Of a DNA stretch of 64,000 bases, positions 1 to 64,000 are shown piece by piece (the stretch's first letter is position 1; every line of letters starts with the position of its first letter). The stretch lies in the NCBI GenBank assembly GCA_958296025.1, contig OY282430.1, forward strand, positions 620,001-684,000. The letters are read 5' to 3'. Source of the stretch: an uncultured Pseudomonadales bacterium (GTDB taxonomy: Bacteria; Pseudomonadota; Gammaproteobacteria; Pseudomonadales; Azotimanducaceae). Position numbers and translations under genes: made by a program. The notes under the pieces are model-generated. The model worked only from the letters and a program-made list of their open reading frames with translations, was not told the DNA's origin and did no database searches.

Positions 1-116
1 TCCGCCCGGTGCCCGCGCGCGATGAGCGCCTGCGCCAGGTTCAGCGTGGCGCGCTCCGCCCCGCCGCCGTTCAGGCCGGTCAGCAGGAAGCCGACATGGA
101 GTCCGCCGTCGGCCAC
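1..116 (-). CDS. Glycosyltransferase (GT4-like), N-terminal part only
   Basis: The reverse strand from a GTG at 116-114 reads a 38-residue N-terminus that runs off the left edge. It contains VGFLLTGLNGGGAERATLNL followed by AQALIARGHR. This hydrophobic strand, then GGAER, then an amphipathic helix ending RGH, is the usual start of family-4 (group 1) glycosyltransferases acting on nucleotide sugars at the cytoplasmic membrane. The start lies one codon after the stop of the upstream ligase-like gene and in the same frame, so the two are translationally coupled in one operon. The acceptor and sugar cannot be inferred from this fragment. Confidence 0.65.
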   Translation of the reverse strand, partial: MADGGLHVGFLLTGLNGGGAERATLNLAQALIARGHRA

Positions 117-119
117 CGG

Positions 120-3100
120 TCACGCCTCCGCGACCTGTCGGTCATCCTCGTGGTGCGCCGTCCCTATCGCGACGCTCAACCCGGCGAGAAACATGACCGT
201 GCCTATGCCGAGCAGGTGCTGGAAGGTCGTGCCGTACAGGGCGATGACGATGACCCAGGCCACGGTCGCATCCCGGGCAAGCGACTTGGGTGCGCCCCAC
301 TGCGCGCGCAGCAGCAGGACAATGGCGGACACGAATAGCAGCAGAGGAACGATGCCCGCCTCGCCCAGCAAGGTCAGGTACAGATTGTGAGGGCCCAGGG
401 GCTTGCCGTAATGTCCGATGGGAGCGCCGTCCATGGATGCCAACGCCTGATAGCCGTGACCGGAGACGGGCGCCTTCATGGCCTTCTCGAAGCCCAGTCT
501 CCAGAGCACCGATCTGTCCATCGTCAAGGTAGCGCAGATGAGGCCGCCATCGATGTCGTGGCTGCGCAGACGTTGCATCTCCCATGGCATGCAGCCGTGG
601 AAGTCGTTGCCGGCGACGGCCAGGGAGAGACGCGGGATTCCGTCCAGTTCGGGCGGAATGGAACCGATGAGACGGTTGTCGGCCAGCCACAGTGGCCCGA
701 GGTTCGACAGATTGGCGAACTCGGGTGGGATGGGGCCGGTCAGGCGATTGCCGTCGAGCGACAGCATGGACAGACGGGTCAGGTTCCCCAGTTCCGGTGG
801 AATGGAGCCGGTGAGTCGGTTGCGGTCGAGCCGCAGCACATAGAGATGGTTCAGTTCGCTCAGTTCCGGGGGAATCCGCCCCGTCAGGTTCATGTCCCGC
901 AAGTCCAGGGCGACGATGCGACCGTTGCGCCCGGTGAACACGCCCTGCCAAGACGAGACGGGCCGAGCATAGCTCCAGTTCAGCACCGCGTCGCCGGCCA
1001 GGATGTCGCGCAGGCGCATCAGACGCGCGCCGTCCTCGAACAGGTCCGGTTTGGCCCAGGGCGGCGATTCGCAGAGCAGATCGGCGGAATCCAGATCGTT
1101 GTGCCGTGTCCGCGCCGTACGCGACGCGGCCGGGATGCAGTCGGAGAATGCGTTGCCGCCCAGACGGAGGACCGCAAGACGAGCCAGCCAGTCCAGTTCC
1201 TCCGGGAATCCTCCGTATAGACGATTGTTCTCGAGCCGCAGCTCTTCCAAGCGCCACAGGTCGCCGATCTCCGGATGGATTTTGCCTAGCAGGCCGGTGT
1301 TCTCCAGCGCGAGTACGCGCAGGTTGGTCAAGGCGGTGAAATGCCCCATAGTACCGGTGAGTTCGTTGTTCCCAAGACGCAGCGAAACGAGTTTCTGCAA
1401 TGCGCTCAACTCCCACGGGATCGCGCCGGTGAGCGCATTGTTCTCCAGGTTCAGGGTCCGCAAACCGGACAGATCGCCCAGTTCCGGCGGAATGGATCCC
1501 ACAAGCCGGTTGTGGCCGAGCCGCAGCACGGCAAGGGCTTCCAGAGCCGATAGCCCAGAGGGAATTCGCCCGTTCAAGCCCGTATGCGACAGATCTAGGG
1601 CGATCACGCGAAACCCTTCCGCGGCCTCGCCGGCGATGGCGGGAAGGCCGACGGTGACGCCCCGCCAATAGCTGATGGGGACCGCGTCGCTCCAGTTCAG
1701 TTCGACATCGCCGGCCAGTGCGTCCCGAACGTCCAGCAACGTGGCGCAGTCGTCGTTCAGGCGCGACGGTGCTTCGAGGAGGGGTTGACAGAGCAGGTTC
1801 CGGTCGAGAACCCCGCTGCGACCGCGATCCTGCGTCGGCGTTTCGCCAGCCGCGTCGTCATCATCCAGGCGCAACACGACCAGCTCAGGTAGCATGGCCA
1901 CCGAGGGAGATGCGGAGCCGATCACACGGTTCCCGTGCAGCCACAGGTCGGTGAGCCGCGACAGCTTGCCCAGTTCCGGCGGTACGGAACCGACCAGGAG
2001 ATTGCCGTCCAATGCCAGCAGGCGCAGATCGACCAGGTTGCCGAGCTCGGACGGGATGCCGCCGGTAAGCCGGTTGCGGCCTAGGTGCAACGAGACGAGG
2101 CCGGCAAGCTGCCCCAACTCCGCGGGGATGCGTCCGTTCAACCCCATTTGCGTCAGCTCCAGCGCCGTCACGCGGCCCCGCGCACGGTCCATGACGACGC
2201 CCAGCCAGTCATCGACGGGCACCTCCTCGCGCCAGTTGAGCGGCGCATCTCCCGCGAGGGCGTCCTTCACCCTCAGCAACAGGGCGCAATCGGCGAGCAG
2301 GCCCGGATCGATTTTCCTCGGCCGGCAGAAAACCGGCGTGTCGAGATCATGGTCGACAACCTCGTGGAGCGCCGGCGGAAAGGGCCGATTCAGGTCGTTG
2401 CCGGCGAGGCGCAGGAAACGGAGATTGCCCCGTCCTTCCAGTTCTGGAGGTACCGGGCCGGTGAGCCGATTGCCTTCCAGGCGCAACGAGACGAGGTGTT
2501 CCAGTCCACCCAGCCCCGGCGGAATGGGCCCGGCGAGCCCGTTGTGACTCAGGTTCAGCGCGACGAGGCCGCCCAGTTCTCCCAACTCCGCGAACAGGCG
2601 CCCGTTCAATCCCGTGCGCGGCAGTTCTAGCGCGGTCACACGCTTTGGCGCACCGCCGACCGTGACGCCCTGCCAGAACTCGATGGGGATGTCCACGCTC
2701 CAGTTGAGCGGCGCGTCGCCGGCCAGGACGTCCCTGCTCGCCAGCAGAAGGGCGCAGTCGGCTTGCAGATCGGAAGCGGTGCTGGAGGATGGGCTACAGA
2801 ACAGGCGCCTGACCGCACCAAGACGATCCCGGTTCGTGCGGTCCGCTGCCTCTGCCGTTTCTGCGTCGCCGAGGGGCCGACGACGGTGCGCCTCGTCGAG
2901 AGCAAAGTCGCTGGCGGGGATCACGCTTTCGGCGATTCCGAAGAGAAGCGGCGGGTAGGGGGGGGCCAGATCGTTGCTGGAGATGCGCAGGAGGGTCAGC
3001 TGCTCCAGCCCTTGAAGTTCCGGTGGCACAGGGCCGCTCAGGCGGTTGTGCTTTAGCCACAACTCCCTGAGCTGCGACAGTTTCCCCAGTTCCGGCGGAA

Positions 3101-6100
3101 TCGGGCCGCTCAAGGCGTTGAAGGAGAGCACTAGGCGCTCCAGGTTGGTCAACTCCCCCAGTTCGGGAGGCACCGGGCCGGTGAGCCGGTTGCGGTTTAG
3201 GGCAAGCGACACGAGTTCGCTCAATCGTCCCAGTGCCGGCGGGATGCGCCCGTTCAGACCTGAACTTGCAAGTTCGAGCCTCGTCACGCGGTCCGGCGAG
3301 CCGCCAATGGTGACGCCCCGCCACAACTCGATGGGGAGCTGCTCGCTCCAGTTGAGCCGCGCTTCACCGGCGAGGATGTCCCTCGTTGCCAGCAGGACAT
3401 CGCAATCGGCGCGCAAACCGGGATTGTCGGCAGGAGCGGTGGGGCAGAGCGTTTCCGCGTCGGCGACCGAACGCAGTTCGGGGGAGAGGGGACCGGTCAG
3501 GCGGTTGTGCTTTAGCCACAACTCCCTGAGCTGCGACAGTTTTCCCAGTTCCGGCGGAATCGGGCCGCTCAAGGCGTTGGAGGAGAGCCCCAAGCGTTCC
3601 AGGTTGGTCAACTCCCCCAGTTCGGGAGGCACCGGGCCGGTGAGCCGGTTGCGGCTTAGATCAAGCGACACGAGTTGGCTCAATCGTCCCAGTGCCGGCG
3701 GGATGCGCCCGTTCAGACCTGAACTTGCAAGTTCGAGCCTCGTCACGCGGTCCGACGAGCCGCCGATGGTGACGCCCCGCCACAACTCGATGGGGAGCTG
3801 CTCGCTCCAGTTGAGCCGCATGTCGCCGGCGAGGATGTCCCTGCTCGCTAGCAGGAGCGCACAATCGGCGCGCAAACCGGGATTGAGGGCAGAAGCGGCG
3901 GGGCAGGGCGCTTCCCCACCAGCGACCGAATGCCGTTCGGGGGGAAGGGAACCGGTGAGATGGTTGCCGCTCAGCCAGAGTTCCCTCAAGCTCGACAGCT
4001 TCGCCAGTTCCGGTGGGATGGGGCCGGTCAGGGCGTTGGCGGCCAGCCCGAGTATTTCCAGGTCGGTCAGTTTCCCCAGCTCGGGCGGAATGGCGCCAGT
4101 CAACAGGTTGCCGTCGAGCACTAGGGACTGCAAGCCGGCGAGATGCCCCAACGCTGCGGGAACGCGCCCATTCAGCTCCATTCTGGGCAGCTCCAGCGCA
4201 ATGACACGACCTTCCGGACCGCCCAGGGTCACGCCCTGCCATTCGCTGATCCGCAAGGTCGCGCTCCAGTTGAGTTCCGCCTCGCCAGCCAGCGTCTCCT
4301 TTACCGCCAAGAGCACAGTGCAGTCGTTGAACAACGGCGGACTGAGATCCGATGCCGACGTACAAAACAGGAGATGACCGAGATCCTGTGCGAGGATCTC
4401 GAGCAGCTCTGGTGGAATGGCGCCGCTCAAGCGGTTCCCTCTCAGCCACAAGGACTCGAGCCGACTGAGTTGTCCCAGTTCTGCGGGGACGGTGCCGGTC
4501 AGGGCGTTGCGGTCCAGACTCAATTCACGCAAATTGACGAGGCGCCCCAACTCGGGCGGAATAGGCCCGGTGAGACGATTGACGGCCAGGTTCAAGTTGA
4601 CGAGGCCATCCAGTTTGCCGAGCTCCGGGGGAATGCGCCCAGTCAGCCCCTTCGACATAGCGAGCCCGGTCACGCGTATCGGCGAACCGCCTAAGGTCAC
4701 GCCCTGCCATTCGGTGATCGGGTGTGCCAGGCTCCAGTTGAGTTGGACCTCGCCAGCGAGTGTCTCCTTTACCGCCAGGAGCACAGTGCAGTCGTCGAAC
4801 AACGGCGGACTGAGACGCGGTGGCGGCGCACAAAACAGGAGATGACCGAGATCCTGTGTGGGGATCTCGAGCAGCTCTGGTGGAATGGCGCCGCTCAAGC
4901 GGTTCCCTCTCAGCCACAAGGACTCGAGCCGGCCGAGTTGTCCCAGTTCTGCGGGGACGGTGCCGGTCAGAGCGTTGCGGTCCAGACTCAATTCACGCAA
5001 AGCGACGAGGTGCCCCAACTCGGACGGGACAGGACCGGTGAGACGATTGGCGGCCAAGTTCAAGTTGACGAGGCCATCCAGCCTGCCGAGTTCCGGGGGA
5101 ATGCGTCCGTTCAGCCCTTTCCTGTGCAGGACGAGCTCGGTCACACGTCCCCGGTGACCACCCACGGTCACGCCTTGCCACAAGCCGACAGGGAGCTCCG
5201 CATGCCAGTTGAGCGACGCGTCGCCGGCCAGCGTTTCCTTCATCGCCAGCAGCACCGTGCAGTCGTCGAACAGCGCCGGGCTCGTTGGCGGGAGGGGCAG
5301 GCAGAGCCGCGCATCGGCCAAGTCGTGGTCGGCGACGTCGGTGAGTGCGGGAGGAACGGAGTCGAAATCGCTGCCCGAGAGACGCAGGACGGACAGGTCG
5401 AGATCTCCGAGAGCGGCCGGGACAGCGCCGGTCAAGCGGTTCTCTCTCAGCAACAGACGCTCGAGGTTCTCGAGCTTCGCCAACTCCGGCGGGATGCCCC
5501 CTGTCAAGTCGTTGTAGCTCAGGTTCAAACGCTCGAGACTCGCCAGATCGCCCAACTCGGGCGGAATGGGGCCCGTGAGCCGATTTCGTCGAAGGGACAG
5601 CGAAACCAGGCGATCCAGGCGGCCGAGATCCGAGGGGATGCGGCCGTTCAATCCCAGTTCCGCCAGATCCAGCCCGGTGACGCGCCCCTCCGGGCCTTCC
5701 GTCGTCACGCCCTGCCAGAGGTCCATGGGCGTGGTGCTGCTCCAGTTCAAGGCAACGTCCCCGGCCAGGATGTCCCTCGTCGCCAGCAGGACGGCGCAGT
5801 CCGCGCCTAGATCCTCGGTCGGCGAAGGGTCGCAGAACAGGTGCTCCTCTTGCGCAACGTCGGGAGTGGACCGCAACCTCAACCACTCGGAAAAACCTCC
5901 GGAGAAGCCCACGACGCCGGCGAATCCCGCAATTCCGACCAGTCCAGTGGCGGCCCAAGCAAGGAGGAAGGACCTCGGTTTGCTGCGGACGTTGATCAAC
6001 AGGAACACGACCGCCAGCGCGCCGAGCACGACCAGCGTCGTTCGGGACGCCGTCGCCAGGCTTGCGGCGGTGCCGGCGGCCAAGCCCAGCCAGCCGAGCG

Positions 6101-6764
6101 TGCGCGGCCCGCCGTTGGTCAGCAACGCCCCGGCCAACGCCACCGTCATGCAGGCGGCCAGGCTGGCGTCGTTGGGATCAAAGAAAGCGCCGTTCAGGCG
6201 AAACGGAATGCTGAAGGGCCGCAGGATGCCCAGATCGCGCAGGGCCGGCGAAGCGAGAATGACGGCGCAGCTCGCAATCAGCACGACAAGCACGCCCTTC
6301 AACAACCGCTCGGCCCCGGTTCGTTCCAGCATCGCACGGCCGCCGGCCGCGGCCGCCGCGAGCATGCCGAGAAGGAGGACGTGGTACTTCCATAGCCCGG
6401 CCGTTTCGGGTTCCCAGATCGCTTCGTCGTCCAGCACCAAGGCGCCGATCGCCAGATAGGACGCCACCGCGCCGAACAGCAACATGCCGGGCGTTCCGCC
6501 AAGCGCCCTGCGGATGGGGGCGAGTGAACCGGACTTCCTCCAGGCGATCGCGCACCGGGCTCCGACCAAGCCCAACAGGAGGACGCAGCAGGCCATCGTG
6601 GCCCATGCAATGACCGCCTCAACCTGTGGCGTCCCTCCAAGATGCACGTACCTCAGGTTGATTAGAGCGATGACTGCCAATGTCCAGAACGCGACTGCGA
6701 TCAGGGTGGTCTGGAGCGACTCGCTTCGGTGCCGCAGCGAGGCCGGATGTCGGAACAGGATCAT
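120..6764 (-). CDS. Giant O-antigen ligase/polymerase-like membrane protein with ten inserted LRR modules
   Basis: This 2214-residue protein has two halves of a Wzy_C/WaaL-type membrane fold. Residues about 1-295 hold eight or nine hydrophobic segments and the conserved TASRTTLVVLGALAV helix. Residues about 2076-2214 hold the family's loop signature (SVLWRLGFEKAM, SGHGYQAL), then PHNLYLTLLGEAGI and the last membrane segments. Between them, residues about 305-2075 are leucine-rich repeats of the plant-specific type (LTGPIPPELG). They form ten modules, each opening with a cap resembling plant LRRNT_2 (DCAVLLATRDILAGD, LNWS, WQGVT, GRVT.L.L). WaaL/Wzy family members normally have 400-600 residues and join or polymerise undecaprenyl-linked glycans on the periplasmic face. 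The insertion point is the large periplasmic loop before the R..LW motif, so the LRRs should be periplasmic. The start ATG has an AGGAG placed unusually close. Ligase, polymerase or another Wzy_C role cannot be told apart. Confidence 0.85.
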   Translation of the reverse strand: MILFRHPASLRHRSESLQTTLIAVAFWTLAVIALINLRYVHLGGTPQVEAVIAWATMACCVLLLGLVGARCAIAWRKSGSLAPIRRALGGTPGMLLFGAVASYLAIGALVLDDEAIWEPETAGLWKYHVLLLGMLAAAAAGGRAMLERTGAERLLKGVLVVLIASCAVILASPALRDLGILRPFSIPFRLNGAFFDPNDASLAACMTVALAGALLTNGGPRTLGWLGLAAGTAASLATASRTTLVVLGALAVVFLLINVRSKPRSFLLAWAATGLVGIAGFAGVVGFSGGFSEWLRLRSTPDVAQEEHLFCDPSPTEDLGADCAVLLATRDILAGDVALNWSSTTPMDLWQGVTTEGPEGRVTGLDLAELGLNGRIPSDLGRLDRLVSLSLRRNRLTGPIPPELGDLASLERLNLSYNDLTGGIPPELAKLENLERLLLRENRLTGAVPAALGDLDLSVLRLSGSDFDSVPPALTDVADHDLADARLCLPLPPTSPALFDDCTVLLAMKETLAGDASLNWHAELPVGLWQGVTVGGHRGRVTELVLHRKGLNGRIPPELGRLDGLVNLNLAANRLTGPVPSELGHLVALRELSLDRNALTGTVPAELGQLGRLESLWLRGNRLSGAIPPELLEIPTQDLGHLLFCAPPPRLSPPLFDDCTVLLAVKETLAGEVQLNWSLAHPITEWQGVTLGGSPIRVTGLAMSKGLTGRIPPELGKLDGLVNLNLAVNRLTGPIPPELGRLVNLRELSLDRNALTGTVPAELGQLSRLESLWLRGNRLSGAIPPELLEILAQDLGHLLFCTSASDLSPPLFNDCTVLLAVKETLAGEAELNWSATLRISEWQGVTLGGPEGRVIALELPRMELNGRVPAALGHLAGLQSLVLDGNLLTGAIPPELGKLTDLEILGLAANALTGPIPPELAKLSSLRELWLSGNHLTGSLPPERHSVAGGEAPCPAASALNPGLRADCALLLASRDILAGDMRLNWSEQLPIELWRGVTIGGSSDRVTRLELASSGLNGRIPPALGRLSQLVSLDLSRNRLTGPVPPELGELTNLERLGLSSNALSGPIPPELGKLSQLRELWLKHNRLTGPLSPELRSVADAETLCPTAPADNPGLRADCDVLLATRDILAGEARLNWSEQLPIELWRGVTIGGSPDRVTRLELASSGLNGRIPPALGRLSELVSLALNRNRLTGPVPPELGELTNLERLVLSFNALSGPIPPELGKLSQLRELWLKHNRLSGPVPPELQGLEQLTLLRISSNDLAPPYPPLLFGIAESVIPASDFALDEAHRRRPLGDAETAEAADRTNRDRLGAVRRLFCSPSSSTASDLQADCALLLASRDVLAGDAPLNWSVDIPIEFWQGVTVGGAPKRVTALELPRTGLNGRLFAELGELGGLVALNLSHNGLAGPIPPGLGGLEHLVSLRLEGNRLTGPVPPELEGRGNLRFLRLAGNDLNRPFPPALHEVVDHDLDTPVFCRPRKIDPGLLADCALLLRVKDALAGDAPLNWREEVPVDDWLGVVMDRARGRVTALELTQMGLNGRIPAELGQLAGLVSLHLGRNRLTGGIPSELGNLVDLRLLALDGNLLVGSVPPELGKLSRLTDLWLHGNRVIGSASPSVAMLPELVVLRLDDDDAAGETPTQDRGRSGVLDRNLLCQPLLEAPSRLNDDCATLLDVRDALAGDVELNWSDAVPISYWRGVTVGLPAIAGEAAEGFRVIALDLSHTGLNGRIPSGLSALEALAVLRLGHNRLVGSIPPELGDLSGLRTLNLENNALTGAIPWELSALQKLVSLRLGNNELTGTMGHFTALTNLRVLALENTGLLGKIHPEIGDLWRLEELRLENNRLYGGFPEELDWLARLAVLRLGGNAFSDCIPAASRTARTRHNDLDSADLLCESPPWAKPDLFEDGARLMRLRDILAGDAVLNWSYARPVSSWQGVFTGRNGRIVALDLRDMNLTGRIPPELSELNHLYVLRLDRNRLTGSIPPELGNLTRLSMLSLDGNRLTGPIPPEFANLSNLGPLWLADNRLIGSIPPELDGIPRLSLAVAGNDFHGCMPWEMQRLRSHDIDGGLICATLTMDRSVLWRLGFEKAMKAPVSGHGYQALASMDGAPIGHYGKPLGPHNLYLTLLGEAGIVPLLLFVSAIVLLLRAQWGAPKSLARDATVAWVIVIALYGTTFQHLLGIGTVMFLAGLSVAIGTAHHEDDRQVAEA
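3041..3886. repeat. Recent internal duplication: adjacent LRR modules 5 and 6
   Basis: The stretches 3041-3427 and 3500-3886 are nearly identical at nucleotide level with an offset of 459 bases (153 codons). Both contain the run GGCGGTTGTGCTTTAGCCAC and the same order of cap and LRR codons. The similarity is higher than between other modules, which indicates a recent duplication or gene conversion. Confidence 0.8.
4264..4999. repeat. Recent internal duplication: adjacent LRR modules 3 and 4
   Basis: The stretches 4264-4531 and 4732-4999 are nearly identical with an offset of 468 bases (156 codons). Both contain AACAACGGCGGACTGAGA and ACAAAACAGGAGATGACCGA. This second pair shows that module-level duplication happened more than once in this gene. 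Confidence 0.8.
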
Positions 6765-6829
6765 GCTCCTATCGTCCGTAGTTGAAGTGCTGCAAAACGA
6801 AGCCCCGGAAGGCGCGACACGTCATCCTC

Positions 6830-7921
6830 CTACGGCCGCTCGCGTTGTTCGTGCCGCTGACGGAGTGGGGCGCCCATCCGCTCCGCTTGGGATTGCAACT
6901 GTTCGCTGATAACGCTCATTACCCGCACCGTTTCGAGGCCGTCTTCGGAGGTGACGGCTGGGGGCAGGCCGGCGACGCTTCGTTTGAAGAACTCGCTGAT
7001 GGTCCTGTCGTGGATGTTCCTGAATCGGCCGGCGAGATAATCGAAGCCATTGGCGAAGGCGCCTGAGGCCAATTGCGCAGCCTCGCCAATAGCAGAAAGA
7101 CCGATTCCCCAAGGGGACTGGTTCACCCTGCGGTAGTTAACGAGCACCTTGCTTTGCATATCGATCTTCATTATGCCTTCAGTGCCCCACAACTCCAATA
7201 GAAAGGCCGAATGTTTGCTGGTGTACGTCAGCACAACGCTGCTGGAGACATGATCGCCCACAAGCTCCAATCTATAGTCCTCGAATGGCGACCAAGGGTA
7301 TTCCGGCAAGATTTTTCGGCCCTGGACACGGACGTCGCGGATAGGACCGATGAATGCCTGGGAGAGGTACGCCGCGTGGGGCCCTGTCTCTCCTATTGAC
7401 CCGCCGGGCAGCCGGTTGGCGAAGTGGTCGGGGTCCGTCGTCCACAGAGCGACCGGCGTGGAGTAGAAAATGCGCATCCCGGTGAGGTCCCCGATGTCGC
7501 CGCGCTTGATGCGCTTGCGAGCCTCGATGACCCGCGGGTGGAACAGCTCGGTATGGGCCACCCCGACACGGCCCTTGGACCTCCGCTCGGCCTCGATGAT
7601 CCTTCCACAGTCCCCGACCGTCGTAGCCAAAGGCTTCTCAATCAGTGCATTGGAGTCCACTTTCAGCGCCGCCACCACTATGTCGGCATGGGTGCTCGGC
7701 GGCGTGCATACGTCAACGAAGTCGGGACGCTCCATGGCCAGCATTTGCTCGACGTCATCGTAAGCCGCCGGAACTCCGAATTGGCGGCTCACGGCATCGG
7801 CGCGGGCGCGGTCGAGATCGCAGATGGCGACGACTCTCAGGCCGCGACGCAACCGGCACCAGGCCGGCAGGTGCTTCTTGGCTGCTATGAACCCGGCTCC
7901 TATGATGGCGACTGTGTGCAT
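6830..7921 (-). CDS. Gfo/Idh/MocA family oxidoreductase
   Basis: A 363-residue NAD(P)-dependent sugar oxidoreductase. The N-terminal Rossmann motif is AIIGAGFIAAKKH (residues 5-17). The acidic strand end CDLD follows at about 34-37, and the family's EKP motif lies at 95-97 (LIEKPLAT). The C-terminal part has the usual alpha/beta substrate domain, with H-rich TGPHAAYLSQ about where the catalytic histidine helix is expected. Such enzymes oxidise or epimerise sugars and nucleotide sugars. The gene lies 65 bases upstream of the ligase-like gene on the same strand, so a role in making or altering a surface-glycan sugar is likely. The substrate cannot be read from the sequence. Confidence 0.85.
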   Translation of the reverse strand: MHTVAIIGAGFIAAKKHLPAWCRLRRGLRVVAICDLDRARADAVSRQFGVPAAYDDVEQMLAMERPDFVDVCTPPSTHADIVVAALKVDSNALIEKPLATTVGDCGRIIEAERRSKGRVGVAHTELFHPRVIEARKRIKRGDIGDLTGMRIFYSTPVALWTTDPDHFANRLPGGSIGETGPHAAYLSQAFIGPIRDVRVQGRKILPEYPWSPFEDYRLELVGDHVSSSVVLTYTSKHSAFLLELWGTEGIMKIDMQSKVLVNYRRVNQSPWGIGLSAIGEAAQLASGAFANGFDYLAGRFRNIHDRTISEFFKRSVAGLPPAVTSEDGLETVRVMSVISEQLQSQAERMGAPLRQRHEQRERP

Positions 7922-8373
7922 CCGGCATCCCTCTTGCGGCCCCCACCATCGTCTCGAGCGAGCAGAGTGCTGATATTGGGCAGATGCGGGCGATGCTTGG
8001 GCTCCGCCGTTCTGGTCAGCCCCAAGCGGGATGGCGCCACGCCACCCAGCACACTTCGGGTTACCTCCGCCAACCGGCTCAGGTCGGAGCCGTGCTGCCC
8101 CTATGCCAGTATAACTGCTTCGTCATACGAACCGCTATGCAAGTTCCAGCCTGAACCTCGGCGTAGGGCTGGTTGATCTGAGGTCTGGGAACCGCAAGGG
8201 CAAACCCCGGCAGCGAATCCTGCGCCATCTTGGCACCGCCGCGCCGGGGCCGGCCGCGGCCGCGCTGTTGGCAATGGTCCAACTGGAAGGGTGCATTGTA
8301 CAATGGGCTGCGCCGTTGACCCGTACTGCAACGGCGGGCCACGGGATGCGGCAGAAGCAACTGCAACCCAGCG
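7922..8373. other. Intergenic stretch of 452 bases, no gene seen
   Basis: This divergent gap separates the oxidoreductase (minus) from the methyltransferase (plus). I see no credible coding frame or tRNA. It holds a TATACT hexamer on the minus strand (8108-8113) that could be a -10 element for the oxidoreductase, without a good -35, and a 12-base palindrome listed separately. Confidence 0.5.
8294..8305. promoter_or_regulatory. Perfect 12-bp palindrome CATTGTACAATG, candidate operator
   Basis: CATTGTACAATG is a perfect inverted repeat about 70 bases upstream of the methyltransferase start, in a divergent intergenic region. That is a typical place for a dimeric repressor site. No regulator gene is adjacent, and a single palindrome of this length could occur by chance. 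Confidence 0.25.
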
Positions 8374-9246
8374 ATGGCGCCCCGCGTGGATATGAGAGTG
8401 TTGAAAAGGCTGGTCCGCAATATCCTTCCGGCGCGGGCGCATGGCGCACTCCGCCGGGTGGTCCATACCCAGCGGCTCAACCGGCTGCCTGTGATGGCGG
8501 TGGACGTTGCCCCGCTTCCCAAGGCGGCGGAGATTTCGCTCTCGGATATGCTCCGGGGCGACGGCATGTTCGACAGCTGGGAACAGGCGCAAACCTCGAT
8601 AAAAGAAATCTTCGAATACATGCCCTGGACTCACGCCACCGATCCCCAAAGCTGCCGGGCAATCTACCACCTGATTCGCCGTTTTCAACCGCGCTCCCTT
8701 CTGGAAATCGGCACCAACCGCGGCGCATCCACCTTATGCGCCGCCATGGCAATGCGGGAGTACCGGAATGTAGGCCGCTCGCCCCGTCTGGTCACCGTGG
8801 ACTTGTTTGACGTCAACGATCCTGCCGCCGCAGAGGCGAAACGATACCGCATCTCCACTCCCCCCCGGGAACTGCTGGCCTGTCTGGACTGTGCCGACAT
8901 GGTGGAATTTTCCATCGCCCGGTCCACGGACTATCTGAACGGGCGCGAAGCGGAGTTCGATTTCATCCTCCTGGACCACGCCCCTGCCGCGGACATTGCC
9001 TACCGGGACATCGTGCTGGCCATCAGGGCGCTGCGCCCGGGCGGACAACTGTTGATTCATTCCTACTTTCCGGGCAGGAAACCCTTGGGGACGGATGAGC
9101 GCGTCAACTCCGACTCCTACCTCGCCCTACGCCGTCTGCGCCAGGAAGGCGCCCGCTTGGTCGCCTTGCCCTTGGGCCCGCTGCCCTGGCCGGCGAAGCC
9201 CGGCGAGCCGAACCTCACCAGTCTGGCCCTCTTGGCGAGGGAATGA
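8374..9246 (+). CDS. SAM-dependent methyltransferase (class I, Methyltransf_24-like)
   Basis: A 290-residue class I methyltransferase. The SAM-binding motif I is EIGTNRGAST (111-120). It is followed by a VTVDLFDV strand, a FDFILLDHAP motif and the GGQLLIHSY strand. The LEIG.N.G and LLDHAP signatures resemble methyltransferases encoded in polysaccharide clusters. The start is uncertain: ATG 8374 and ATG 8392 (MRVLKRLV) are both possible and neither has a strong ribosome site. It lies among glycan genes, so an O-methyltransferase acting on a sugar or a small carboxylate is plausible, but the substrate is unknown. Confidence 0.7.
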   Translation: MAPRVDMRVLKRLVRNILPARAHGALRRVVHTQRLNRLPVMAVDVAPLPKAAEISLSDMLRGDGMFDSWEQAQTSIKEIFEYMPWTHATDPQSCRAIYHLIRRFQPRSLLEIGTNRGASTLCAAMAMREYRNVGRSPRLVTVDLFDVNDPAAAEAKRYRISTPPRELLACLDCADMVEFSIARSTDYLNGREAEFDFILLDHAPAADIAYRDIVLAIRALRPGGQLLIHSYFPGRKPLGTDERVNSDSYLALRRLRQEGARLVALPLGPLPWPAKPGEPNLTSLALLARE

Positions 9247-9310
9247 CCAACTGTGGTGTAATGGGCGCCATCGGCGGAGTCGCTTGGACGCTATGAAGGG
9301 GTGTTCATCC

Positions 9311-10462
9311 ATGCGCATTCTTTTGCGGAAGCAGTGCTCCCGAGCCCGATCGGGGGCGGGGGAAACGGGCCGGCTTGGGGCGGCTGCGGTGGCCTTGACA
9401 TTGGCCTGCACAGGGGCCTTGGCCCCGGCCTTGGCGGCGGCGGAGGGCCGCTCCATCACGGCGGTGTCTTTTGGCGGCTCCTACGCCAAGGCGTCGGTTA
9501 AAGCCTATCACGAACCCTTCATGCGGGAGACCGGCATCCGCGTCAACCTCGACGAGTACAATGGCGGGCTGGCGCAAATCCGCGCGCAGGTGGAGACCGG
9601 CAATGTCAACTGGGACGTGGTTGACCTCAACGCCGGGGAAGTCCTGCTCGGCTGTGACGAGGGTCTGCTGGAGGAAATCGACCAGGACGCCCTGCCGCCG
9701 GCCCCGGACGGAACGCCGCCGGCGGCGGATTTCGTAGCGGAGAAAACGCTCGACTGCGGCGTTAACATCAGTATTTTTTCGACTGTTTACGCCTACAATC
9801 GAGAGTTGTTCCCCGATGCCAAACCCCTCACCATTGAGGATTTTTTCGACTTGGAAAAGTTTCCTGGGCGGCGCGGCATGCAACGGGAGCCTAACGCCAA
9901 CTTGGAGTTCGCCTTGGTGGCGGATGGCGTGCCGACGGAAGAAGTCTATGCGGTCCTTTCCACTCCGGAAGGGATGGACCGCGCCTTTCGCAAGCTGGAT
10001 GGGATCAAGAGCCAAGTGGTTTGGTGGGAGACGGGGGCCCAGCCGCCGCAGATGTTGGTGGATCGCGAGGTGGTCATGAGCACGGCCTTCAACGGCCGCA
10101 TTTTCAACGCCCAGTTTCTGGAGCAGCAGCCCTTGGAGATCGTTTGGGACAGCCAAATGCTGGGGTTGAGCTATTTGGCCATCGTGGCCGGCTCGCCCAA
10201 TGCGGACTTAGCCCGGCGGTTTGTCGCCTTCGCCACCAGCACGCAGTCCGTGGCCAACTTGGCCGGCTACATCTCCTATGGAATCGCTCGCCGCTCGGCC
10301 ATGGCGTTTGTGGGCAGACACTTTGAGGTGGACGTGGACATGCGGCCGCATCTGCCCACCGCCCCGGAGAACATGACCAAGGTGGTGTTTGAGGATTTCG
10401 AGTGGTGGGCCGACAACCAAGACGACCTGAACGAGCGGTTCGCCGCATGGTTGATTCGGTAG
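9311..10462 (+). CDS. Periplasmic ABC solute-binding protein, polyamine type (PotD/PotF-like)
   Basis: A 383-residue exported protein. A basic N-region and the hydrophobic run AAAVALTLACTGALAPALA form a signal peptide cut near residue 42. The mature start ITAVSFGGSYAKASV and the NWDVVDLNAGEVLLGCDEG segment match family-1 binding proteins of the spermidine/putrescine group. The ATG at 9311 is preferred over 9293 because AAGGGG lies ten bases upstream of it. No permease or ATPase gene is adjacent, so this is an orphan binding protein whose transporter must be encoded elsewhere. The polyamine specificity is a guess from the family. Confidence 0.75.
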   Translation: MRILLRKQCSRARSGAGETGRLGAAAVALTLACTGALAPALAAAEGRSITAVSFGGSYAKASVKAYHEPFMRETGIRVNLDEYNGGLAQIRAQVETGNVNWDVVDLNAGEVLLGCDEGLLEEIDQDALPPAPDGTPPAADFVAEKTLDCGVNISIFSTVYAYNRELFPDAKPLTIEDFFDLEKFPGRRGMQREPNANLEFALVADGVPTEEVYAVLSTPEGMDRAFRKLDGIKSQVVWWETGAQPPQMLVDREVVMSTAFNGRIFNAQFLEQQPLEIVWDSQMLGLSYLAIVAGSPNADLARRFVAFATSTQSVANLAGYISYGIARRSAMAFVGRHFEVDVDMRPHLPTAPENMTKVVFEDFEWWADNQDDLNERFAAWLIR

Positions 10463-10475
10463 GGGACTTTCCGCC

Positions 10476-11918
10476 TTGCTACAGGATGCGTCGCCCCGGC
10501 AATTGCCCTCCCTTAAAGATCTCCATGTGCTGGTGGCCGGCGATGTCATGGTGGACCGCTATTGGCATGGGAACGCCGGGCGCATTTCCCCGGAGGCGCC
10601 GGTGCCGGTGGTGGCGGTGGACCAAGTGGAGGACTGTCCTGGCGGCGCCGCCAATGTCGCCCTGAACTTGGCCAGTCTTGGGGCGCAATGCACCCTGCTC
10701 GGCTGTGTGGGTCGGGATCTGGAGGGAACCGCGCTGCGGAGCGTTCTTGAGGCGGCGGGCGTCCATTGCGACTTCGTGGAGGTCGAGCAATGGGCCACCA
10801 TCCAAAAAGTTAGGGTGGTCAGCCGCCAACAGCAGTTGTTGCGCAGCGACTTTGAAGCGCCCCTGCCGGCCGAGGCGGCCGAAGCCTTGGCGGCCAAACT
10901 GCCGGCCCATCTGCCGAATGCGGCGGCGCTCATTCTCAGTGACTACGACAAGGGTGCAATAGCGTCGCCAGCCGGCTTTATTGCAGCCGGCAAGAAGGCC
11001 GGCGCGGCGGTTGTGGTGGACCCCAAATTCAAGCCATTCAGCGCCTACGCCGGCGCCAGCCTGCTAAAGCCGAACCAACGGGAGTTCAACGCCGCCTTGG
11101 GTGCCGTTGGCGATGTCCATGCGCTTGGCGAACAGGCCCAATCCCTGTGCGAGCGGCTGAGCATCCGCGCCTTGGTGGTTACCGCGGGGGCTGGCGGCAT
11201 GGCGGTGGTTGACAGCGAGGATGGCGGGCAAGTCCGGCACCTGCCGGCGCTTCCGGTGGAGGTGTATGACGTCACCGGCGCTGGGGACACGGCGGTGGCG
11301 GTCCTTGGGATGGCCGCCGGCCTAGGCTGGCCACCCTTGGACGGTGCCCGCCTAGCCAACATAGCCGCCTCGTTGGTGGTGGCGAAGTCCGGCACCGCCG
11401 TGGTCAGCGGCCCGGAGCTCGCCTACGCTGCCGCCCAAGCCGGCATGGACCGCGGCACCCTGTCCCAAGACCAACTCCGGCTGGCCGTAGCCGTCGCCCG
11501 CAAGGCCGGCGAGAAGATCGTCTTCACTAACGGCTGTTTCGACATCCTGCACGCCGGCCACGTCACCTACCTGGAACAAGCCCGCCGCTTGGGCGACCGA
11601 CTATTGGTGGCCGTCAACGACGACGCCTCCGTCACCCGCCTAAAAGGCCCACCCCGCCCCATCAACCCGCTATCCCGTCGCCTCCGAGTGCTCGCCGGCC
11701 TAGAAGCGGTCGATTGGGTGGTCGGCTTCCCGGAAGACAGCCCACAAGCCCTGCTCTCCTTGGTGCGCCCCGACGTGCTGGCGAAAGGCGGCGACTACCG
11801 CTGCGACCAAGTGATAGGGGCGGATTTCGTCACCGGCTACGGTGGCAAGGTGGAGGTTTTGGGGCTGGTGGAGGACTGCTCGACTACGGCGGCATTGGAT
11901 CGTCTTGGCAGGGCCTAG
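10476..11918 (+). CDS. hldE: Bifunctional heptose-7-phosphate kinase / heptose-1-phosphate adenylyltransferase
   Basis: A 480-residue two-domain enzyme of ADP-L-glycero-D-manno-heptose synthesis for the lipopolysaccharide inner core. The N-terminal ribokinase-type domain has CPGGAANVALNLASLG near residue 55 and the VTGAGDTAVA catalytic loop near 265. The C-terminal nucleotidyltransferase begins NGCFDILHAGHV near 351 and contains LAKGGDY. The length matches E. coli HldE. The start is a TTG with GGGGA about ten bases upstream. The gene follows the binding-protein gene by 13 bases and converges with the aldo/keto reductase gene, their stop codons overlapping. Confidence 0.95.
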   Translation: MLQDASPRQLPSLKDLHVLVAGDVMVDRYWHGNAGRISPEAPVPVVAVDQVEDCPGGAANVALNLASLGAQCTLLGCVGRDLEGTALRSVLEAAGVHCDFVEVEQWATIQKVRVVSRQQQLLRSDFEAPLPAEAAEALAAKLPAHLPNAAALILSDYDKGAIASPAGFIAAGKKAGAAVVVDPKFKPFSAYAGASLLKPNQREFNAALGAVGDVHALGEQAQSLCERLSIRALVVTAGAGGMAVVDSEDGGQVRHLPALPVEVYDVTGAGDTAVAVLGMAAGLGWPPLDGARLANIAASLVVAKSGTAVVSGPELAYAAAQAGMDRGTLSQDQLRLAVAVARKAGEKIVFTNGCFDILHAGHVTYLEQARRLGDRLLVAVNDDASVTRLKGPPRPINPLSRRLRVLAGLEAVDWVVGFPEDSPQALLSLVRPDVLAKGGDYRCDQVIGADFVTGYGGKVEVLGLVEDCSTTAALDRLGRA

Positions 11919-12670
11919 CAACGCAACAGGCGGGCGTTTTCCGCCAAATGATCCGGGTTTAGGGTGCCGACCAGAATGCTGGTTACGCCCGGGTGGGCGG
12001 CTATGGCGGTCAAGTCGGCGGGCTGGCCTTGGCCGCTATTGAGGGCTTTCTTTACTAGGACGCCGCAGCCTTGGGCATGGGCCTCCCGGACCAAAGCAGC
12101 CTCGCTGGTGTTGGCGGCGTTTAGGGTGGCCATCAAGACATCGGCGCCGGCGGCTAGGGCCGCCCGACCGCCGGCTGGGGATTTGTGCGAAAGCCCTAGG
12201 GTGCGGATCAGGCCTTGGGCCTTCAGGTCGGCTAGGCAGTCTAGTGCGCCGAACTCTTGGATGATGCGTTGGTCTTCGCCGTTGGAGTGGATGAGCGCCA
12301 CGTCCACATAGTCCGTGCGCAGCCGCTTTAGGGAGCGCCGTACGCTTGTGGCGATGTGCTCCGGGGTGAAGTTGTAGATGGAGTGCGTCCCGTCGAACTC
12401 TTCGCCGGCCTTGGTCACCAGCACCCAGTCGTGGCGTTGCCCGACCAGCAGCTCGCCTAACAGGGCCTCACTGTCGCCGTAGGCGGGGGCGGTGTCCAGT
12501 AGGTTGACGCCAAGGACGCGGGCGCCGTCCAACAGCCGCCGCGCCTCGGCCGGCGTCGGCAAGCCGAAGTGGTTCTGGTATTTTAGGCCTTGGTTGCGGC
12601 CTAGCTTCACCGTGCCTAGTCCTAGCAGGGAGGCTTGGATGCCCGTTTTGCCTAACGTCCGACGTTCCAT
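11915..12670 (-). CDS. Aldo/keto reductase
   Basis: A 251-residue AKR-superfamily reductase. The expected catalytic residues are seen: Asp and Tyr in NLLDTAPAYGDSEALLGE, Lys in VTKAGEE, and His in VALIHSNGED. The C-terminal NADPH-site segment ILVGTLNPDHLAEN is present. The protein is at the short end for the family. The ATG at 12670 is chosen because AGGAAGGG precedes it, although the frame is open ten codons further upstream. The substrate is unknown. It converges on hldE with a four-base overlap of the ends. Confidence 0.85.
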   Translation of the reverse strand: MERRTLGKTGIQASLLGLGTVKLGRNQGLKYQNHFGLPTPAEARRLLDGARVLGVNLLDTAPAYGDSEALLGELLVGQRHDWVLVTKAGEEFDGTHSIYNFTPEHIATSVRRSLKRLRTDYVDVALIHSNGEDQRIIQEFGALDCLADLKAQGLIRTLGLSHKSPAGGRAALAAGADVLMATLNAANTSEAALVREAHAQGCGVLVKKALNSGQGQPADLTAIAAHPGVTSILVGTLNPDHLAENARLLRC

Positions 12671-12854
12671 CAGTTTCCCTTCCTGCCGGCTAGGCCGCAA
12701 TGGTTTCCACCAACCCGCCTAGGTCGCAGACAACTTGCGCCAGTATTCCATGCAAAATAGAAACTGATTTCCATTTATACAGAAAAGAGGCAGCGCATCC
12801 AGAACACTCGCCCTCCCAAAGCAACCCGCTCCGCAACCCTTGCCGACGCTGGCG

Positions 12855-14030
12855 TCATTTGCCCCAGGGTGGGGTGCCTAGGGTTGCCGCCGGCAGGTCG
12901 AGGACGGGCGGGTCGGGATGTTGTGGCTTGGACATCAGGGGCAGCACTTTGTCGCCCAAATCCGGTGCTAGGGTGAGTTTCGTGGGCCAGCAGACGATGC
13001 AGTTGCCCAGCTTTTGGGCGAAGGCTTGGTGCGGAAGGCGGTTTCCGGGTTGCAGAGGCTCGGCGCGGTGCAGATGGAAGCTGTCGAGATGGACTTGGCG
13101 CCAGTCCAGCCAAGGCAGACAGGCCTGCAATTCGTGGCGGGCGTGGCGGCGTTGGTCGGCGGGGGACCGGCCGGCGCCCTCTTCGGCCAGTTGGCCGCCT
13201 AGGGACCAAAGCCACCTTCGATTGTCGGGCGCGTCCGTGCCATCCGGGTGGCTGGTGATGGTCAGACGGGGTTCGGGGCGGTTGATGCCGGTCAGGCAGT
13301 GACCATAAAACGGGCCGAGGGTTGGGCCTGTGACGATGACTTGGCGCAAGGACCGCCTTTGCATCGCCACCGGAATGCGCAGGTGGCGAAGCAGGGTTTC
13401 GTTGCCAGCTCCGGCGGCGAGGATTAGGCGGTTGCAGGCGATCCTTGCCCGGGTGGTGTGGATAATGGCGCCGTGCTGGCGGACTTCAATCTTGGCGCGT
13501 TCGTCCATTTGGTGGATGTGGGGTGCGCCAAGGTCGGCCAAGCGTTTGACTAGGCTGTAGGGGTCAAGCACAAAGTCATCCAAGCGATGGACAACACACT
13601 TGCAGGTGCTGGCGGGCAGAAAAGGAGGGAATTCGTCAGGCTGCAACCGGCGAACCCGTCCGTGCAGCAGCTTGCTGGCGAAGAAGGCGGCTAGTTTTCC
13701 GGCAGCACCGCCCTGGGCGAAGAAGTAAAAGTCATCGCTTAAGGGCCGTAGTGGGGTTAGATCCACCTCTCCAGTTCCGGCTAGGCAGGCCCGCCAACGG
13801 GCCGGCATGGCGGCCATGGCCTCGCTGGCTGCGGTCAGGGCGCCGCCGAGGGCGTACTTCAAGCCGCCGTGAATCAAGCCTTGGGAGGCCAAGGTCTGCC
13901 CGCTGCCCAAGCGCCCGGATTCAAGCAGCACAGTGCCGTAGCCAGCGTTGCGCAGCACATTCAACAGCCATAGGCCGGCGATGCCGCCGCCGAGGATGGC
14001 GGCGTCGATGTCAACCGTTGAGGTTGCCAT
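12855..14030 (-). CDS. FAD-dependent oxidoreductase (DAO family)
   Basis: A 391-residue flavoprotein of the glycine oxidase / glycerol-3-phosphate dehydrogenase fold. The dinucleotide motif is AILGGGIAGLWLLN (11-24) with the acidic strand end LLESG. SGQTLASQGLIHGGLKYA resembles the flavin-contacting loop of the family. LILAAGAGNETLL is the second FAD-contact strand. The C-terminal motif is weaker than usual (PTKLTLAPDLGDK). The substrate is not evident. The protein is cytoplasmic, with no signal peptide. Confidence 0.75.
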   Translation of the reverse strand: MATSTVDIDAAILGGGIAGLWLLNVLRNAGYGTVLLESGRLGSGQTLASQGLIHGGLKYALGGALTAASEAMAAMPARWRACLAGTGEVDLTPLRPLSDDFYFFAQGGAAGKLAAFFASKLLHGRVRRLQPDEFPPFLPASTCKCVVHRLDDFVLDPYSLVKRLADLGAPHIHQMDERAKIEVRQHGAIIHTTRARIACNRLILAAGAGNETLLRHLRIPVAMQRRSLRQVIVTGPTLGPFYGHCLTGINRPEPRLTITSHPDGTDAPDNRRWLWSLGGQLAEEGAGRSPADQRRHARHELQACLPWLDWRQVHLDSFHLHRAEPLQPGNRLPHQAFAQKLGNCIVCWPTKLTLAPDLGDKVLPLMSKPQHPDPPVLDLPAATLGTPPWGK

Positions 14031-14049
14031 CTCCTCTCCGAAGCCCCAG

Positions 14050-16416
14050 CTATATCCTTATCATCGTAACCACTCCGGTGAAGGCCGTTTCCGACTTGGT
14101 CCACACACCGTCGCTGGTTTCGTAGTACACATAGGCCCGCAGGTACTTGAGCAGGTCAGCGGGCATCGGCGTGTAGCTCAGGGTAGCGGAGGTCGAGATA
14201 TACTGGCAGTCGGTATGGGGGGTGACAGTGTTGTCGCAGCGCTGCCAGCCCCAACGCTCGTCGACCGCCCCGGCCGGCAGTTGGCCGGCGGTTAGTCTAA
14301 CAGGGGTGCCCACTCGGGGCATGGCGTTGCCGTCGGCGAAGTTCAGCGCGGCCCCGTCGGTTGCGGCGTCGGCGGCGCGCACCTTGCCGAAAACCCGGGT
14401 GTACATTTCGCTGCCGTCGATCAGGAAGACCTTGGCCCGGAAGTATTTGCCCACTTCGGCATTGTTGGGGATGTACAAGTAGGTGGGGCTGCCGCCGGCC
14501 CGGTTTGCGCCCCGGGTCGCAACGACACTGGTCCAGTTGGAGTGCCCGTCGTCGGAACGCTCCCAAGCCCAGCCTTTGCTGCCCTCCCGCAGGGTCTGGC
14601 TGCTGAGGTAGACCCAGTCGGAACGCTCCCAGGCCCGGGCTTCGCTGGTGCCCCGCAGGGTCCCGCTGCTGAAATGGACCCAGATGGGTTCGCCCGCCAC
14701 CGGGAAGTTGCCGTGGTCGGTTTTGCCCCTGGCTTGGCTGCCCTGGACTATCGGATCCTGGCTGCCGTACTTCAGTTTGGGGTACTGGAGGGGCGTTCCG
14801 AAATCCCAGGGGTCATCGCCGCCGGTCGTACCGTCGAGATCCAGGTTCCAGTTGGCGTAGATGCCGGAGTAGCCGCTGGGCCGTTGCAGTTGTCGGGTGG
14901 TCTTGCCCTCCGGGGCAACGGTATTTGCGTCGTCGTCAATGCCGGTGGTTCCGGCGTCCCAATAGCTGTCGGCAATGCTGGTGTAGCTTTTCCCAACTTG
15001 ATCAGAGGGGGGTTCCATAGGGTCGTCGTCCCCCACCAGGCCGCCGATTTGGGCGCCGCTTTCCCCGGTTACCGGGCCGGTGGCGTAACTGGCGGAGATA
15101 TTCGTGTTGGTAATTCCATAAATCCCCGGTGCTCCCTCGACCCCCGTCCCTTCGAAACGAGTGTGACTGCCAGTGTTGAAGCCCACCAGTCCCCCTAAAT
15201 CGTTGTTGGCGCCGGCGCCATGCACCGCGCCGGTAGCGTAGCTGGCCCGGATGTTGGCGGTGGCCCGGTTGCCTCTGTGTCCATCGTTCTGCAGATGGGC
15301 GTCGTTTTCCCCAACCAGCCCCCCCGCCTTGGCGGTGGCGGTGGCGCCGGTGGCGGTAACGCTGACCCGACCGGTGGCGTAGCTGGCAGTCAGGTTGCTG
15401 GTTACCTGTACCGGGAGTCCGCCGCCATCAGCGGATGCCCTGAACCAACCCACCAGTCCGCCGGCTTTGGCACCGCCGCCGCTGGCGGTGACGGCGCCGG
15501 TGGCGTAGCTTTCGGATATGTTTCCGGAGGCAACTCGTCCCACCAGTCCGCCCGCATTGGTCGTTCCGCTGACGTCGCCAGTGGCGTAACTGGAGGACAC
15601 ACTGGCGTTTACGCTGTTGCCGCCCAGCAGCAGCGCCGTGAGGCCGCCGGCCTCGCCGCCTTGAGCGGTAACGGTGGCGGTGGAATGACTGCCGCTTATC
15701 GTTCCGCTTGTCCCCCCGACGGCATTGAGCTGCCCCACCAATCCCCCGGCCCGGTCGCCGCTTACCGTTACGCTGCCGCTGGAATCACAGTTGCTGATGG
15801 TTCCCTCGTCCGCGTGACCGACCAGTGCGCCCGCCCGTCCCTCGGCGGTTATCCGCACATTGGACAAGCTGATGTCACGGAGGGTGGCGCCGGTGGTCCG
15901 TCCGAACAGCCCCGTCCGGTTTGACCCGGTTCCAGAGGCGCGGCTGATGAACAGATGGGAAATGGTGTGTTCGTTGCCGTCGAAGGTGGCGGTGAATCGG
16001 GTGGCATTGTTGCCCAGGGGCTCCCAGCCCAACCCGCCGTTGTAGTAGTGGTCGCCCGAGTCGCTGCCGTCGCCGTCACCGTTGGCGTCGAAGCTCAAAG
16101 CCGCCTTCAGTTCGTAGCCGGTGCAGGTTCCCGAGGGGCAGCCCATCCGCCCGCCGCTGGTGGTGTCCCGGCTGGGAAAGGCGGCCACATAGTCGGCGTG
16201 GGTGGCGTCGCCGTTGCCGTTCAGGTCGTGGCGGACGGCGTTCAACTGCGCTAGGGTGGTTACGTCGATGAGGCCGTTGTCCTCCGAGTCATAATCGGTA
16301 GGCGTCTGGGCGGCCGCCGTTCCGGGCCCGGCCAGCAGGGCCACCACCGCCAGCGTGGTCAATCTTGCGGCGCGGGGCTTGCCCTGCCGTAATCGGAGAG
16401 GGGGGATTGTCCGCAT
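14050..16416 (-). CDS. Secreted GLUG-repeat surface protein
   Basis: A 788-residue exported protein. Residues about 1-36 form a signal peptide ending PGTAAAQ. A segment with EF-hand-like Asp/Asn/Gly runs (DANGDGDGSDSGD) follows. From about residue 160 to 480 there are repeated GLUG-type units of the form GGLVG, SYATG, VT, which build beta-solenoids in surface adhesins. The C-terminal 200 residues contain modules with repeated AWERSD and a W..C core that look like bacterial Ig-like domains. There is no LPXTG, autotransporter barrel or clear sorting domain, so the anchoring route is unknown. Adhesion is inferred from the family. Confidence 0.75.
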   Translation of the reverse strand: MRTIPPLRLRQGKPRAARLTTLAVVALLAGPGTAAAQTPTDYDSEDNGLIDVTTLAQLNAVRHDLNGNGDATHADYVAAFPSRDTTSGGRMGCPSGTCTGYELKAALSFDANGDGDGSDSGDHYYNGGLGWEPLGNNATRFTATFDGNEHTISHLFISRASGTGSNRTGLFGRTTGATLRDISLSNVRITAEGRAGALVGHADEGTISNCDSSGSVTVSGDRAGGLVGQLNAVGGTSGTISGSHSTATVTAQGGEAGGLTALLLGGNSVNASVSSSYATGDVSGTTNAGGLVGRVASGNISESYATGAVTASGGGAKAGGLVGWFRASADGGGLPVQVTSNLTASYATGRVSVTATGATATAKAGGLVGENDAHLQNDGHRGNRATANIRASYATGAVHGAGANNDLGGLVGFNTGSHTRFEGTGVEGAPGIYGITNTNISASYATGPVTGESGAQIGGLVGDDDPMEPPSDQVGKSYTSIADSYWDAGTTGIDDDANTVAPEGKTTRQLQRPSGYSGIYANWNLDLDGTTGGDDPWDFGTPLQYPKLKYGSQDPIVQGSQARGKTDHGNFPVAGEPIWVHFSSGTLRGTSEARAWERSDWVYLSSQTLREGSKGWAWERSDDGHSNWTSVVATRGANRAGGSPTYLYIPNNAEVGKYFRAKVFLIDGSEMYTRVFGKVRAADAATDGAALNFADGNAMPRVGTPVRLTAGQLPAGAVDERWGWQRCDNTVTPHTDCQYISTSATLSYTPMPADLLKYLRAYVYYETSDGVWTKSETAFTGVVTMIRI

Positions 16417-16437
16417 AATGTTTCCGCCACCCGTGGC

Positions 16438-16629
16438 CTATGGAGTGTACTTTAGCACCCCACCCATCCTCCACGGGGAGAGATAGACAACGCCCGCCGG
16501 GGCCAGCCCGGAAGCGAGGACGGCGTCCACCACCGTGCGGTCCATGAGGTGGAAGCCGCCAGTGTCGAGCGGAATGGAGATGTGGAATCCTGAAGCCTCC
16601 AAAGCTCGCGGCGTCTCTTGGATAGGCAA
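16438..16629 (-). pseudogene. Possible remnant of a GT2 (DPM1/GtrB-like) glycosyltransferase
   Basis: A 63-codon open stretch contains IPLDTGGFHLMDRTVVDAVL. It resembles the conserved GDFRLMDRRVVDAL segment of polyprenyl-phosphate glycosyltransferases (family 2). Nothing before or after this stretch continues the match, so it is a scrap of a longer gene if the resemblance is real. It lies between the GLUG protein and the accessory ATPase gene. The match is from memory and short. Confidence 0.3.
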
Positions 16630-16692
16630 AGCCGCCGGGCGTCATCCCCGAGCGATTTTGACTGCGCATGACGCGGGGGCTATGGTGCGCCC

Positions 16693-18240
16693 ATGACGAA
16701 GCGCAAGCTGCCCATCGGCGTCCAGACCTTTCGGGAGATCCGCGAGGAAGGCTACTACTACGTGGACAAGACGGCCTATGCCCATCGGTTGGTGAACGGA
16801 GGCAAACACTACTTCCTCTCCCGCCCGCGGCGTTTTGGCAAGAGCCTGTTCGTGGACACCCTGAAGGAGCTGTTCGAGGGTAACGAGCCGCTGTTCCGCA
16901 ACCTCGCCGTCCACGACCGCTGGGACTGGTCCGTCCGCCATCCCGTCGTGCGGCTCGATTTCAGTGGACGCAACTTCACCGAACCCGGTCATCTCGACAC
17001 GAACCTGACGACGCAACTGGACGGCATGGAACGGCGTGCGGGCGTCGGCGCACCCTACCCCGCCGGCCCGGAACGGTTCGCCCATCTGATCGAGACGCTG
17101 CACGAGCGCACGGGACAGCGCACGGTCGTGCTGATCGACGAGTACGACAAGCCGATCCTGGATGCCTTGGGGAAGCCGGAAGTGGCCCGCGCCAACCGCG
17201 ACGCCCTGCGCGGGCTGTACTCGGCCGTCAAGTTCAGCGACGCGCACGTCAAGTTCTCTTTTCTGACCGGTGTGAGCAAGTTCTCCAAGGTGAGCCTGTT
17301 CTCCGGCCTGAACAACTTGAAGGACATCACCCTGGACCGACGCTGCTCCGCCATCTGTGGCTACACCGACACGGACCTGGACACCGTGTTCGCGCCGGAG
17401 CTGCCCGGCCTGGACCGGCAGGCCATCCGCGACTGGTACAACGGATACCACTGGCTGGGCGAAGACAGGGTCTACAACCCCTTCGACGTCCTGCTGCTCT
17501 TCGACACCCGCGAGTTCAAGGCCCACTGGTTCGAGACCGGCACGCCGCGGTTCCTCATCGACACCCTGCTGCGTCGCGGCATCGCCTCCCCGGACTTGGC
17601 TGGCATGATCGGCACCGAGGCGCTGCTCTCCGCCTTTGACGTGGACGAGATGGCCACCGAGGCGCTGCTGTTCCAGACCGGATACCTCACCATTCGGAAC
17701 GTGGAGGACCGCACCGGTCGCACGCGCTACCGGCTGGGCTATCCGAACCACGAGGTGCGCCAGAGCCTGAACGAACACCTGCTGAACGCCCTGTTGCCGG
17801 AGTCCTCGCGCCGGCTGGCGGAGGGCGGCCCGCTACGCGAGTTGCTCGCGGCAAACGACTTCAAGGGACTGGAAGCCATGTTCCGGGCCGTTTTCGCAGG
17901 CATTCCGCACCAATGGCATACCAACCACCGCATCGCGGACTACGAGGGCTACTACGCGAGCGTGTTCTACTCCTGCTTCGCGGCGCAGGGGTTCGACCTC
18001 ATAGCGGAGGAGAGCAGCGCCAGCGGGCGGGCGGACATGGCGTTCCGGTTCAACGGCTGCGTGTACCTGTTCGAGTTCAAGACGGTGGAGAAGGAGCCGG
18101 CGGGGGCCGCGATAGCGCAGCTCAAGGCAAAGGGCTACGCCGACAAGTACCGCCATCTCGGCGAACCCATCCATTTGATCGGGGTGGAGTTCAGCCGCGA
18201 GCACCGCAACGTCGCCGCGTTCGCGGTAGAGTGCGCCTGA
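16693..18240 (+). CDS. AAA-ATPase-like protein with C-terminal PD-(D/E)XK nuclease-type domain
   Basis: A 515-residue member of the widespread AAA-ATPase_like / PDDEXK_9 family. It begins with the family signature LPIGVQTFREIREEGYYYVD. The Walker A-like loop is SRPRRFGKS (43-51) and the Walker B-like motif is VVLIDEYDKPI near 150. The C-terminus has GRADMAF near 446 and YLFEFK near 459, the acidic and E.K parts of a PD-(D/E)XK fold. Family members are often present in many copies, patchily distributed and probably mobile. Their biological role is not established, and proposals include nucleic-acid processing. Here it sits between gene fragments, consistent with acquisition by transfer. Confidence 0.85.
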   Translation: MTKRKLPIGVQTFREIREEGYYYVDKTAYAHRLVNGGKHYFLSRPRRFGKSLFVDTLKELFEGNEPLFRNLAVHDRWDWSVRHPVVRLDFSGRNFTEPGHLDTNLTTQLDGMERRAGVGAPYPAGPERFAHLIETLHERTGQRTVVLIDEYDKPILDALGKPEVARANRDALRGLYSAVKFSDAHVKFSFLTGVSKFSKVSLFSGLNNLKDITLDRRCSAICGYTDTDLDTVFAPELPGLDRQAIRDWYNGYHWLGEDRVYNPFDVLLLFDTREFKAHWFETGTPRFLIDTLLRRGIASPDLAGMIGTEALLSAFDVDEMATEALLFQTGYLTIRNVEDRTGRTRYRLGYPNHEVRQSLNEHLLNALLPESSRRLAEGGPLRELLAANDFKGLEAMFRAVFAGIPHQWHTNHRIADYEGYYASVFYSCFAAQGFDLIAEESSASGRADMAFRFNGCVYLFEFKTVEKEPAGAAIAQLKAKGYADKYRHLGEPIHLIGVEFSREHRNVAAFAVECA

Positions 18241-18243
18241 CGG

Positions 18244-18714
18244 CTAAGGGCGCGGGCGAAGCAGGTAGGGCTGCTCGTTTGGCTTCAGTGAAAGCATGGC
18301 CGCCTCCGTGTCGAAGACGCGTTCATCCAGCAATTCACCGTTCTGGGAAACGGCGAATGGTCCGCCAACCCAATCCGTTGGCTGGTCGAACAGTATCGTC
18401 AGCGGCTGGTTGAACCTGAGGTTGTCCAGACCGTCGGATAGGGTAATCTCGACGCTCTCGGTTCCGGCGCTGCCCTCAACCCGTTCGACCGTTATCACGG
18501 CATTCTCCCTTTCCCGGACATAGAGGGTTATGTCGTTCATCGGTGCCGTCCAGAAATCCCGCGCCGCGATTGCATGCTCATAGGCTACCCGAACACGGGC
18601 CCGAGGCGACCGAGGCGCTCCCTCCCAATGTCCGAAAGGTGATCCCATGCACATGATTGCAGTGGGGAAGTTATCCGCTATGGTGTGCCCCCAAGGCCAT
18701 TCATTTGCCTCCAA
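18244..18714 (-). CDS. Hypothetical protein, possibly a truncated larger enzyme
   Basis: A 156-residue frame ending four bases from the ATPase gene and convergent with it. It reads as genuine protein (HAIAARDFWTAPMNDITLYV, then beta-rich VEITLSDGLDN). I do not recognise it with confidence. The layout, a helix followed by an Ig-like beta segment, resembles the C-terminal end of some secreted alpha/beta hydrolases. No signal peptide is present and the start is uncertain (ATG at 18714, 18654 or 18540), so it may be the tail of a gene whose front has been lost. Confidence 0.45.
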   Translation of the reverse strand: MEANEWPWGHTIADNFPTAIMCMGSPFGHWEGAPRSPRARVRVAYEHAIAARDFWTAPMNDITLYVRERENAVITVERVEGSAGTESVEITLSDGLDNLRFNQPLTILFDQPTDWVGGPFAVSQNGELLDERVFDTEAAMLSLKPNEQPYLLRPRP

Positions 18715-18878
18715 GCGCGAAGGGCTGCCGCTTGCCTATGTGCTCCCGCATCCTCAATCATCCCGATGTCCCTTTCCCAGTCACGGCATTCGCTGCACAC
18801 CGACAGCTCTTGCGGATGCGCAGTTTCTCCGGTTGGCCGCCTTTCGCGTGCGCCAAGCCCCGCGCTTGCAAGGCGCAT
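18678..18878 (-). CDS. Small hypothetical protein
   Basis: A 66-residue frame divergent from waaA. It contains a charged, helix-like stretch (SECRDWERDIGMIEDAG) with two cysteines two residues apart. It overlaps the 5' end of the preceding frame by 37 bases in another phase. It could be a real small gene, or the displaced front part of the neighbouring fragment after a frameshift. No family is recognised. Confidence 0.25.
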   Translation of the reverse strand: MRLASAGLGARERRPTGETAHPQELSVCSECRDWERDIGMIEDAGAHRQAAALRAWRQMNGLGGTP

Positions 18879-18911
18879 GGGCGCCACCGGCTTGGAGTGC
18901 TTGCCTGAGCC

Positions 18912-20333
18912 ATGAGCAAGCTCCTTTATCAAACTCTATTGTGGTTGGCCCTGCCCTTGGTCCCGCTGCGGCTTTGGTGGCGGGGGCGGCGGGAACCGGA
19001 TTATAGGCAGGGCATTGCCGTGCGATTTGGCCGGCCGCCAGTGGATGCGCCGGCACATTGCGTTTGGTTCCACGCGGTGTCCGCCGGCGAGGCCATCGCC
19101 ATCGCCCCCATCATTCGGGTGTTGGCTGGGGAAGTTCCCACCACGCCCTGCCTCATCACCACCATGACGCCCACGGGCGCCAAGGAGGCGCGGCGCAGGC
19201 TGGGCGGAGTGGCCGCCCATTGTTATGCGCCCTACGATTTCCCGTTTGCGGTGCGCAAGTTCTTGGACGAAGTGCGTCCGAAGCTGTTGGTGCTGGTGGA
19301 AACGGAGCTTTGGCCCAACTTAATTGAGGCGGCCCACCGGCGCGGCATCCCCGTGTTGGTGGTCAATGCCCGCCTGTCCGAGCGGTCGGCGCGGGCCTAT
19401 GGCCGGGTACCGGGCCTGACCCGTACGCTTCTGCGGAAAGTCGCACGGATTGCTTGCCAATACCCCGCGCAAGCGCAACGGTTTGTGGCGCTCGGCGCAG
19501 ATCCGGCCAAGGTGCAATCCTTCGGCAGCGTCAAGTTCGACGCCGCCCTGCCGCCCGACCACGCAGCGGCCGTCGAGGCGTTGCGGGCGGAACTGCACTT
19601 GGCGGGCCGCCGGGTTTGGATCGCCGCCAGTACCCATCCTGGCGAAGACGAGATCGTTTTGGATGCCCAGCTGCGGGTGCTCGAGCGCCTGCCCAACGCT
19701 TGCCTGCTGTTGGTGCCTCGACATCCGGCGCGGGCTGCATCCATCAAGGCGTTGGCCGAACGGCGCGGGTTGCGGACGACCTTGCTGAGCGATGGCGACC
19801 CTGAGGCCAGATCCCGGCCTGTGGCGGCGATGCGCAAGGTGGCCACATCGTCCACCAGTGGCGGAACAAGCGCAGCGCAACGGATGATTGCGAGGCAACC
19901 GGCCGCCGCACAAAGTGTAGGCGGGGTGGCGCCGAACGTCGGCGGCGAAAAAGCGGCCGATGTGCTGGTGGTGGGGGCAATGGGCCTGCTGCAAACCCTC
20001 TATGGCCTTTCCGCAGTGGCTTTCATCGGCGGCAGCTTGGTGCCGAAGGGCGGGCACAACCCCATTGAGGCGGCGCTAAGCGCCCAGCCGTTGCTGATGG
20101 GGCCGGAGGTGTTCAACTTTACTGAAATTTCCGCCGCCTTTGCTGAGCAAGGGTGCCTAACCAAGGTGCGCGACGCCTCTGAACTCGCCGAAGCCGTGCT
20201 GGCCAACCTGGAGGACGAAGATGCCAGTCGGGCGGCCGGCCAGCGGGCGCTTCAAGTCGTTAAGGCCAATGGCGGCGCCAGCCAACGACTGCTGGGCCTG
20301 CTGCGCACCATGATGGATGCGGCGGAGCATTGA
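18912..20333 (+). CDS. waaA: Kdo transferase WaaA (3-deoxy-D-manno-octulosonic acid transferase), variant
   Basis: A 473-residue inner-membrane-associated transferase that adds Kdo from CMP-Kdo to lipid IVA. It has an N-terminal hydrophobic anchor, HAVSAGEA with the catalytic Glu60, TTMTPTGAKEA, VETELWPNLIEAA, and GGSLVPKGGHNPIEAA. Compared with the E. coli enzyme (425 residues, recalled) it carries about 47 extra residues near 300-346, a low-complexity Ser/Ala/Gly/Arg segment. Immediately after this the usual GDTMGEL motif is changed to VGAMGLL. The rest is well conserved, so a functional enzyme is likely, but the altered motif deserves testing. It is followed by genes for small exported or membrane proteins and tolC on the opposite strand. 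Confidence 0.9.
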   Translation: MSKLLYQTLLWLALPLVPLRLWWRGRREPDYRQGIAVRFGRPPVDAPAHCVWFHAVSAGEAIAIAPIIRVLAGEVPTTPCLITTMTPTGAKEARRRLGGVAAHCYAPYDFPFAVRKFLDEVRPKLLVLVETELWPNLIEAAHRRGIPVLVVNARLSERSARAYGRVPGLTRTLLRKVARIACQYPAQAQRFVALGADPAKVQSFGSVKFDAALPPDHAAAVEALRAELHLAGRRVWIAASTHPGEDEIVLDAQLRVLERLPNACLLLVPRHPARAASIKALAERRGLRTTLLSDGDPEARSRPVAAMRKVATSSTSGGTSAAQRMIARQPAAAQSVGGVAPNVGGEKAADVLVVGAMGLLQTLYGLSAVAFIGGSLVPKGGHNPIEAALSAQPLLMGPEVFNFTEISAAFAEQGCLTKVRDASELAEAVLANLEDEDASRAAGQRALQVVKANGGASQRLLGLLRTMMDAAEH

Positions 20334-20537
20334 GGTCATGCTTCCCTGACCCTGCTTCGCAGCGCCCAACAAACGCCAAAACGCGGCCCAAACGCCGCGC
20401 CGGACCCTGGTGTGCTCCAACCGCTGCCCAACACCCTCAAACTCCACCCAGCAGAGCCTTTTAGGGGATTAAGGGGAAAGATGGGGGACCGAAATTGAAT
20501 TTCCGGCACGCAACGGAGCCTGGAAAGCATCGTCCCG

Positions 20538-20891
20538 TCAGCGGCCCCTTCGCCATCGGGCGGCAATTGCTCCCAACCGCTGCCCGTCGGCCCTGTTGCG
20601 CTTGGTGATTGTAGGCGCCAGCTGGGCCAAGGCGTCGATCTGGCCCGTTGTGGCCTCCTGAAACTCCACGCAGGTTCCCTCCGTCTCCGCCACCAACTTT
20701 GCCGAAAACGCCAGCGTCCATGCGAGTGGCTGCATGTCAGAGTGCAGGTCGGCGTGCCGCTTCGCCACCTCAGCCGCCTCGCGCAGGTCGTCCGCCAACG
20801 GCGAGCAACCCGCCCATGCTGGGGTTGAACAGAGTGTCAGTCCGGCCAGAAATACTATCGCCCGGCCCATGCGGTTCCTCCTTTTCGCCAC
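20538..20891 (-). CDS. Small exported protein of unknown function
   Basis: A 117-residue protein. The N-terminus MAKRRNRMGRAIVFLAGLTL followed by CSTPAWAG is a clear Sec signal peptide with an AWA-type cleavage site. The mature part is helical and charged (DDLREAAEVAKRHADLHSD) with two cysteines, suggesting a small periplasmic helical protein. The C-terminus is basic. No family is recognised. It is transcribed towards waaA. Confidence 0.6.
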   Translation of the reverse strand: MAKRRNRMGRAIVFLAGLTLCSTPAWAGCSPLADDLREAAEVAKRHADLHSDMQPLAWTLAFSAKLVAETEGTCVEFQEATTGQIDALAQLAPTITKRNRADGQRLGAIAARWRRGR

Positions 20892-20935
20892 ATCAGGACA
20901 GCTTTCGGCCGGAACGAAGGCGGATGGCGGTGTGG

Positions 20936-21130
20936 TTAGTCCAAGGAGGGCGCCTCGCGGCGGGCGCCGGCGAAGCCCTCAAACAAGCCCTCAAGCCGGG
21001 CCACCCGCTCTCTCAAGTCGGCAAGCGAAGCCTCCAGGCGGTCTAGGCGACGCCCGGTCGCCCACTGGCCGTTGAGTATCAGACCAGCTATGGCCACCCC
21101 AACCGCTATGACTGTCCAATCAATTTCCAT
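20936..21130 (-). CDS. Small membrane protein with one TM segment and a coiled coil
   Basis: A 64-residue protein starting MEIDWTVIAVGVAIAGLILN, a single N-terminal transmembrane helix. A heptad-like coiled coil (RRLDRLEASLADLRERVARL) and a short acidic tail follow. The layout is like many small bitopic proteins that oligomerise at the membrane. The internal ATG at 21130 is preferred over the open upstream extension, which lacks coding character. The function is unknown. Confidence 0.55.
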   Translation of the reverse strand: MEIDWTVIAVGVAIAGLILNGQWATGRRLDRLEASLADLRERVARLEGLFEGFAGARREAPSLD

Positions 21131-21273
21131 GTGGCCGATTGTAGCGCAAGGGGGTGTCAAACCAAAGCAGAAATGACCCCCTATTGAGGACTTAGTGGGT
21201 AGTGTTTGAGAGTGTTTGTTGTCGGTTTGGGTTGTCGCAGTTGTTTGGCCGGGCGGCGAGGCTGACGCCGCCG

Positions 21274-22857
21274 CTATGGACTGAGCGAGGGCCTGCCCCT
21301 GGCCACCGGGCTGGCGGCGTCGGTGAACTGGTTCAGTTCCTCCATGTCCGCCGACGTCAAGCTGCCGGCCACCTGCTTGAGCAGCATCAGATCCACCACA
21401 TAGTTGTAGCGCGAGTCCGCGTAGTCGAATTGGGAGGCGTACAGCCGTTGCTGCGCCAGCAGCACATCGACGATGTTGCGGGTGCCCACCTCGTAGCCGG
21501 TCTCTGTGGCTTCAAGGGCGGATTCGCTGGAGGCGATGGCCTTCTGCCGGGCACCGACCCGCACCACGTCCGTGGCCACCGCTTGGAACAGGTTGCGGGA
21601 GTCCCGAGTGACGGTGAGCTGTTGGTTCAAAAGCTCTTGGCGGGCCTGCTCCGCGAGGAATCTGGCCTCCTTGGCCCGGGCGTGGGTGAAGCCACCTTGG
21701 TAGATGGGCAGGTTGATGGACAGGGCGTAGGTGGTGGTGTCCACCTTGTCACCCAAGAAGGCAAGCCCGCCCGTCGCGAAGTGGCTGTGGGTGATGGAGC
21801 CCTCTAGGGTGGGCAGATGCCCAGCCCGGCGCGCCGCCAAGGTCCGCTTGGCGGCCTCCAGTTGGGCCTGGGCGGCCTGAATGTTGTAGTTGCCCGCCAA
21901 GGCGGTTTGCACCCAAGCCTCCTCGTCCGCCGGCTCCGGGTTGATGATGGGCAGGGATTCGGATAGACGGGCGATGTCGTCGTAGTGGGTTCCGGTCACC
22001 GTCTCCAGGATTTCAAAGAATACATGCAGGTCGCCGTCCGCCTGAATGCGGGCGACTGCGGAGTTGTCATAGGCAGCCCGTGCCTCCAGCACGTCGGTGA
22101 TGGCCACCAGCCCCACTTCAAAGCGCTGCTGCACCTGCTCCAATTGGCGCTGCACCGCGGTTTCCTGGGCGCGGCTGGCGTCCAAGCGGTCCTGCGCCCG
22201 CAGCACGTCCAGATAGGAGCGCGCCACCCGCACGATCAAGGCCTGCTCCGTGGCCTTTAGCTGGGCACCGGCGGCCTGCACGGTCGAAGCGGCGCTTTTC
22301 AAGTCAAACCAAGCGGCGACGTTGACGATGGGCTGGTTCACTTGCGCCTGCCAGGAATGTTCGTTGTAGGTGATGTCCGGTATCTGCACCAGCTGCCCGA
22401 AGGTGGGGCTGCCTGGGTTGGTGTCCTGCACCGGCGGGATGGGGAAGGAGCGCTTGTTCTTGCTGGTGTTGCCGCCCAGGCTGGCCCGTGGCAGCAGGCT
22501 GGCCCGGGCTTGGGGGATCATTTGCCGCCGTGCTTCATTGCCGGCTTGGGCGGCCTTGAGCACGGGATCATTCTTAAGGGCGTCTGCATAGGCGTCCGCC
22601 AAGTTGGCCGCCCCTGCCGGGGCCATGTGCAGCGGGCCGAGGGCGCAAGCCGCGGCGATGCACAGACGACGAAGGGACGGCCGCCAACCAAGGCGCGGCG
22701 GCTTGAACGACAAAAGGGCGTGATGGCGGGCCGCGGCGACCGACGCCAACGGAAAACGGGCGCGGCTGCGGGCGCGCAAGCCCCGCCACCCGTGCGGATG
22801 CTTGGAAAGTGGAGCCTGGAGACGGCCGCGAAGGTGTGGTTTGCTCATGAAGGTCAT
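21274..22857 (-). CDS. tolC: TolC-family outer membrane efflux/secretion protein
   Basis: A 527-residue outer-membrane channel of the TolC group, which forms the exit duct for multidrug efflux and type I secretion. The mature region begins ANLADAYADALKNDPVL, the characteristic OEP start. Two homologous OEP halves are visible: RSYLDVLRAQDRLDASRAQE in the first and RNLFQAVATDVVRVGARQKA in the second. VGTRNIVDVLLAQQRLY matches the conserved helix of the family. The N-terminal segment before the hydrophobic core is about 50 residues long and basic, which is unusual. Starts at 22857 (MTFMSK) and 22848 are both possible. It is divergent from yqiB. Confidence 0.9.
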   Translation of the reverse strand: MTFMSKPHLRGRLQAPLSKHPHGWRGLRARSRARFPLASVAAARHHALLSFKPPRLGWRPSLRRLCIAAACALGPLHMAPAGAANLADAYADALKNDPVLKAAQAGNEARRQMIPQARASLLPRASLGGNTSKNKRSFPIPPVQDTNPGSPTFGQLVQIPDITYNEHSWQAQVNQPIVNVAAWFDLKSAASTVQAAGAQLKATEQALIVRVARSYLDVLRAQDRLDASRAQETAVQRQLEQVQQRFEVGLVAITDVLEARAAYDNSAVARIQADGDLHVFFEILETVTGTHYDDIARLSESLPIINPEPADEEAWVQTALAGNYNIQAAQAQLEAAKRTLAARRAGHLPTLEGSITHSHFATGGLAFLGDKVDTTTYALSINLPIYQGGFTHARAKEARFLAEQARQELLNQQLTVTRDSRNLFQAVATDVVRVGARQKAIASSESALEATETGYEVGTRNIVDVLLAQQRLYASQFDYADSRYNYVVDLMLLKQVAGSLTSADMEELNQFTDAASPVARGRPSLSP

Positions 22858-23017
22858 CGGGGGCGGCACTTTCCGGCCGGGAGCGGGCAGTTTAGCAGAG
22901 TGGTTGGGCGATGGTTTGGCGTGATGCGACGAACGGGCCTTGCCCTCCCTGCGATGCTGGGTAAAACTTGCCGGCCAATGCTGGCGTTGCTGGCGAGGGT
23001 TGTTATATTGGCGCACC

Positions 23018-23467
23018 ATGAATTACGGGGCGGGTCACTACAACATCGACTTGGCGGCACACCTTGCGGTGTGTGACGCCAACTATCTGCGCGTGATGCG
23101 GCTGTTTCCGCAACTGCATGAGCGGGACGGCGCCGCCGTCGGCGTCACCCTCGCCGGCCGTCGCATCAGGGTGGCCGTCGAGGTGGCGCAACGCAGCCGC
23201 CACACCACCATGATCCGGTTGCGGCAGTCCCCGGAGGCGCCTTGGGGGGCTAGCCCGATGTTCTGCGTGCGCCTCTATCACGACCTCAACTGCGCCGAAG
23301 TCACCGAATACCAAAGCGCCCGCCACTTCAACCCGGTTTACGCCTACCCCAACACCCACATGCGTCAGCGCGACGAGAAGGCGCAAGTCAATCAGCTGCT
23401 TGGCGAATTTCTCAGCTGCTGCCTCGGTCAAGGCGCTGCCGTGCATGAACCCGTCCTTATGTCCTGA
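23018..23467 (+). CDS. yqiB: YqiB-family protein (DUF1249)
   Basis: A 149-residue cytoplasmic protein of the DUF1249 family. It opens with LAAHLAVCDANYLRVMRLFP, ends in the family's HDLNCAEVTEYQ and HMRQRDEKAQVNQLLGEFLS motifs, and has the same length class as E. coli YqiB. Its function is not established. As in E. coli it is next to cpdA and close to tolC and parE. A TATATT hexamer at 23004-23009 lies just before the ATG. Confidence 0.85.
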   Translation: MNYGAGHYNIDLAAHLAVCDANYLRVMRLFPQLHERDGAAVGVTLAGRRIRVAVEVAQRSRHTTMIRLRQSPEAPWGASPMFCVRLYHDLNCAEVTEYQSARHFNPVYAYPNTHMRQRDEKAQVNQLLGEFLSCCLGQGAAVHEPVLMS

Positions 23468-23602
23468 TGCCAGCATGGCTTGGCGCAGGCGCTGAGCCGC
23501 ACGCAGGGAATGGAGTTGCGCCGTGCAAGCAGGTGGCCCGCCTATTTCACTTAAGGGCGCGGTCGCCACAGGGTGCGCAACGGCGGAGTTGTCCAAGGCG
23601 GT

Positions 23603-24463
23603 GTGCAGGTTGCCGAAATTGCAAGCCGTTCTTCAGACCCGACAGAGACCGCTCAGATAGTGTTAACAGGCCCTAGTCCCGGAGCGCCCCTGTCGATGCT
23701 GCAAATCAGTGATCTGCACCTGCTTGAGCGTCCGGCGGATCGGCTGCTCAACGTCGATACCAGCGCCAGCCTCAGCGCCGTCTTGGCAGCCGCTTGGGCG
23801 CAACGCCGGCCGGCCGCCTTGTTGGTGACTGGGGACATCGGCCATACGCCGACGCGAAAAACCTACCAACGTTGCCTCGGTTTGCTGCGCAAGCGGCATT
23901 CCGGCCCCCTGCTTTGCCTGCCGGGCAACCACGATAGATTGGCGCCGATGTTGGCCGCCGGCCTGCCCACGGCGTCCTTCACCTTAGGCCGTTGGTGGGT
24001 GGCCGGCTGGGACACCCACGCAGACGAACAAGACCGGGCCCGCTTCAATGCTGCCGATTGGCGGGCGTTGCAGGCCGGGGCCGAGGCCGCTGTCGCGGCC
24101 AATGTGCCGTTCGCCCTGATCGCCACCCACCATCCCCTAATTGACGTGGGCTGTCCGTGGCTGGACAAAGACAGGCTGGACAATGCCGAAGAAGTGCTAG
24201 AATCGCTGGGCAGAATGACATCGGTTAAAGCCCTTGTATTCGGCCATGCCCACCAAGTGGTGGAGGGGCGGCGCGGCCCCCTCCGCTTGCTGGGCGCCCC
24301 TTCGACCTGCTTTCAATTCAAGCCGGGGTCAGCTGCCTTCGCTGTTGACGACGCGGCGCCGGGCTATCGCTGGCTGCACCTGTTTGACGATGGCCGTCTG
24401 GAAACCGAAGTGGTCAGGGTGGCCGGCTTCCCCATGCACGTCAAGCTCCCGCAACCCACCTGA
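23603..24463 (+). CDS. cpdA: CpdA-like 3',5'-cyclic-AMP phosphodiesterase
   Basis: A class III metallophosphoesterase of about 286 residues. Metal-binding motifs appear in order: ISDLHL, TGDIGH, GNHDR, THHPLIDVG and FGHAH. The C-terminal signature APSTCFQFKPGS, with APGYRWL and LETEVVR, matches E. coli CpdA, which hydrolyses cAMP. The GTG at 23603 has AAGG a few bases upstream and gives an N-terminus like that of E. coli; an in-frame GTG at 23573 is also open. It lies between yqiB and parE, as in E. coli but without yqiA. Confidence 0.85.
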   Translation: MQVAEIASRSSDPTETAQIVLTGPSPGAPLSMLQISDLHLLERPADRLLNVDTSASLSAVLAAAWAQRRPAALLVTGDIGHTPTRKTYQRCLGLLRKRHSGPLLCLPGNHDRLAPMLAAGLPTASFTLGRWWVAGWDTHADEQDRARFNAADWRALQAGAEAAVAANVPFALIATHHPLIDVGCPWLDKDRLDNAEEVLESLGRMTSVKALVFGHAHQVVEGRRGPLRLLGAPSTCFQFKPGSAAFAVDDAAPGYRWLHLFDDGRLETEVVRVAGFPMHVKLPQPT

Positions 24464-24481
24464 AGGAACTGGATTTCCGCC

Positions 24482-26374
24482 ATGGCCGCCACTTATTCCT
24501 CGGAGTCGCTGCAGGTTCTGTCGGGCTTGGAGCCCGTGCGCCTGCGGCCCGGCATGTTCACGGACACCACCCGCCCCAACCATCTGGTGCAGGAGGTTGT
24601 GGACAACAGCGTGGATGAGGCCATCGCCGGCTTCGCCCGCAACATCGAGGTTACCCTTTGCGCGCACGGCACCGTCATGGTGATGGACGACGGGCGCGGC
24701 ATGCCCGTGGACGAACACCCGGAGCACGGCCTGACCGGGGTGGAGCTCATCCTCACCCGGCTGCACGCCGGCGCCAAGTTCGACAACGAAAGCTACAGTT
24801 TCTCCGGCGGCCTGCATGGGGTGGGCGTATCCGTGGTCAACGCCCTTTCGGCTTGGCTGGAAGTGGAAGTCAAACGAGGCGGCCGAGTCTATCGGCAACG
24901 CTATGAGAACGGTGACCCGGTGACCAGTCTGGAAGTGGTGGACACCGTGGGCAAGCGCAACACCGGCACCTGCGTCCACTTCCTGCCGGATGTGGGCTTC
25001 TTCGATTCCCCCAACATCGCCCGCACCAAGCTGGAGCACCTGCTGCGGGCCAAGGCGGTGCTGTGTCCAGGCTTGGCGGTCAGCCTTACGGTGGAGGGGG
25101 AGCGCATCGAAAGCAAGCGCTGGATTTATGAGGAAGGCTTGGCCGGCTACCTGAACCAAGCCTTGGCCGGGGCGGAAGCCACGCCCATCGAACCCTTCAC
25201 CTACCAAGCCGAAGGCAATGACGAGGCGGTGGATTGGGCGCTGCAATGGGTGGTCGATGGCGGTGCCCTGGTCACGGAAGCCTATGTCAACCTCATCCCG
25301 ACGCCGCAAGGGGGCACCCATGTCACCGGCCTGCGCTCCGGCCTGATCGAGGCGCTTAAGGAGTTTTGCGAATTCCGCGGCCTGCTGCCCAGGGGCGTTA
25401 AGCTGACCGGGGATGATCTTTGGGAGCAGTGCGCCTACGTCCTGTCCGCCAAGCTGAAGGATCCGCAGTTCTCCGGCCAGACCAAGGAGCGGCTGTCGTC
25501 GCGCAGCTGCGGCGCCTTCGTCAGCGGCGTTGCCAAGGACGCCTTCAGCCTGTGGCTGAACGAACATCCCCATGAGGGGGAGCGCTTGGCCGAACTGGCC
25601 ATCAGCAATGCGCAAAAGCGCACCCATGCGGCCAAGAAGGTGGTGCGCAAGAAGGTCACCGCCGGGCCGGCCCTGCCCGGCAAGCTGGCCGACTGTTCCG
25701 CCGGAGACGTGGACGCCGCTGAACTCTTCCTGGTGGAGGGGGATTCCGCCGGCGGCTCCGCCAAACAGGCCCGGGACAAGGAGTTCCAAGCCGTCATGCC
25801 CTTGCGCGGCAAGATTCTGAACACTTGGGAGGTGGACGCCAGCCAAGTGCTTGGTTCCCAGGAAGTGCATGACATCGCCCTTGCCTTGGGCGTGGACCCG
25901 GCCTCCGACGATCTCTCCAAACTGCGCTACGCCAAGGTCTGCGTGCTGGCGGACGCGGACTCCGACGGCGCCCACATCGCCACCCTGCTGTGCGCCCTGT
26001 TCGTGCGCCACTTCCGCCCGTTGGTGGAGGCGGGCCATGTCTATGCCGCCATGCCGCCGCTGTACCGCATCGACGTGGGCAAGGAGGTTTTCTACGCCTT
26101 GGACGAAGCGGAAAAACAGGGTGTTCTGGACCGAATCGCCGCGGAGAAGAAGCGCGGTTCCGTGGTGGTGCAGAGGTTCAAGGGCTTGGGGGAGATGAAC
26201 CCCAAGCAACTGCGGGAAACCACCATGGACCCGGAAACCCGGCGGCTGGTGCGCCTGACCCTGGACTCCGCCGCCAAGACCGACGAGATCCTGGACATGC
26301 TGTTGGCCAAGAAGCGGGCGCCGGAGCGCCGCACTTGGCTGGAGCGCAAGGGCCACGAGGCCACCTTGGTCTAA
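24482..26374 (+). CDS. parE: DNA topoisomerase IV subunit B
   Basis: A 630-residue ATPase subunit of topoisomerase IV, which decatenates sister chromosomes. The GHKL ATPase domain starts [13 protein letters not shown], with [24 protein letters not shown] and [16 protein letters not shown]. The TOPRIM part has [11 protein letters not shown] near residue 418 and [10 protein letters not shown]. The length equals E. coli ParE, and the short C-terminus and PGMFTD context separate it from GyrB. It starts 18 bases after cpdA and is followed 70 bases later by parC. Confidence 0.95.
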
Positions 26375-26444
26375 GCCAAACCAACAGGCGGCTGGGCGGT
26401 GCCCAAGCCCTAGCAATCGCCACAATAGGGGAAACCGATCAGCG

Positions 26445-28703
26445 ATGGAAGCAGAAGCCTTGGAAATCGAAGCCCTGCCCCTGCGGGACTATACCGAACG
26501 GGCGTACCTGGACTACGCCATGTACGTCATCAACGACCGTGCCCTGCCGCACATCGCTGATGGCTTAAAGCCCGTGCAGCGGCGCATCATCTTCGCTATG
26601 GGCGAACTGGGCCTGAGCGCCACCGCCAAGTTCGCTAAATCCGCCCGCACCGTGGGCGATGTGCTCGGCAAGTTCCACCCGCACGGAGACAGCGCCTGCT
26701 ACGAGGCCATGGTGCTGATGGCGCAGCCCTTTTCCTTCCGCTACCCCTTGGTCGATGGCCAAGGCAATTGGGGGGCGCCGGACGATCCGAAGTCCTTCGC
26801 CGCCATGCGCTACACGGAGTCCCGCCTGTCCCGCTACGCCGAGTTGCTGCTGGGCGAGACGCGCCAAGGCACCGTTGATTTCGTCGCCAATTTCGACGGC
26901 TCCTTGGACGAGCCGGCGCTGCTGCCGGCCCGAGTGCCCATGCTGCTGCTGAACGGCGCCGCCGGCATCGCCGTCGGCATGGCCACGGACATCCCGCCGC
27001 ACAACCTGAACGAAGTGGTCAGCGCCTGCGTGCATTTGCTGGATGCGCCAAGCGCCACGTTGCCGGACATCATGGCCCACATCCAGGGCCCGGACTTCCC
27101 CTCGGACGCCCTGATCGTCACTGCGCCGGAGGAAATCCAAGCCGTCTATGCAACCGGCCGCGGCAGCATCAAGGCACGGGCGGTTTACAGCCGGGAGAAC
27201 GGCAACATCCTCATCACCGCCCTGCCGCACCAGGTCTCCCCGGCCAAGGTGCTGGAGCAGGTCGCCGGGCAGATGCGGGCCAAGAAGCTGCCCATGCTGA
27301 CGGATTTGCGTGACGAGTCCGACCACGAAAACCCCATCCGCCTGGTGCTGACGCCGAGGTCCAACCGCGTCGATTGCGAGCGGCTGATGCGCCACCTGTT
27401 CGCCACCACGGACTTAGAGCGCAGTTACCGGGTGAACATGAACCTCATCGGTCTCGACCAGCGCCCGCAGGTGAAGAACCTGCTGCACATCCTCAAAGAG
27501 TGGCTTAAGCACCGACAAACGGTGGTGACCCGCCGCCTGCAGTTCCGGTTGGACAAGATCCTCGAACGCCTACACGTTCTGGATGGTCTGCTCATCGCCT
27601 ACCTGCATCTCGACGAGGTCATCCGCATCATTCGCGAGGAGGTCCAGCCCAAGGCCGCCCTGATGCGGCGCTTCGACCTCAGCGAGGTGCAGGCCACCGC
27701 CATCCTCGACCTGCGCTTGCGGCAACTGGCCAAGCTGGAGGAGGGCAAGCTCAGGGAGGAGCAGGCGGCGCTGGCGTTGGAACGGGATGAACTGCAGCAA
27801 ACCTTGGCCTCCAAGGCGCGTCTAAAGGCCCTGATCCGCAAGGAGCTGATCGCCGATGCGGAGCGCTACGGCGACCTGCGTCGCTCCCCCTTGGCCGGCG
27901 CCGAGGACGTGCCCGAGGCCGCCGCCTTCGCCGAAAGCGAACTGATCGCCAACGAGCCTGTCACCGTGATCCTTTCCGAGAAGGGCTGGGTGCGCTCCGC
28001 CAAGGGCCATGACCTAGACCCGGCGGAGTTGGCCTACCGCAGCGGCGATGCCTTCGGCCATGCCGCCCAGGGCCGCAGCAACGACATCCTGGCGTTTCTG
28101 GACTCCACCGGCCGCGCCTACACCCTGGCGGCCACCAGCCTGCCCTCCGCCCGCACCCAAGGTGAACCCTTGACCGGCCGCTTGAAGCCCCCGAAAGGGG
28201 CCCGCTTCGTGGGCGTGGCCTTGGGCATCCCCACCAGTCGCGTCCTGCTGGCCTCCGACGCCGGCTATGGCTTCATCACCACCTTGGAGGAACTGGCCAC
28301 TAAGAACAAAGCAGGCAAGGCCTGCCTCAGCACTGCAAAGGGCGCTACAGCCCTCCCCCCAAGTCCCGTCGGCGCCGAAGACCTCTCCGTCCAGTACGTC
28401 GCCGCCGCCACCAACCAGGGTTATCTGCTGGTCTTCCCCTTGGACGCCCTGCCCAGCCTAGGCCGCGGCAAGGGCGTCAAGCTCATCAACATCCCCGCTG
28501 CCGCCCGCAAAGCCGGTTACGAGCGCCTGATCGGCGCCGTCGCCCTAGCCCCGCGCGACGAACTTTGGCTATACGCCGGCACCCGCTACCTGCGTCTCAA
28601 GCCAAGGGACATCCAAGCCCACCTAAGCGAACGCGCCAGACGGGGAGGGCGGCTGCCGAGAGGGTATCAGCGGGTGGACCGGATGGTGCGGGTGGGCGGA
28701 TAA
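26445..28703 (+). CDS. parC: DNA topoisomerase IV subunit A
   Basis: A 752-residue breakage-reunion subunit. [17 protein letters not shown]-type opening residues, the [10 protein letters not shown] segment (78-87) and the active-site Tyr123 in [10 protein letters not shown] are all present. Ser83 and Glu87 correspond to E. coli Ser80 and Glu84, so the quinolone-determining residues are wild type. The C-terminal part is a shortened GyrA-like beta-pinwheel, as in ParC. It follows parE directly, as a two-gene operon. Confidence 0.95.
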
Positions 28704-28740
28704 ATAGACCGAACGGCCTTGGGTGTGCAGGCGTCCGCCC

Positions 28741-29886
28741 TCAGTGCAGACGGTAACGCTCCGCATAGGCGCCGAACAGGGCATTGATGCGCGCTTCGCT
28801 CAAACCGTAGTCGGCTAAGCAGTAGGCATGGGCGCCCACTTGGTGGCTGTCGTCCTGTCGATGCGCGCGCATGGCGGCCTGCGTTTGCTCCGTGAAGGGT
28901 TCGCCGACAAACCCGTATATCCGCGCCATCTGCGCGATGGGGTCTTGCACTAGGTCCCGGTAGTACAGATCCAGGAAGCTGTCCGGGCGCTGCGCGACCA
29001 CCTTCATGGCGGCGTTTAAGTTGCGGCTCAGCTTTCCTGCCCAATGGGCGCCTATGGCGCGGCCATCTGGCGCAAGCGTCAGGGGTTCCGCTAGGTGTGC
29101 GCACATGGAGCAGAACGACGGCACCGTCTGCATGGGGTGCCGATGGGTTTGTATGATCTTGGCGTCGGGAAACACCGCCAGCAGCGCCTCCAGGTAACGC
29201 AAGTGATGGGGGGACTTGAGCACCCAGCGTTTGCCGGTCCGGCCGGGCGTTTGCCACTGCAAATACTGAAGCATCGCCATGAGGTCACGGTAAACGGGCC
29301 GATGATCCTGCGCCTCCACCCAGCGCGAGTAGCTTGGCAGATGCATGTGCGCCTCGGGCACGGTGCTGTGGAAGCTGTGCTCGATCAACAGCACCTCCTC
29401 GTCCGCGCCCTCAAAGTCCCAGGGATGAATGTTCATGGCTTCGGGGGAGGCCGCCACCACGGCCGCCACTTCCGCCTTGCCCAGCTGGCGGCGCTCCGTC
29501 GGTTCGCCGCGCCGCTCGTGCGGCAGCATGGCGGGATGCCGGCCCTCCCACCACAGCATCGCCGTATGCGCCGAGTCGCTGGCCAGCAGGCGATGGATCA
29601 GGGTGCTGCCGGTACGCGGCAGGCCGACGATGACGATGGGCGCGTCGATGCGCTCCTCGCCAATGTCCGGGTGTTCGACCAACGCCTGCTGTATGCGCAG
29701 CCGGTTGGCGAGCAGGCCCAGGGTGCGCTGCCGCTGCGCCATCGCTCCCACTTCAGTGAGGGCCGCCTCGTCGTTGATGGACTCAACCAGAACCTCAAGG
29801 CCGCGCATGAATTGGCGGTTGCCGAAATCGCTGCATCCCACCAAGGCTTCAGCCTCCGCCCTAAGGTCGGCGGCGGTCAGCGTCAT
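28741..29886 (-). CDS. Sulfotransferase family protein
   Basis: A 381-residue PAPS-dependent sulfotransferase of the Sulfotransfer_3 type. The 5'-phosphosulfate loop IVGLPRTGSTLIHRLL lies at 86-101. A basic KSPHHLRYLEALLAVFPDAK segment, including IIQTHRHP, matches the 3'-phosphate site. Bacterial members sulfate carbohydrates, lipids or small molecules. Its ATG overlaps the stop of the upstream SRPBCC-DUF1214 gene by four bases (ATGA), so the two are coupled. The acceptor is unknown. Sulfatase genes lie within a few kilobases. Confidence 0.85.
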   Translation of the reverse strand: MTLTAADLRAEAEALVGCSDFGNRQFMRGLEVLVESINDEAALTEVGAMAQRQRTLGLLANRLRIQQALVEHPDIGEERIDAPIVIVGLPRTGSTLIHRLLASDSAHTAMLWWEGRHPAMLPHERRGEPTERRQLGKAEVAAVVAASPEAMNIHPWDFEGADEEVLLIEHSFHSTVPEAHMHLPSYSRWVEAQDHRPVYRDLMAMLQYLQWQTPGRTGKRWVLKSPHHLRYLEALLAVFPDAKIIQTHRHPMQTVPSFCSMCAHLAEPLTLAPDGRAIGAHWAGKLSRNLNAAMKVVAQRPDSFLDLYYRDLVQDPIAQMARIYGFVGEPFTEQTQAAMRAHRQDDSHQVGAHAYCLADYGLSEARINALFGAYAERYRLH

Positions 29887-31469
29887 GCCGTGAACTCGGT
29901 GCGCTGCAGGCGGCGCAGTTCCGGCAGTGGATGCTCCTCGGCGCCCACCCAGCGCATCAGCATGACGCCTTGGCTATGGCCTGTGGTCACCAAGTTGTTG
30001 CGCAGCCCGGCAATGGGCGCATGGGAGACATGAATGCTGAGCTGGCCGTCGTCATCCAGCAGCGCGCCGGCATGGTTGATGTGGACTGGATGGAAGCGGT
30101 AGTCCAGCGACTCCATCCAGATGTTGGTGAGCTGGAAGTTCCAGTAGTCGCAACCCGGCACTGGGGTGCGGATTTGCAGCACTTCGTCCTCCGCCATCTC
30201 CCAGAAGGCGTAGAGGTAGCAGATGTTCGGATCCCCCCCGGCCGCTTGGAAGAACCCTTGGTCGCCCAACTTGAAGGCATTGCGATGCTCCTTTCGGAAG
30301 CGCTCCACCCACGCCAGGAATGTCTTGGCCGTGCCGCTGACGAAGCGCAACGCATTTTGCAGCTGCGCATCAAGCTGTTCGGGGGTGAGCAGATCGCACC
30401 CGGCGTCGCCGTCCAGGCGGCGAATCATCAGCCGCGCCGGTGTCTCCCGGCGTCGGTCGTTGAAGGTTTGCCGCACGATCAGCAGGTTGCTGCGGGCGTT
30501 CATCGGCAGCCAATTGCCCTGTGCCGGTTGTTCGGAGACCAGCAAGCGTAGGCCGCCGTCCGCGGCAACCGTCAAGTCCGTCAGATCCACCTCGCCGGTT
30601 GAGATCATGCGCCCGTCAATGGCGTAACGGTTCTCCTTGGTGCCGAAGCTGAGGTAGGGAACGCCGCCGACGTTGCCGGTGATCTCGTAGGCGCAGCCGC
30701 CTTGGATGTTGGCGTTGAGGTAGAGGTTGTCCGGGTTGTCGGCGCCGATCTTCGCCGTTTCCGTGGACAGGCTGTGGAAGGACGGATGCCGGTCGCTGCT
30801 GTGCTCGAGGGTTGACTCCAGCGCCAGCCGCAGCAGCCGGGTGAGATAGCGGTAGCCTTCCGCCTTGTCGAGCCCGCCAAGTACGCCGGCGCCTTCCACC
30901 ACTTCGCCCAACGCCTTCAGCCCGTCGCAAAAGCGTTGCCATTCGCTGCGCAAGGCATCGACCGGATGCGCCGCCACGCGCCCCGCATGGATCGCCTCCG
31001 CCCGCGCCTTGAGGGCCGCGGCGGTTTCGTCGAAGGCGCGCTTCACCCAGCCGCCGGCGAAGCGCATGACATGGATGCCGTTGGGTCCGAGGAAGGCGTC
31101 CGTGGAGTGATAGGCGCAGCGTTCGGGGCCGAGCGGCTCGATGATTTGATCGCGGCGGGCGGGGTAGGGCCAGGCGTTGTCGTGCGGTGCCTGCCAAGAC
31201 AGCAACCGTTCCGGCTCAAAGGCGCAGACGTACTCGCAATTGTCGAATACGGCGCCGTCGCCTTGGTAGCTGTTCAACTTCATCACGACGGGCGCCCCCA
31301 TCTCCAGGGTGGATTCGCACTGAAAGCAAAACGGGTTCCACTCCCCGTAGCGCGGCAGATCCGTGAGCACCTCCCAGACCAGGGCCGCCGGCGCCTCGAT
31401 CACCACCTTCTCCGAAACCACCAGCGCATCGGGATCAAAGGCCAGCCGCGGGTCGCTTGCCTCGGTCAT
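29883..31469 (-). CDS. Fused SRPBCC (START-like) and DUF1214 protein
   Basis: A 528-residue protein. Residues about 15-155 are an SRPBCC/polyketide-cyclase-like hydrophobic-ligand domain (VVIEAPAALVWEVLTDLPRY, then GEWNPF). The C-terminal half is a DUF1214-type domain (DNPDNLYLNANIQGG, GNWLPMNARSNLLIVRQTFN). I infer the fusion from one uninterrupted frame. The ATG at 31469 follows GGAGGAAAACG, a strong ribosome site, and removes an unlikely 87-codon extension. The operon order SDR, this gene, sulfotransferase suggests metabolism of a hydrophobic hydroxylated compound, but the substrate is not known. Confidence 0.75.
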   Translation of the reverse strand: MTEASDPRLAFDPDALVVSEKVVIEAPAALVWEVLTDLPRYGEWNPFCFQCESTLEMGAPVVMKLNSYQGDGAVFDNCEYVCAFEPERLLSWQAPHDNAWPYPARRDQIIEPLGPERCAYHSTDAFLGPNGIHVMRFAGGWVKRAFDETAAALKARAEAIHAGRVAAHPVDALRSEWQRFCDGLKALGEVVEGAGVLGGLDKAEGYRYLTRLLRLALESTLEHSSDRHPSFHSLSTETAKIGADNPDNLYLNANIQGGCAYEITGNVGGVPYLSFGTKENRYAIDGRMISTGEVDLTDLTVAADGGLRLLVSEQPAQGNWLPMNARSNLLIVRQTFNDRRRETPARLMIRRLDGDAGCDLLTPEQLDAQLQNALRFVSGTAKTFLAWVERFRKEHRNAFKLGDQGFFQAAGGDPNICYLYAFWEMAEDEVLQIRTPVPGCDYWNFQLTNIWMESLDYRFHPVHINHAGALLDDDGQLSIHVSHAPIAGLRNNLVTTGHSQGVMLMRWVGAEEHPLPELRRLQRTEFTA

Positions 31470-31507
31470 CGTTTTCCTCCAAGCCCATAACCCATCGGAC
31501 ACCTCCG

Positions 31508-32290
31508 CTAAGGCGGCATGTACTGGCCGCCGTTGACGTCCAAGGATGCCCCGCTCACCACCTTGGCGTAATCGGATACGAAGAACAGCACCGATTTCGC
31601 GCAATCCTCTTCGCCTGGAATCCGGCCTAGCGGAATGCGCCCGGTGATCTCCCCGATCACCGCATCCCGGCCGCGCCCGCCGGCCACCTGGGCGTCGATG
31701 TATCCGCGCACCGGGGCGCCGTGAATCCAACCCAAGCGCACCGCGTTGACGCGGATGTTGAAGCGGCCGAAATCCTGCGCCATGTGCCGGGTCATGGCGT
31801 TGAGGCCGCCCTTGCTGGCGGCGTAGGCGCTCTCCCCCGGAAAGGGGTTGACCGTGCTCATGGTGGAGACGTTGACGATGGCGCCGCCGGTGCTGCGCAT
31901 GGCCGGCAGCACCGCTTGCGCCATGCGCAGTGCGCCGACGCAGTTGACGTCGTAAACATCGCGCCAGGTTTCGGGATTGGCGACGTCACAGGTGGCCCAG
32001 TGGCCGTGGTTGTAGGCACTGTTCACCAAGCCGTCGATGCGTCCGAAGGCCTGTAGCGCGGTTTCGGCGAGGGCGGCGCACTGCTCGGCTTGGGTGACGT
32101 CGGTGGGGCGCAGCACCGCCTTCCCCCCGGCCGCCTCAATCTCCCCGGCGATCTGCGCCAAATAATCACCGTTGCGGGCGCCCAAGGCCACCTTGGCGCC
32201 TTCCGCCGCCGCCAGCTTGGCCAGAGCCTGGCCCAAGCCCGGCCCGACCCCGCTGATGACGACGACTTTGCCTGCCAACAACCTGCTCAT
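31508..32290 (-). CDS. SDR-family oxidoreductase
   Basis: A 260-residue short-chain dehydrogenase/reductase. The cofactor motif is ISGVGPGLGQAL (T/S-G-x3-G-x-G). The structural NAG motif is replaced by NSAYNHG. The catalytic Ser-Tyr-Lys set is in NVSTMSTV and the YAASKGG motif (YxxxK). The C-terminus SGASLDVNGGQYMPP is typical of classical SDRs acting on steroid-like or acyl substrates. It is 38 bases upstream of the SRPBCC-DUF1214 gene and starts the three-gene minus-strand operon. Confidence 0.9.
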   Translation of the reverse strand: MSRLLAGKVVVISGVGPGLGQALAKLAAAEGAKVALGARNGDYLAQIAGEIEAAGGKAVLRPTDVTQAEQCAALAETALQAFGRIDGLVNSAYNHGHWATCDVANPETWRDVYDVNCVGALRMAQAVLPAMRSTGGAIVNVSTMSTVNPFPGESAYAASKGGLNAMTRHMAQDFGRFNIRVNAVRLGWIHGAPVRGYIDAQVAGGRGRDAVIGEITGRIPLGRIPGEEDCAKSVLFFVSDYAKVVSGASLDVNGGQYMPP

Positions 32291-32507
32291 GCGGCCTTTA
32301 TACCACCAGCCGCCCGCCTTTGGCGCCCGATCGTGCGGTTGCCCGTACTCAATGCCCCGGGGCAGGTGCTGGGGGCATGATGCCGAGGGATGACCTCGGT
32401 CAGAATGCGGCGATGCCGGCGCCGGCCTGCTGCGTGGCTTCCTTGTCCGCCGACGGCCAACCCAAGGTCGCGGAACTTGCTAACATGGACCATCCCCAAG
32501 AGGCCCT

Positions 32508-34256
32508 TTGCGCATGCCCATGCCGCCCCTTCGCAACATTCCCGTCGCAAGCGCCGCGGCGGCCCATGCCCGGCGCAAGGCATCCCATGCCGTCAAACCG
32601 CCCCGGCGTCAGCTGTCGGCAAAGCAACGGCGGCGGCGCAGAAGGGCGGCGGCGGGACAGGCCATCCTGGTCGTGCTTTGCGCGGTTGCGGCGGCGTTGG
32701 CGAATGGGGCGCAACGGCCCAACGTCATCGTCATGGTGGCGGATGACTTGGGTTGGGCGGACGTCGGCTTCCGCGGTGGCGACATCGACACGCCCTCCTT
32801 GGACCGGCTGGCCGCGGAGGGGGTGGAGCTGCACCGCTTTTATACGACGCCGATATGCTCGCCGACCAGGGCGGCCTTGATGACCGGGCGCAATCCCATT
32901 CGCCTGGGCATTGCCTACGGCGTCATCCTGCCTTGGGACAACATCGGCGTGCATCCGGACGAGCGCTTCCTTTCCGAAGCCTTTTTGGACTTGGGCTACC
33001 AAACCGCCATGGTCGGCAAGTGGCACTTGGGCCATGCGCAGCAGACCTACCACCCAAACAACCGCGGCTTCGAGCACTTCTATGGGCACCTGCACACGGA
33101 GGTGGGTTACTACCCGCCGTTCGCCAACCAAGGCGGCAAGGATTTTCAACGCAACGGCGCCTCCATTGACGACGAGGGCTACGAAACCTTCCTGCTCGCC
33201 GACGAGGCGGTGCGCTACATCCGACGGCGGGACAAGGAAAGGCCCTTCTTCCTCTACTTACCGTTTCTGGCGCCGCACACGCCGTTGGACGCCCCGCAGG
33301 CGCTGCAGGACAAGTACGCGGACATCGACACCGACTTGCCCCCGGCCCGCAGTTCGCAAACGGACGGCACCCGCACCATCGCCAAGCTGCTGCTGCGGGA
33401 CAGTGCCCGGCCCATGTACGCGGCGGTGGTGGATGGGATGGATCAGGCCATCGGCCGGGTGTTGCAAGCCCTCGACGACGAGGGCATCAGCGACGACACC
33501 TTGGTGCTCTTCTTCAGCGACAACGGCGGCGCCGCCTACTCCTACGGCGGCGCCAACAACGCCCCGTTGCGTGGCGGCAAGGGGGAGGCGTTCGAGGGGG
33601 GCATCCGAGTGGTGTCCTTGCTGCGCTGGCCGGCGCAACTTGAGGGCGGCGGCAGGATGGAGCAGATCATGACGGTGATGGACGTCTTCCCCACCCTCAT
33701 GGAGGCCGTCGGCGGGACGCCGGGCGAACACCTGCCTTGGGACGGCGCAAGCCTGTGGCCGTCCATCCGCGACGGCAAGCCCGCGCCCCGCGATGAGGAT
33801 GTGTTCTTCGCCTCGGAAACGCCGATCTACGGCCACTTCAACCTGACGGTGTTCAATGAGGAATGGAAACTGGTGCAGGAGATCCAGCAGGACCAAGTGA
33901 CCGCCACGGTCACCAACCACCTCTTTAGGATTTCCGAAGATCCCCATGAATACAACAACTTGGCCGCCATCCACGGGGATTTGGTTGCGGACATGGCGCA
34001 GCGCATCCGTAACTGGCGGGCGCTCTATCCCATCCACGGCACCCGCTCGCACTTAGTGGGACCGCCCGGTTGGCGGGCGCCCAAGGACTGGGCGACCTAC
34101 CCCCGTCCGCTGGCGACCCTGCAGGACGTCCCAGCGCCCGGCATGCCGCCCCCCGGCGTCGAGAAGATCCTCGACCTGCAGCACGGCGAGCGTGGGCGGC
34201 TGATCTACAACTGTGAATCCAAGTGGTATTTGGGTGGGCTGTGCCTGCAGGACTAG
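32508..34256 (+). CDS. Arylsulfatase (type I, formylglycine), copy 1
   Basis: A 582-residue type I sulfatase. The formylglycine motif is CSPTRAALMTGR with Cys117 as the residue to be matured. Metal-binding Asp79-Asp80 lies in VADDLGWADVGF, and KWHLGH and FFSDNGGA are further active-site parts. The N-terminus has about 50 basic residues (RRRRRR) before a hydrophobic export signal, which is unusually long; other starts are possible. It is paralogous to the sulfatase at 40100-41707 along its whole length, including the C-terminal GWRAPKDWA motif. It hydrolyses sulfate esters, probably in the periplasm. No sulfatase-maturing enzyme is encoded in this window. Confidence 0.9.
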   Translation: MRMPMPPLRNIPVASAAAAHARRKASHAVKPPRRQLSAKQRRRRRRAAAGQAILVVLCAVAAALANGAQRPNVIVMVADDLGWADVGFRGGDIDTPSLDRLAAEGVELHRFYTTPICSPTRAALMTGRNPIRLGIAYGVILPWDNIGVHPDERFLSEAFLDLGYQTAMVGKWHLGHAQQTYHPNNRGFEHFYGHLHTEVGYYPPFANQGGKDFQRNGASIDDEGYETFLLADEAVRYIRRRDKERPFFLYLPFLAPHTPLDAPQALQDKYADIDTDLPPARSSQTDGTRTIAKLLLRDSARPMYAAVVDGMDQAIGRVLQALDDEGISDDTLVLFFSDNGGAAYSYGGANNAPLRGGKGEAFEGGIRVVSLLRWPAQLEGGGRMEQIMTVMDVFPTLMEAVGGTPGEHLPWDGASLWPSIRDGKPAPRDEDVFFASETPIYGHFNLTVFNEEWKLVQEIQQDQVTATVTNHLFRISEDPHEYNNLAAIHGDLVADMAQRIRNWRALYPIHGTRSHLVGPPGWRAPKDWATYPRPLATLQDVPAPGMPPPGVEKILDLQHGERGRLIYNCESKWYLGGLCLQD

Positions 34257-36016
34257 CGCTTGCGTCCTGGCCGGTGCGCTGGCACGGGCAGCCTTCTAGG
34301 GAGCTGCGTTTGCGAAAACCAAGACCCTCCCTGAAGGGCCTTGCGCAGCGGAGTTTTGCTGCGCCGCCAAGGCTACGTCGGCACCGCCAAGGCCGATTCC
34401 TTTTGTACGCCGGCGCCCTAAGTCTGGTGACGATGCAAGCGCTGGCCGCCAATCTGCCGCCGAAGAATCCTTATTTGGCGGACTCCACCAACTCCATGGC
34501 CCACGGCAACCCGGCCCAGCAGGACGCGGTTCCGCAAGCCGGGCCGACAGGCCCCACTCGGACGCTGACGCCGACGCAAATCGACTACCGCCACGTCGGT
34601 CCCGGGCACTTCGGCGCCGCCATCTCCGGGGTCTATGCGGATGGTGGGCGCGTCTATTGGGGTAACGGCATCGACCGCATCGTCAAGATCGATCACGAAA
34701 CCTTCGACGTGCTGCAGGAATACCGCTTCCCCGGCGAGAGGGTTTACGCAAAGGATGAGGCCGAAGCGGCCATCGTCGCCTTGGACGCCGACAACGACGG
34801 CTTCCTCGCCTTGGCCAAGGCGTTTCGGCAAATGCTGAAGTACCGTGACCTCGCCAACATCTACACCGTGCTGGACCGGCAGCACCAGTACTACATCGGC
34901 AGCCGCGACGGCACCATCACCGCCTATGGCGATGCGGATCCGACGGATTCGCGCTCCGCTATCGTCCCGCTCAGGGAGATGCGTTTGCCACCCTCGGTGA
35001 CCGGCTCCGTCATGGGCCTGAACATGACCTACGACGGCTGGCTGCTGGTGGTCACGGAGCACGGCTATGTGGTGTTGACGCGGCGCGACTTCAGCGAAAC
35101 CAAGCTGCTGCGGCTGCGCCACAGCGAGGGCGCACAGGACAAGGCCACCGGCCGCACTGGCCGCGGCTGGATACGCAACGGCCCGGCCTTGGACGCCGAA
35201 GGCGGCATCTACATCGCCTCCCAGGAACACATGCACAAGGTGGCGTGGAACGGCGAACGGCTGTCGAGCGCCCCCGCAGACGGGGCTTGGACCGCCCCCT
35301 ACGGCAACAGCTGGGGGCACGGCACTGGCGCGACGCCTTCGCTCATGGGCTTCGGCGACGAGGACAGGTTCGTGGTCATCACCGACGGCGAGCCGCGCAT
35401 GAACGTCGTGCTCTATTGGCGGGACCGCATTCCGCATGATTGGCCGGGGCTGCCCGGACACCACCGGCGCGTGGCCGGCGTGCAACCGGTGACCATGGGC
35501 GACCCGTCGTTGACGGAAATCCAATCCGAGCAGTCCGTGGTGGTGGCTGGTTACGGCGCCCTAGTGGTCAACAATGAGCCGCGCAACGTCCCTTGGTATG
35601 TGCCGGAGCGGGCGAAGAGCCTGCTGGTTGGGCTGCTGGGCAACAACCCGCGCCACCAGCCCTACGGCGTTCAGAAGTTCTCTTGGCGGCCGGAAAGAAG
35701 GGCGTTCGAGGCGGATTGGGTGAACCGCAAGGTCAGTTCGCCGAGCTCGGTGCCCTTGGTCAGCATCGCCTCAAACTTGGTCTATCTCATTGGCGCGAGG
35801 GCTGGCCGGTTCACCCTGGAGGCGCTGGATTGGGGCACCGGCGCGTCCCGCTTCCACTACGTCATCGGCGGCCAGCGCTACAACGTCATGTACGCCGGCA
35901 CCCTGCTCGACGAAGACGGGCGCATCCATTACGGCACGCCTTGGGGGCGGGTGCGCCTTCGCCACTCGGGCGGGCGCCCGCCGCCGGGCCAGGCAGAGCC
36001 GCGCCGCCGGCCTTGA
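34223..36016 (+). CDS. Exported protein with propeller-like repeats, unknown function
   Basis: A protein of up to 597 residues. After a long basic N-region, a signal-like segment (FLLYAGALSLVTMQALA) precedes the mature start NLPPKNPYLADSTN. The body has repeated strand patterns with aromatic-Gly turns (GRVYWGNGIDRIVKID, TYDGWLLVVTEHGYVVLT) suggestive of a beta-propeller. I do not recognise a named family. The GTG at 34223 overlaps the sulfatase end by 34 bases; an in-frame GTG at 34274 would avoid this. Its position directly behind the sulfatase suggests a joint function. Confidence 0.65.
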   Translation: MVFGWAVPAGLALASWPVRWHGQPSRELRLRKPRPSLKGLAQRSFAAPPRLRRHRQGRFLLYAGALSLVTMQALAANLPPKNPYLADSTNSMAHGNPAQQDAVPQAGPTGPTRTLTPTQIDYRHVGPGHFGAAISGVYADGGRVYWGNGIDRIVKIDHETFDVLQEYRFPGERVYAKDEAEAAIVALDADNDGFLALAKAFRQMLKYRDLANIYTVLDRQHQYYIGSRDGTITAYGDADPTDSRSAIVPLREMRLPPSVTGSVMGLNMTYDGWLLVVTEHGYVVLTRRDFSETKLLRLRHSEGAQDKATGRTGRGWIRNGPALDAEGGIYIASQEHMHKVAWNGERLSSAPADGAWTAPYGNSWGHGTGATPSLMGFGDEDRFVVITDGEPRMNVVLYWRDRIPHDWPGLPGHHRRVAGVQPVTMGDPSLTEIQSEQSVVVAGYGALVVNNEPRNVPWYVPERAKSLLVGLLGNNPRHQPYGVQKFSWRPERRAFEADWVNRKVSSPSSVPLVSIASNLVYLIGARAGRFTLEALDWGTGASRFHYVIGGQRYNVMYAGTLLDEDGRIHYGTPWGRVRLRHSGGRPPPGQAEPRRRP

Positions 36017-36046
36017 GGCTCGTGCCCGTGCGCTGGCCGGGCAGTC

Positions 36047-38500
36047 CTAGCGGAGGTCGTAGGCGAAGGTCAGCCCCCAGGTCCTGCCCCGCGAGTAGCC
36101 GCCGAGGATGAAGCTGCCGACTTGGAAGGTATGCTGCAGCACCCGTTCGTCGCTCAAGTTCTTGCCTTCCAGGGTTAGGCGCCAACGCTCCTCTTCGGGC
36201 CTGTAGGTCATGAAGGCGTTCCAGGTGGTGTTGGCCTCGGCTTCGGTCAGCAGCTGGAAGGGGTCGGTGACGTCCACCGGCGAGTTGGTGTACATCTTTG
36301 ACCGATAGGCCAGATCCGCCCCTAAGGTTAGGCTGCCGGCGCTGCCGAGGGGTAAGCTGTACTGGGCCCGCGCCTGCACGTTCCACTTTGGCGTGAAGCC
36401 GAGGGCTCTTGAGTCGGCGATGTTCACCTCAACCGGCCCGGCGGCCTGATCCTGCACCTCAATGAACTCCTTGATGTCCCAGTCCAGCCAACCGACGTTG
36501 AGGTTCAAGGCCAGGCCCTCCACGGGCGGCAGCCAGAGCACCTCCACTTCCGCCCCGACGGACTCCACTTTGCCCACGTTGTCGATCACCTGCAACAGTC
36601 GATTCGCATCCGTCAGGGTAACGGAGCGCAGCTGCTTCTCCGAGTAGTTGTTGAAGAAGCCTTCCGCGTTGATGCGCAGGCTGCCCTCCGCCAGCGTGGT
36701 TTTCAGGCCCAAGGCGTAGCTGGTGACGGTCTCGGGCTTGTAGGTTGGCGCGTTCAGCGCCTCGCCCCTGGCGTCGAAGCCGCCGGCCTTGAAGCCGGTG
36801 GAAAGGCCGATGTACAGCATGGCGGCGTCGTTCGGGCGGTAGCGCAGTTTGACGCTGGGAGTGAACTCGGACCAGTCCTCGTCCCCAATCTTGGGTTCGG
36901 CATAGGAGATCACCGTTTCGGTGTCGCCGCGGCCGATGATGTTCCCCCGCTGGTCCCGGTGCGGCAGGAAGAAGTTGAAGAAGGGCAGGCGGGGCACAAT
37001 CTGCGCACCCAATGGCGAAAGCACAAGCGGCGCCTGCTCCAGGCCGGGCAGGTTGAGGAAGGCGGCCACGTGCTGGGTCAGCGTGACCGTCGCCAACTGG
37101 TCCAGCGTCTTCTCGTCCCGAGTGTAGCGGCCGCCGAAGGATAGCTGCCATTGCTCGCTTAAGTCCCAGTCGAGGTTGGCGTAGAAGGACAGGGACTTGA
37201 TCTTGCGCTGGTCCTTGGACATGTCCTTCACATGGGAACTGAGCAGGCGCAGGCGCGCGCTTTGGTTGGTCAGGGTGGGCCAGTTCTGCTCCCCGTTCAG
37301 ATAGTAGAGGCCGAACACGCCTTTGGTGTTGCCGCCATCGTAATTGAGCTGCAGCTCCTGGCTGTAGTCCCGCACGTCGGCCCGTATCAGCGTATCGATG
37401 AACAGTTGGTCCGAGCCGTCGAAGTCGTAGGGCGTGTTGTTGTCGAGCCAACGGGAGGCGGAGACCGACTTCAGCGACCAAGCCTCGTTGAAGTCCCAGT
37501 TCGCTGTCAGGGCAAGGCCCCGGGACTCGATCTTGAACTCGTTGAAGCCGTCATCGAGGAACGCCGTGTTCACGCTGTCTAGGTCCGGGTCGATGTTGAC
37601 GTCGAGCGTCTCGCCCGGGGCGAGGAAGCCGGCGCCCGGCACGATCAGGTTGGCGCTGCTCATCAGCGCCTGAAAGGTGCCAAGACCGGCCGACCCGCCC
37701 TGCTGAAGGGCGACCCGTTTGGGAATGAGCGGCGCGGAGTCGTCCTTGAAGTAGTCCCCCACCAGCTTGACCCGGAGGGCCTCGGTGACGTCCCAGACTA
37801 GCGAGGCGCGGGCCGCCAGACTGTCCTTGGCGCCCCACTCCCCGCCGTCGAAGCGGTTGGTTTGGTAGCCGTCCCGGTCCATCAAGGACAGGGCCATGCC
37901 GCCGAACAGCCGATCCTCCACCAAGGCGCCGGAGAGGCTGGCCTTGAACTGCCGCAAGCTGTCCGAACCCAGCTTCGCCTCCATTGAGGCGCGGGTTTCG
38001 GCATCCGGTTCGCGGCTGACGTACTTCACCGCGCCGCCGATGGTGTTGCGCCCGTACAGATGCCCCTGCGGGCCCTTGAGCACTTCGATCCGCTGCACGT
38101 CATAGACGTCCAGCAACGCGCCGGTCTGACGGTTGAGATAGACGTCGTCCACATAGATGCCCACGCCTTGGTCGAGGCCAGGGTCGTTGCCGATGCCGCG
38201 AATGAACACCTGCACGGCGCCGGCGACAAGGCCGCTGGTCTCGTTGATGGTGACGTTGGGCGTTTGGCGGGCGATTTCGGTGATGTTCTCAACGCCACGC
38301 TCGCGAAGGTCTTCGGCGCTGAAGGCGCTTACCGCGGCCGGCACGTCCTGCACGTTTTCGACCCGCTTGCGGGCAGTCACCAGGATTTCCTCAATGACGT
38401 TGCCCTGCGCCCAAACCGGCGCGGACACCTGCACCGAAGCGGCGACGGCCAACAGTCCCAAGCCCGCCGCAACGCGGCGGCAAACCCCATGAAGAGACAT
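36047..38500 (-). CDS. TonB-dependent outer-membrane receptor
   Basis: An 817-residue ligand-gated porin. A signal peptide ending APVWAQG is followed by the plug domain (VIEEILVTARKRVENVQDVP, then RQTPNVTI and YVDDVYLNRQTGALLDVYDV, RIEVLKGPQGHLYGRNTIGG). The rest is a 22-strand barrel ending AYDLR. The ATG at 38500 has GGAGG seven bases upstream and is preferred to the ATG at 38515, which would overlap that site. The receptor resembles those used by marine and sphingomonad-type bacteria for uptake of glycans or aromatic compounds. Here it is flanked by sulfatases, so a sulfated ligand is the best guess. Confidence 0.9.
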   Translation of the reverse strand: MSLHGVCRRVAAGLGLLAVAASVQVSAPVWAQGNVIEEILVTARKRVENVQDVPAAVSAFSAEDLRERGVENITEIARQTPNVTINETSGLVAGAVQVFIRGIGNDPGLDQGVGIYVDDVYLNRQTGALLDVYDVQRIEVLKGPQGHLYGRNTIGGAVKYVSREPDAETRASMEAKLGSDSLRQFKASLSGALVEDRLFGGMALSLMDRDGYQTNRFDGGEWGAKDSLAARASLVWDVTEALRVKLVGDYFKDDSAPLIPKRVALQQGGSAGLGTFQALMSSANLIVPGAGFLAPGETLDVNIDPDLDSVNTAFLDDGFNEFKIESRGLALTANWDFNEAWSLKSVSASRWLDNNTPYDFDGSDQLFIDTLIRADVRDYSQELQLNYDGGNTKGVFGLYYLNGEQNWPTLTNQSARLRLLSSHVKDMSKDQRKIKSLSFYANLDWDLSEQWQLSFGGRYTRDEKTLDQLATVTLTQHVAAFLNLPGLEQAPLVLSPLGAQIVPRLPFFNFFLPHRDQRGNIIGRGDTETVISYAEPKIGDEDWSEFTPSVKLRYRPNDAAMLYIGLSTGFKAGGFDARGEALNAPTYKPETVTSYALGLKTTLAEGSLRINAEGFFNNYSEKQLRSVTLTDANRLLQVIDNVGKVESVGAEVEVLWLPPVEGLALNLNVGWLDWDIKEFIEVQDQAAGPVEVNIADSRALGFTPKWNVQARAQYSLPLGSAGSLTLGADLAYRSKMYTNSPVDVTDPFQLLTEAEANTTWNAFMTYRPEEERWRLTLEGKNLSDERVLQHTFQVGSFILGGYSRGRTWGLTFAYDLR

Positions 38501-38681
38501 AACCCATCCTCCCAAGTTCTTTGGACGGGGTGCAGTTTGTCAACGCTGTGCGGGTGGGGCAAGCGAAAAGTGGCCCTGCTGTGCGGTGGCGGCCAAGCGG
38601 CTTCCTCTATACTTAGGCTCAGGCGGGCGCTAAGCGCCGGCCCGAATCGGGATCCAGCGAGGGCCCTAGGGGGATGCGGCC

Positions 38682-40103
38682 ATGCGCAATTGGTGGAAGG
38701 GGTTGGCGGTTCTGCTCGCCGGCGCGACAGGCGGCTACTTCATGGCCGGCACGGACCTTGGCCGCGTACTCGAGGAGCGCCAGGCCGAAGCCTTGGGTTC
38801 ACTGGCCAGCCGCTACGTCGCCGAGCAAGTGCGCCCGCAGTTGGACGCAAGCGCCGCGGTGAAGACCGTGGCCGGCCTCAACCTCATCGAGGTGGAGGTG
38901 GACAGGTTCCAAGGCAACATCCTTCGCGCCACGGGCGTGGCCAACACCTACCTCGTGCAGACCCCGGCGGGGAACCTGCTGTTCGACACGGGCTTAAGCA
39001 CCCAAGCGGCGCAGCACAAGCGGCTGTTGCAAAAGGCGGCGCCTGGGCCGGTGACCCACATCGTGCTTTCCCACTCCCATGCGGACCACATCGGCGGGGC
39101 CAAGTTTTGGCGGGCCGAATTCCCGAATGCGCAGATCATCGCCCACGCCAAGTTCCGGGCCGGGCAGCAATACTTGAAGGCGCTGCAACCCCACTTCTGG
39201 TCGCGCAACCGCCTGCTGTATCCCTTCATGCCGGAAGAACCGCCGGAGAGCGGCTTTGCCGCTTACGGCGGGTTGACGCCGGATGTGGAGGTGGCCGACG
39301 GAACGGTGCATCGCTTCATCTTGGGCGGCGTCGCGTTCGAGGCGCTGCCGGCGCCGGGCGCCGAGGGGGAGGACAACCTAGTGCTCTGGCTGCCGCAGCA
39401 GAGGGCCTTGTTTTCCGGGGATTTTTTCGGGCCGCTGTTTCCCATGCTGCCCAATCTGTTCACCCTGCGCGGGGAGAAGTTCCGTGACCCCGTCGCTTAC
39501 GTCGCCTCTCTGGACCGGCTCATCGCCCTGCGCCCGCAAATGGTTTTGCCCAGCCACTTCGACCCGGTGGTTGGCGAGGAAAGGCTGGTCGCCGACATGC
39601 AGGCGATGCGCGACGCTACGGCCTACGTCCACGACCAAACCGTCGCCGGGATGAACGCCGGCAAGTCCCTTTGGGCGTTGATGCGGGAGATCGAGCTGCC
39701 GCCGGAGTTGGCGCTCAGCCAAGGGCACGGCAAGCTGTCCTGGAACGTGCGCGGCATTTGGGAGCACTACAGCACTTGGTTCCATTTCGAGTCCACCACT
39801 GAGCTCTATCCCACCCAGGTGCGCGACCTCTACCCGGAATTGGCCACCCTCAGCGGCGGTGCCGGGCCGCTCATCGCCAAGGCCTGGCAACGCTTGGACC
39901 AAGGGCAGCCCGAGGCGGCCCTGCATTTCATCGAGATCGCCTTGGCCGGGGAACCGCAAAACGAGGCGGCCCTGCAAGCCCGTTTGGACGCCTTGCGGCA
40001 GCTATTGCAAAGGGCCGTCGCGGAGGGCGGCAACCACAGTGAAACCGGCTGGCTGAAGAGCCGCATCCAAGCCACCGAGCAAGCCTTGGGAGCTGAGGCT
40101 TGA
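38682..40103 (+). CDS. Alkylsulfatase-like metallo-beta-lactamase-fold hydrolase
   Basis: A 473-residue protein with an N-terminal membrane anchor or signal (WWKGLAVLLAGATGGYFMAG). The dinuclear zinc motif is HSHADHIGG (131-139), with further ligands in ALFSGDFFG and PSHFDPV. The C-terminal segment RGIWEHYSTWFHFESTTELYP matches the dimerisation domain of SdsA1/BDS1-type alkylsulfatases, and an Ala-rich sterol-carrier-like tail follows. Family members hydrolyse alkyl sulfate esters. It overlaps the second arylsulfatase by four bases. Confidence 0.8.
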   Translation: MRNWWKGLAVLLAGATGGYFMAGTDLGRVLEERQAEALGSLASRYVAEQVRPQLDASAAVKTVAGLNLIEVEVDRFQGNILRATGVANTYLVQTPAGNLLFDTGLSTQAAQHKRLLQKAAPGPVTHIVLSHSHADHIGGAKFWRAEFPNAQIIAHAKFRAGQQYLKALQPHFWSRNRLLYPFMPEEPPESGFAAYGGLTPDVEVADGTVHRFILGGVAFEALPAPGAEGEDNLVLWLPQQRALFSGDFFGPLFPMLPNLFTLRGEKFRDPVAYVASLDRLIALRPQMVLPSHFDPVVGEERLVADMQAMRDATAYVHDQTVAGMNAGKSLWALMREIELPPELALSQGHGKLSWNVRGIWEHYSTWFHFESTTELYPTQVRDLYPELATLSGGAGPLIAKAWQRLDQGQPEAALHFIEIALAGEPQNEAALQARLDALRQLLQRAVAEGGNHSETGWLKSRIQATEQALGAEA

Positions 40104-41707
40104 GGCACAGGAAACTAGGGCTTGCCGGCCTCTTCCTGCTGCCCTGCCTGGCTTGGGCAAGCGAACGGCCCAATGTGTTGCTCATCGTCGCCGATGATTT
40201 GGGCTGGGCGGACGTCGGCTTTCACGGCGGCCCCATCGACACGCCGGCCTTGGACCGCCTTGCTGCCGAAGGCGTGGAACTGCGTCGCTTCTACGCCACC
40301 CCCATTTGTTCCCCCAGCCGGGCGGCGCTGATGACTGGGCGCGACCCGATGCGCCTCGGCGTCGCCTACGCCACCATCATGCCTTGGTCGAACGTCGGCG
40401 TGCATCCGCAAGAGCGCTTCATGCCGCAAGCCTTCAAGGAGGCGGGCTATCAAACCGCCGTCATCGGCAAGTGGCATCTTGGCCATGCCCAGCAGACCTA
40501 CCATCCCAACGCCCGCGGCTTCGACCATTTCTACGGCCATCTGCACACCGAGGTGGGCTACTTCCCGCCCTTCGCCAGCCAAGGCGGCAAGGATTTTCAG
40601 CGCAACGGCCAAAGCGTTGACGAGGAGGGCTACGAAACCGATTTGCTGGCCGACGAGGCGGTGCGCTGGCTCCAGGCGCGGGATGCGGGCCGGCCCTTTT
40701 TCCTGTATCTGCCCTTCTTGGCCCCCCACACTCCCTTGCAGGCGCCGGACGCCCTCATCGAAAAGTACCGCGGCCTCGACGATGACAGCGAGAAATCCCG
40801 GTCGCGCAGCGACAGCACCCAACTGCTGGCTACCCTGACCTTTCAGGACAGCGCCCGCGGCCTGTACGCAGCGGTGGTCGATGCCATGGATCAGGCCATC
40901 GGCCGGGTGTTGGCCGCCTTGGAGGAAGCCGGCGTCGCCGACAACACCATCGTCTGGTTTTTGAGCGACAACGGCGGCGCCACCTACGCCACAGGCGGTG
41001 CCACCAATTACCCCTTGCGCGGCGGCAAGGGCAGCGCCTTTGAGGGCGGCATCCGGGTGCCGGCGGTCGTGCGTTGGCCGGACCGCTTGGCCTCCGGGCA
41101 ACAGCTGAGCAGCATCCTGACCGTCATGGACCTCTATCCCACGTTGGCCGCCATGGCCGGCGTCCCCGTCAACGGCGGCTTGCGCCTGGATGGCCGTGAT
41201 CTGTCCAAGGTGGTGGCTGGCGAGGCCGCGCAACGCTTGGATGAGTTTGTCTTCTTCACCGCCGAGACGCCCATACGGGGAAGATTCAGCCTGACCGCCT
41301 TTGATGAGGACTGGAAGTTGGTGCAGGAAATTCAGCAGGGCTTGCTGGCGGCACAGGTGACGAATCATCTGTTCAAGATTGCCGAAGACCCCTACGAGCG
41401 AAACAACTTGGCCGCCGAACACCCAGACCGCGTGGCCGACATGGCGGAGGCCATACGTCGCTGGCGGCTGCTGCATCCACTCAACGGCACCCGCTCCAAC
41501 TTGGTGCCGCCGCCGGGCTGGCGGGCGCCCAAGGACTGGGCCGCCTATCCCATTCCCATCGACGCCTTGCAGGATGCGGAAGCGCCGGGCATGCCGCCGC
41601 CGGGCGCCAAGCTGCCGCTGGACCTGATGCATGGCGAAAGCGGACGCTTGATTTACGACTGCACGCCCCGACCTTGGCTGTTCGGCGCTTGTTTGTCAAA
41701 CGACTGA
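40100..41707 (+). CDS. Arylsulfatase (type I, formylglycine), copy 2
   Basis: A 535-residue sulfatase with a short signal peptide (LAGLFLLPCLAWA). Asp32-Asp33 lie in VADDLGWADVGF, the maturation motif is CSPSR with Cys70, and KWHLGH and FLSDNGGA are present. It aligns with copy 1 from the metal site to the C-terminal GWRAPKDWA and GESGRLIYDC segments, but has a shorter N-terminus. The start is a TTG whose TTGA overlaps the stop of the upstream hydrolase, giving translational coupling. Serine-type (rather than threonine) CxPSR matches canonical type I sulfatases. Confidence 0.9.
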   Translation: MRHRKLGLAGLFLLPCLAWASERPNVLLIVADDLGWADVGFHGGPIDTPALDRLAAEGVELRRFYATPICSPSRAALMTGRDPMRLGVAYATIMPWSNVGVHPQERFMPQAFKEAGYQTAVIGKWHLGHAQQTYHPNARGFDHFYGHLHTEVGYFPPFASQGGKDFQRNGQSVDEEGYETDLLADEAVRWLQARDAGRPFFLYLPFLAPHTPLQAPDALIEKYRGLDDDSEKSRSRSDSTQLLATLTFQDSARGLYAAVVDAMDQAIGRVLAALEEAGVADNTIVWFLSDNGGATYATGGATNYPLRGGKGSAFEGGIRVPAVVRWPDRLASGQQLSSILTVMDLYPTLAAMAGVPVNGGLRLDGRDLSKVVAGEAAQRLDEFVFFTAETPIRGRFSLTAFDEDWKLVQEIQQGLLAAQVTNHLFKIAEDPYERNNLAAEHPDRVADMAEAIRRWRLLHPLNGTRSNLVPPPGWRAPKDWAAYPIPIDALQDAEAPGMPPPGAKLPLDLMHGESGRLIYDCTPRPWLFGACLSND

Positions 41708-41724
41708 CCGAATAAACTGCCGGC

Positions 41725-42291
41725 ATGGCCAGCTACGCGACCAACGAGTTCCGCGCCGGGCTGAAGGTGTTGCTGGAAGGGGACCCTTGCGCCATCCTGG
41801 AGAACGAGTTCGTCAAGCCCGGCAAGGGGCAGGCGTTCAACCGGGTCAAGTTCCGTAACCTGAAAACCGGCCGGGTTTGGGAACGCACCTTCAAGTCCGG
41901 TGAAGCCATCGAAGCCGCCGATGTGGTGGAGACGGCCATGCAGTATCTGTACACGGACGGCGTCTTCTACCATTTCATGAAGACGGATGGCAGCTACGAA
42001 CAGGTGGCGGCTGCAAAGGCGGTCGTCGGCGACGCCCTGAACTGGATTACGGAGCAGGATGTCTGCCAAGTGACCCTGTGGGACGACCAGCCGATCTCCA
42101 TCACCGTGCCCAACTTCGTCACCCTGGAGGTCACGGAAACCGACCCGGGCCTGAAGGGAGACACCGCCCAAGGCGGCAGCAAGCCGGCCACCCTGGTCAC
42201 CGGCGCAGTCATCCGGGTGCCGCTGTTCATCAATGTGGGCGATGTGTTGAAAATCGACACCCGCAGCGGGGAGTACGTCAGCCGGGCGTAA
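41725..42291 (+). CDS. efp: Translation elongation factor P
   Basis: A 188-residue factor that relieves ribosome stalling at polyproline. Three OB-like domains are visible, and the modification loop [10 protein letters not shown] carries Lys34, the residue beta-lysylated by EpmA in E. coli. The C-terminal [20 protein letters not shown] is the family signature. The epmA gene follows 15 bases later. No epmB gene is in the window, so the aminomutase must be elsewhere. Confidence 0.97.
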
Positions 42292-42306
42292 TGCGCCCGC
42301 TTGCGG

Positions 42307-43161
42307 ATGGCCGGGCAATCGAATCAATGGCGGCCCACCTGCTCCTTGGCCGCACTGCTGGCGCGGGCGGCCGTTGTGGCGGAAATCCGCGCCTTCTTCG
42401 CTGACCGGGACGTCATTGAGGTGCAGACCCCAACGTTGGGCCGCACTTCAACCACGGAACCACAGATCGATTCCTTGCACACCGCTGACGGCGCCTTTCT
42501 GCAAACCTCGCCGGAGCACTACATGAAGCGCCTGTTGGCTGCCGGGGCGCCGTCCATTTACCAACTTGGGCCAGTCCATCGGGCTGGCGAGACTGGGAGG
42601 TTGCACAGAGAGGAGTTCACCATGTTGGAGTGGTATCGCCTCGGCTTTGACGATGCCGCCTTGATGGAGGAAGTAACGGCGCTGATGGACCGCATTCTCG
42701 GTTGCGGGGAATGCCGGCGCATCAGCCATGAATCCTTAGTGGGCGCCTTGGCCGGCGACCAAGCCGATCTCGACCTGCGCTTCGCCAATGCGGTTGAGCG
42801 CCTGGGCGAAGGGCGCTGGTTCGTCACCGACTATCCGGCCGCGCAAGCCTCTCTGGCTCGCCTGCGCCCGGGCAACCCAAGGTTGGCGGCCCGCTTTGAA
42901 CTGATTGTGGATGGCGTGGAACTGGCCAACGGATACCATGAACTGACCGATCCAACCGAGCTACGGCAACGCATGGCGCGGGACAACGCCATCCGCGCTG
43001 CTGCCGGCCGTCCGCATATGGAGGCGGATGAGCGCCTGCTGGCCGCCATGGCCGAGGGCTTGCCGGACTGCGCTGGGGTGGCGCTGGGAGTTGACCGGCT
43101 GGTGATGTTGGCAATGGGGGCGTCCAACCTGGCTGAAGTCATGCCCTTCGCCGAGCGCTGA
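42307..43161 (+). CDS. epmA: EF-P lysyl-transferase EpmA (PoxA/GenX)
   Basis: A 284-residue paralog of the lysyl-tRNA synthetase catalytic core lacking a tRNA-binding domain. It attaches beta-lysine to EF-P Lys34. Class II motifs appear: EVQTPTLGRTSTTEPQIDS, FLQTSPEHYMKRLLAAG (motif 2 region with HREEFTMLEWYR), and ALGVDRLVMLAMG (motif 3). It is somewhat shorter than E. coli EpmA (325 residues, recalled). The ATG at 42307 is chosen; a TTG two codons upstream is also open. Confidence 0.93.
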   Translation: MAGQSNQWRPTCSLAALLARAAVVAEIRAFFADRDVIEVQTPTLGRTSTTEPQIDSLHTADGAFLQTSPEHYMKRLLAAGAPSIYQLGPVHRAGETGRLHREEFTMLEWYRLGFDDAALMEEVTALMDRILGCGECRRISHESLVGALAGDQADLDLRFANAVERLGEGRWFVTDYPAAQASLARLRPGNPRLAARFELIVDGVELANGYHELTDPTELRQRMARDNAIRAAAGRPHMEADERLLAAMAEGLPDCAGVALGVDRLVMLAMGASNLAEVMPFAER

Positions 43162-43228
43162 ACCGACCCCCCATTGGCTGGCGCCGCAAACCGACCTGCT
43201 GGGGTTTGCGCGGGAGGGGGCGCTTCGC

Positions 43229-45519
<2,291 letters not shown>

Positions 45520-45573
45520 GCGCCCCTTCGGGTTTGCGCCATGTTAATCGCGCCGCCCGGTTCTGGCTAGCCA

Positions 45574-45656
45574 GCGGCGGGCCGCGTGTTAGCAACAAAT
45601 AGAAGTGTCCGGTTTTAGAGCAAATAAACTGTCCGGTTTGGCTGCGGCGGGCCGCG
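45574..45656. repeat. 13-bp direct repeat flanking a 57-bp insert with two TGTCCGGTTT copies
   Basis: GCGGCGGGCCGCG occurs at 45574-45586 and again at 45644-45656. The 57 bases between are relatively AT-rich and contain TGTCCGGTTT twice. The structure lies in the algC-coaBC gap, exactly where dut is found in related gene orders. It could be a footprint of a mobile element or of a recombination event. Confidence 0.55.
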
Positions 45657-45747
45657 CTACGGATTACGGCAACTGTGAGCGCCAATGACCATGTTCGGCC
45701 GCGAGCGGAGGGTGCTGTGGCCATTGCCAACGAGAAGGCGCGGCCAG

Positions 45748-46962
45748 TCAGCCCCTGCTGGTTTCTTGGGCAAAGAACCGTTCGGTCAAGTGCTGGATTA
45801 AGGCGGCGGCCAAGGATTCCTTGCTCTGATACGGGAGTTCGACCTCGCCACCCTCCCAGATGAGGGTAGCGGCGTTGTGGTTGCTGTTGAAGCCGATGCG
45901 CGGATTGGCCACGTCGTTGACGACGATGGCGTCAATGCCCTTGCGTTGGCGCTTGGCGCGGGCCTGTTGCAACGGGCGCTCCGTTTCGGCGGCGAAGCCG
46001 ACCACGATGGGGGGGGTCGGCAAGGCGGCGACGGCGGCGATGATGTCCTGGTTCGGCTCAAGAGGGATTTGCGCCGCCCCCTGTGCCCCTTTCTTGATCT
46101 TCTGTTCGGCTTGCTGTGCGGGGCGGTAGTCCGCCACGGCCGCCACGCCGACCACCAAGGCTTGATCGGCAGCTCGGGACAGCACCGCGTCATGCATGTC
46201 CTGGGCGCTGACCACCTGGATGCGTTCTACGTTCGTCGGGGCTGGCAGGTGGCAGGGACCGGAGATCAAGGTGGTCTGGGCGCCGGCGGCGGCGGCGGCT
46301 TGGGCGATGGCGTAGCCCTGCTTGCCGGAGCTCTGGTTGGACAGATAGCGCACGGGATCCAAGGCTTCCTGGGTGGGGCCGGCGGTCACCAGCACCTTGA
46401 GGCCCTTCATGCAGGGTGGGGCCAGTATTTGCCGCACGGCGCACAGTAGTTCCTCGGGCTCCACCATGCGCCCCGGCCCGGTGTCGCCGCAGGCTTGGTC
46501 GCCTTCATCGGGACCGATGAGGCGCCGTCCGTCCCCGGCCAGGATGGCGGCGTTGCGTTGGGTGGCCGGTGCCCGCCACATGGCTTGGTTCATGGCCGGC
46601 GCCAGCACGATGGGCGCATCGGTGGCCAAGCACAGGGTGGTCAGCAGATTGGGGGCCAGCCCTTGGGCTAGGCAGGCCATGAAGTGGGCGGTGGCCGGCG
46701 CCACCACCACCAAGTCCGCCCAGCGGGCCAATTCGATGTGGCCCATGGCGGCTTCCGCCTGCCGGTCCCAAAGGTCGTCGCGCACCGGGCGGCCGGAGAG
46801 AGCCTGCAGGGTTGTGGCGGTGATGAACTCATGGGCGCTCGGCGTAAACACCACCTGCACATTAGCGGTTTCGTCGAGCAGATGTCGCACAAGAATTGCA
46901 GATTTATAGGCTGCAACTCCCCCGGTCACTCCGAGCAAAATGTTCTTTCGCGCAAGCGTCAT
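45748..46962 (-). CDS. coaBC: Phosphopantothenoylcysteine decarboxylase / phosphopantothenate-cysteine ligase
   Basis: A 404-residue bifunctional enzyme of coenzyme A synthesis. The N-terminal flavin decarboxylase has GVTGGVAAYKSA and the PAMNQAMW substrate clamp. The C-terminal ligase has VTAGPTQEALDPVR and SNQSSGKQGYAIA near residue 210-225, and ends with the NDV and GFNSNHN motifs. The active-site His lies in MGHIELARWAD. It is divergent from radC, an arrangement shared with E. coli and Pseudomonas. Confidence 0.95.
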   Translation of the reverse strand: MTLARKNILLGVTGGVAAYKSAILVRHLLDETANVQVVFTPSAHEFITATTLQALSGRPVRDDLWDRQAEAAMGHIELARWADLVVVAPATAHFMACLAQGLAPNLLTTLCLATDAPIVLAPAMNQAMWRAPATQRNAAILAGDGRRLIGPDEGDQACGDTGPGRMVEPEELLCAVRQILAPPCMKGLKVLVTAGPTQEALDPVRYLSNQSSGKQGYAIAQAAAAAGAQTTLISGPCHLPAPTNVERIQVVSAQDMHDAVLSRAADQALVVGVAAVADYRPAQQAEQKIKKGAQGAAQIPLEPNQDIIAAVAALPTPPIVVGFAAETERPLQQARAKRQRKGIDAIVVNDVANPRIGFNSNHNAATLIWEGGEVELPYQSKESLAAALIQHLTERFFAQETSRG

Positions 46963-46990
46963 GCCCCAATCTTAGCAGTAGAGGCGGCCC

Positions 46991-47689
46991 ATGAACCGTT
47001 TGAAGATCGCCGAACGGCGCGCTGCGGACCGCCCCCGAGAGCGGCTGCTGGCCGCCGACCACGCCATGCTCACCGATGCCGAACTGCTGGCCGTGCTGCT
47101 GCACACCGACCGGGCGGGCTGCGATGTCCTGGAGTTGGGCCACCGCCTGCTGGCCGCCTTCGGCTGCGTACGCGGCCTGCTCGATGCGCCCGTCCCCGCC
47201 CTACTGCGGCAGCCGGGCATGGGCCCTACCCGGGTGGCTAGCCTGAAGGCCGTGTTGCCCATCACCGCCCGCTATGCGGCGAGCCGCCTGCGCGAGCCGC
47301 GCGGCTTCGCGGGAACCGAGGACACCACCCTGTTCATGGTGGCGGAGTACGCCGGTGTGCAGCGGGAGGTTTTCAGCTGCCTGTTTCTCGACGCCAAGAA
47401 CCGGATGCTCCGCTTCGACAGGCTGTTCTTCGGCTCCATCGATCGGGCCAACGTGTTCCCAAGGGAAATCGCCAAAGCGGCCTTGGGCTGCAACGCCGCC
47501 GGCGTCATCTTCGCCCACAACCACCCCTCCGGCATGGCGGAACCCTCGGTTAAGGACGTCGAACTGACCGCCCGCCTGGTGAGCATCCTCGACGAACTGG
47601 ACGTGCGCGTCCTCGACCACCTCGTGATCGGTGCCGACGGCGCCGTTTCCATGGCCGAGCGCGGCTTGCTCTTGGGTCAGCCCAGATAG
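46991..47689 (+). CDS. radC: RadC (JAB1/MPN-type) protein
   Basis: A 232-residue protein. The N-terminal helix-hairpin-helix has QPGMGPTRVASLKAV, and the C-terminal JAMM metal motif is HNHPSG with a downstream D (SVKDVELT). The upstream Glu of the motif lies in the EVFSCLFLDAKN region. Despite the name, a DNA-repair role is disputed. The neighbours coaBC, rpmB, rpmG and mutM are the usual ones. Confidence 0.93.
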   Translation: MNRLKIAERRAADRPRERLLAADHAMLTDAELLAVLLHTDRAGCDVLELGHRLLAAFGCVRGLLDAPVPALLRQPGMGPTRVASLKAVLPITARYAASRLREPRGFAGTEDTTLFMVAEYAGVQREVFSCLFLDAKNRMLRFDRLFFGSIDRANVFPREIAKAALGCNAAGVIFAHNHPSGMAEPSVKDVELTARLVSILDELDVRVLDHLVIGADGAVSMAERGLLLGQPR

Positions 47690-47742
47690 GGTGGACAGGC
47701 CCTTGGGCGGCGATGTTTGTGGACGCTGGTGCATGAGTCTGG

Positions 47743-47748
47743 TATAAA
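47743..47748 (+). promoter_or_regulatory. Candidate -10 promoter element for rpmB-rpmG
   Basis: TATAAA preceded by CTGG lies 28 bases upstream of the rpmB ATG, a good distance for a short leader. No matching -35 element is evident at 17 bases, so the assignment rests on the -10 hexamer and its position. Confidence 0.4.
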
Positions 47749-47775
47749 CGCGCCCTTGGATTTCAGGGGCAGCTC

Positions 47776-48012
47776 ATGTCTCAAGTGTGTCAGGTCACCG
47801 GCAAGCGGCCGATGTCGGGGAACAACGTCAGCCATGCGCAGAACAAAACGCGGCGGCGTTTCGCGCCCAATCTCCACTACCACCGCTTCTGGGTGGACGG
47901 CGAGAAGCGCTTCGTGCGGCTGCGGGTGTCCGCCAAGGGCATGCGCATCATCGACAAGAAGGGCATAGAACAGGTGCTGGCGGACATCCGCCGGCGCGGC
48001 GAAAAGGTTTAA
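47776..48012 (+). CDS. rpmB: 50S ribosomal protein L28
   Basis: A 78-residue basic ribosomal protein. It begins [20 protein letters not shown] and continues with [19 protein letters not shown], both diagnostic of L28. AGGGG precedes the ATG. It is the first gene of the rpmB-rpmG pair, preceding mutM, as in most Gammaproteobacteria. Confidence 0.97.
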
Positions 48013-48031
48013 CGCCGCCGCTTTGGCGGCG
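48013..48031 (+). terminator. Strong hairpin between rpmB and rpmG
   Basis: CGCCGCC and GGCGGCG form a perfect seven-base stem with a five-base loop directly after the rpmB stop and just before the rpmG ribosome site GGGAGG. There is no T-run, so it is more likely a processing or attenuation structure than a full terminator. Confidence 0.45.
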
Positions 48032-48044
48032 CGGGAGGCAGCGC

Positions 48045-48206
48045 ATGGGCAATCGGGAAAAGATCAAGCTGGTCTCCAGCGCCGGCACTGGCCACTACTA
48101 CACCACGGACAAGAACAAACGCCGCACGCCCGATAAGCTGGAGATGAAGAAATTCGACCCGGTGATCCGCAAGCACGTCCTCTACACGGAAGCCAAGATC
48201 AAGTAG
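48045..48206 (+). CDS. rpmG: 50S ribosomal protein L33
   Basis: A 53-residue protein. It begins [20 protein letters not shown], then [17 protein letters not shown], and ends YTEAKIK, matching bacterial L33 of the cysteine-free type. The start has GGGAGG seven bases upstream. It follows rpmB by 32 bases. Because L33 lacks the zinc-binding cysteines, it is the zinc-independent paralog. Confidence 0.97.
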
Positions 48207-48351
48207 CGCGGCTGTGGCTTCGCCGCCATTCCTGAACGAGGGGCAGTTTGGGCCGAGCGGATGCATGGGCGAATCGGGCTTCGCCGCGCTAAAGGCTGGC
48301 TGCGCCGCTCTTGCATATCGCGGATTCTGCGCCTTGGCGGATTGAGCGCCT

Positions 48352-49203
48352 GTGCCGGAACTGCCGGAAGTCGAGACCACCCGTCGCGGCCTCAAGGACA
48401 GAATCACCGGCCGCCGGCTCATGGGCTGGACGGTGCGCAACCCGGCCTTGCGCTGGCCCGTGGAGATCCCCGCCCTGCTCAAGGGCAAACCCCTGATCGC
48501 CCTGAATCGACGGGCCAAGTACCTGCTCTTCCACTTCCAACCCGGTGCCTTGCTGCTGCACCTTGGCATGTCCGGCAGCCTGCGCTTGGTGGCCGCCGGA
48601 GCCAAGGCGCCCGCACCCAAGGCGCACGACCATGTGGACCTGCGGTTCGGCGGCGGCCAAATCCTGCGGCTGAATGACCCGAGGCGCTTCGGCAGCATCC
48701 TCTGGCAGCCCAAGGACGGCCCGCCCCATCCCCTGTTGGCCCATTTGGGCGCGGAGCCGCTCAGCGACCAACTGACCGGCCGCTACCTCAAGGCCCGCGC
48801 CAAGGGCCGCAAGGTGGCGGTGAAGAACTTCATCATGGACAGCCGCATCTTGGTGGGAGTGGGCAACATCTATGCCGCTGAGGCCCTGTTTCTGGCCGGC
48901 ATCCGCCCGTCCGCGGCGGCGGGCCGGGTGACGCTGAAGGGATACGGGGCGCTGGCCGAAGCCATCAAACAGGTGTTGAACCAAGCGCTGGACGCCGGCG
49001 GCACCACCTTACGGAATTTCGTGGGCAGCGATGGCCGGCCCGGCTATTTCGTGCAGCAACTGAATGTTTACGGACGCGCCGGCAAACCCTGCCGCCGCTG
49101 CGCCACGGCCCTAAAGGAGAAGCGCCTCGGCGGACGCGCCACGGTATTCTGCCCCGCCTGCCAACGTACGCGTAGCGCAGCAACGCCAACCGGATCGGGA
49201 TGA
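48352..49203 (+). CDS. mutM: Formamidopyrimidine-DNA glycosylase
   Basis: A 283-residue base-excision-repair glycosylase/AP lyase removing 8-oxoguanine. After the GTG start, PELPEVETTRRGL places the catalytic Pro and Glu at the mature N-terminus. The minor-groove loop, GVGNIYAAEALF and the C-terminal zinc finger (CRRCATALKEKRLGGRATVF, then CPACQR) are present. It is downstream of rpmG and convergent with ftsX. Confidence 0.95.
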   Translation: MPELPEVETTRRGLKDRITGRRLMGWTVRNPALRWPVEIPALLKGKPLIALNRRAKYLLFHFQPGALLLHLGMSGSLRLVAAGAKAPAPKAHDHVDLRFGGGQILRLNDPRRFGSILWQPKDGPPHPLLAHLGAEPLSDQLTGRYLKARAKGRKVAVKNFIMDSRILVGVGNIYAAEALFLAGIRPSAAAGRVTLKGYGALAEAIKQVLNQALDAGGTTLRNFVGSDGRPGYFVQQLNVYGRAGKPCRRCATALKEKRLGGRATVFCPACQRTRSAATPTGSG

Positions 49204-49255
49204 CGCACCGCGCCCTGGGCCACAAGAAAAATACAGGCCCTAGTCCACCTCTTTT

Positions 49256-50206
49256 TCAAAGCACGTCCAGTCTGGACAGCCGTTGCCGCACCGCCAGCAT
49301 GGCTCCAACGATGCCGAGGGCGGCGCCGGTGGCGAACAAGCCCAGCACGAAGCGGAAGTCGAAGCCGTGCAGCTCCAGGGTCTCGTTGAAGCTGCCGAGC
49401 AGTTCCCGCAGCGGCGCCTCCAGGATCAGCAGGGCGATGCTGACCAGCATCGCGGCGAACAGGCCGCCGCCGGCGCCGTAGAAGGCGCCGAAGTACAGGA
49501 ACGGACGGCGGATTTGCGCGTTGCTGGCGCCCACCAGCTTCATGACCTTGAGTTCGTCCAGCTGCGCTTCGATGGCGAGGCGCACGGTGGTGGAGGTGAT
49601 CAGCACGGCGCCGACGGCGAATAGCGCACCCATGACGATGCCGAGCCGCTGCGCCAAGCGGCCGGCGACGTTGATGCGCTGCAGCCAAGTGCGCTCCACC
49701 ACCACTTCGGCGACGCCGTTTTCTTGGCGCAAGCGGGTGGCCTCCGCCTCCAAGGCGCTGAGGTCGGCATCGACCCGGAAGGTCACCCGCAAGGAGGCGG
49801 GCAGGGGGTTGGTCTCCAGGTCGGCCAAGGCTTCATGCAGGTTGGTGTAGGCCAGAAACTCGCGCAGGGCGTCGTCTTGGGTGGTCAACTGCACGGACTC
49901 CACTTCCGGCTGCTCCTCAAGACGCACGGCCAGCAGGGGCGCATCCTTGGCGCCGAGCTCGAAGTACACGGAGATGCCGGGTCGCCCGCCCCAATCGGCG
50001 GTCAGCCTGGAAAGGTTGGACTGCGCCAGCATCAGGCTGGCCGGCAGGGCCAGGGCGATGCCCACCAAGGTCCAGACCAGCAGGCTGGTGGCCACGCGGT
50101 TGGAGGTGAAGTCCAGCACGTCCTGAAGTACGCGGTGATGGTCCCGCCGCCAGGACGAGCGGCGCGGGGGCGGCGGCCAAGGGCTTGTCGGACGCTTGCC
50201 GCTCAT
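49256..50206 (-). CDS. ftsX: Cell division protein FtsX
   Basis: A 316-residue membrane partner of FtsE. A cytoplasmic Pro/Arg-rich N-terminus precedes the first membrane segment (LLVWTLVGIALALPASLML). A periplasmic domain of about 110 residues follows, then three membrane segments including VMGALFAVGAVLITSTT and LKVMKLVGASN. With FtsE it forms the ABC-like complex that activates amidases at the septum. It begins 85 bases after ftsE; in many relatives the two genes abut. Confidence 0.93.
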   Translation of the reverse strand: MSGKRPTSPWPPPPRRSSWRRDHHRVLQDVLDFTSNRVATSLLVWTLVGIALALPASLMLAQSNLSRLTADWGGRPGISVYFELGAKDAPLLAVRLEEQPEVESVQLTTQDDALREFLAYTNLHEALADLETNPLPASLRVTFRVDADLSALEAEATRLRQENGVAEVVVERTWLQRINVAGRLAQRLGIVMGALFAVGAVLITSTTVRLAIEAQLDELKVMKLVGASNAQIRRPFLYFGAFYGAGGGLFAAMLVSIALLILEAPLRELLGSFNETLELHGFDFRFVLGLFATGAALGIVGAMLAVRQRLSRLDVL

Positions 50207-50291
50207 GGCTTATGGCCTGCTGCGGCCCAAGGCTGCGCATCGTTTGGACCAGCCACATCGGTGTCCTGCCATGCACGGCCACGTCGCTTCC

Positions 50292-50969
50292 CTAAGCGGC
50301 ATGGGCATCCCCGTACGCCACTTCGCCGTGGGACAGTTCGACTACGGGCTTGTCCATGCTGCGGATCAGGTTGCGGTCGTGGCTGGCGACGATGACCGTG
50401 GCGCCCGCTTGGTTGAATTGCTGGAACAGGGCCATGATGTCCCGGGACAGCTCCGGGTCCAAATTGCCGGTGGGCTCGTCGGCCAGCAGAATCTTGGGGC
50501 GGCTGACCACGGCCCGGGCGATGCCCACCCGCTGCTGCTCGCCCACCGATAGCTGCGTCGGCAGCAGGGACTCCCGCTGCAGCAGCCCAACGCGGGTCAA
50601 GGCGGCGCGCACCCGCTTGCCCAGATCCCGCTCCGACATGCCGTGTACCCGCAACGGCAGGGCCACGTTGTCGAAGACGGTGCGGGCGGTCAGCAGGTTG
50701 TGGTCTTGAAACACGGTGCCTAAGTGCTGGCGGTAGTAGCGCAGGTTGCGGGCGTTCAGTTGGCTGATGTTGACGTCGTTGACCCGTATTTGCCCTTGGG
50801 TGGGCGGGGTGACGCAGAGCAACAACTTCAACAGAGTGGTCTTGCCGGCGCCGGAATGCCCGGTCAAGAACCACATGGAGCCTTCCTCGAACGCCAAGGA
50901 GACATCCTTCAGGGCGTTAAAGCCGCTTGGATAGCGCTTAGTGACGTTGTGAAACTCGATTCGGCCCAA
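50292..50969 (-). CDS. ftsE: Cell division ATP-binding protein FtsE
   Basis: A 225-residue ABC ATPase. The TTG at 50969 gives MGRIEFHNVTKRYP with GGAG upstream and fits the family length; the longer open frame overlaps ftsY and looks non-coding. Walker A is GHSGAGKT (37-44), with the signature LSVGEQQRVGIARA and Walker B ILLADEPTGNLD. It lies between ftsY and ftsX as usual. Confidence 0.95.
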   Translation of the reverse strand: MGRIEFHNVTKRYPSGFNALKDVSLAFEEGSMWFLTGHSGAGKTTLLKLLLCVTPPTQGQIRVNDVNISQLNARNLRYYRQHLGTVFQDHNLLTARTVFDNVALPLRVHGMSERDLGKRVRAALTRVGLLQRESLLPTQLSVGEQQRVGIARAVVSRPKILLADEPTGNLDPELSRDIMALFQQFNQAGATVIVASHDRNLIRSMDKPVVELSHGEVAYGDAHAA

Positions 50970-50973
50970 GTGG

Positions 50974-51927
50974 CTACTCCGGCGCCAGCAGCGCATCGAC
51001 AAAGGCATCGCCGTTGAAGGGCTTGAGGTCATCCCGCCCTTCGCCTACGCCGATGAAGTATATCGGCTTGGGCGCCCTTTTTTGCCGCAATTGCTCGGCG
51101 ATGGCGAAAACCACGCCGGCCCGGGCGCTGCCGTCCAACTTGGTGACCACAAAGCCGGTCACTCCCACGGCGGCGTCGAACTGCGCCACTTGGCTCAGCG
51201 CATTTTGGCCCACCCCGGCGTCAAGCACCAGCAACACTTCCTGGGGGGCGCGTTGGTCAAGCCGCCGCACCACCCGGTGGATTTTCTTGAGCTCCTCCAT
51301 CAGATTGGTCTTGGCTTGCAAGCGTCCGGCGGTGTCCACCAGCACCACGTCGTGGCCCCGCGCCTTGGCTGCCATCACCGCGTCATAAACCACGGAGGCG
51401 CTGTCCGCGCCTTGGCCTTGCGCGACCACATCCACCCCATTGCGCTCCCCCCACTGCTTGAGCTGCGCCACCGCGGCGGCGCGGAAGGTGTCCCCGGCGG
51501 CCAGCAAAACGCGCAGGCCCTGTCCCTGAAGACGGTTAGCCAGCTTGCCGAGGGTGGTGGTCTTGCCGGTGCCGTTGACGCCCACCGCAAACACCACGAA
51601 AGGTCGCCCCTCGCCGATTTGAAAGGGTGCCTGCAAATCCGCTATCTGCTCCTTTAACAGGGCCGCCAAGGCGTTGCGCAGGGCCTCGGCATTGTTCAGC
51701 TGCCGGCGCTGGACTTGGTTGGTCAACGCTTGGATGATGCGCTCCGTGGCGTCTAGGCCCACGTCGGTAGTCAGCAGCGCTGTCTCCAGCTCCTCCAATA
51801 CGCTTTCGTCGATTTGGCGTTCGCCGTGCAGCAGGTCGCCGACGCTTTCGGCAATACGCCGCCGGGTCTTGCCCAACCCGGCCTTGATCCGCCGCCACAG
51901 CGGTTTGTCGGCAGCGGCTTCGCTCAT
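50974..51927 (-). CDS. ftsY: Signal recognition particle receptor FtsY
   Basis: A 317-residue SRP GTPase targeting membrane proteins to the translocon. It consists of the N and G domains only: the four-helix N domain (residues about 1-85) is followed by GVNGTGKTTTLGKLA, DTAGRLQ and TKLDGSARAGV. The long acidic A domain of E. coli FtsY is absent, as in many shorter homologs. The ftsE TTG start lies just beyond its stop. Confidence 0.95.
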   Translation of the reverse strand: MSEAAADKPLWRRIKAGLGKTRRRIAESVGDLLHGERQIDESVLEELETALLTTDVGLDATERIIQALTNQVQRRQLNNAEALRNALAALLKEQIADLQAPFQIGEGRPFVVFAVGVNGTGKTTTLGKLANRLQGQGLRVLLAAGDTFRAAAVAQLKQWGERNGVDVVAQGQGADSASVVYDAVMAAKARGHDVVLVDTAGRLQAKTNLMEELKKIHRVVRRLDQRAPQEVLLVLDAGVGQNALSQVAQFDAAVGVTGFVVTKLDGSARAGVVFAIAEQLRQKRAPKPIYFIGVGEGRDDLKPFNGDAFVDALLAPE

Positions 51928-52037
51928 GCTGGATGCTTCATTGTTCGGCGCAGTGGCCCACTTTTCGGTGCGCTGGGCTATGGTTGCTCAGTCCAGCGCC
52001 CGCCGCTCCGTAAAACGGGGGCTGGAAGCCAGACGGG

Positions 52038-52646
52038 ATGCTCATGCCGCAAAACCAAGTCCGCATTATCGGTGGTTTCTGGAAAGGGCGAAAGCTCAAC
52101 TTTCCCCCCGGCGCACAGCGCCGCCCCAGCCTCTCCCGGAACCGCGAGACGCTGTTCAACTGGCTGGCCGCAACGATTGCCGGCAGCGACTGCCTAGACC
52201 TATTCGCCGGCAGCGGGGCGTTGGGTTTCGAGGCGCTTTCCCGGGGCGCCCGCACCCTAGTGTCGGTTGACCATGATCGTCGCGCCGTTCAATCGCTTAA
52301 GGAGAACGGCGCGAAGATGAAGACGGAGCGGCTCACCGTGCGGCGGCAAACAGCGGCGGCGTTCCTGAGGCAGGCGGCGGCCCAAGGCGTCCTAGTGGCC
52401 GGCGAACGCCTCCGCAGCTGGGACTGCATCTTCTTGGACCCGCCCTTCAACACGGACCTGCTGCCCCAAACTCTAGCGCTACTCGCCAGCGAACGCCTGC
52501 TGCGCCCGGATGCTTTGATCTACTTCGAGGCGCAGCGCAGCGCCGCCCTCGACCTGAACGGCTGGTCGCTGGTCCGCGACAGCCAAGCCGCTGGCACCCG
52601 CTTCGGCCTGCTGCGGCCAATTCGGTCTATTCCGCTATCGAAATGA
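52038..52646 (+). CDS. rsmD: 16S rRNA (guanine966-N2)-methyltransferase
   Basis: A 202-residue class I methyltransferase. It begins with the RsmD-type IIGGFWKGRKLNFPPG. LDLFAGSGALGFEALSRGA is motif I, and the catalytic motif is FLDPPFN (DPPF). It is divergent from ftsY and 88 bases upstream of coaD, the usual partner. Confidence 0.93.
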   Translation: MLMPQNQVRIIGGFWKGRKLNFPPGAQRRPSLSRNRETLFNWLAATIAGSDCLDLFAGSGALGFEALSRGARTLVSVDHDRRAVQSLKENGAKMKTERLTVRRQTAAAFLRQAAAQGVLVAGERLRSWDCIFLDPPFNTDLLPQTLALLASERLLRPDALIYFEAQRSAALDLNGWSLVRDSQAAGTRFGLLRPIRSIPLSK

Positions 52647-52734
52647 GTCTGGATGCGGTTGGGTTTGCGCATTCTTGCCTAACCCCCACCACATCGCTAC
52701 CATCCCGGCCCTCTCCGCTAGGGAAGGCTGCTGC

Positions 52735-53208
52735 ATGCTCACCGTCGTTTACCCAGGCTCCTTCAACCCCATCACCAATGGCCATACGGATCTGGTCAAG
52801 CGGGCGTTGAACCTGTTTGACCATGTGGTTTTGGCCATCGGCACCTCGGCGCAGAAGGTGCCGGAGGTGCATCTTAAGGGCCGCATCGCGCTCTGCCGCA
52901 CGGTGTTGGCGGAGTTTGGCGGTCGCGTCTCGGTGGAGGGGTTCAACTCGCTGTTGGTGGATTACGTTCGCGCCAAGAACACCACTTTCATCCTGCGCGG
53001 TCTGCGCACGGTGACGGATTTTGACTATGAGTTTCAGATGGCGGAGATGAACCAGTCCTTGGATCCGGAGATCGAGTACGTCTTTCTGCCCACCTCCAAG
53101 GATTGCTCCTTCATTTCCTCCGCCTTGGTGCGGGAAATCGCCTCCCTTGGCGGTGACATCAGCAACTTCGTCCACCCCGCCGTGCAAGCGGCGTTGGCGA
53201 CGCGTTGA
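52735..53208 (+). CDS. coaD: Phosphopantetheine adenylyltransferase
   Basis: A 157-residue nucleotidyltransferase making dephospho-CoA. The (H/T)xGH-type motif is PITNGHTDLVKRA, following VVYPGSF, and the C-terminal signature is ISSALVREIASLGGD. The ATG at 52735 has AGGGAAGG upstream; the longer frame from 52675 is rejected. Together with coaBC it gives the CoA steps after pantothenate phosphorylation. Confidence 0.96.
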   Translation: MLTVVYPGSFNPITNGHTDLVKRALNLFDHVVLAIGTSAQKVPEVHLKGRIALCRTVLAEFGGRVSVEGFNSLLVDYVRAKNTTFILRGLRTVTDFDYEFQMAEMNQSLDPEIEYVFLPTSKDCSFISSALVREIASLGGDISNFVHPAVQAALATR

Positions 53209-53223
53209 CCGGGCGGGGCGGAA

Positions 53224-53283
53224 GCCTTTGCAGGCAGGGCCGTGGCTGGCGGATGCAAAAGGCCGCTAGGGATTATTTTTTGC
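53224..53283 (+). terminator. Candidate terminator after coaD
   Basis: GCCTTTGCA (53224-53232) and TGCAAAAGGC (53254-53263) can pair with one bulge. Ten bases later the run ATTATTTTTT follows. The stem is long and the T-run is somewhat displaced. Confidence 0.4.
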
Positions 53284-53372
53284 GCAAGCGCCCCCATGAA
53301 CAAAGCAGGAGCGGCTGAACCAGGAGGGTTTGCCCAGGGTCTAACCATCAGCGTCGGCAAGTGGTAACATGC

Positions 53373-53390
53373 ACCGCCCTAGGCGGCGGT
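53373..53390 (+). promoter_or_regulatory. Hairpin in the rpoH leader, possible thermosensor element
   Basis: CCGCC-CTA-GGCGG is a compact five-base stem (53374-53378 with 53382-53386), or ACCGCC can pair with GGCGGT using a six-base loop. It lies 20-36 bases before the rpoH ATG. In E. coli the rpoH mRNA folds to block translation at low temperature; whether this hairpin does so is untested. Confidence 0.3.
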
Positions 53391-53409
53391 CAGCATTCGC
53401 GGCGGGACC

Positions 53410-54324
<915 letters not shown>

Positions 54325-54346
54325 CCAATCCTCTGCGGCGTACCTG

Positions 54347-54985
54347 ATGCGCCTCTCCCTGCAGAGGCCGCGGGGCCGCATGACCGCCAACCAGCGTCGG
54401 GCGCTGGAGCGGCTCTCCCCTCTGTATGTCGTTGACCCCCAGCCGAGGGAATGGGCGGATACCTTTGGTCGGGATGCGCCCTTGGGTTTGGAAATCGGCT
54501 TCGGCATGGGGCAGGCCACCTTGGCATGGGCCGCTGACCGCCCGGACATGAACATCGTTGGCGTTGAAATCTACCCGCCCGGCATCGGTGCCCTGCTAGC
54601 CGGCATTGAGCGGGAGGGCCTCACCAACCTGCGGCTGCTGCAAGGACACGCCGCCCTTCTGCTGGAGGGGAAGTTCGCCCAGGCAAGCCTTGCCGAAGTG
54701 CGCATTTGGTTTCCGGACCCTTGGCCGAAGCGGCGCCATTACAAGCGCCGCCTCATTCAGCCGGCGTTTGCGCAAAGCCTAGCCTCCCGGCTGCGTCCCG
54801 GCGGCCAACTGCTGTTGGCCACGGACAGCGCGGACTATGCCGCTTGGATGCAAAGGGTTCTCGGTGCCGTCCCGTCCTTGCAGGCCATCGCCCCAAGCGC
54901 AGAGCGCCCCGCCACCAACTTCGCGGTCAAGGGCCAAGGCGGCGGCCGCCGCATTATCGATTTCGCCTATCGGCGGCGGACCTAA
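54347..54985 (+). CDS. trmB: tRNA (guanine46-N7)-methyltransferase
   Basis: A 212-residue methyltransferase. LGLEIGFGMGQATLAWA is the SAM motif, VGVEIYPPGIGALL the acidic strand, and IWFPDPWPKRRHYKRRL the TrmB catalytic signature. The ATG at 54347 is chosen, 22 bases after rpoH; a longer open frame overlaps rpoH and is rejected. Confidence 0.94.
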   Translation: MRLSLQRPRGRMTANQRRALERLSPLYVVDPQPREWADTFGRDAPLGLEIGFGMGQATLAWAADRPDMNIVGVEIYPPGIGALLAGIEREGLTNLRLLQGHAALLLEGKFAQASLAEVRIWFPDPWPKRRHYKRRLIQPAFAQSLASRLRPGGQLLLATDSADYAAWMQRVLGAVPSLQAIAPSAERPATNFAVKGQGGGRRIIDFAYRRRT

Positions 54986-55014
54986 TCAAGCCCTGTCCAG
55001 CGCACCCATCAGGG

Positions 55015-55084
55015 GAGGGGCATCGCAAAGCCGCAGGCACCGATTGATAGCGGCAAAGGATGCCTCAATCCATCATCTTATTTT
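55015..55084. terminator. Candidate bidirectional terminator between trmB and acs
   Basis: GAGGGGCATC (55015-55024) and GATGCCTC (55059-55066) pair with one bulge, enclosing a second stem GCCGC/GCGGC. On the plus strand a TCTTATTTT run follows. It sits between convergent genes. Confidence 0.4.
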
Positions 55085-57030
55085 GTATGAACGCTGGGTT
55101 TTGCAGCGTCTTTTCGATTCGCAATCAAATCATCCACCACCGCTGGTTCCGCCAAGGTGGTCAGGTCGCCGAGGTTGCCTAGGTCGTCGCTGGCGATCTT
55201 GCGCAGGATGCGGCGCATAATCTTGCCGGAGCGGGTCTTGGGCAGGCCCGGCGCCCATTGGATGGCGTCGGGTTTGGCGAAGGGGCCGATCTCGTGGCGC
55301 ACTAAGTCGATGAGGGTCTGTTTTAGGGCATCGTCCGGGTCGGCGTCCTGCATGGGGGTGACGAAGGCGTAGATGCCTTCGCCCTTGATGGCGTGCGGGA
55401 AGCTGACCACGGCGGCTTCGGCCACCTGCTCGTGCAGGACTAGGGCGCTTTCCACCTCGGCGGTGCCGATGCGGTGGCCGGAGACGTTCATCACGTCGTC
55501 CACCCGGCCGGTGATCCAGTAGTAGCCGTCGGCGTCGCGACGGGCGCCGTCGCCGGTGCAGTAGAGGCCCGGATAGTTGGCGTAGTAGGTGTCGATCAGC
55601 CGTTGATGGTCGCCGCGCACGGTGCGGATTTGGCCGGGCCAAGGGGCGGTGATGACCAGGTTGCCGGTGGCCTCCCGGTCTTTGATGAGCTGGCCATCGG
55701 CATCCACTAGGGCGGGCTGCACACCGAAGAACGGGCGGGTGGCGCTGCCGGGCTTGAGCGCGGTGGCCCCTGGCAGCGGTGCGATCATGATGCCGCCGGT
55801 CTCCGTTTGCCACCAGGTATCGACGATGGGGCAGCGGCTGTCGCCCACCACCCGGTAGTACCACTCCCAGGCTTCTGGGTTGATGGGTTCACCCACGGTG
55901 CCGAGCAGGTGCAGGGAGGCTCTGGAAGTCGCTTCGACGAATGCGTTGCCTTGCCCCATGAGCTGGCGGATGGCCGTCGGCGCGGTGTAGAAGATGTTGA
56001 CTTGGTGTTTGTCCACCACCCGCCAGCAGCGGGAGGCGTCCGGGTAGCTGGGCACGCCCTCGAACATCAGGGTGGTGGCGCCGTTGGCCAAGGGGCCGTA
56101 AACGATGTAGGAGTGGCCGGTGATCCAGCCCACGTCCGCAGTACACCAGTGGATGTCCCCGTCTTGGTAGTCGAAGACGTATTTGAAGCTCATGGCGGCG
56201 TGCAGCAGATAGCCGCCGGTGCTGTGCTGCACACCCTTGGGCCGCCCAGTGGAGCCGGAGGTGTACAGCACGAACAGCGGGTCCTCGCTGGCCATGGCCT
56301 CGGCTTCGCATAGGGCGGGCTGATCCGCCACCAGGTCGTGATACCAGAGATCCCGCCCTTCCCGCCAAGGGATGTCCGCGCCGGTGCGCCGCACGGTGAC
56401 GACGGTGCGCACGTTCGGGCAGGAGGCGAGGGCCGTATCCGTGTTGCGCTTGAGCGGCACCTTGCGTCCGCCACGCACGCCCTCGTCGGCGGTGATGACG
56501 GTGTGGCAGTCCGAATCCAGAATGCGCTCCGCCAAGGAGGTGGGCGAGAAGCCGCCGAACACCACGGAGTGCAGGGCGCCGATGCGGGCGCAGGCCAGCA
56601 TGGCGAAGGCCGCCTCCGGGATCATCGGCATGTAGATGCACACCCGGTCCCCCTTTTTGACGCCCCGCGCCTTGAGGCCGTTGGCCAGCCGGCAGACGGC
56701 TTCGTGGAGGGCTTGGTAGGTGATGACGGCATCGTCCCCCGGTGCGTCCCCCTCCCAGATGATCGCCGGCTGATCGGCGCGCTCGGGCAGGTGTCGGTCC
56801 ACGCAGTTGTGGCAGGCGTTCAGCTCGCCGCCGTCGAACCACTGGACACGGCCGGCGGTGAAGTCCGCCGCACAGACTTGGCGCCAAGGCTTGCCCCAAT
56901 CCAGAAACCGCGCCGCCTGCTCCGCCCAAAAGCCGTCTGGGTCTGCGATGGAGCGCCGGTACATCGCTTGGTAGCCTTCCTCATTGAGCAGCGCCCGTTG
57001 CGCCATGAAGTCATTCACTGGATGGATCAT
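55078..57030 (-). CDS. acs: Acetyl-CoA synthetase
   Basis: A 650-residue AMP-forming ligase (acetate + ATP + CoA). The phosphate loop is [18 protein letters not shown], with [10 protein letters not shown] and [20 protein letters not shown]. The acetylation/catalytic lysine lies in [15 protein letters not shown]. Its start overlaps the pgi stop by 20 bases. In Pseudomonas an acs gene also follows pgi, so this is a conserved position. Confidence 0.96.
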
Positions 57031-58633
57031 CGTCCGCCTTCCTGTTCAGTGCCTGAAGGTGTGCGACCAGAACCCGGGTGGACGCATCCTCTTCCAGCGC
57101 CACGCCGTCGTCGCCAAGTTGGTTGAATAGGCGCCTCGCCAGCCCTTTGCCGAATTCCACGCCCCATTGGTCGAAGGAGTTTATGTCCCAAACCAAGCCC
57201 TGGCAAAACACCCGGTGCTCGAAGAACGCGAGCAAGGCGCCCAGGCGCTTCGCGTCCAGGCGGTCCAGAACAAAGGTGTTGAGGCCGTGGTTGCCCGGCG
57301 CCGAGCGATGCGCATCGTCGCTGCGCCAGCCCAGTGCCATCGCCTGCCCTTGGGCGAGGCCGTTGGCCAGCAGCCAGCGGTGCTGTTCGTCGAGTTCGTG
57401 GTCGGCCTGCCCCACCAGAATGAAGTCCGCGCTGAACGAACGGGTGCCCTGATGCAACAGTTGGTGAATGGCGTGTTGGCTGAGAGTGCCTTCGCCCCCC
57501 CATACGATGGGGGCGGTGTGGACATCCACCTTGGCGCCGTTGCGACGGCGGCGCTTGCCGTTGCTTTCGGTGATGAGCTGCTGCAAATGGGCTGGCAGCA
57601 GCCGCAGGCGGTGGTCGTAGGGCAGTATCACCAGATTGCCGGCGCCCAAGAAGTTGCCGTTCCAGATGTCCAGCAAGGCCGCCAGCAGGGGGGCGTTGGC
57701 TGCGCCCGGGGCTTCTTGGAAGTGGCGGTCCATGCCCTGTGCGCCGGCCAACAGGTCGTTGAAGGCGTCGGTGCCGAGATGCACCGCGATGGGCAGGCCA
57801 ACGCTGGACCATAGAGAGAACCTTCCCCCCACCCAGTCCCACATCGGAAAGACGTTTTCTTTGCGCAGACCGGAGCGGACGGCGGCGTCGGCGTTGGCGG
57901 TGACGGCAACGAAGTGTGCGGCCAGGGCGTCGGGACGATTGGTTCGCTCCAGAAACCAGCTGCGCGCCGCGGCGGCGTTGGCTTGGGTCTCCAAGGTGGA
58001 GAAGGATTTGGAGGCGACGATGAACAGGGTACGCTCCGGGTTGGCCTCGGCCAAGGCCGCTTTGATGGCGCTGCCGTCGATGTTGGCGACATAGGTGGTC
58101 TTGATGGGTGGGTTCGCTGCGCCTAGGGCGGTGGTGACCAGTTCCGGGCCAAGGTGGGAGCCGCCGATGCCGATATGCACCAGCTGCGTGAAGGCCCGCC
58201 CGGAAAATCCCCGACGCCGGCCTCGGCGGACGGATTCGGCGAAGTCCAATAGCCGCCGGCGGGTTTCCGCCACTTGCTCGCCAACCGCCGCCAGCTGTTG
58301 TTCCGGTGGCGAACGCAGCGCGGTGTGCAGGGCGGCGCGCCGCTCGGTGTTGTTGACCATCCCGCCGCCGAACAACGCTTGCGCCCGCCGCCGCCAGCGC
58401 CTCTGCTCCGCTAGATCCAGCAGGGCGCCTAAGACCTCCAGGCTGACCTTCTGCCGGGAGAAATCGAACAATAGGCCGTCCGTGCGGATGCGCAGAGCTT
58501 CGCCCCGGGTGGAATCCGCGAGCAGGTCAGCCGACTTGAGCGGCTGCGGTTGCGCGGCGAGACGGGCCAAGCGCTTCCAGGCGGTCAGGTCGCTGGCGGC
58601 GGGTGACGCGGGTTCCTTTCGGTCTTCGGCCAT
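57011..58633 (-). CDS. pgi: Glucose-6-phosphate isomerase
   Basis: A 540-residue isomerase of the long (E. coli-like) type. [13 protein letters not shown] is the sugar-phosphate loop and [14 protein letters not shown] the PGI signature. KEN and [11 protein letters not shown] are present near the C-terminus. It interconverts glucose-6-phosphate and fructose-6-phosphate, linking central carbon with the sugar-nucleotide supply. It follows the nucleoside kinase gene by 26 bases. Confidence 0.96.
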
Positions 58634-58659
58634 CGGCCCAAGGGGTTCCTGGCCGGTGC

Positions 58660-59337
58660 CTAGAGCAGCGTCGGGTTCGGATTGAAGTAGGAGCGGCTGC
58701 CCTGCATGGTCAGGATCTTTTCGATCAGGGCCTCTTGATGGGCTGGATTGTTGGCGAAGTCGATGGCGGCGGCGTTGATCACCAACACGGGCGATTGGTC
58801 GTAGGCATGAAAGAAGCCCGTGTAGGCGTCGGCTACGGCGTTTAGATAGCGGTCCTCAATATGCTGCTCGAAGGCGATGCCGCGTTGGCGGATGCGTTGC
58901 CGCAGCACCTTGGCCGGTGCCTGCAAATAGATCACCAAATCTGGGCACGGAGATGCGGGAACCACGGCGTCGTGGATTTGCTCGTACAGGGTGTATTCGT
59001 TTGCGTCCAAGGTGAGCTGGGCGAACAGGCGGTCCTTCTGCATGAGGAAATCGGCAATGAGTAGCGGACCTCCAGCTAGGTCGTCTTCGGGAAGGTCGTT
59101 GAGGATCCGGGCGCGGCTCAGTAGGAAGAACAACTGGGTTTGCATGGCGTTGACGCCGCCGCTTCGGTAGAACCGGCCGAGGAACGGATTGTCCAGCGCC
59201 GGCTCCAGCAGCAGGGGCCGGTCGAAGGCGCCGGCGAGTCTTTGCGCCAAGGTGGTCTTGCCCGCGCCGATAGGACCCTCCACCACCAAATAGCGGGGGG
59301 GATCGGCCTTGGCTGCTTCCGGCGGCGTTGGGTTCAA
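58660..59337 (-). CDS. Deoxynucleoside kinase
   Basis: A 225-residue dNK-family kinase. The P-loop is VVEGPIGAGKTTLAQRLA. The substrate helix carries FLLSRARILNDL, and the DRS-like lid is MQKDRLFAQ with an Arg-rich LID at LRQRIRQRGI. The family phosphorylates deoxyadenosine and deoxyguanosine in bacteria. It lies between pcnB and pgi. In relatives it accompanies folK and panBCD, which are absent here. Confidence 0.85.
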   Translation of the reverse strand: MNPTPPEAAKADPPRYLVVEGPIGAGKTTLAQRLAGAFDRPLLLEPALDNPFLGRFYRSGGVNAMQTQLFFLLSRARILNDLPEDDLAGGPLLIADFLMQKDRLFAQLTLDANEYTLYEQIHDAVVPASPCPDLVIYLQAPAKVLRQRIRQRGIAFEQHIEDRYLNAVADAYTGFFHAYDQSPVLVINAAAIDFANNPAHQEALIEKILTMQGSRSYFNPNPTLL

Positions 59338-59377
59338 GGCTGGTGGGCCCGATGCTGGCGCCGCTCGAGCAAGGCGT

Positions 59378-60640
59378 TCAGCGGTGCCGATGGCGGCGCT
59401 TGCCGCCGCTCCTGCGCCCGCCCGGCTGCTTCAGGGCGGCGATCATTTCGGCTTGACAGTCCGCCGGGGCCTTTTGCACTGCCGTCCACCAATCCGCTAG
59501 GTTGGCGTCCAACAAGCCGGCCTCGGTGCGCAGCAGGAGAAAGTCGTAAGCCGCACGGAACTTGGCGTGTTGCAGCAGCTTCGCCACCCGCCTCGGCCGG
59601 CGCTCTTCCAGTAACCGCTGCAAGCGCCAAATATCGGTGATGAAGCCGAAGTGCCGACGGGGCAGGGCGATGATGCGGCGCTGCGCGAGCAGGGCCTCAT
59701 GAGCGGCCACCAGGGAGGCTTCCGGTAGGCCCATGCCGCCAGTTGAGGACAGCGCCTTGACCCGTGCGCCGTAGTCCGCCCACAGCAGCACGGCGAGCAG
59801 AAACCCGGCGGTCACCGGCCGGCCGATGGCGATGCGACGGTCGGTGTTGAGCATGGCCAACGGCACCAACGGGTCTTGGGCCGGCGTGTTGGGGAACAGC
59901 GCCTTGGCGATGGGGGTTCGCTCCAGCAGGTGCCAAGCGTTGGCGGCGTAGCCGGTGAGGAACATCTTGCTGAACTCATCGAACAGGCGGGCGGAGGGAA
60001 TGTCCTGCAGACGGACAGTGATGGCCGCCGCATCCTCGGTGATGGCGGCGTCCAAGGCGAAGCCCAACTTGGCTTGAAAGCGAATGGCCCGGAGCAGCCG
60101 CACGGGATCTTCGACGAGGCGCTCCCTAGCTTCGCCGATGAACTTCAGGCGCCGCCGCTTGATGTCCTCAATGCCGCCGACGTAGTCCAGGATCAGTTCT
60201 TCGTGCGGATCGTAGTACAGAGCGTTGACGGTGAAGTCCCGCCGGAAGGCGTCCTCATCCAGGGTGCCGTAGGCGTTGTCCCGCAGAATCACGCCGTTGC
60301 CGTTGGTCTTGACGTTGCCGGCCGGCGCCTTGCGGAAGGTGGAGACCTCAATGACGTCCCGCCCGTAGCGGACATGGGCGATCTTGAAGCGCCGGCCCAC
60401 CATGCGCGAGCGACGAAACAGGCTGCGCACCTGCTCCGGGGTGGCGTTGGTGGCTACGTCGAAGTCCTTGGGGCTGGTGCCGAGCAACAGGTCGCGGACG
60501 CAGCCGCCCACCAGCCACGCCTGATAGCCGGCCTGCTTCAGCTTCGCGACCACGTCCATGGCGTTGGGATCCACCAACTCTTGGGAGATGTTGAGCGGCT
60601 TGGAGGCCAGCTGGGTGGCTGTGGCGGTGTCTATGTCCAA
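59378..60640 (-). CDS. pcnB: Poly(A) polymerase I
   Basis: A class II nucleotidyltransferase of about 420 residues from the TTG at 60640. The catalytic core is WLVGGCVRDLLLGTSPKDFD with ATNATPEQVRSLFR. GEARERLVEDPVRLLRAIRF is the conserved neck, and the C-terminus is basic (RRSGGKRRHRHR). It adds 3' poly(A) tails to RNA. The frame is open to 60853, but that extension overlaps the regulator gene and looks non-coding, while a -10-like TATCAT lies between. E. coli pcnB also uses a non-standard start. Confidence 0.9.
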   Translation of the reverse strand: MDIDTATATQLASKPLNISQELVDPNAMDVVAKLKQAGYQAWLVGGCVRDLLLGTSPKDFDVATNATPEQVRSLFRRSRMVGRRFKIAHVRYGRDVIEVSTFRKAPAGNVKTNGNGVILRDNAYGTLDEDAFRRDFTVNALYYDPHEELILDYVGGIEDIKRRRLKFIGEARERLVEDPVRLLRAIRFQAKLGFALDAAITEDAAAITVRLQDIPSARLFDEFSKMFLTGYAANAWHLLERTPIAKALFPNTPAQDPLVPLAMLNTDRRIAIGRPVTAGFLLAVLLWADYGARVKALSSTGGMGLPEASLVAAHEALLAQRRIIALPRRHFGFITDIWRLQRLLEERRPRRVAKLLQHAKFRAAYDFLLLRTEAGLLDANLADWWTAVQKAPADCQAEMIAALKQPGGRRSGGKRRHRHR

Positions 60641-60682
60641 AGCGTCTTCAAACTGTGCGTACAGAGGGGGCGGAAAAAGGAA

Positions 60683-60688
60683 ATGATA
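60683..60688 (-). promoter_or_regulatory. Candidate extended -10 element upstream of pcnB
   Basis: On the minus strand TGC-TATCAT gives an extended -10 (TGn) hexamer about 43 bases upstream of the TTG start at 60640. No good -35 is visible, which is tolerated by extended -10 promoters. It supports the shorter PcnB start. Confidence 0.35.
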
Positions 60689-60800
60689 GCACGATGGCGG
60701 GGCATCGACGGCCTTCGGGCCGGCGAGGCGTTGCCCGTCAGTCGATGCAAGTGCGTGGCTCGGGAGCGGCCGTTTGGCCCAATTGCTCGGCTGGTTTCGC

Positions 60801-62258
60801 TCAAAGAGTGGCGCTGCCGCGTTGGTCAGCAGACGTGGCGTCTTCGCGGCCATCGGCTGTGGAGCGCAAAGGGCCGCGTCTTTGGGTCTTGGTGCGGGGG
60901 ATGTTCATCCGCCGCCGCCTCTCCCAAAGGCTCTTGCGGCTGATGCCCAGTTTCTCGGCCAGTTCGGTTTCGGTCATCTGCTCTTGATGCTGCCGCACGA
61001 AGGCGACGAAGTATTCGCCCAAGGAGGCCGACGCACCGTTCCCGTCGCCCGGCGCCGCCGGCCTATGCGCCCCAACGATGTCGATGGCCAACAGGTCCGG
61101 GCCGACCTCGTCGCCCTCGCACAGCATGGCGGCCCGCTCCATCACGTTGGCCAATTCATGCAGGTTGCCGGGCCAGGGGTATTCGCCGATGGCGCGGATG
61201 GCCGCGTCGGACAGCGCAAGCGGCGCCTTGCTCAGCTTGCGGCAAAAGTGGCGCAACATGTCCTGGGCCAGCTCTTCGGCGTCTTCCCGCCGCGACCGCA
61301 GGGGCGGCAGCACCAAGGTGACGCCGTGCAAACGGCGGAGCAGCCCCTCATCGAACAGCCCCTCGGCGGCCAGTTGCCGCAAGCTGCGGTGGTTTGAGGC
61401 GATAATGCGCAGGTCCGAATTCGGGCCGCTGTCTGCCTCTCCCGCCGAGTTTGCGGGTTGGGCGTTAGGCAGCAGGGACGCTAGCCGCGCTTGCACCGCT
61501 AGGGGCAGATCGCCGACATATTGAAGGTAAAGAGTGCCGTCGGCCGCCTTGACCAAGCTGCTGTCCGGGCCAAAGAGTTCGGCTTCGATCAAGGGTTGGG
61601 ATATTGTGGCGCAGTTCAAAGTGACGATGGGCGCATCGCTGCGCTGGCTGCAGGCGTGGACGGCATGGACGAAAAAACCCTTTCCGAGGCCGGATTCCCC
61701 TTCAACGAGAACGGCGGCGTTCGTGGCGGCCACCGCCATGACACGCTGCCGCAGTTCGACCATGACGCTGCTCGAGCCCCTTAGGGCAAACGGGCGAGGC
61801 GTCCTTTTCCGCTTGCTGTTTCCCCTTCCAATGTGTCCGTCGCTGAGCGCTTGGCCCACCGCCGCCAGCGATTCGTCGTTGCCGAAAACTTCCCTGCGGA
61901 GCTGTCCGCAGAGCTGGACCGCCCGGCCCACCGCCGCCAGCAAGGTGTCCTTGGCGATGGGCAGCGGCAGGTAGTCGGCGGCGCCTAGCCGCATGGTCTC
62001 GACGGCCTCGGAAACCCGATTGGGGCCGGCGACGACGATGACCGGCGGGCAGATCCTGCGGCCCCTCGGGGCCTTCAAGAGAGGCTCCCGGTCGATGGCC
62101 TCGGGGTCGGCAAGGATGGCGTCGAAGGCGGTGAAGTCCCGCGCCGCCTTGCCGTTGGCTGGACTGCGGCCAGTTACTCGGTGGCCGCTTTTCCGCAAAG
62201 ACCGGGAAAGCTCCGCCCGGTGGGCGGGGTCAGACCGGATGACTAACAGATGCGGCAT
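60801..62258 (-). CDS. Degenerate NtrC-like (CbrB-like) regulator
   Basis: A 485-residue protein with receiver, AAA+ and Fis-type helix-turn-helix domains. Its place before pcnB matches Pseudomonas cbrB. Asp51 can still serve as phospho-acceptor, but the usual Thr/Ser is Ala77 and the usual Lys is absent (DYLPLP, 95-100). The AAA+ domain keeps Walker A GESGLGKG (187-194). The sigma-54-contacting GAFTGA loop is missing: ELFG (227-230) is followed within ten residues by GTLYLQYVGD (241-250), in which the Walker B acidic pair (normally LDEIG) is gone. The DNA-binding helix pair TELAEKLGISRKSLWERRRR (431-450) is intact. It therefore probably binds DNA but cannot drive sigma-54 open-complex formation. 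Confidence 0.85.
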   Translation of the reverse strand: MPHLLVIRSDPAHRAELSRSLRKSGHRVTGRSPANGKAARDFTAFDAILADPEAIDREPLLKAPRGRRICPPVIVVAGPNRVSEAVETMRLGAADYLPLPIAKDTLLAAVGRAVQLCGQLRREVFGNDESLAAVGQALSDGHIGRGNSKRKRTPRPFALRGSSSVMVELRQRVMAVAATNAAVLVEGESGLGKGFFVHAVHACSQRSDAPIVTLNCATISQPLIEAELFGPDSSLVKAADGTLYLQYVGDLPLAVQARLASLLPNAQPANSAGEADSGPNSDLRIIASNHRSLRQLAAEGLFDEGLLRRLHGVTLVLPPLRSRREDAEELAQDMLRHFCRKLSKAPLALSDAAIRAIGEYPWPGNLHELANVMERAAMLCEGDEVGPDLLAIDIVGAHRPAAPGDGNGASASLGEYFVAFVRQHQEQMTETELAEKLGISRKSLWERRRRMNIPRTKTQRRGPLRSTADGREDATSADQRGSATL

Positions 62259-62371
62259 GGCCGGCAGTGTAACAAAAAGCGCCGATGCGACTAGCGAAAA
62301 AATGCCGGTGCGAATGGAAAAGGGACGGTGCGCTTTCCGCTAAGGCAACCAGCCCGCATCGGCCAAGCACC

Positions 62372-63229
62372 TTAGCGGATGGCGAAGACCCGGTCACGAT
62401 GGCCTATGCGGCGGAGACCCCAATGCGCCACCGCCCAGCGGATCAAGCCCTCCAAATCAAGCTCTGGCGGTGACAGGCCGAGCAGGGCGAGGCTGGTGCG
62501 TAAATTGGCCGACGGCTTGCGATCGTCGATGGCCGGTGCCTGGGTCTGCTTGGACCACTTCTCCTTGGCCGGATTCAGCAGCACGGGAATGTGCGCGTAG
62601 GCCGGCGCTTTTTGGCCCAGCAGGCGCATGAGGAAAAGCTGTCGAGGGGTGTTTCCCAGCAGGTCCCGCCCGCGCAACACCCGCACGATGTCGGCGTCAC
62701 CGTCGTCCACCGCGGTGGCCAGTTGATAGGCGAAGGGGCCGTCCCGGCGTTTTACCACGAAGTCTCCCGTCGTCTCGCCGAGTGGAAACCTTTGCTGGCC
62801 TTGCGCCAAATCCGTGAACTCGCAAACCGCCTCATCCACCCGTACGCGCACGGCGGCTTCGGCAATGGACTTCCGGCGATGGCGGCAGCGCCCAGGATAG
62901 ATCGAGTGGCCGCGCAGTTGCTTGCGCGAGCAAGTGCAGAAGAACACCGAGCCGGTCATGTGCAGCGTCGCCAAGGCGGCTGCGTAGCGTTCAAGGTGCT
63001 CGCTCTGCCGCTGCACGGCCCCGTCCCAGTGCAGGCCGTGTGCTTCAAGGGTGCGCAGTATGCTGTCCAGGGCGGCGGGATCGTTGCGCGGCTGGTCCAG
63101 GTCGTCCAAGCGCAGCCGCCATGCCAGCCCGTGGGCGCGGGCGTCCAGGAAGCTGGCTAGGGCGGTGTACAGGGAGCCGATGTGCAGCGGCCCTGTTGGG
63201 GACGGCGCGAAGCGCCCGGCGCCGGCCAC
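62372..63229 (-). CDS. gluQ: Glutamyl-Q tRNA(Asp) synthetase
   Basis: A 285-residue truncated glutamyl-tRNA synthetase that attaches glutamate to queuosine of tRNA(Asp). GRFAPSPTGPLHIGSLYTAL contains the HIGH-like motif. The zinc site is FFCTCSRKQLRGHSIYPGRC (C.C...Y...C), and the KMSK-like motif is KWSKQTQA. The GTG at 63229 lies just after the dksA stop; a frame from 63289 would overlap dksA. The pair dksA-gluQ is conserved. Confidence 0.93.
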   Translation of the reverse strand: MAGAGRFAPSPTGPLHIGSLYTALASFLDARAHGLAWRLRLDDLDQPRNDPAALDSILRTLEAHGLHWDGAVQRQSEHLERYAAALATLHMTGSVFFCTCSRKQLRGHSIYPGRCRHRRKSIAEAAVRVRVDEAVCEFTDLAQGQQRFPLGETTGDFVVKRRDGPFAYQLATAVDDGDADIVRVLRGRDLLGNTPRQLFLMRLLGQKAPAYAHIPVLLNPAKEKWSKQTQAPAIDDRKPSANLRTSLALLGLSPPELDLEGLIRWAVAHWGLRRIGHRDRVFAIR

Positions 63230-63234
63230 GGCTG

Positions 63235-63693
63235 TCAGCCGCGCAGTTGCCGCTCCTTGATTTCCGCCAAGGACTTGCAATCCACGCATTGGGTGGCGGT
63301 GGGCCGCGCCTCCAAGCGACGCAGGCCGATCTCCATGCCACAGGTTTCGCAGTAGCCGTAGTCCTGTTGGTCCAACTTTTCGATGGTCTGGTCGATCTTG
63401 CGGATCAGCTTGCGCTCCCGGTCCCGGGTGCGCAGCTCGATGGTGAACTCCTCCTCTTGAGTGGCGCGGTCGACCTGATCCGGGAAGTTGGTGGCCTCAT
63501 CCTGCATGTGATGCACGGTGCGGTCCACCTCCTCCATGAGATCGGTGCGCCACCGGGTCAGGATGGTGCGGAAGTGCTTGAGCTGCCCGGCGCTCATGTA
63601 GGCTTCGTTTTCCGCCGGCTGGTAAGCCGTGAAGCTGGTGAAAGGGGAATCCAACGATCCCGTGCCAAGGTGCCTTTGTGCTGTCTCCGCCAT
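63235..63693 (-). CDS. dksA: RNA polymerase-binding transcription factor DksA
   Basis: A 152-residue coiled-coil and zinc-finger protein that works with ppGpp at RNA polymerase. The coiled-coil tip carries NFPDQVDRATQEEEF, including the Asp and Ala needed for activity. The zinc finger is CETCGMEIGLRRLEARPTAT plus QCVDC. GAAGGAAA precedes the ATG. It is the first gene of the minus-strand run and divergent from sfsA. Confidence 0.97.
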   Translation of the reverse strand: MAETAQRHLGTGSLDSPFTSFTAYQPAENEAYMSAGQLKHFRTILTRWRTDLMEEVDRTVHHMQDEATNFPDQVDRATQEEEFTIELRTRDRERKLIRKIDQTIEKLDQQDYGYCETCGMEIGLRRLEARPTATQCVDCKSLAEIKERQLRG

Positions 63694-63927
63694 TTTCCTT
63701 CATTCCGTATCGCTGCCGTTGCGCGACGCTTCGCATCGCCGTCCAACCGTCCCTTATACGATGGGGGGCGGCCAATCGAAGGGCGCGTAAACTACCAAAA
63801 CAAAAGTGGATTGACCATAAATGTTTGCCGGCAAAATGCGAACCAACCTCAGCCGCCAAAAAGCGGGTGAACCGGCTGCCGCGACCGGCTTGGATGCGGT
63901 CGGGGCGGTGGCCCTGCAGCGGCTGCC

Positions 63928-64000
63928 GTGATCTACGATCCACCCCTTGTGGAGGGGCGCTTGGTGCGCCGACATCAGCGCTTTCTGGCGGATGTGGAGT
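63928..64000 (+). CDS. sfsA: SfsA, DNA-binding protein / sugar fermentation stimulation, N-terminal part
   Basis: From a GTG at 63928 the frame reads IYDPPLVEGRLVRRHQRFLA then DVE, cut by the window edge. This matches the start of SfsA (E. coli: FSPPL, then YKRFLADV). sfsA is next to dksA in many Gammaproteobacteria, which supports the call although only 24 codons are visible. Confidence 0.8.
   Translation, partial: MIYDPPLVEGRLVRRHQRFLADVE

What the first reader, a model, noticed from the sequence alone, without database searches (positions are those of the whole stretch)
120..6764. LRR receptor-like array inserted into the periplasmic loop of an O-antigen ligase/polymerase
One uninterrupted frame joins a Wzy_C/WaaL-type membrane fold with about 1770 residues of plant-type LRR. 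The N-terminal half ends after the TASRTT helix and another membrane segment, and the C-terminal half resumes at the canonical loop motifs (R..LW, GHG, PHNLYL..LGEAG). The LRRs thus replace or extend exactly the extracytoplasmic catalytic loop. Each module begins with a cap resembling that of plant receptor kinases. I know of no described WaaL, Wzy or PglL family member with such a domain. It may select acceptor glycans, recognise surface ligands, or scaffold glycan transfer.
Basis: partly seen in the sequence, partly recalled or inferred. Interest (0 to 1): 0.92.

Follow-up and report, generated by a model that had tools for sequence, protein, structure and literature searches.

The report
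Glycan ligase with receptor-like repeat insert
A bacterial membrane enzyme that attaches or joins surface sugar chains carries ten plant-receptor-like modules in the middle of its catalytic loop, and nearly the same gene has spread between bacterial phyla, probably among symbionts of marine sponges.

Summary
Confirmed. Window 120-6764 (-) is one open frame of 2214 aa: a Wzy_C (PF04932) membrane enzyme with 1770 aa of plant-type LRR in its loop. With the LRR cut out in silico, the halves give one Wzy_C match of 60.4 bits, 3-149 of 149. Mis-assembly is unlikely: two paralogs lie next door in the same single-contig genome, and a GTDB scan found homologues in chromosomes titled Vicinamibacterales, Nitrospirales, Entotheonella, Pseudomonadales and Gammaproteobacteria. 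The copies of the first three are 86-87% identical to the window gene in DNA, while rpoB is 58-64%: transfer between phyla. The array is ten capped modules whose order is largely conserved. A second Wzy_C subfamily has LRR at another point of the same loop. Catalytic motifs are kept. The most likely role, inferred, is an extracytoplasmic arm that docks the acceptor for lipid-linked glycan transfer. Ligase or polymerase is unresolved; Wzz was found in 1 of 7 genomes and Wza in 0 of 7. Structure prediction of the membrane part was uninformative.

The parts
120..6764 (-). LRR-Wzy_C gene (copy A), 2214 aa
5841..6764 (-). N-terminal membrane half, residues 1-308; Wzy_C positions 3-69 near its end
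   Evidence: six hydrophobic segments by a simple hydropathy script, nine long helices in the AlphaFold2 model of a short homologue (low confidence in this part)
531..5840 (-). LRR array, residues 309-2078, ten capped modules starting at residues 309, 488, 645, 801, 954, 1107, 1323, 1479, 1659, 1898
   Evidence: LRR fold confident in a two-module homologue (pLDDT mostly 70-92)
123..530 (-). C-terminal half, residues 2079-2214: catalytic-loop motifs and the last membrane helices; Wzy_C positions 80-149
387..515 (-). R2084 (R..LW), GHG and H2126 (PHNLYL): candidate diphosphate-binding Arg and acceptor-activating His
   Evidence: among 26 family proteins, this one included: R..LW in 25, G[HQN]G and HN.YL in 26; the roles are by analogy with O-antigen ligase 7TPG as described in PMC10920833 and were not aligned residue by residue here
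1..101 (-). start of a GT4 glycosyltransferase gene that continues in the neighbouring stretch (L008 18866 onward)
   Evidence: the end point is inferred from the DNA matches
6830..7921 (-). GFO/IDH/MocA oxidoreductase, a possible sugar enzyme of the same cluster
8374..9246 (+). Methyltransf_24 methyltransferase; about 90% DNA identity with stretches beside LRR-Wzy genes in L084 and L089

Best explanation
It is a working Wzy_C-type transferase (O-antigen ligase / O-oligosaccharyl ligase / polymerase class) of the inner membrane that takes an undecaprenyl-diphosphate-linked glycan made with the help of the neighbouring GT4 and flippase-like genes. The LRR array leaves the membrane just after the last helix of the N-terminal half and returns just before the catalytic Arg/His motifs, so it hangs over the active site as an extracytoplasmic arm. 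The most likely job of the arm is to dock the acceptor (a protein, or a particular glycan or lipid core), so that the enzyme glycosylates a chosen target. Paralogs with two, three, nine or ten modules would serve different acceptors. The gene, often beside a GT4 gene, circulates between phyla by horizontal transfer. Shown: the architecture, the kept motifs, the cluster context, the largely conserved module order and the transfer between phyla. Inferred: catalysis, topology, acceptor docking and the sponge-related benefit.
For: A single Wzy_C match when the LRR is removed. R..LW in 25 of 26 and HN.YL in 26 of 26 family proteins. Cys pairs at the start of 9 of 10 modules, as expected outside the cytoplasm. 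Three GT4 genes beside the copies and sugar-modifying genes in the cluster. Insertion at two different points of the same loop in two Wzy_C subfamilies, and a different small domain in the same place in five LRR-free relatives: the loop accepts added domains. Module order largely conserved across phyla. dN below dS in 53 of 54 compared segments. Of NCBIfam models the joined halves lie nearest to O-glycosylation ligases, though far below the cut-offs.
Against: No ligand, acceptor or activity is known. Exposed positions of the concave LRR face vary no more than other exposed positions (0.30 against 0.28), so nothing points to a rapidly diversifying binding face. The nearest NCBIfam models score 27.3 and 15.7 bits against cut-offs of 188.1 and 600. 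The membrane part could not be modelled. dN/dS is high for an enzyme, about 0.27 to 1.02. The flippase-like gene has no Pfam match and only 19.6 bits to one NCBIfam model. One LRR homologue (L087, 837 aa) lacks the Arg of R..LW.
Confidence: 0.42

Rival explanations
1. The enzyme is a Wzy polymerase and the module array is a built-in ruler or processivity arm that sets chain length in place of the Wzz co-polymerase.
For: Wzz (PF02706) was found in only 1 of 7 genomes with these enzymes, weakly (27.2 bits); Wza (PF02563) in 0 of 7. The same searches rang in 8 of 14 and 4 of 14 control genomes. Insert sizes of 21 LRR proteins fall into classes: nine of 330-362 aa, one of 542, eight of 1556-1594, three of 1746-1770.
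Against: Modules differ in length and are mostly position-specific, which fits dedicated binding sites better than a plain ruler. Absence of Wzz fits a ligase of unpolymerised units as well. The two HMM searches can miss divergent Wzz or Wza.
Confidence: 0.2
2. The LRR is a surface or host-facing adhesin or decoy, and the membrane enzyme is mainly an anchor or a secondary passenger.
For: One accession of the same series, OY282360, is described as 'Sponge metagenome' in PMC12239599 (passages read), and papers pair LRR with eukaryotic-like proteins of sponge symbionts (search listing only). The nearest folds are plant receptor ectodomains.
Against: The catalytic motifs are kept. The array sits mid-loop in a membrane enzyme, not at a free end. 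The enzyme lies with GT4 genes.
Confidence: 0.18
3. The LRR modules are neutral or selfish insertions tolerated in a permissive loop.
For: LRR at two loop points and a different domain in relatives; sporadic occurrence: the type-A N half is in 4 of 206 genomes of the family, one of the four only in the LRR-free form, and in none of 7 other members of the genus.
Against: Frames kept open over 5-10 kb in several genomes, module order largely conserved across phyla, and dN below dS in 53 of 54 segments.
Confidence: 0.08
4. Assembly or binning artefact.
For: Repetitive sequence, metagenome assemblies, and no reads available here.
Against: Three copies in one single contig; LRR homologues in nine other chromosomes with 76-88% DNA identity, not identical; rpoB of the compared genomes differs as expected for other lineages.
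Confidence: 0.02

Closest known systems
O-antigen ligase WaaL (CAZy GT121) and other Wzy_C enzymes
   Same: Wzy_C domain across the join, a catalytic loop before the last helices, and R..LW and H motifs
   Different: 1770 aa of LRR inside the loop; no match to solved structures by sequence at E up to 10 for the joined halves; the LRR-free relatives gave one chance-level match
Putative O-glycosylation ligase PEP_O_lig_1 (TIGR03097) and O-linking oligosaccharyltransferase TfpM (NF058641)
   Same: the only NCBIfam models that the joined halves match at E up to 0.1
   Different: 27.3 and 15.7 bits against cut-offs of 188.1 and 600: not members
Plant LRR receptor ectodomains (ERL1, GSO1, MIK2, FLS2)
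   Same: plant-type LRR repeat with a helical N-terminal cap; top Foldseek matches of the model, E down to 8.9e-17
   Different: no kinase; separately capped short modules within a bacterial membrane enzyme; TM-scores are low (0.15-0.19 over the whole model) because the model holds two modules and a poor membrane part
Eukaryotic-like LRR proteins of sponge symbionts
   Same: LRR proteins reported in such bacteria (search listing)
   Different: here fused into a glycan transferase; no such fusion seen in the listings

Membership tests
Pfam Wzy_C (PF04932) | HMM score above the cut-off of 31.7 | tested here: met
   joined halves 60.4 bits, 3-149/149; the natural chain gives 31.9 with its neighbours in the six-frame search but only 26.0 in hmmscan, as expected if the domain is split
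Pfam Wzy_C (PF04932) | conserved loop Arg and His | tested here: met
   present in this protein; motif counts; equivalence to the 7TPG residues is inferred
Pfam Wzy_C (PF04932) | GT-C membrane fold like WaaL | tested here: inconclusive
   two AlphaFold2 jobs on homologues, membrane part about pLDDT 50; Foldseek with the second model: 0 matches at E up to 0.001
WaaL O-antigen ligase | transfers O-antigen to lipid A-core | not testable with these tools
   needs biochemistry or LPS gels
Wzy polymerase of a Wzx/Wzy/Wzz system | Wzz co-polymerase in the genome | tested here: not met
   PF02706 in 0 of 4 family genomes (G000, G005, G225, G226) and in 1 of 3 genomes of other phyla; control genomes 8 of 14
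PEP_O_lig_1 TIGR03097 | score above the cut-off of 188.1 | tested here: not met
   27.3 bits
TfpM NF058641 | score above the cut-off of 600 | tested here: not met
   15.7 bits
Plant-type LRR | 24-residue L..L.L..N.L.G.IP repeat with N-terminal cap | tested here: met

The most novel reading that the evidence does not exclude
A horizontally circulating class of glycan transferases with exchangeable extracytoplasmic recognition domains in the catalytic loop (LRR at two sites, a small other domain in relatives), shared, often with a GT4 gene, by symbionts of several phyla in one kind of host. It would act as a common, acceptor-selective surface-glycosylation system of the holobiont.
Probability: 0.45. 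Interest if true: 0.9.

Novelty: new variant of a known kind. Interest (0 to 1): 0.8.

Why it matters
Wzy_C enzymes are known as compact membrane proteins whose loop holds the active site (general knowledge). A large receptor-like array inside that loop, kept largely in order across phyla, suggests that substrate or acceptor choice can be delegated to a plug-in domain. Its passage between phyla, with parts of the glycan cluster, offers a concrete handle on how unrelated symbionts of one host might come to share surface features. LRR modules can be expressed alone and tested for ligands.

Tried and rejected
Mis-assembly was set aside: paralogs and other chromosomes carry the same layout. A hypervariable concave LRR face, as in variable lymphocyte receptors, was not supported (0.30 against 0.28 in 11 protein pairs). 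Free expansion by slippage is unlikely for most modules because they match by position across phyla; exceptions are the window's modules 2/3 (78% identical) and 5/6 (86%), which look like duplications. NCBIfam matches of the whole protein to LRR effectors and other LRR proteins (XopAE 247.5 bits against a cut-off of 600, XopAC, XopL, a fibronectin-binding family, internalin A) are all below cut-off and are LRR matches only.

Against the relation of the two LRR-Wzy types: type A and type G share a short last-module signature, but by whole-module identity only 2 of 4 type-G last modules are nearest window module 10, and other type-G modules match the window modules without order at 34-58%. That the two arrays share one origin is therefore open.

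Led nowhere: PDB sequence searches; Foldseek with the second model; a viral-contig scan with the LRR-free alignment, 86 pattern matches and 0 relatives; a class-wide search for type G, 0 of 369 genomes, which had no positive control and scored few candidates and so shows nothing. 16S rRNA was found in only 5 of 12 genomes; the comparison with G226 was spoilt by strand, and all were spoilt by flanks. In one search several rpoB values were wrong because of strand; the values used are those. My module finder missed some caps (for example in L082a, L082b and L084), so module counts of those proteins are lower bounds.

Rows dropped: L096 (other contig of the same assembly as L095, same frame), L088 (the N half of the gene read in full in L082), the split G226 copy and a short G225 remnant at 323173 are not among the 21 LRR proteins counted. 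L098 was left out of the tree because its C half was not recognised by my pattern. Module comparison used 14 of the 20 other LRR proteins; dN/dS used six.

Full report
What is there. Window 120-6764 (-) encodes 2214 aa without a stop. Pfam sees LRR families and two separate pieces of Wzy_C. The window lies at 620001-684000 of a single-contig genome of 3.9 Mb. Residues 1-308 form the N-terminal membrane half, 309-2078 the LRR array, and 2079-2214 the C-terminal half. Cutting the array out in silico turns the two weak Wzy_C pieces (positions 3-69 and 80-149) into one match of 60.4 bits over positions 3-149. The insert therefore sits inside the Wzy_C domain, in the loop before R..LW, GHG and PHNLYL.

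Neighbours. Two more copies lie within 9 kb, of 803 and 815 aa, with inserts of about 360 aa. Three GT4 glycosyltransferase genes lie between the three copies. A 466-aa membrane protein beside copy C looks like a flippase, but it has no Pfam match and only 19.6 bits to one NCBIfam model (TIGR02900, cut-off 372.3). Around them are an epimerase, a carbamoyltransferase, two GDSL-like hydrolases (one below the Pfam cut-off), an oxidoreductase and a methyltransferase; two of the ten proteins scanned, besides the flippase-like one, had no match. This reads as a glycan cluster.

The family. In 206 genomes of the window's family, 126 have some Wzy_C match. I re-scanned 12 chosen genomes and read frames in 18 stretches and in 11 stretches fetched earlier. 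Six of the seven single-contig genomes in the printed rows carry LRR-Wzy proteins (G000, G005, G209, G210, G225, G226; not G208). Sixty genomes without a match were not printed, and fragmented genomes were examined only in part. Type A, as in the window, has the array before R..LW. Type G (G005 twice, G209, G210; frames of 1767 to 3443 aa) has it after an R..L[FW]...G[HEN]G stretch, with Wzy_C matches ending at positions 104-113 before it. The last module of the window protein and of the four type-G proteins shares the signature PW.KP.[LW].[ED]D.A.LM, but whole-module identity does not pair them consistently, so a common origin of the arrays is possible, not shown. The type-A N-terminal half was found in 4 of 206 family genomes, all single-contig, one of them (G005) only in the LRR-free form, and in none of the 7 other members of the genus.

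Other phyla. A scan of the GTDB species contigs with the type-A N half gave 17 loci; the patterns used limit it to relatives that keep one of two short motifs. Thirteen loci are type A at 63-81% identity, in records titled Vicinamibacterales, Pseudomonadales, Nitrospirales, Candidatus Entotheonella and Gammaproteobacteria. Four are Dehalococcoidia at 41-45% (three assemblies). LRR lies in the loop in 12 of the 13 type-A loci; the thirteenth, L088, ends in the N half, and the same gene is read in full in L082. With the window's genome this makes ten chromosomes with type-A LRR-Wzy. The Dehalococcoidia proteins, G005 L050 and G225 L062 have instead a stretch of about 150-190 aa that I take by eye for an Ig-like domain. 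By length and coordinates, OY282447.1 and OY282460.1 are G225 and G226; that the window's genome is gammaproteobacterial is inferred from its sharing a family with them. A paper lists OY282360, an accession of the same series, as 'Sponge metagenome' (PMC12239599, passages read); that all these records come from sponges is inferred.

Transfer. DNA identity of the window gene to the long copies from Vicinamibacterales (Acidobacteriota) and Nitrospirales is 87.3% and 87.0%, and to the Entotheonella short copy 85.6%. The rpoB stretches of the same genomes are 63.8%, 59.0% and 58.4% identical to G000; 16S rRNA of the Entotheonella genome is 76.5% identical to that of G000. GT4 genes and stretches of the flippase-like and methyltransferase genes are also shared at about 80-91% DNA identity in several of these loci, in changed order. 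In a tree of the membrane halves phyla are mixed, with well-supported nodes joining Entotheonella with copy C (0.97), Vicinamibacterales with Pseudomonadales (0.99) and Nitrospirales with Gammaproteobacteria (0.92); several other nodes are weak.

The array. The window array has ten modules with caps spaced 179, 157, 156, 153, 153, 216, 156, 180, 239 and 151 aa (the last value runs to the end of the array). Long homologues show nine or ten recognised modules, or fewer where my pattern missed a cap. Among eight long homologues compared, modules 1, 4, 7, 8, 9 and 10, where separately recognised, match best the window module in the same order, at 64-92%, against at most 64% for other positions; modules 2/3 and 5/6 cross-match because they look duplicated. 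Of the nine short copies, five were compared; in four both modules were recognised, the first is of module-1 type in all four and the last of module-10 type in three; in copy B the last is nearest window module 2. dN/dS of the window gene against six proteins is 0.27 to 1.02 over 54 segments, with dN above dS in one (module 1 against L089); it is lowest in module 7 in five of the six comparisons (nearly tied in one), but against Vicinamibacterales module 6 is lower. LRR folding is confident in a two-module homologue and resembles plant receptor ectodomains. The membrane part of both models is of low confidence and says nothing.

How it may work. Among 26 family proteins (21 with LRR, 5 without; the window protein included), R..LW occurs in 25 and HN.YL in 26; SRT of the N half occurs in 21 of 21 LRR proteins and 0 of 5 of the others. 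PMC10920833 (passages read) describes two Arg that bind the diphosphate and a His that may activate the acceptor in O-antigen ligase; I infer that R2084 and H2126 play such parts. Nine of ten modules begin with a Cys pair, which fits the extracytoplasmic side. I conclude, as inference, that the array docks the acceptor. Wzz was found in 1 of 7 and Wza in 0 of 7 genomes with these enzymes (control genomes 8 of 14 and 4 of 14), which leaves open both a ligase without polymerisation and a polymerase with its own length control.

Print. In four searches of the held paper library I saw no description of LRR within Wzy_C enzymes or O-antigen ligases. I saw listings only: 6 of 6 papers, 15 of 3,345, 11 of 11 and 15 of 678. 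Most subscription papers are not in that library, so absence from print is not shown.

Noticed in passing
L066 4384-7389 and L067 5412-8918 (G226): One type-A gene seems split: N half with LRR and C half with LRR lie about 26 kb apart on the same strand. Part of the stretch between (L080) holds genes that look by eye like a type I restriction-modification set.
   Followed up: partly
L070 3370-5253 (G209) and L072 4863-6710 (G210): Another Wzy_C protein carries a stretch in its loop that looks by eye like a fibronectin type III domain: perhaps a third kind of loop insert.
   Followed up: no
window 14050-16416: Secreted-looking repeat protein whose C-terminal part resembles by eye the Ig-like stretch found in the loop of LRR-free Wzy_C relatives.
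   Followed up: no
window 32508-34256 and 40100-41707: Two similar sulfatase-like genes near each other (by eye, no HMM).
   Followed up: no
L008 27-1658; L050 12300-14681 and 14539-17385: A recurring C-terminal stretch (GFDNLDF or similar, then IRTGQ) on different envelope proteins of these clusters (by eye).
   Followed up: no
L008 9843-11279, 13793-15009, 17495-18788, 18876-20000 and window 1-101: Flippase-like and GT4 genes shared at about 80-91% DNA identity with several loci of other lineages, in shuffled order.
   Followed up: partly
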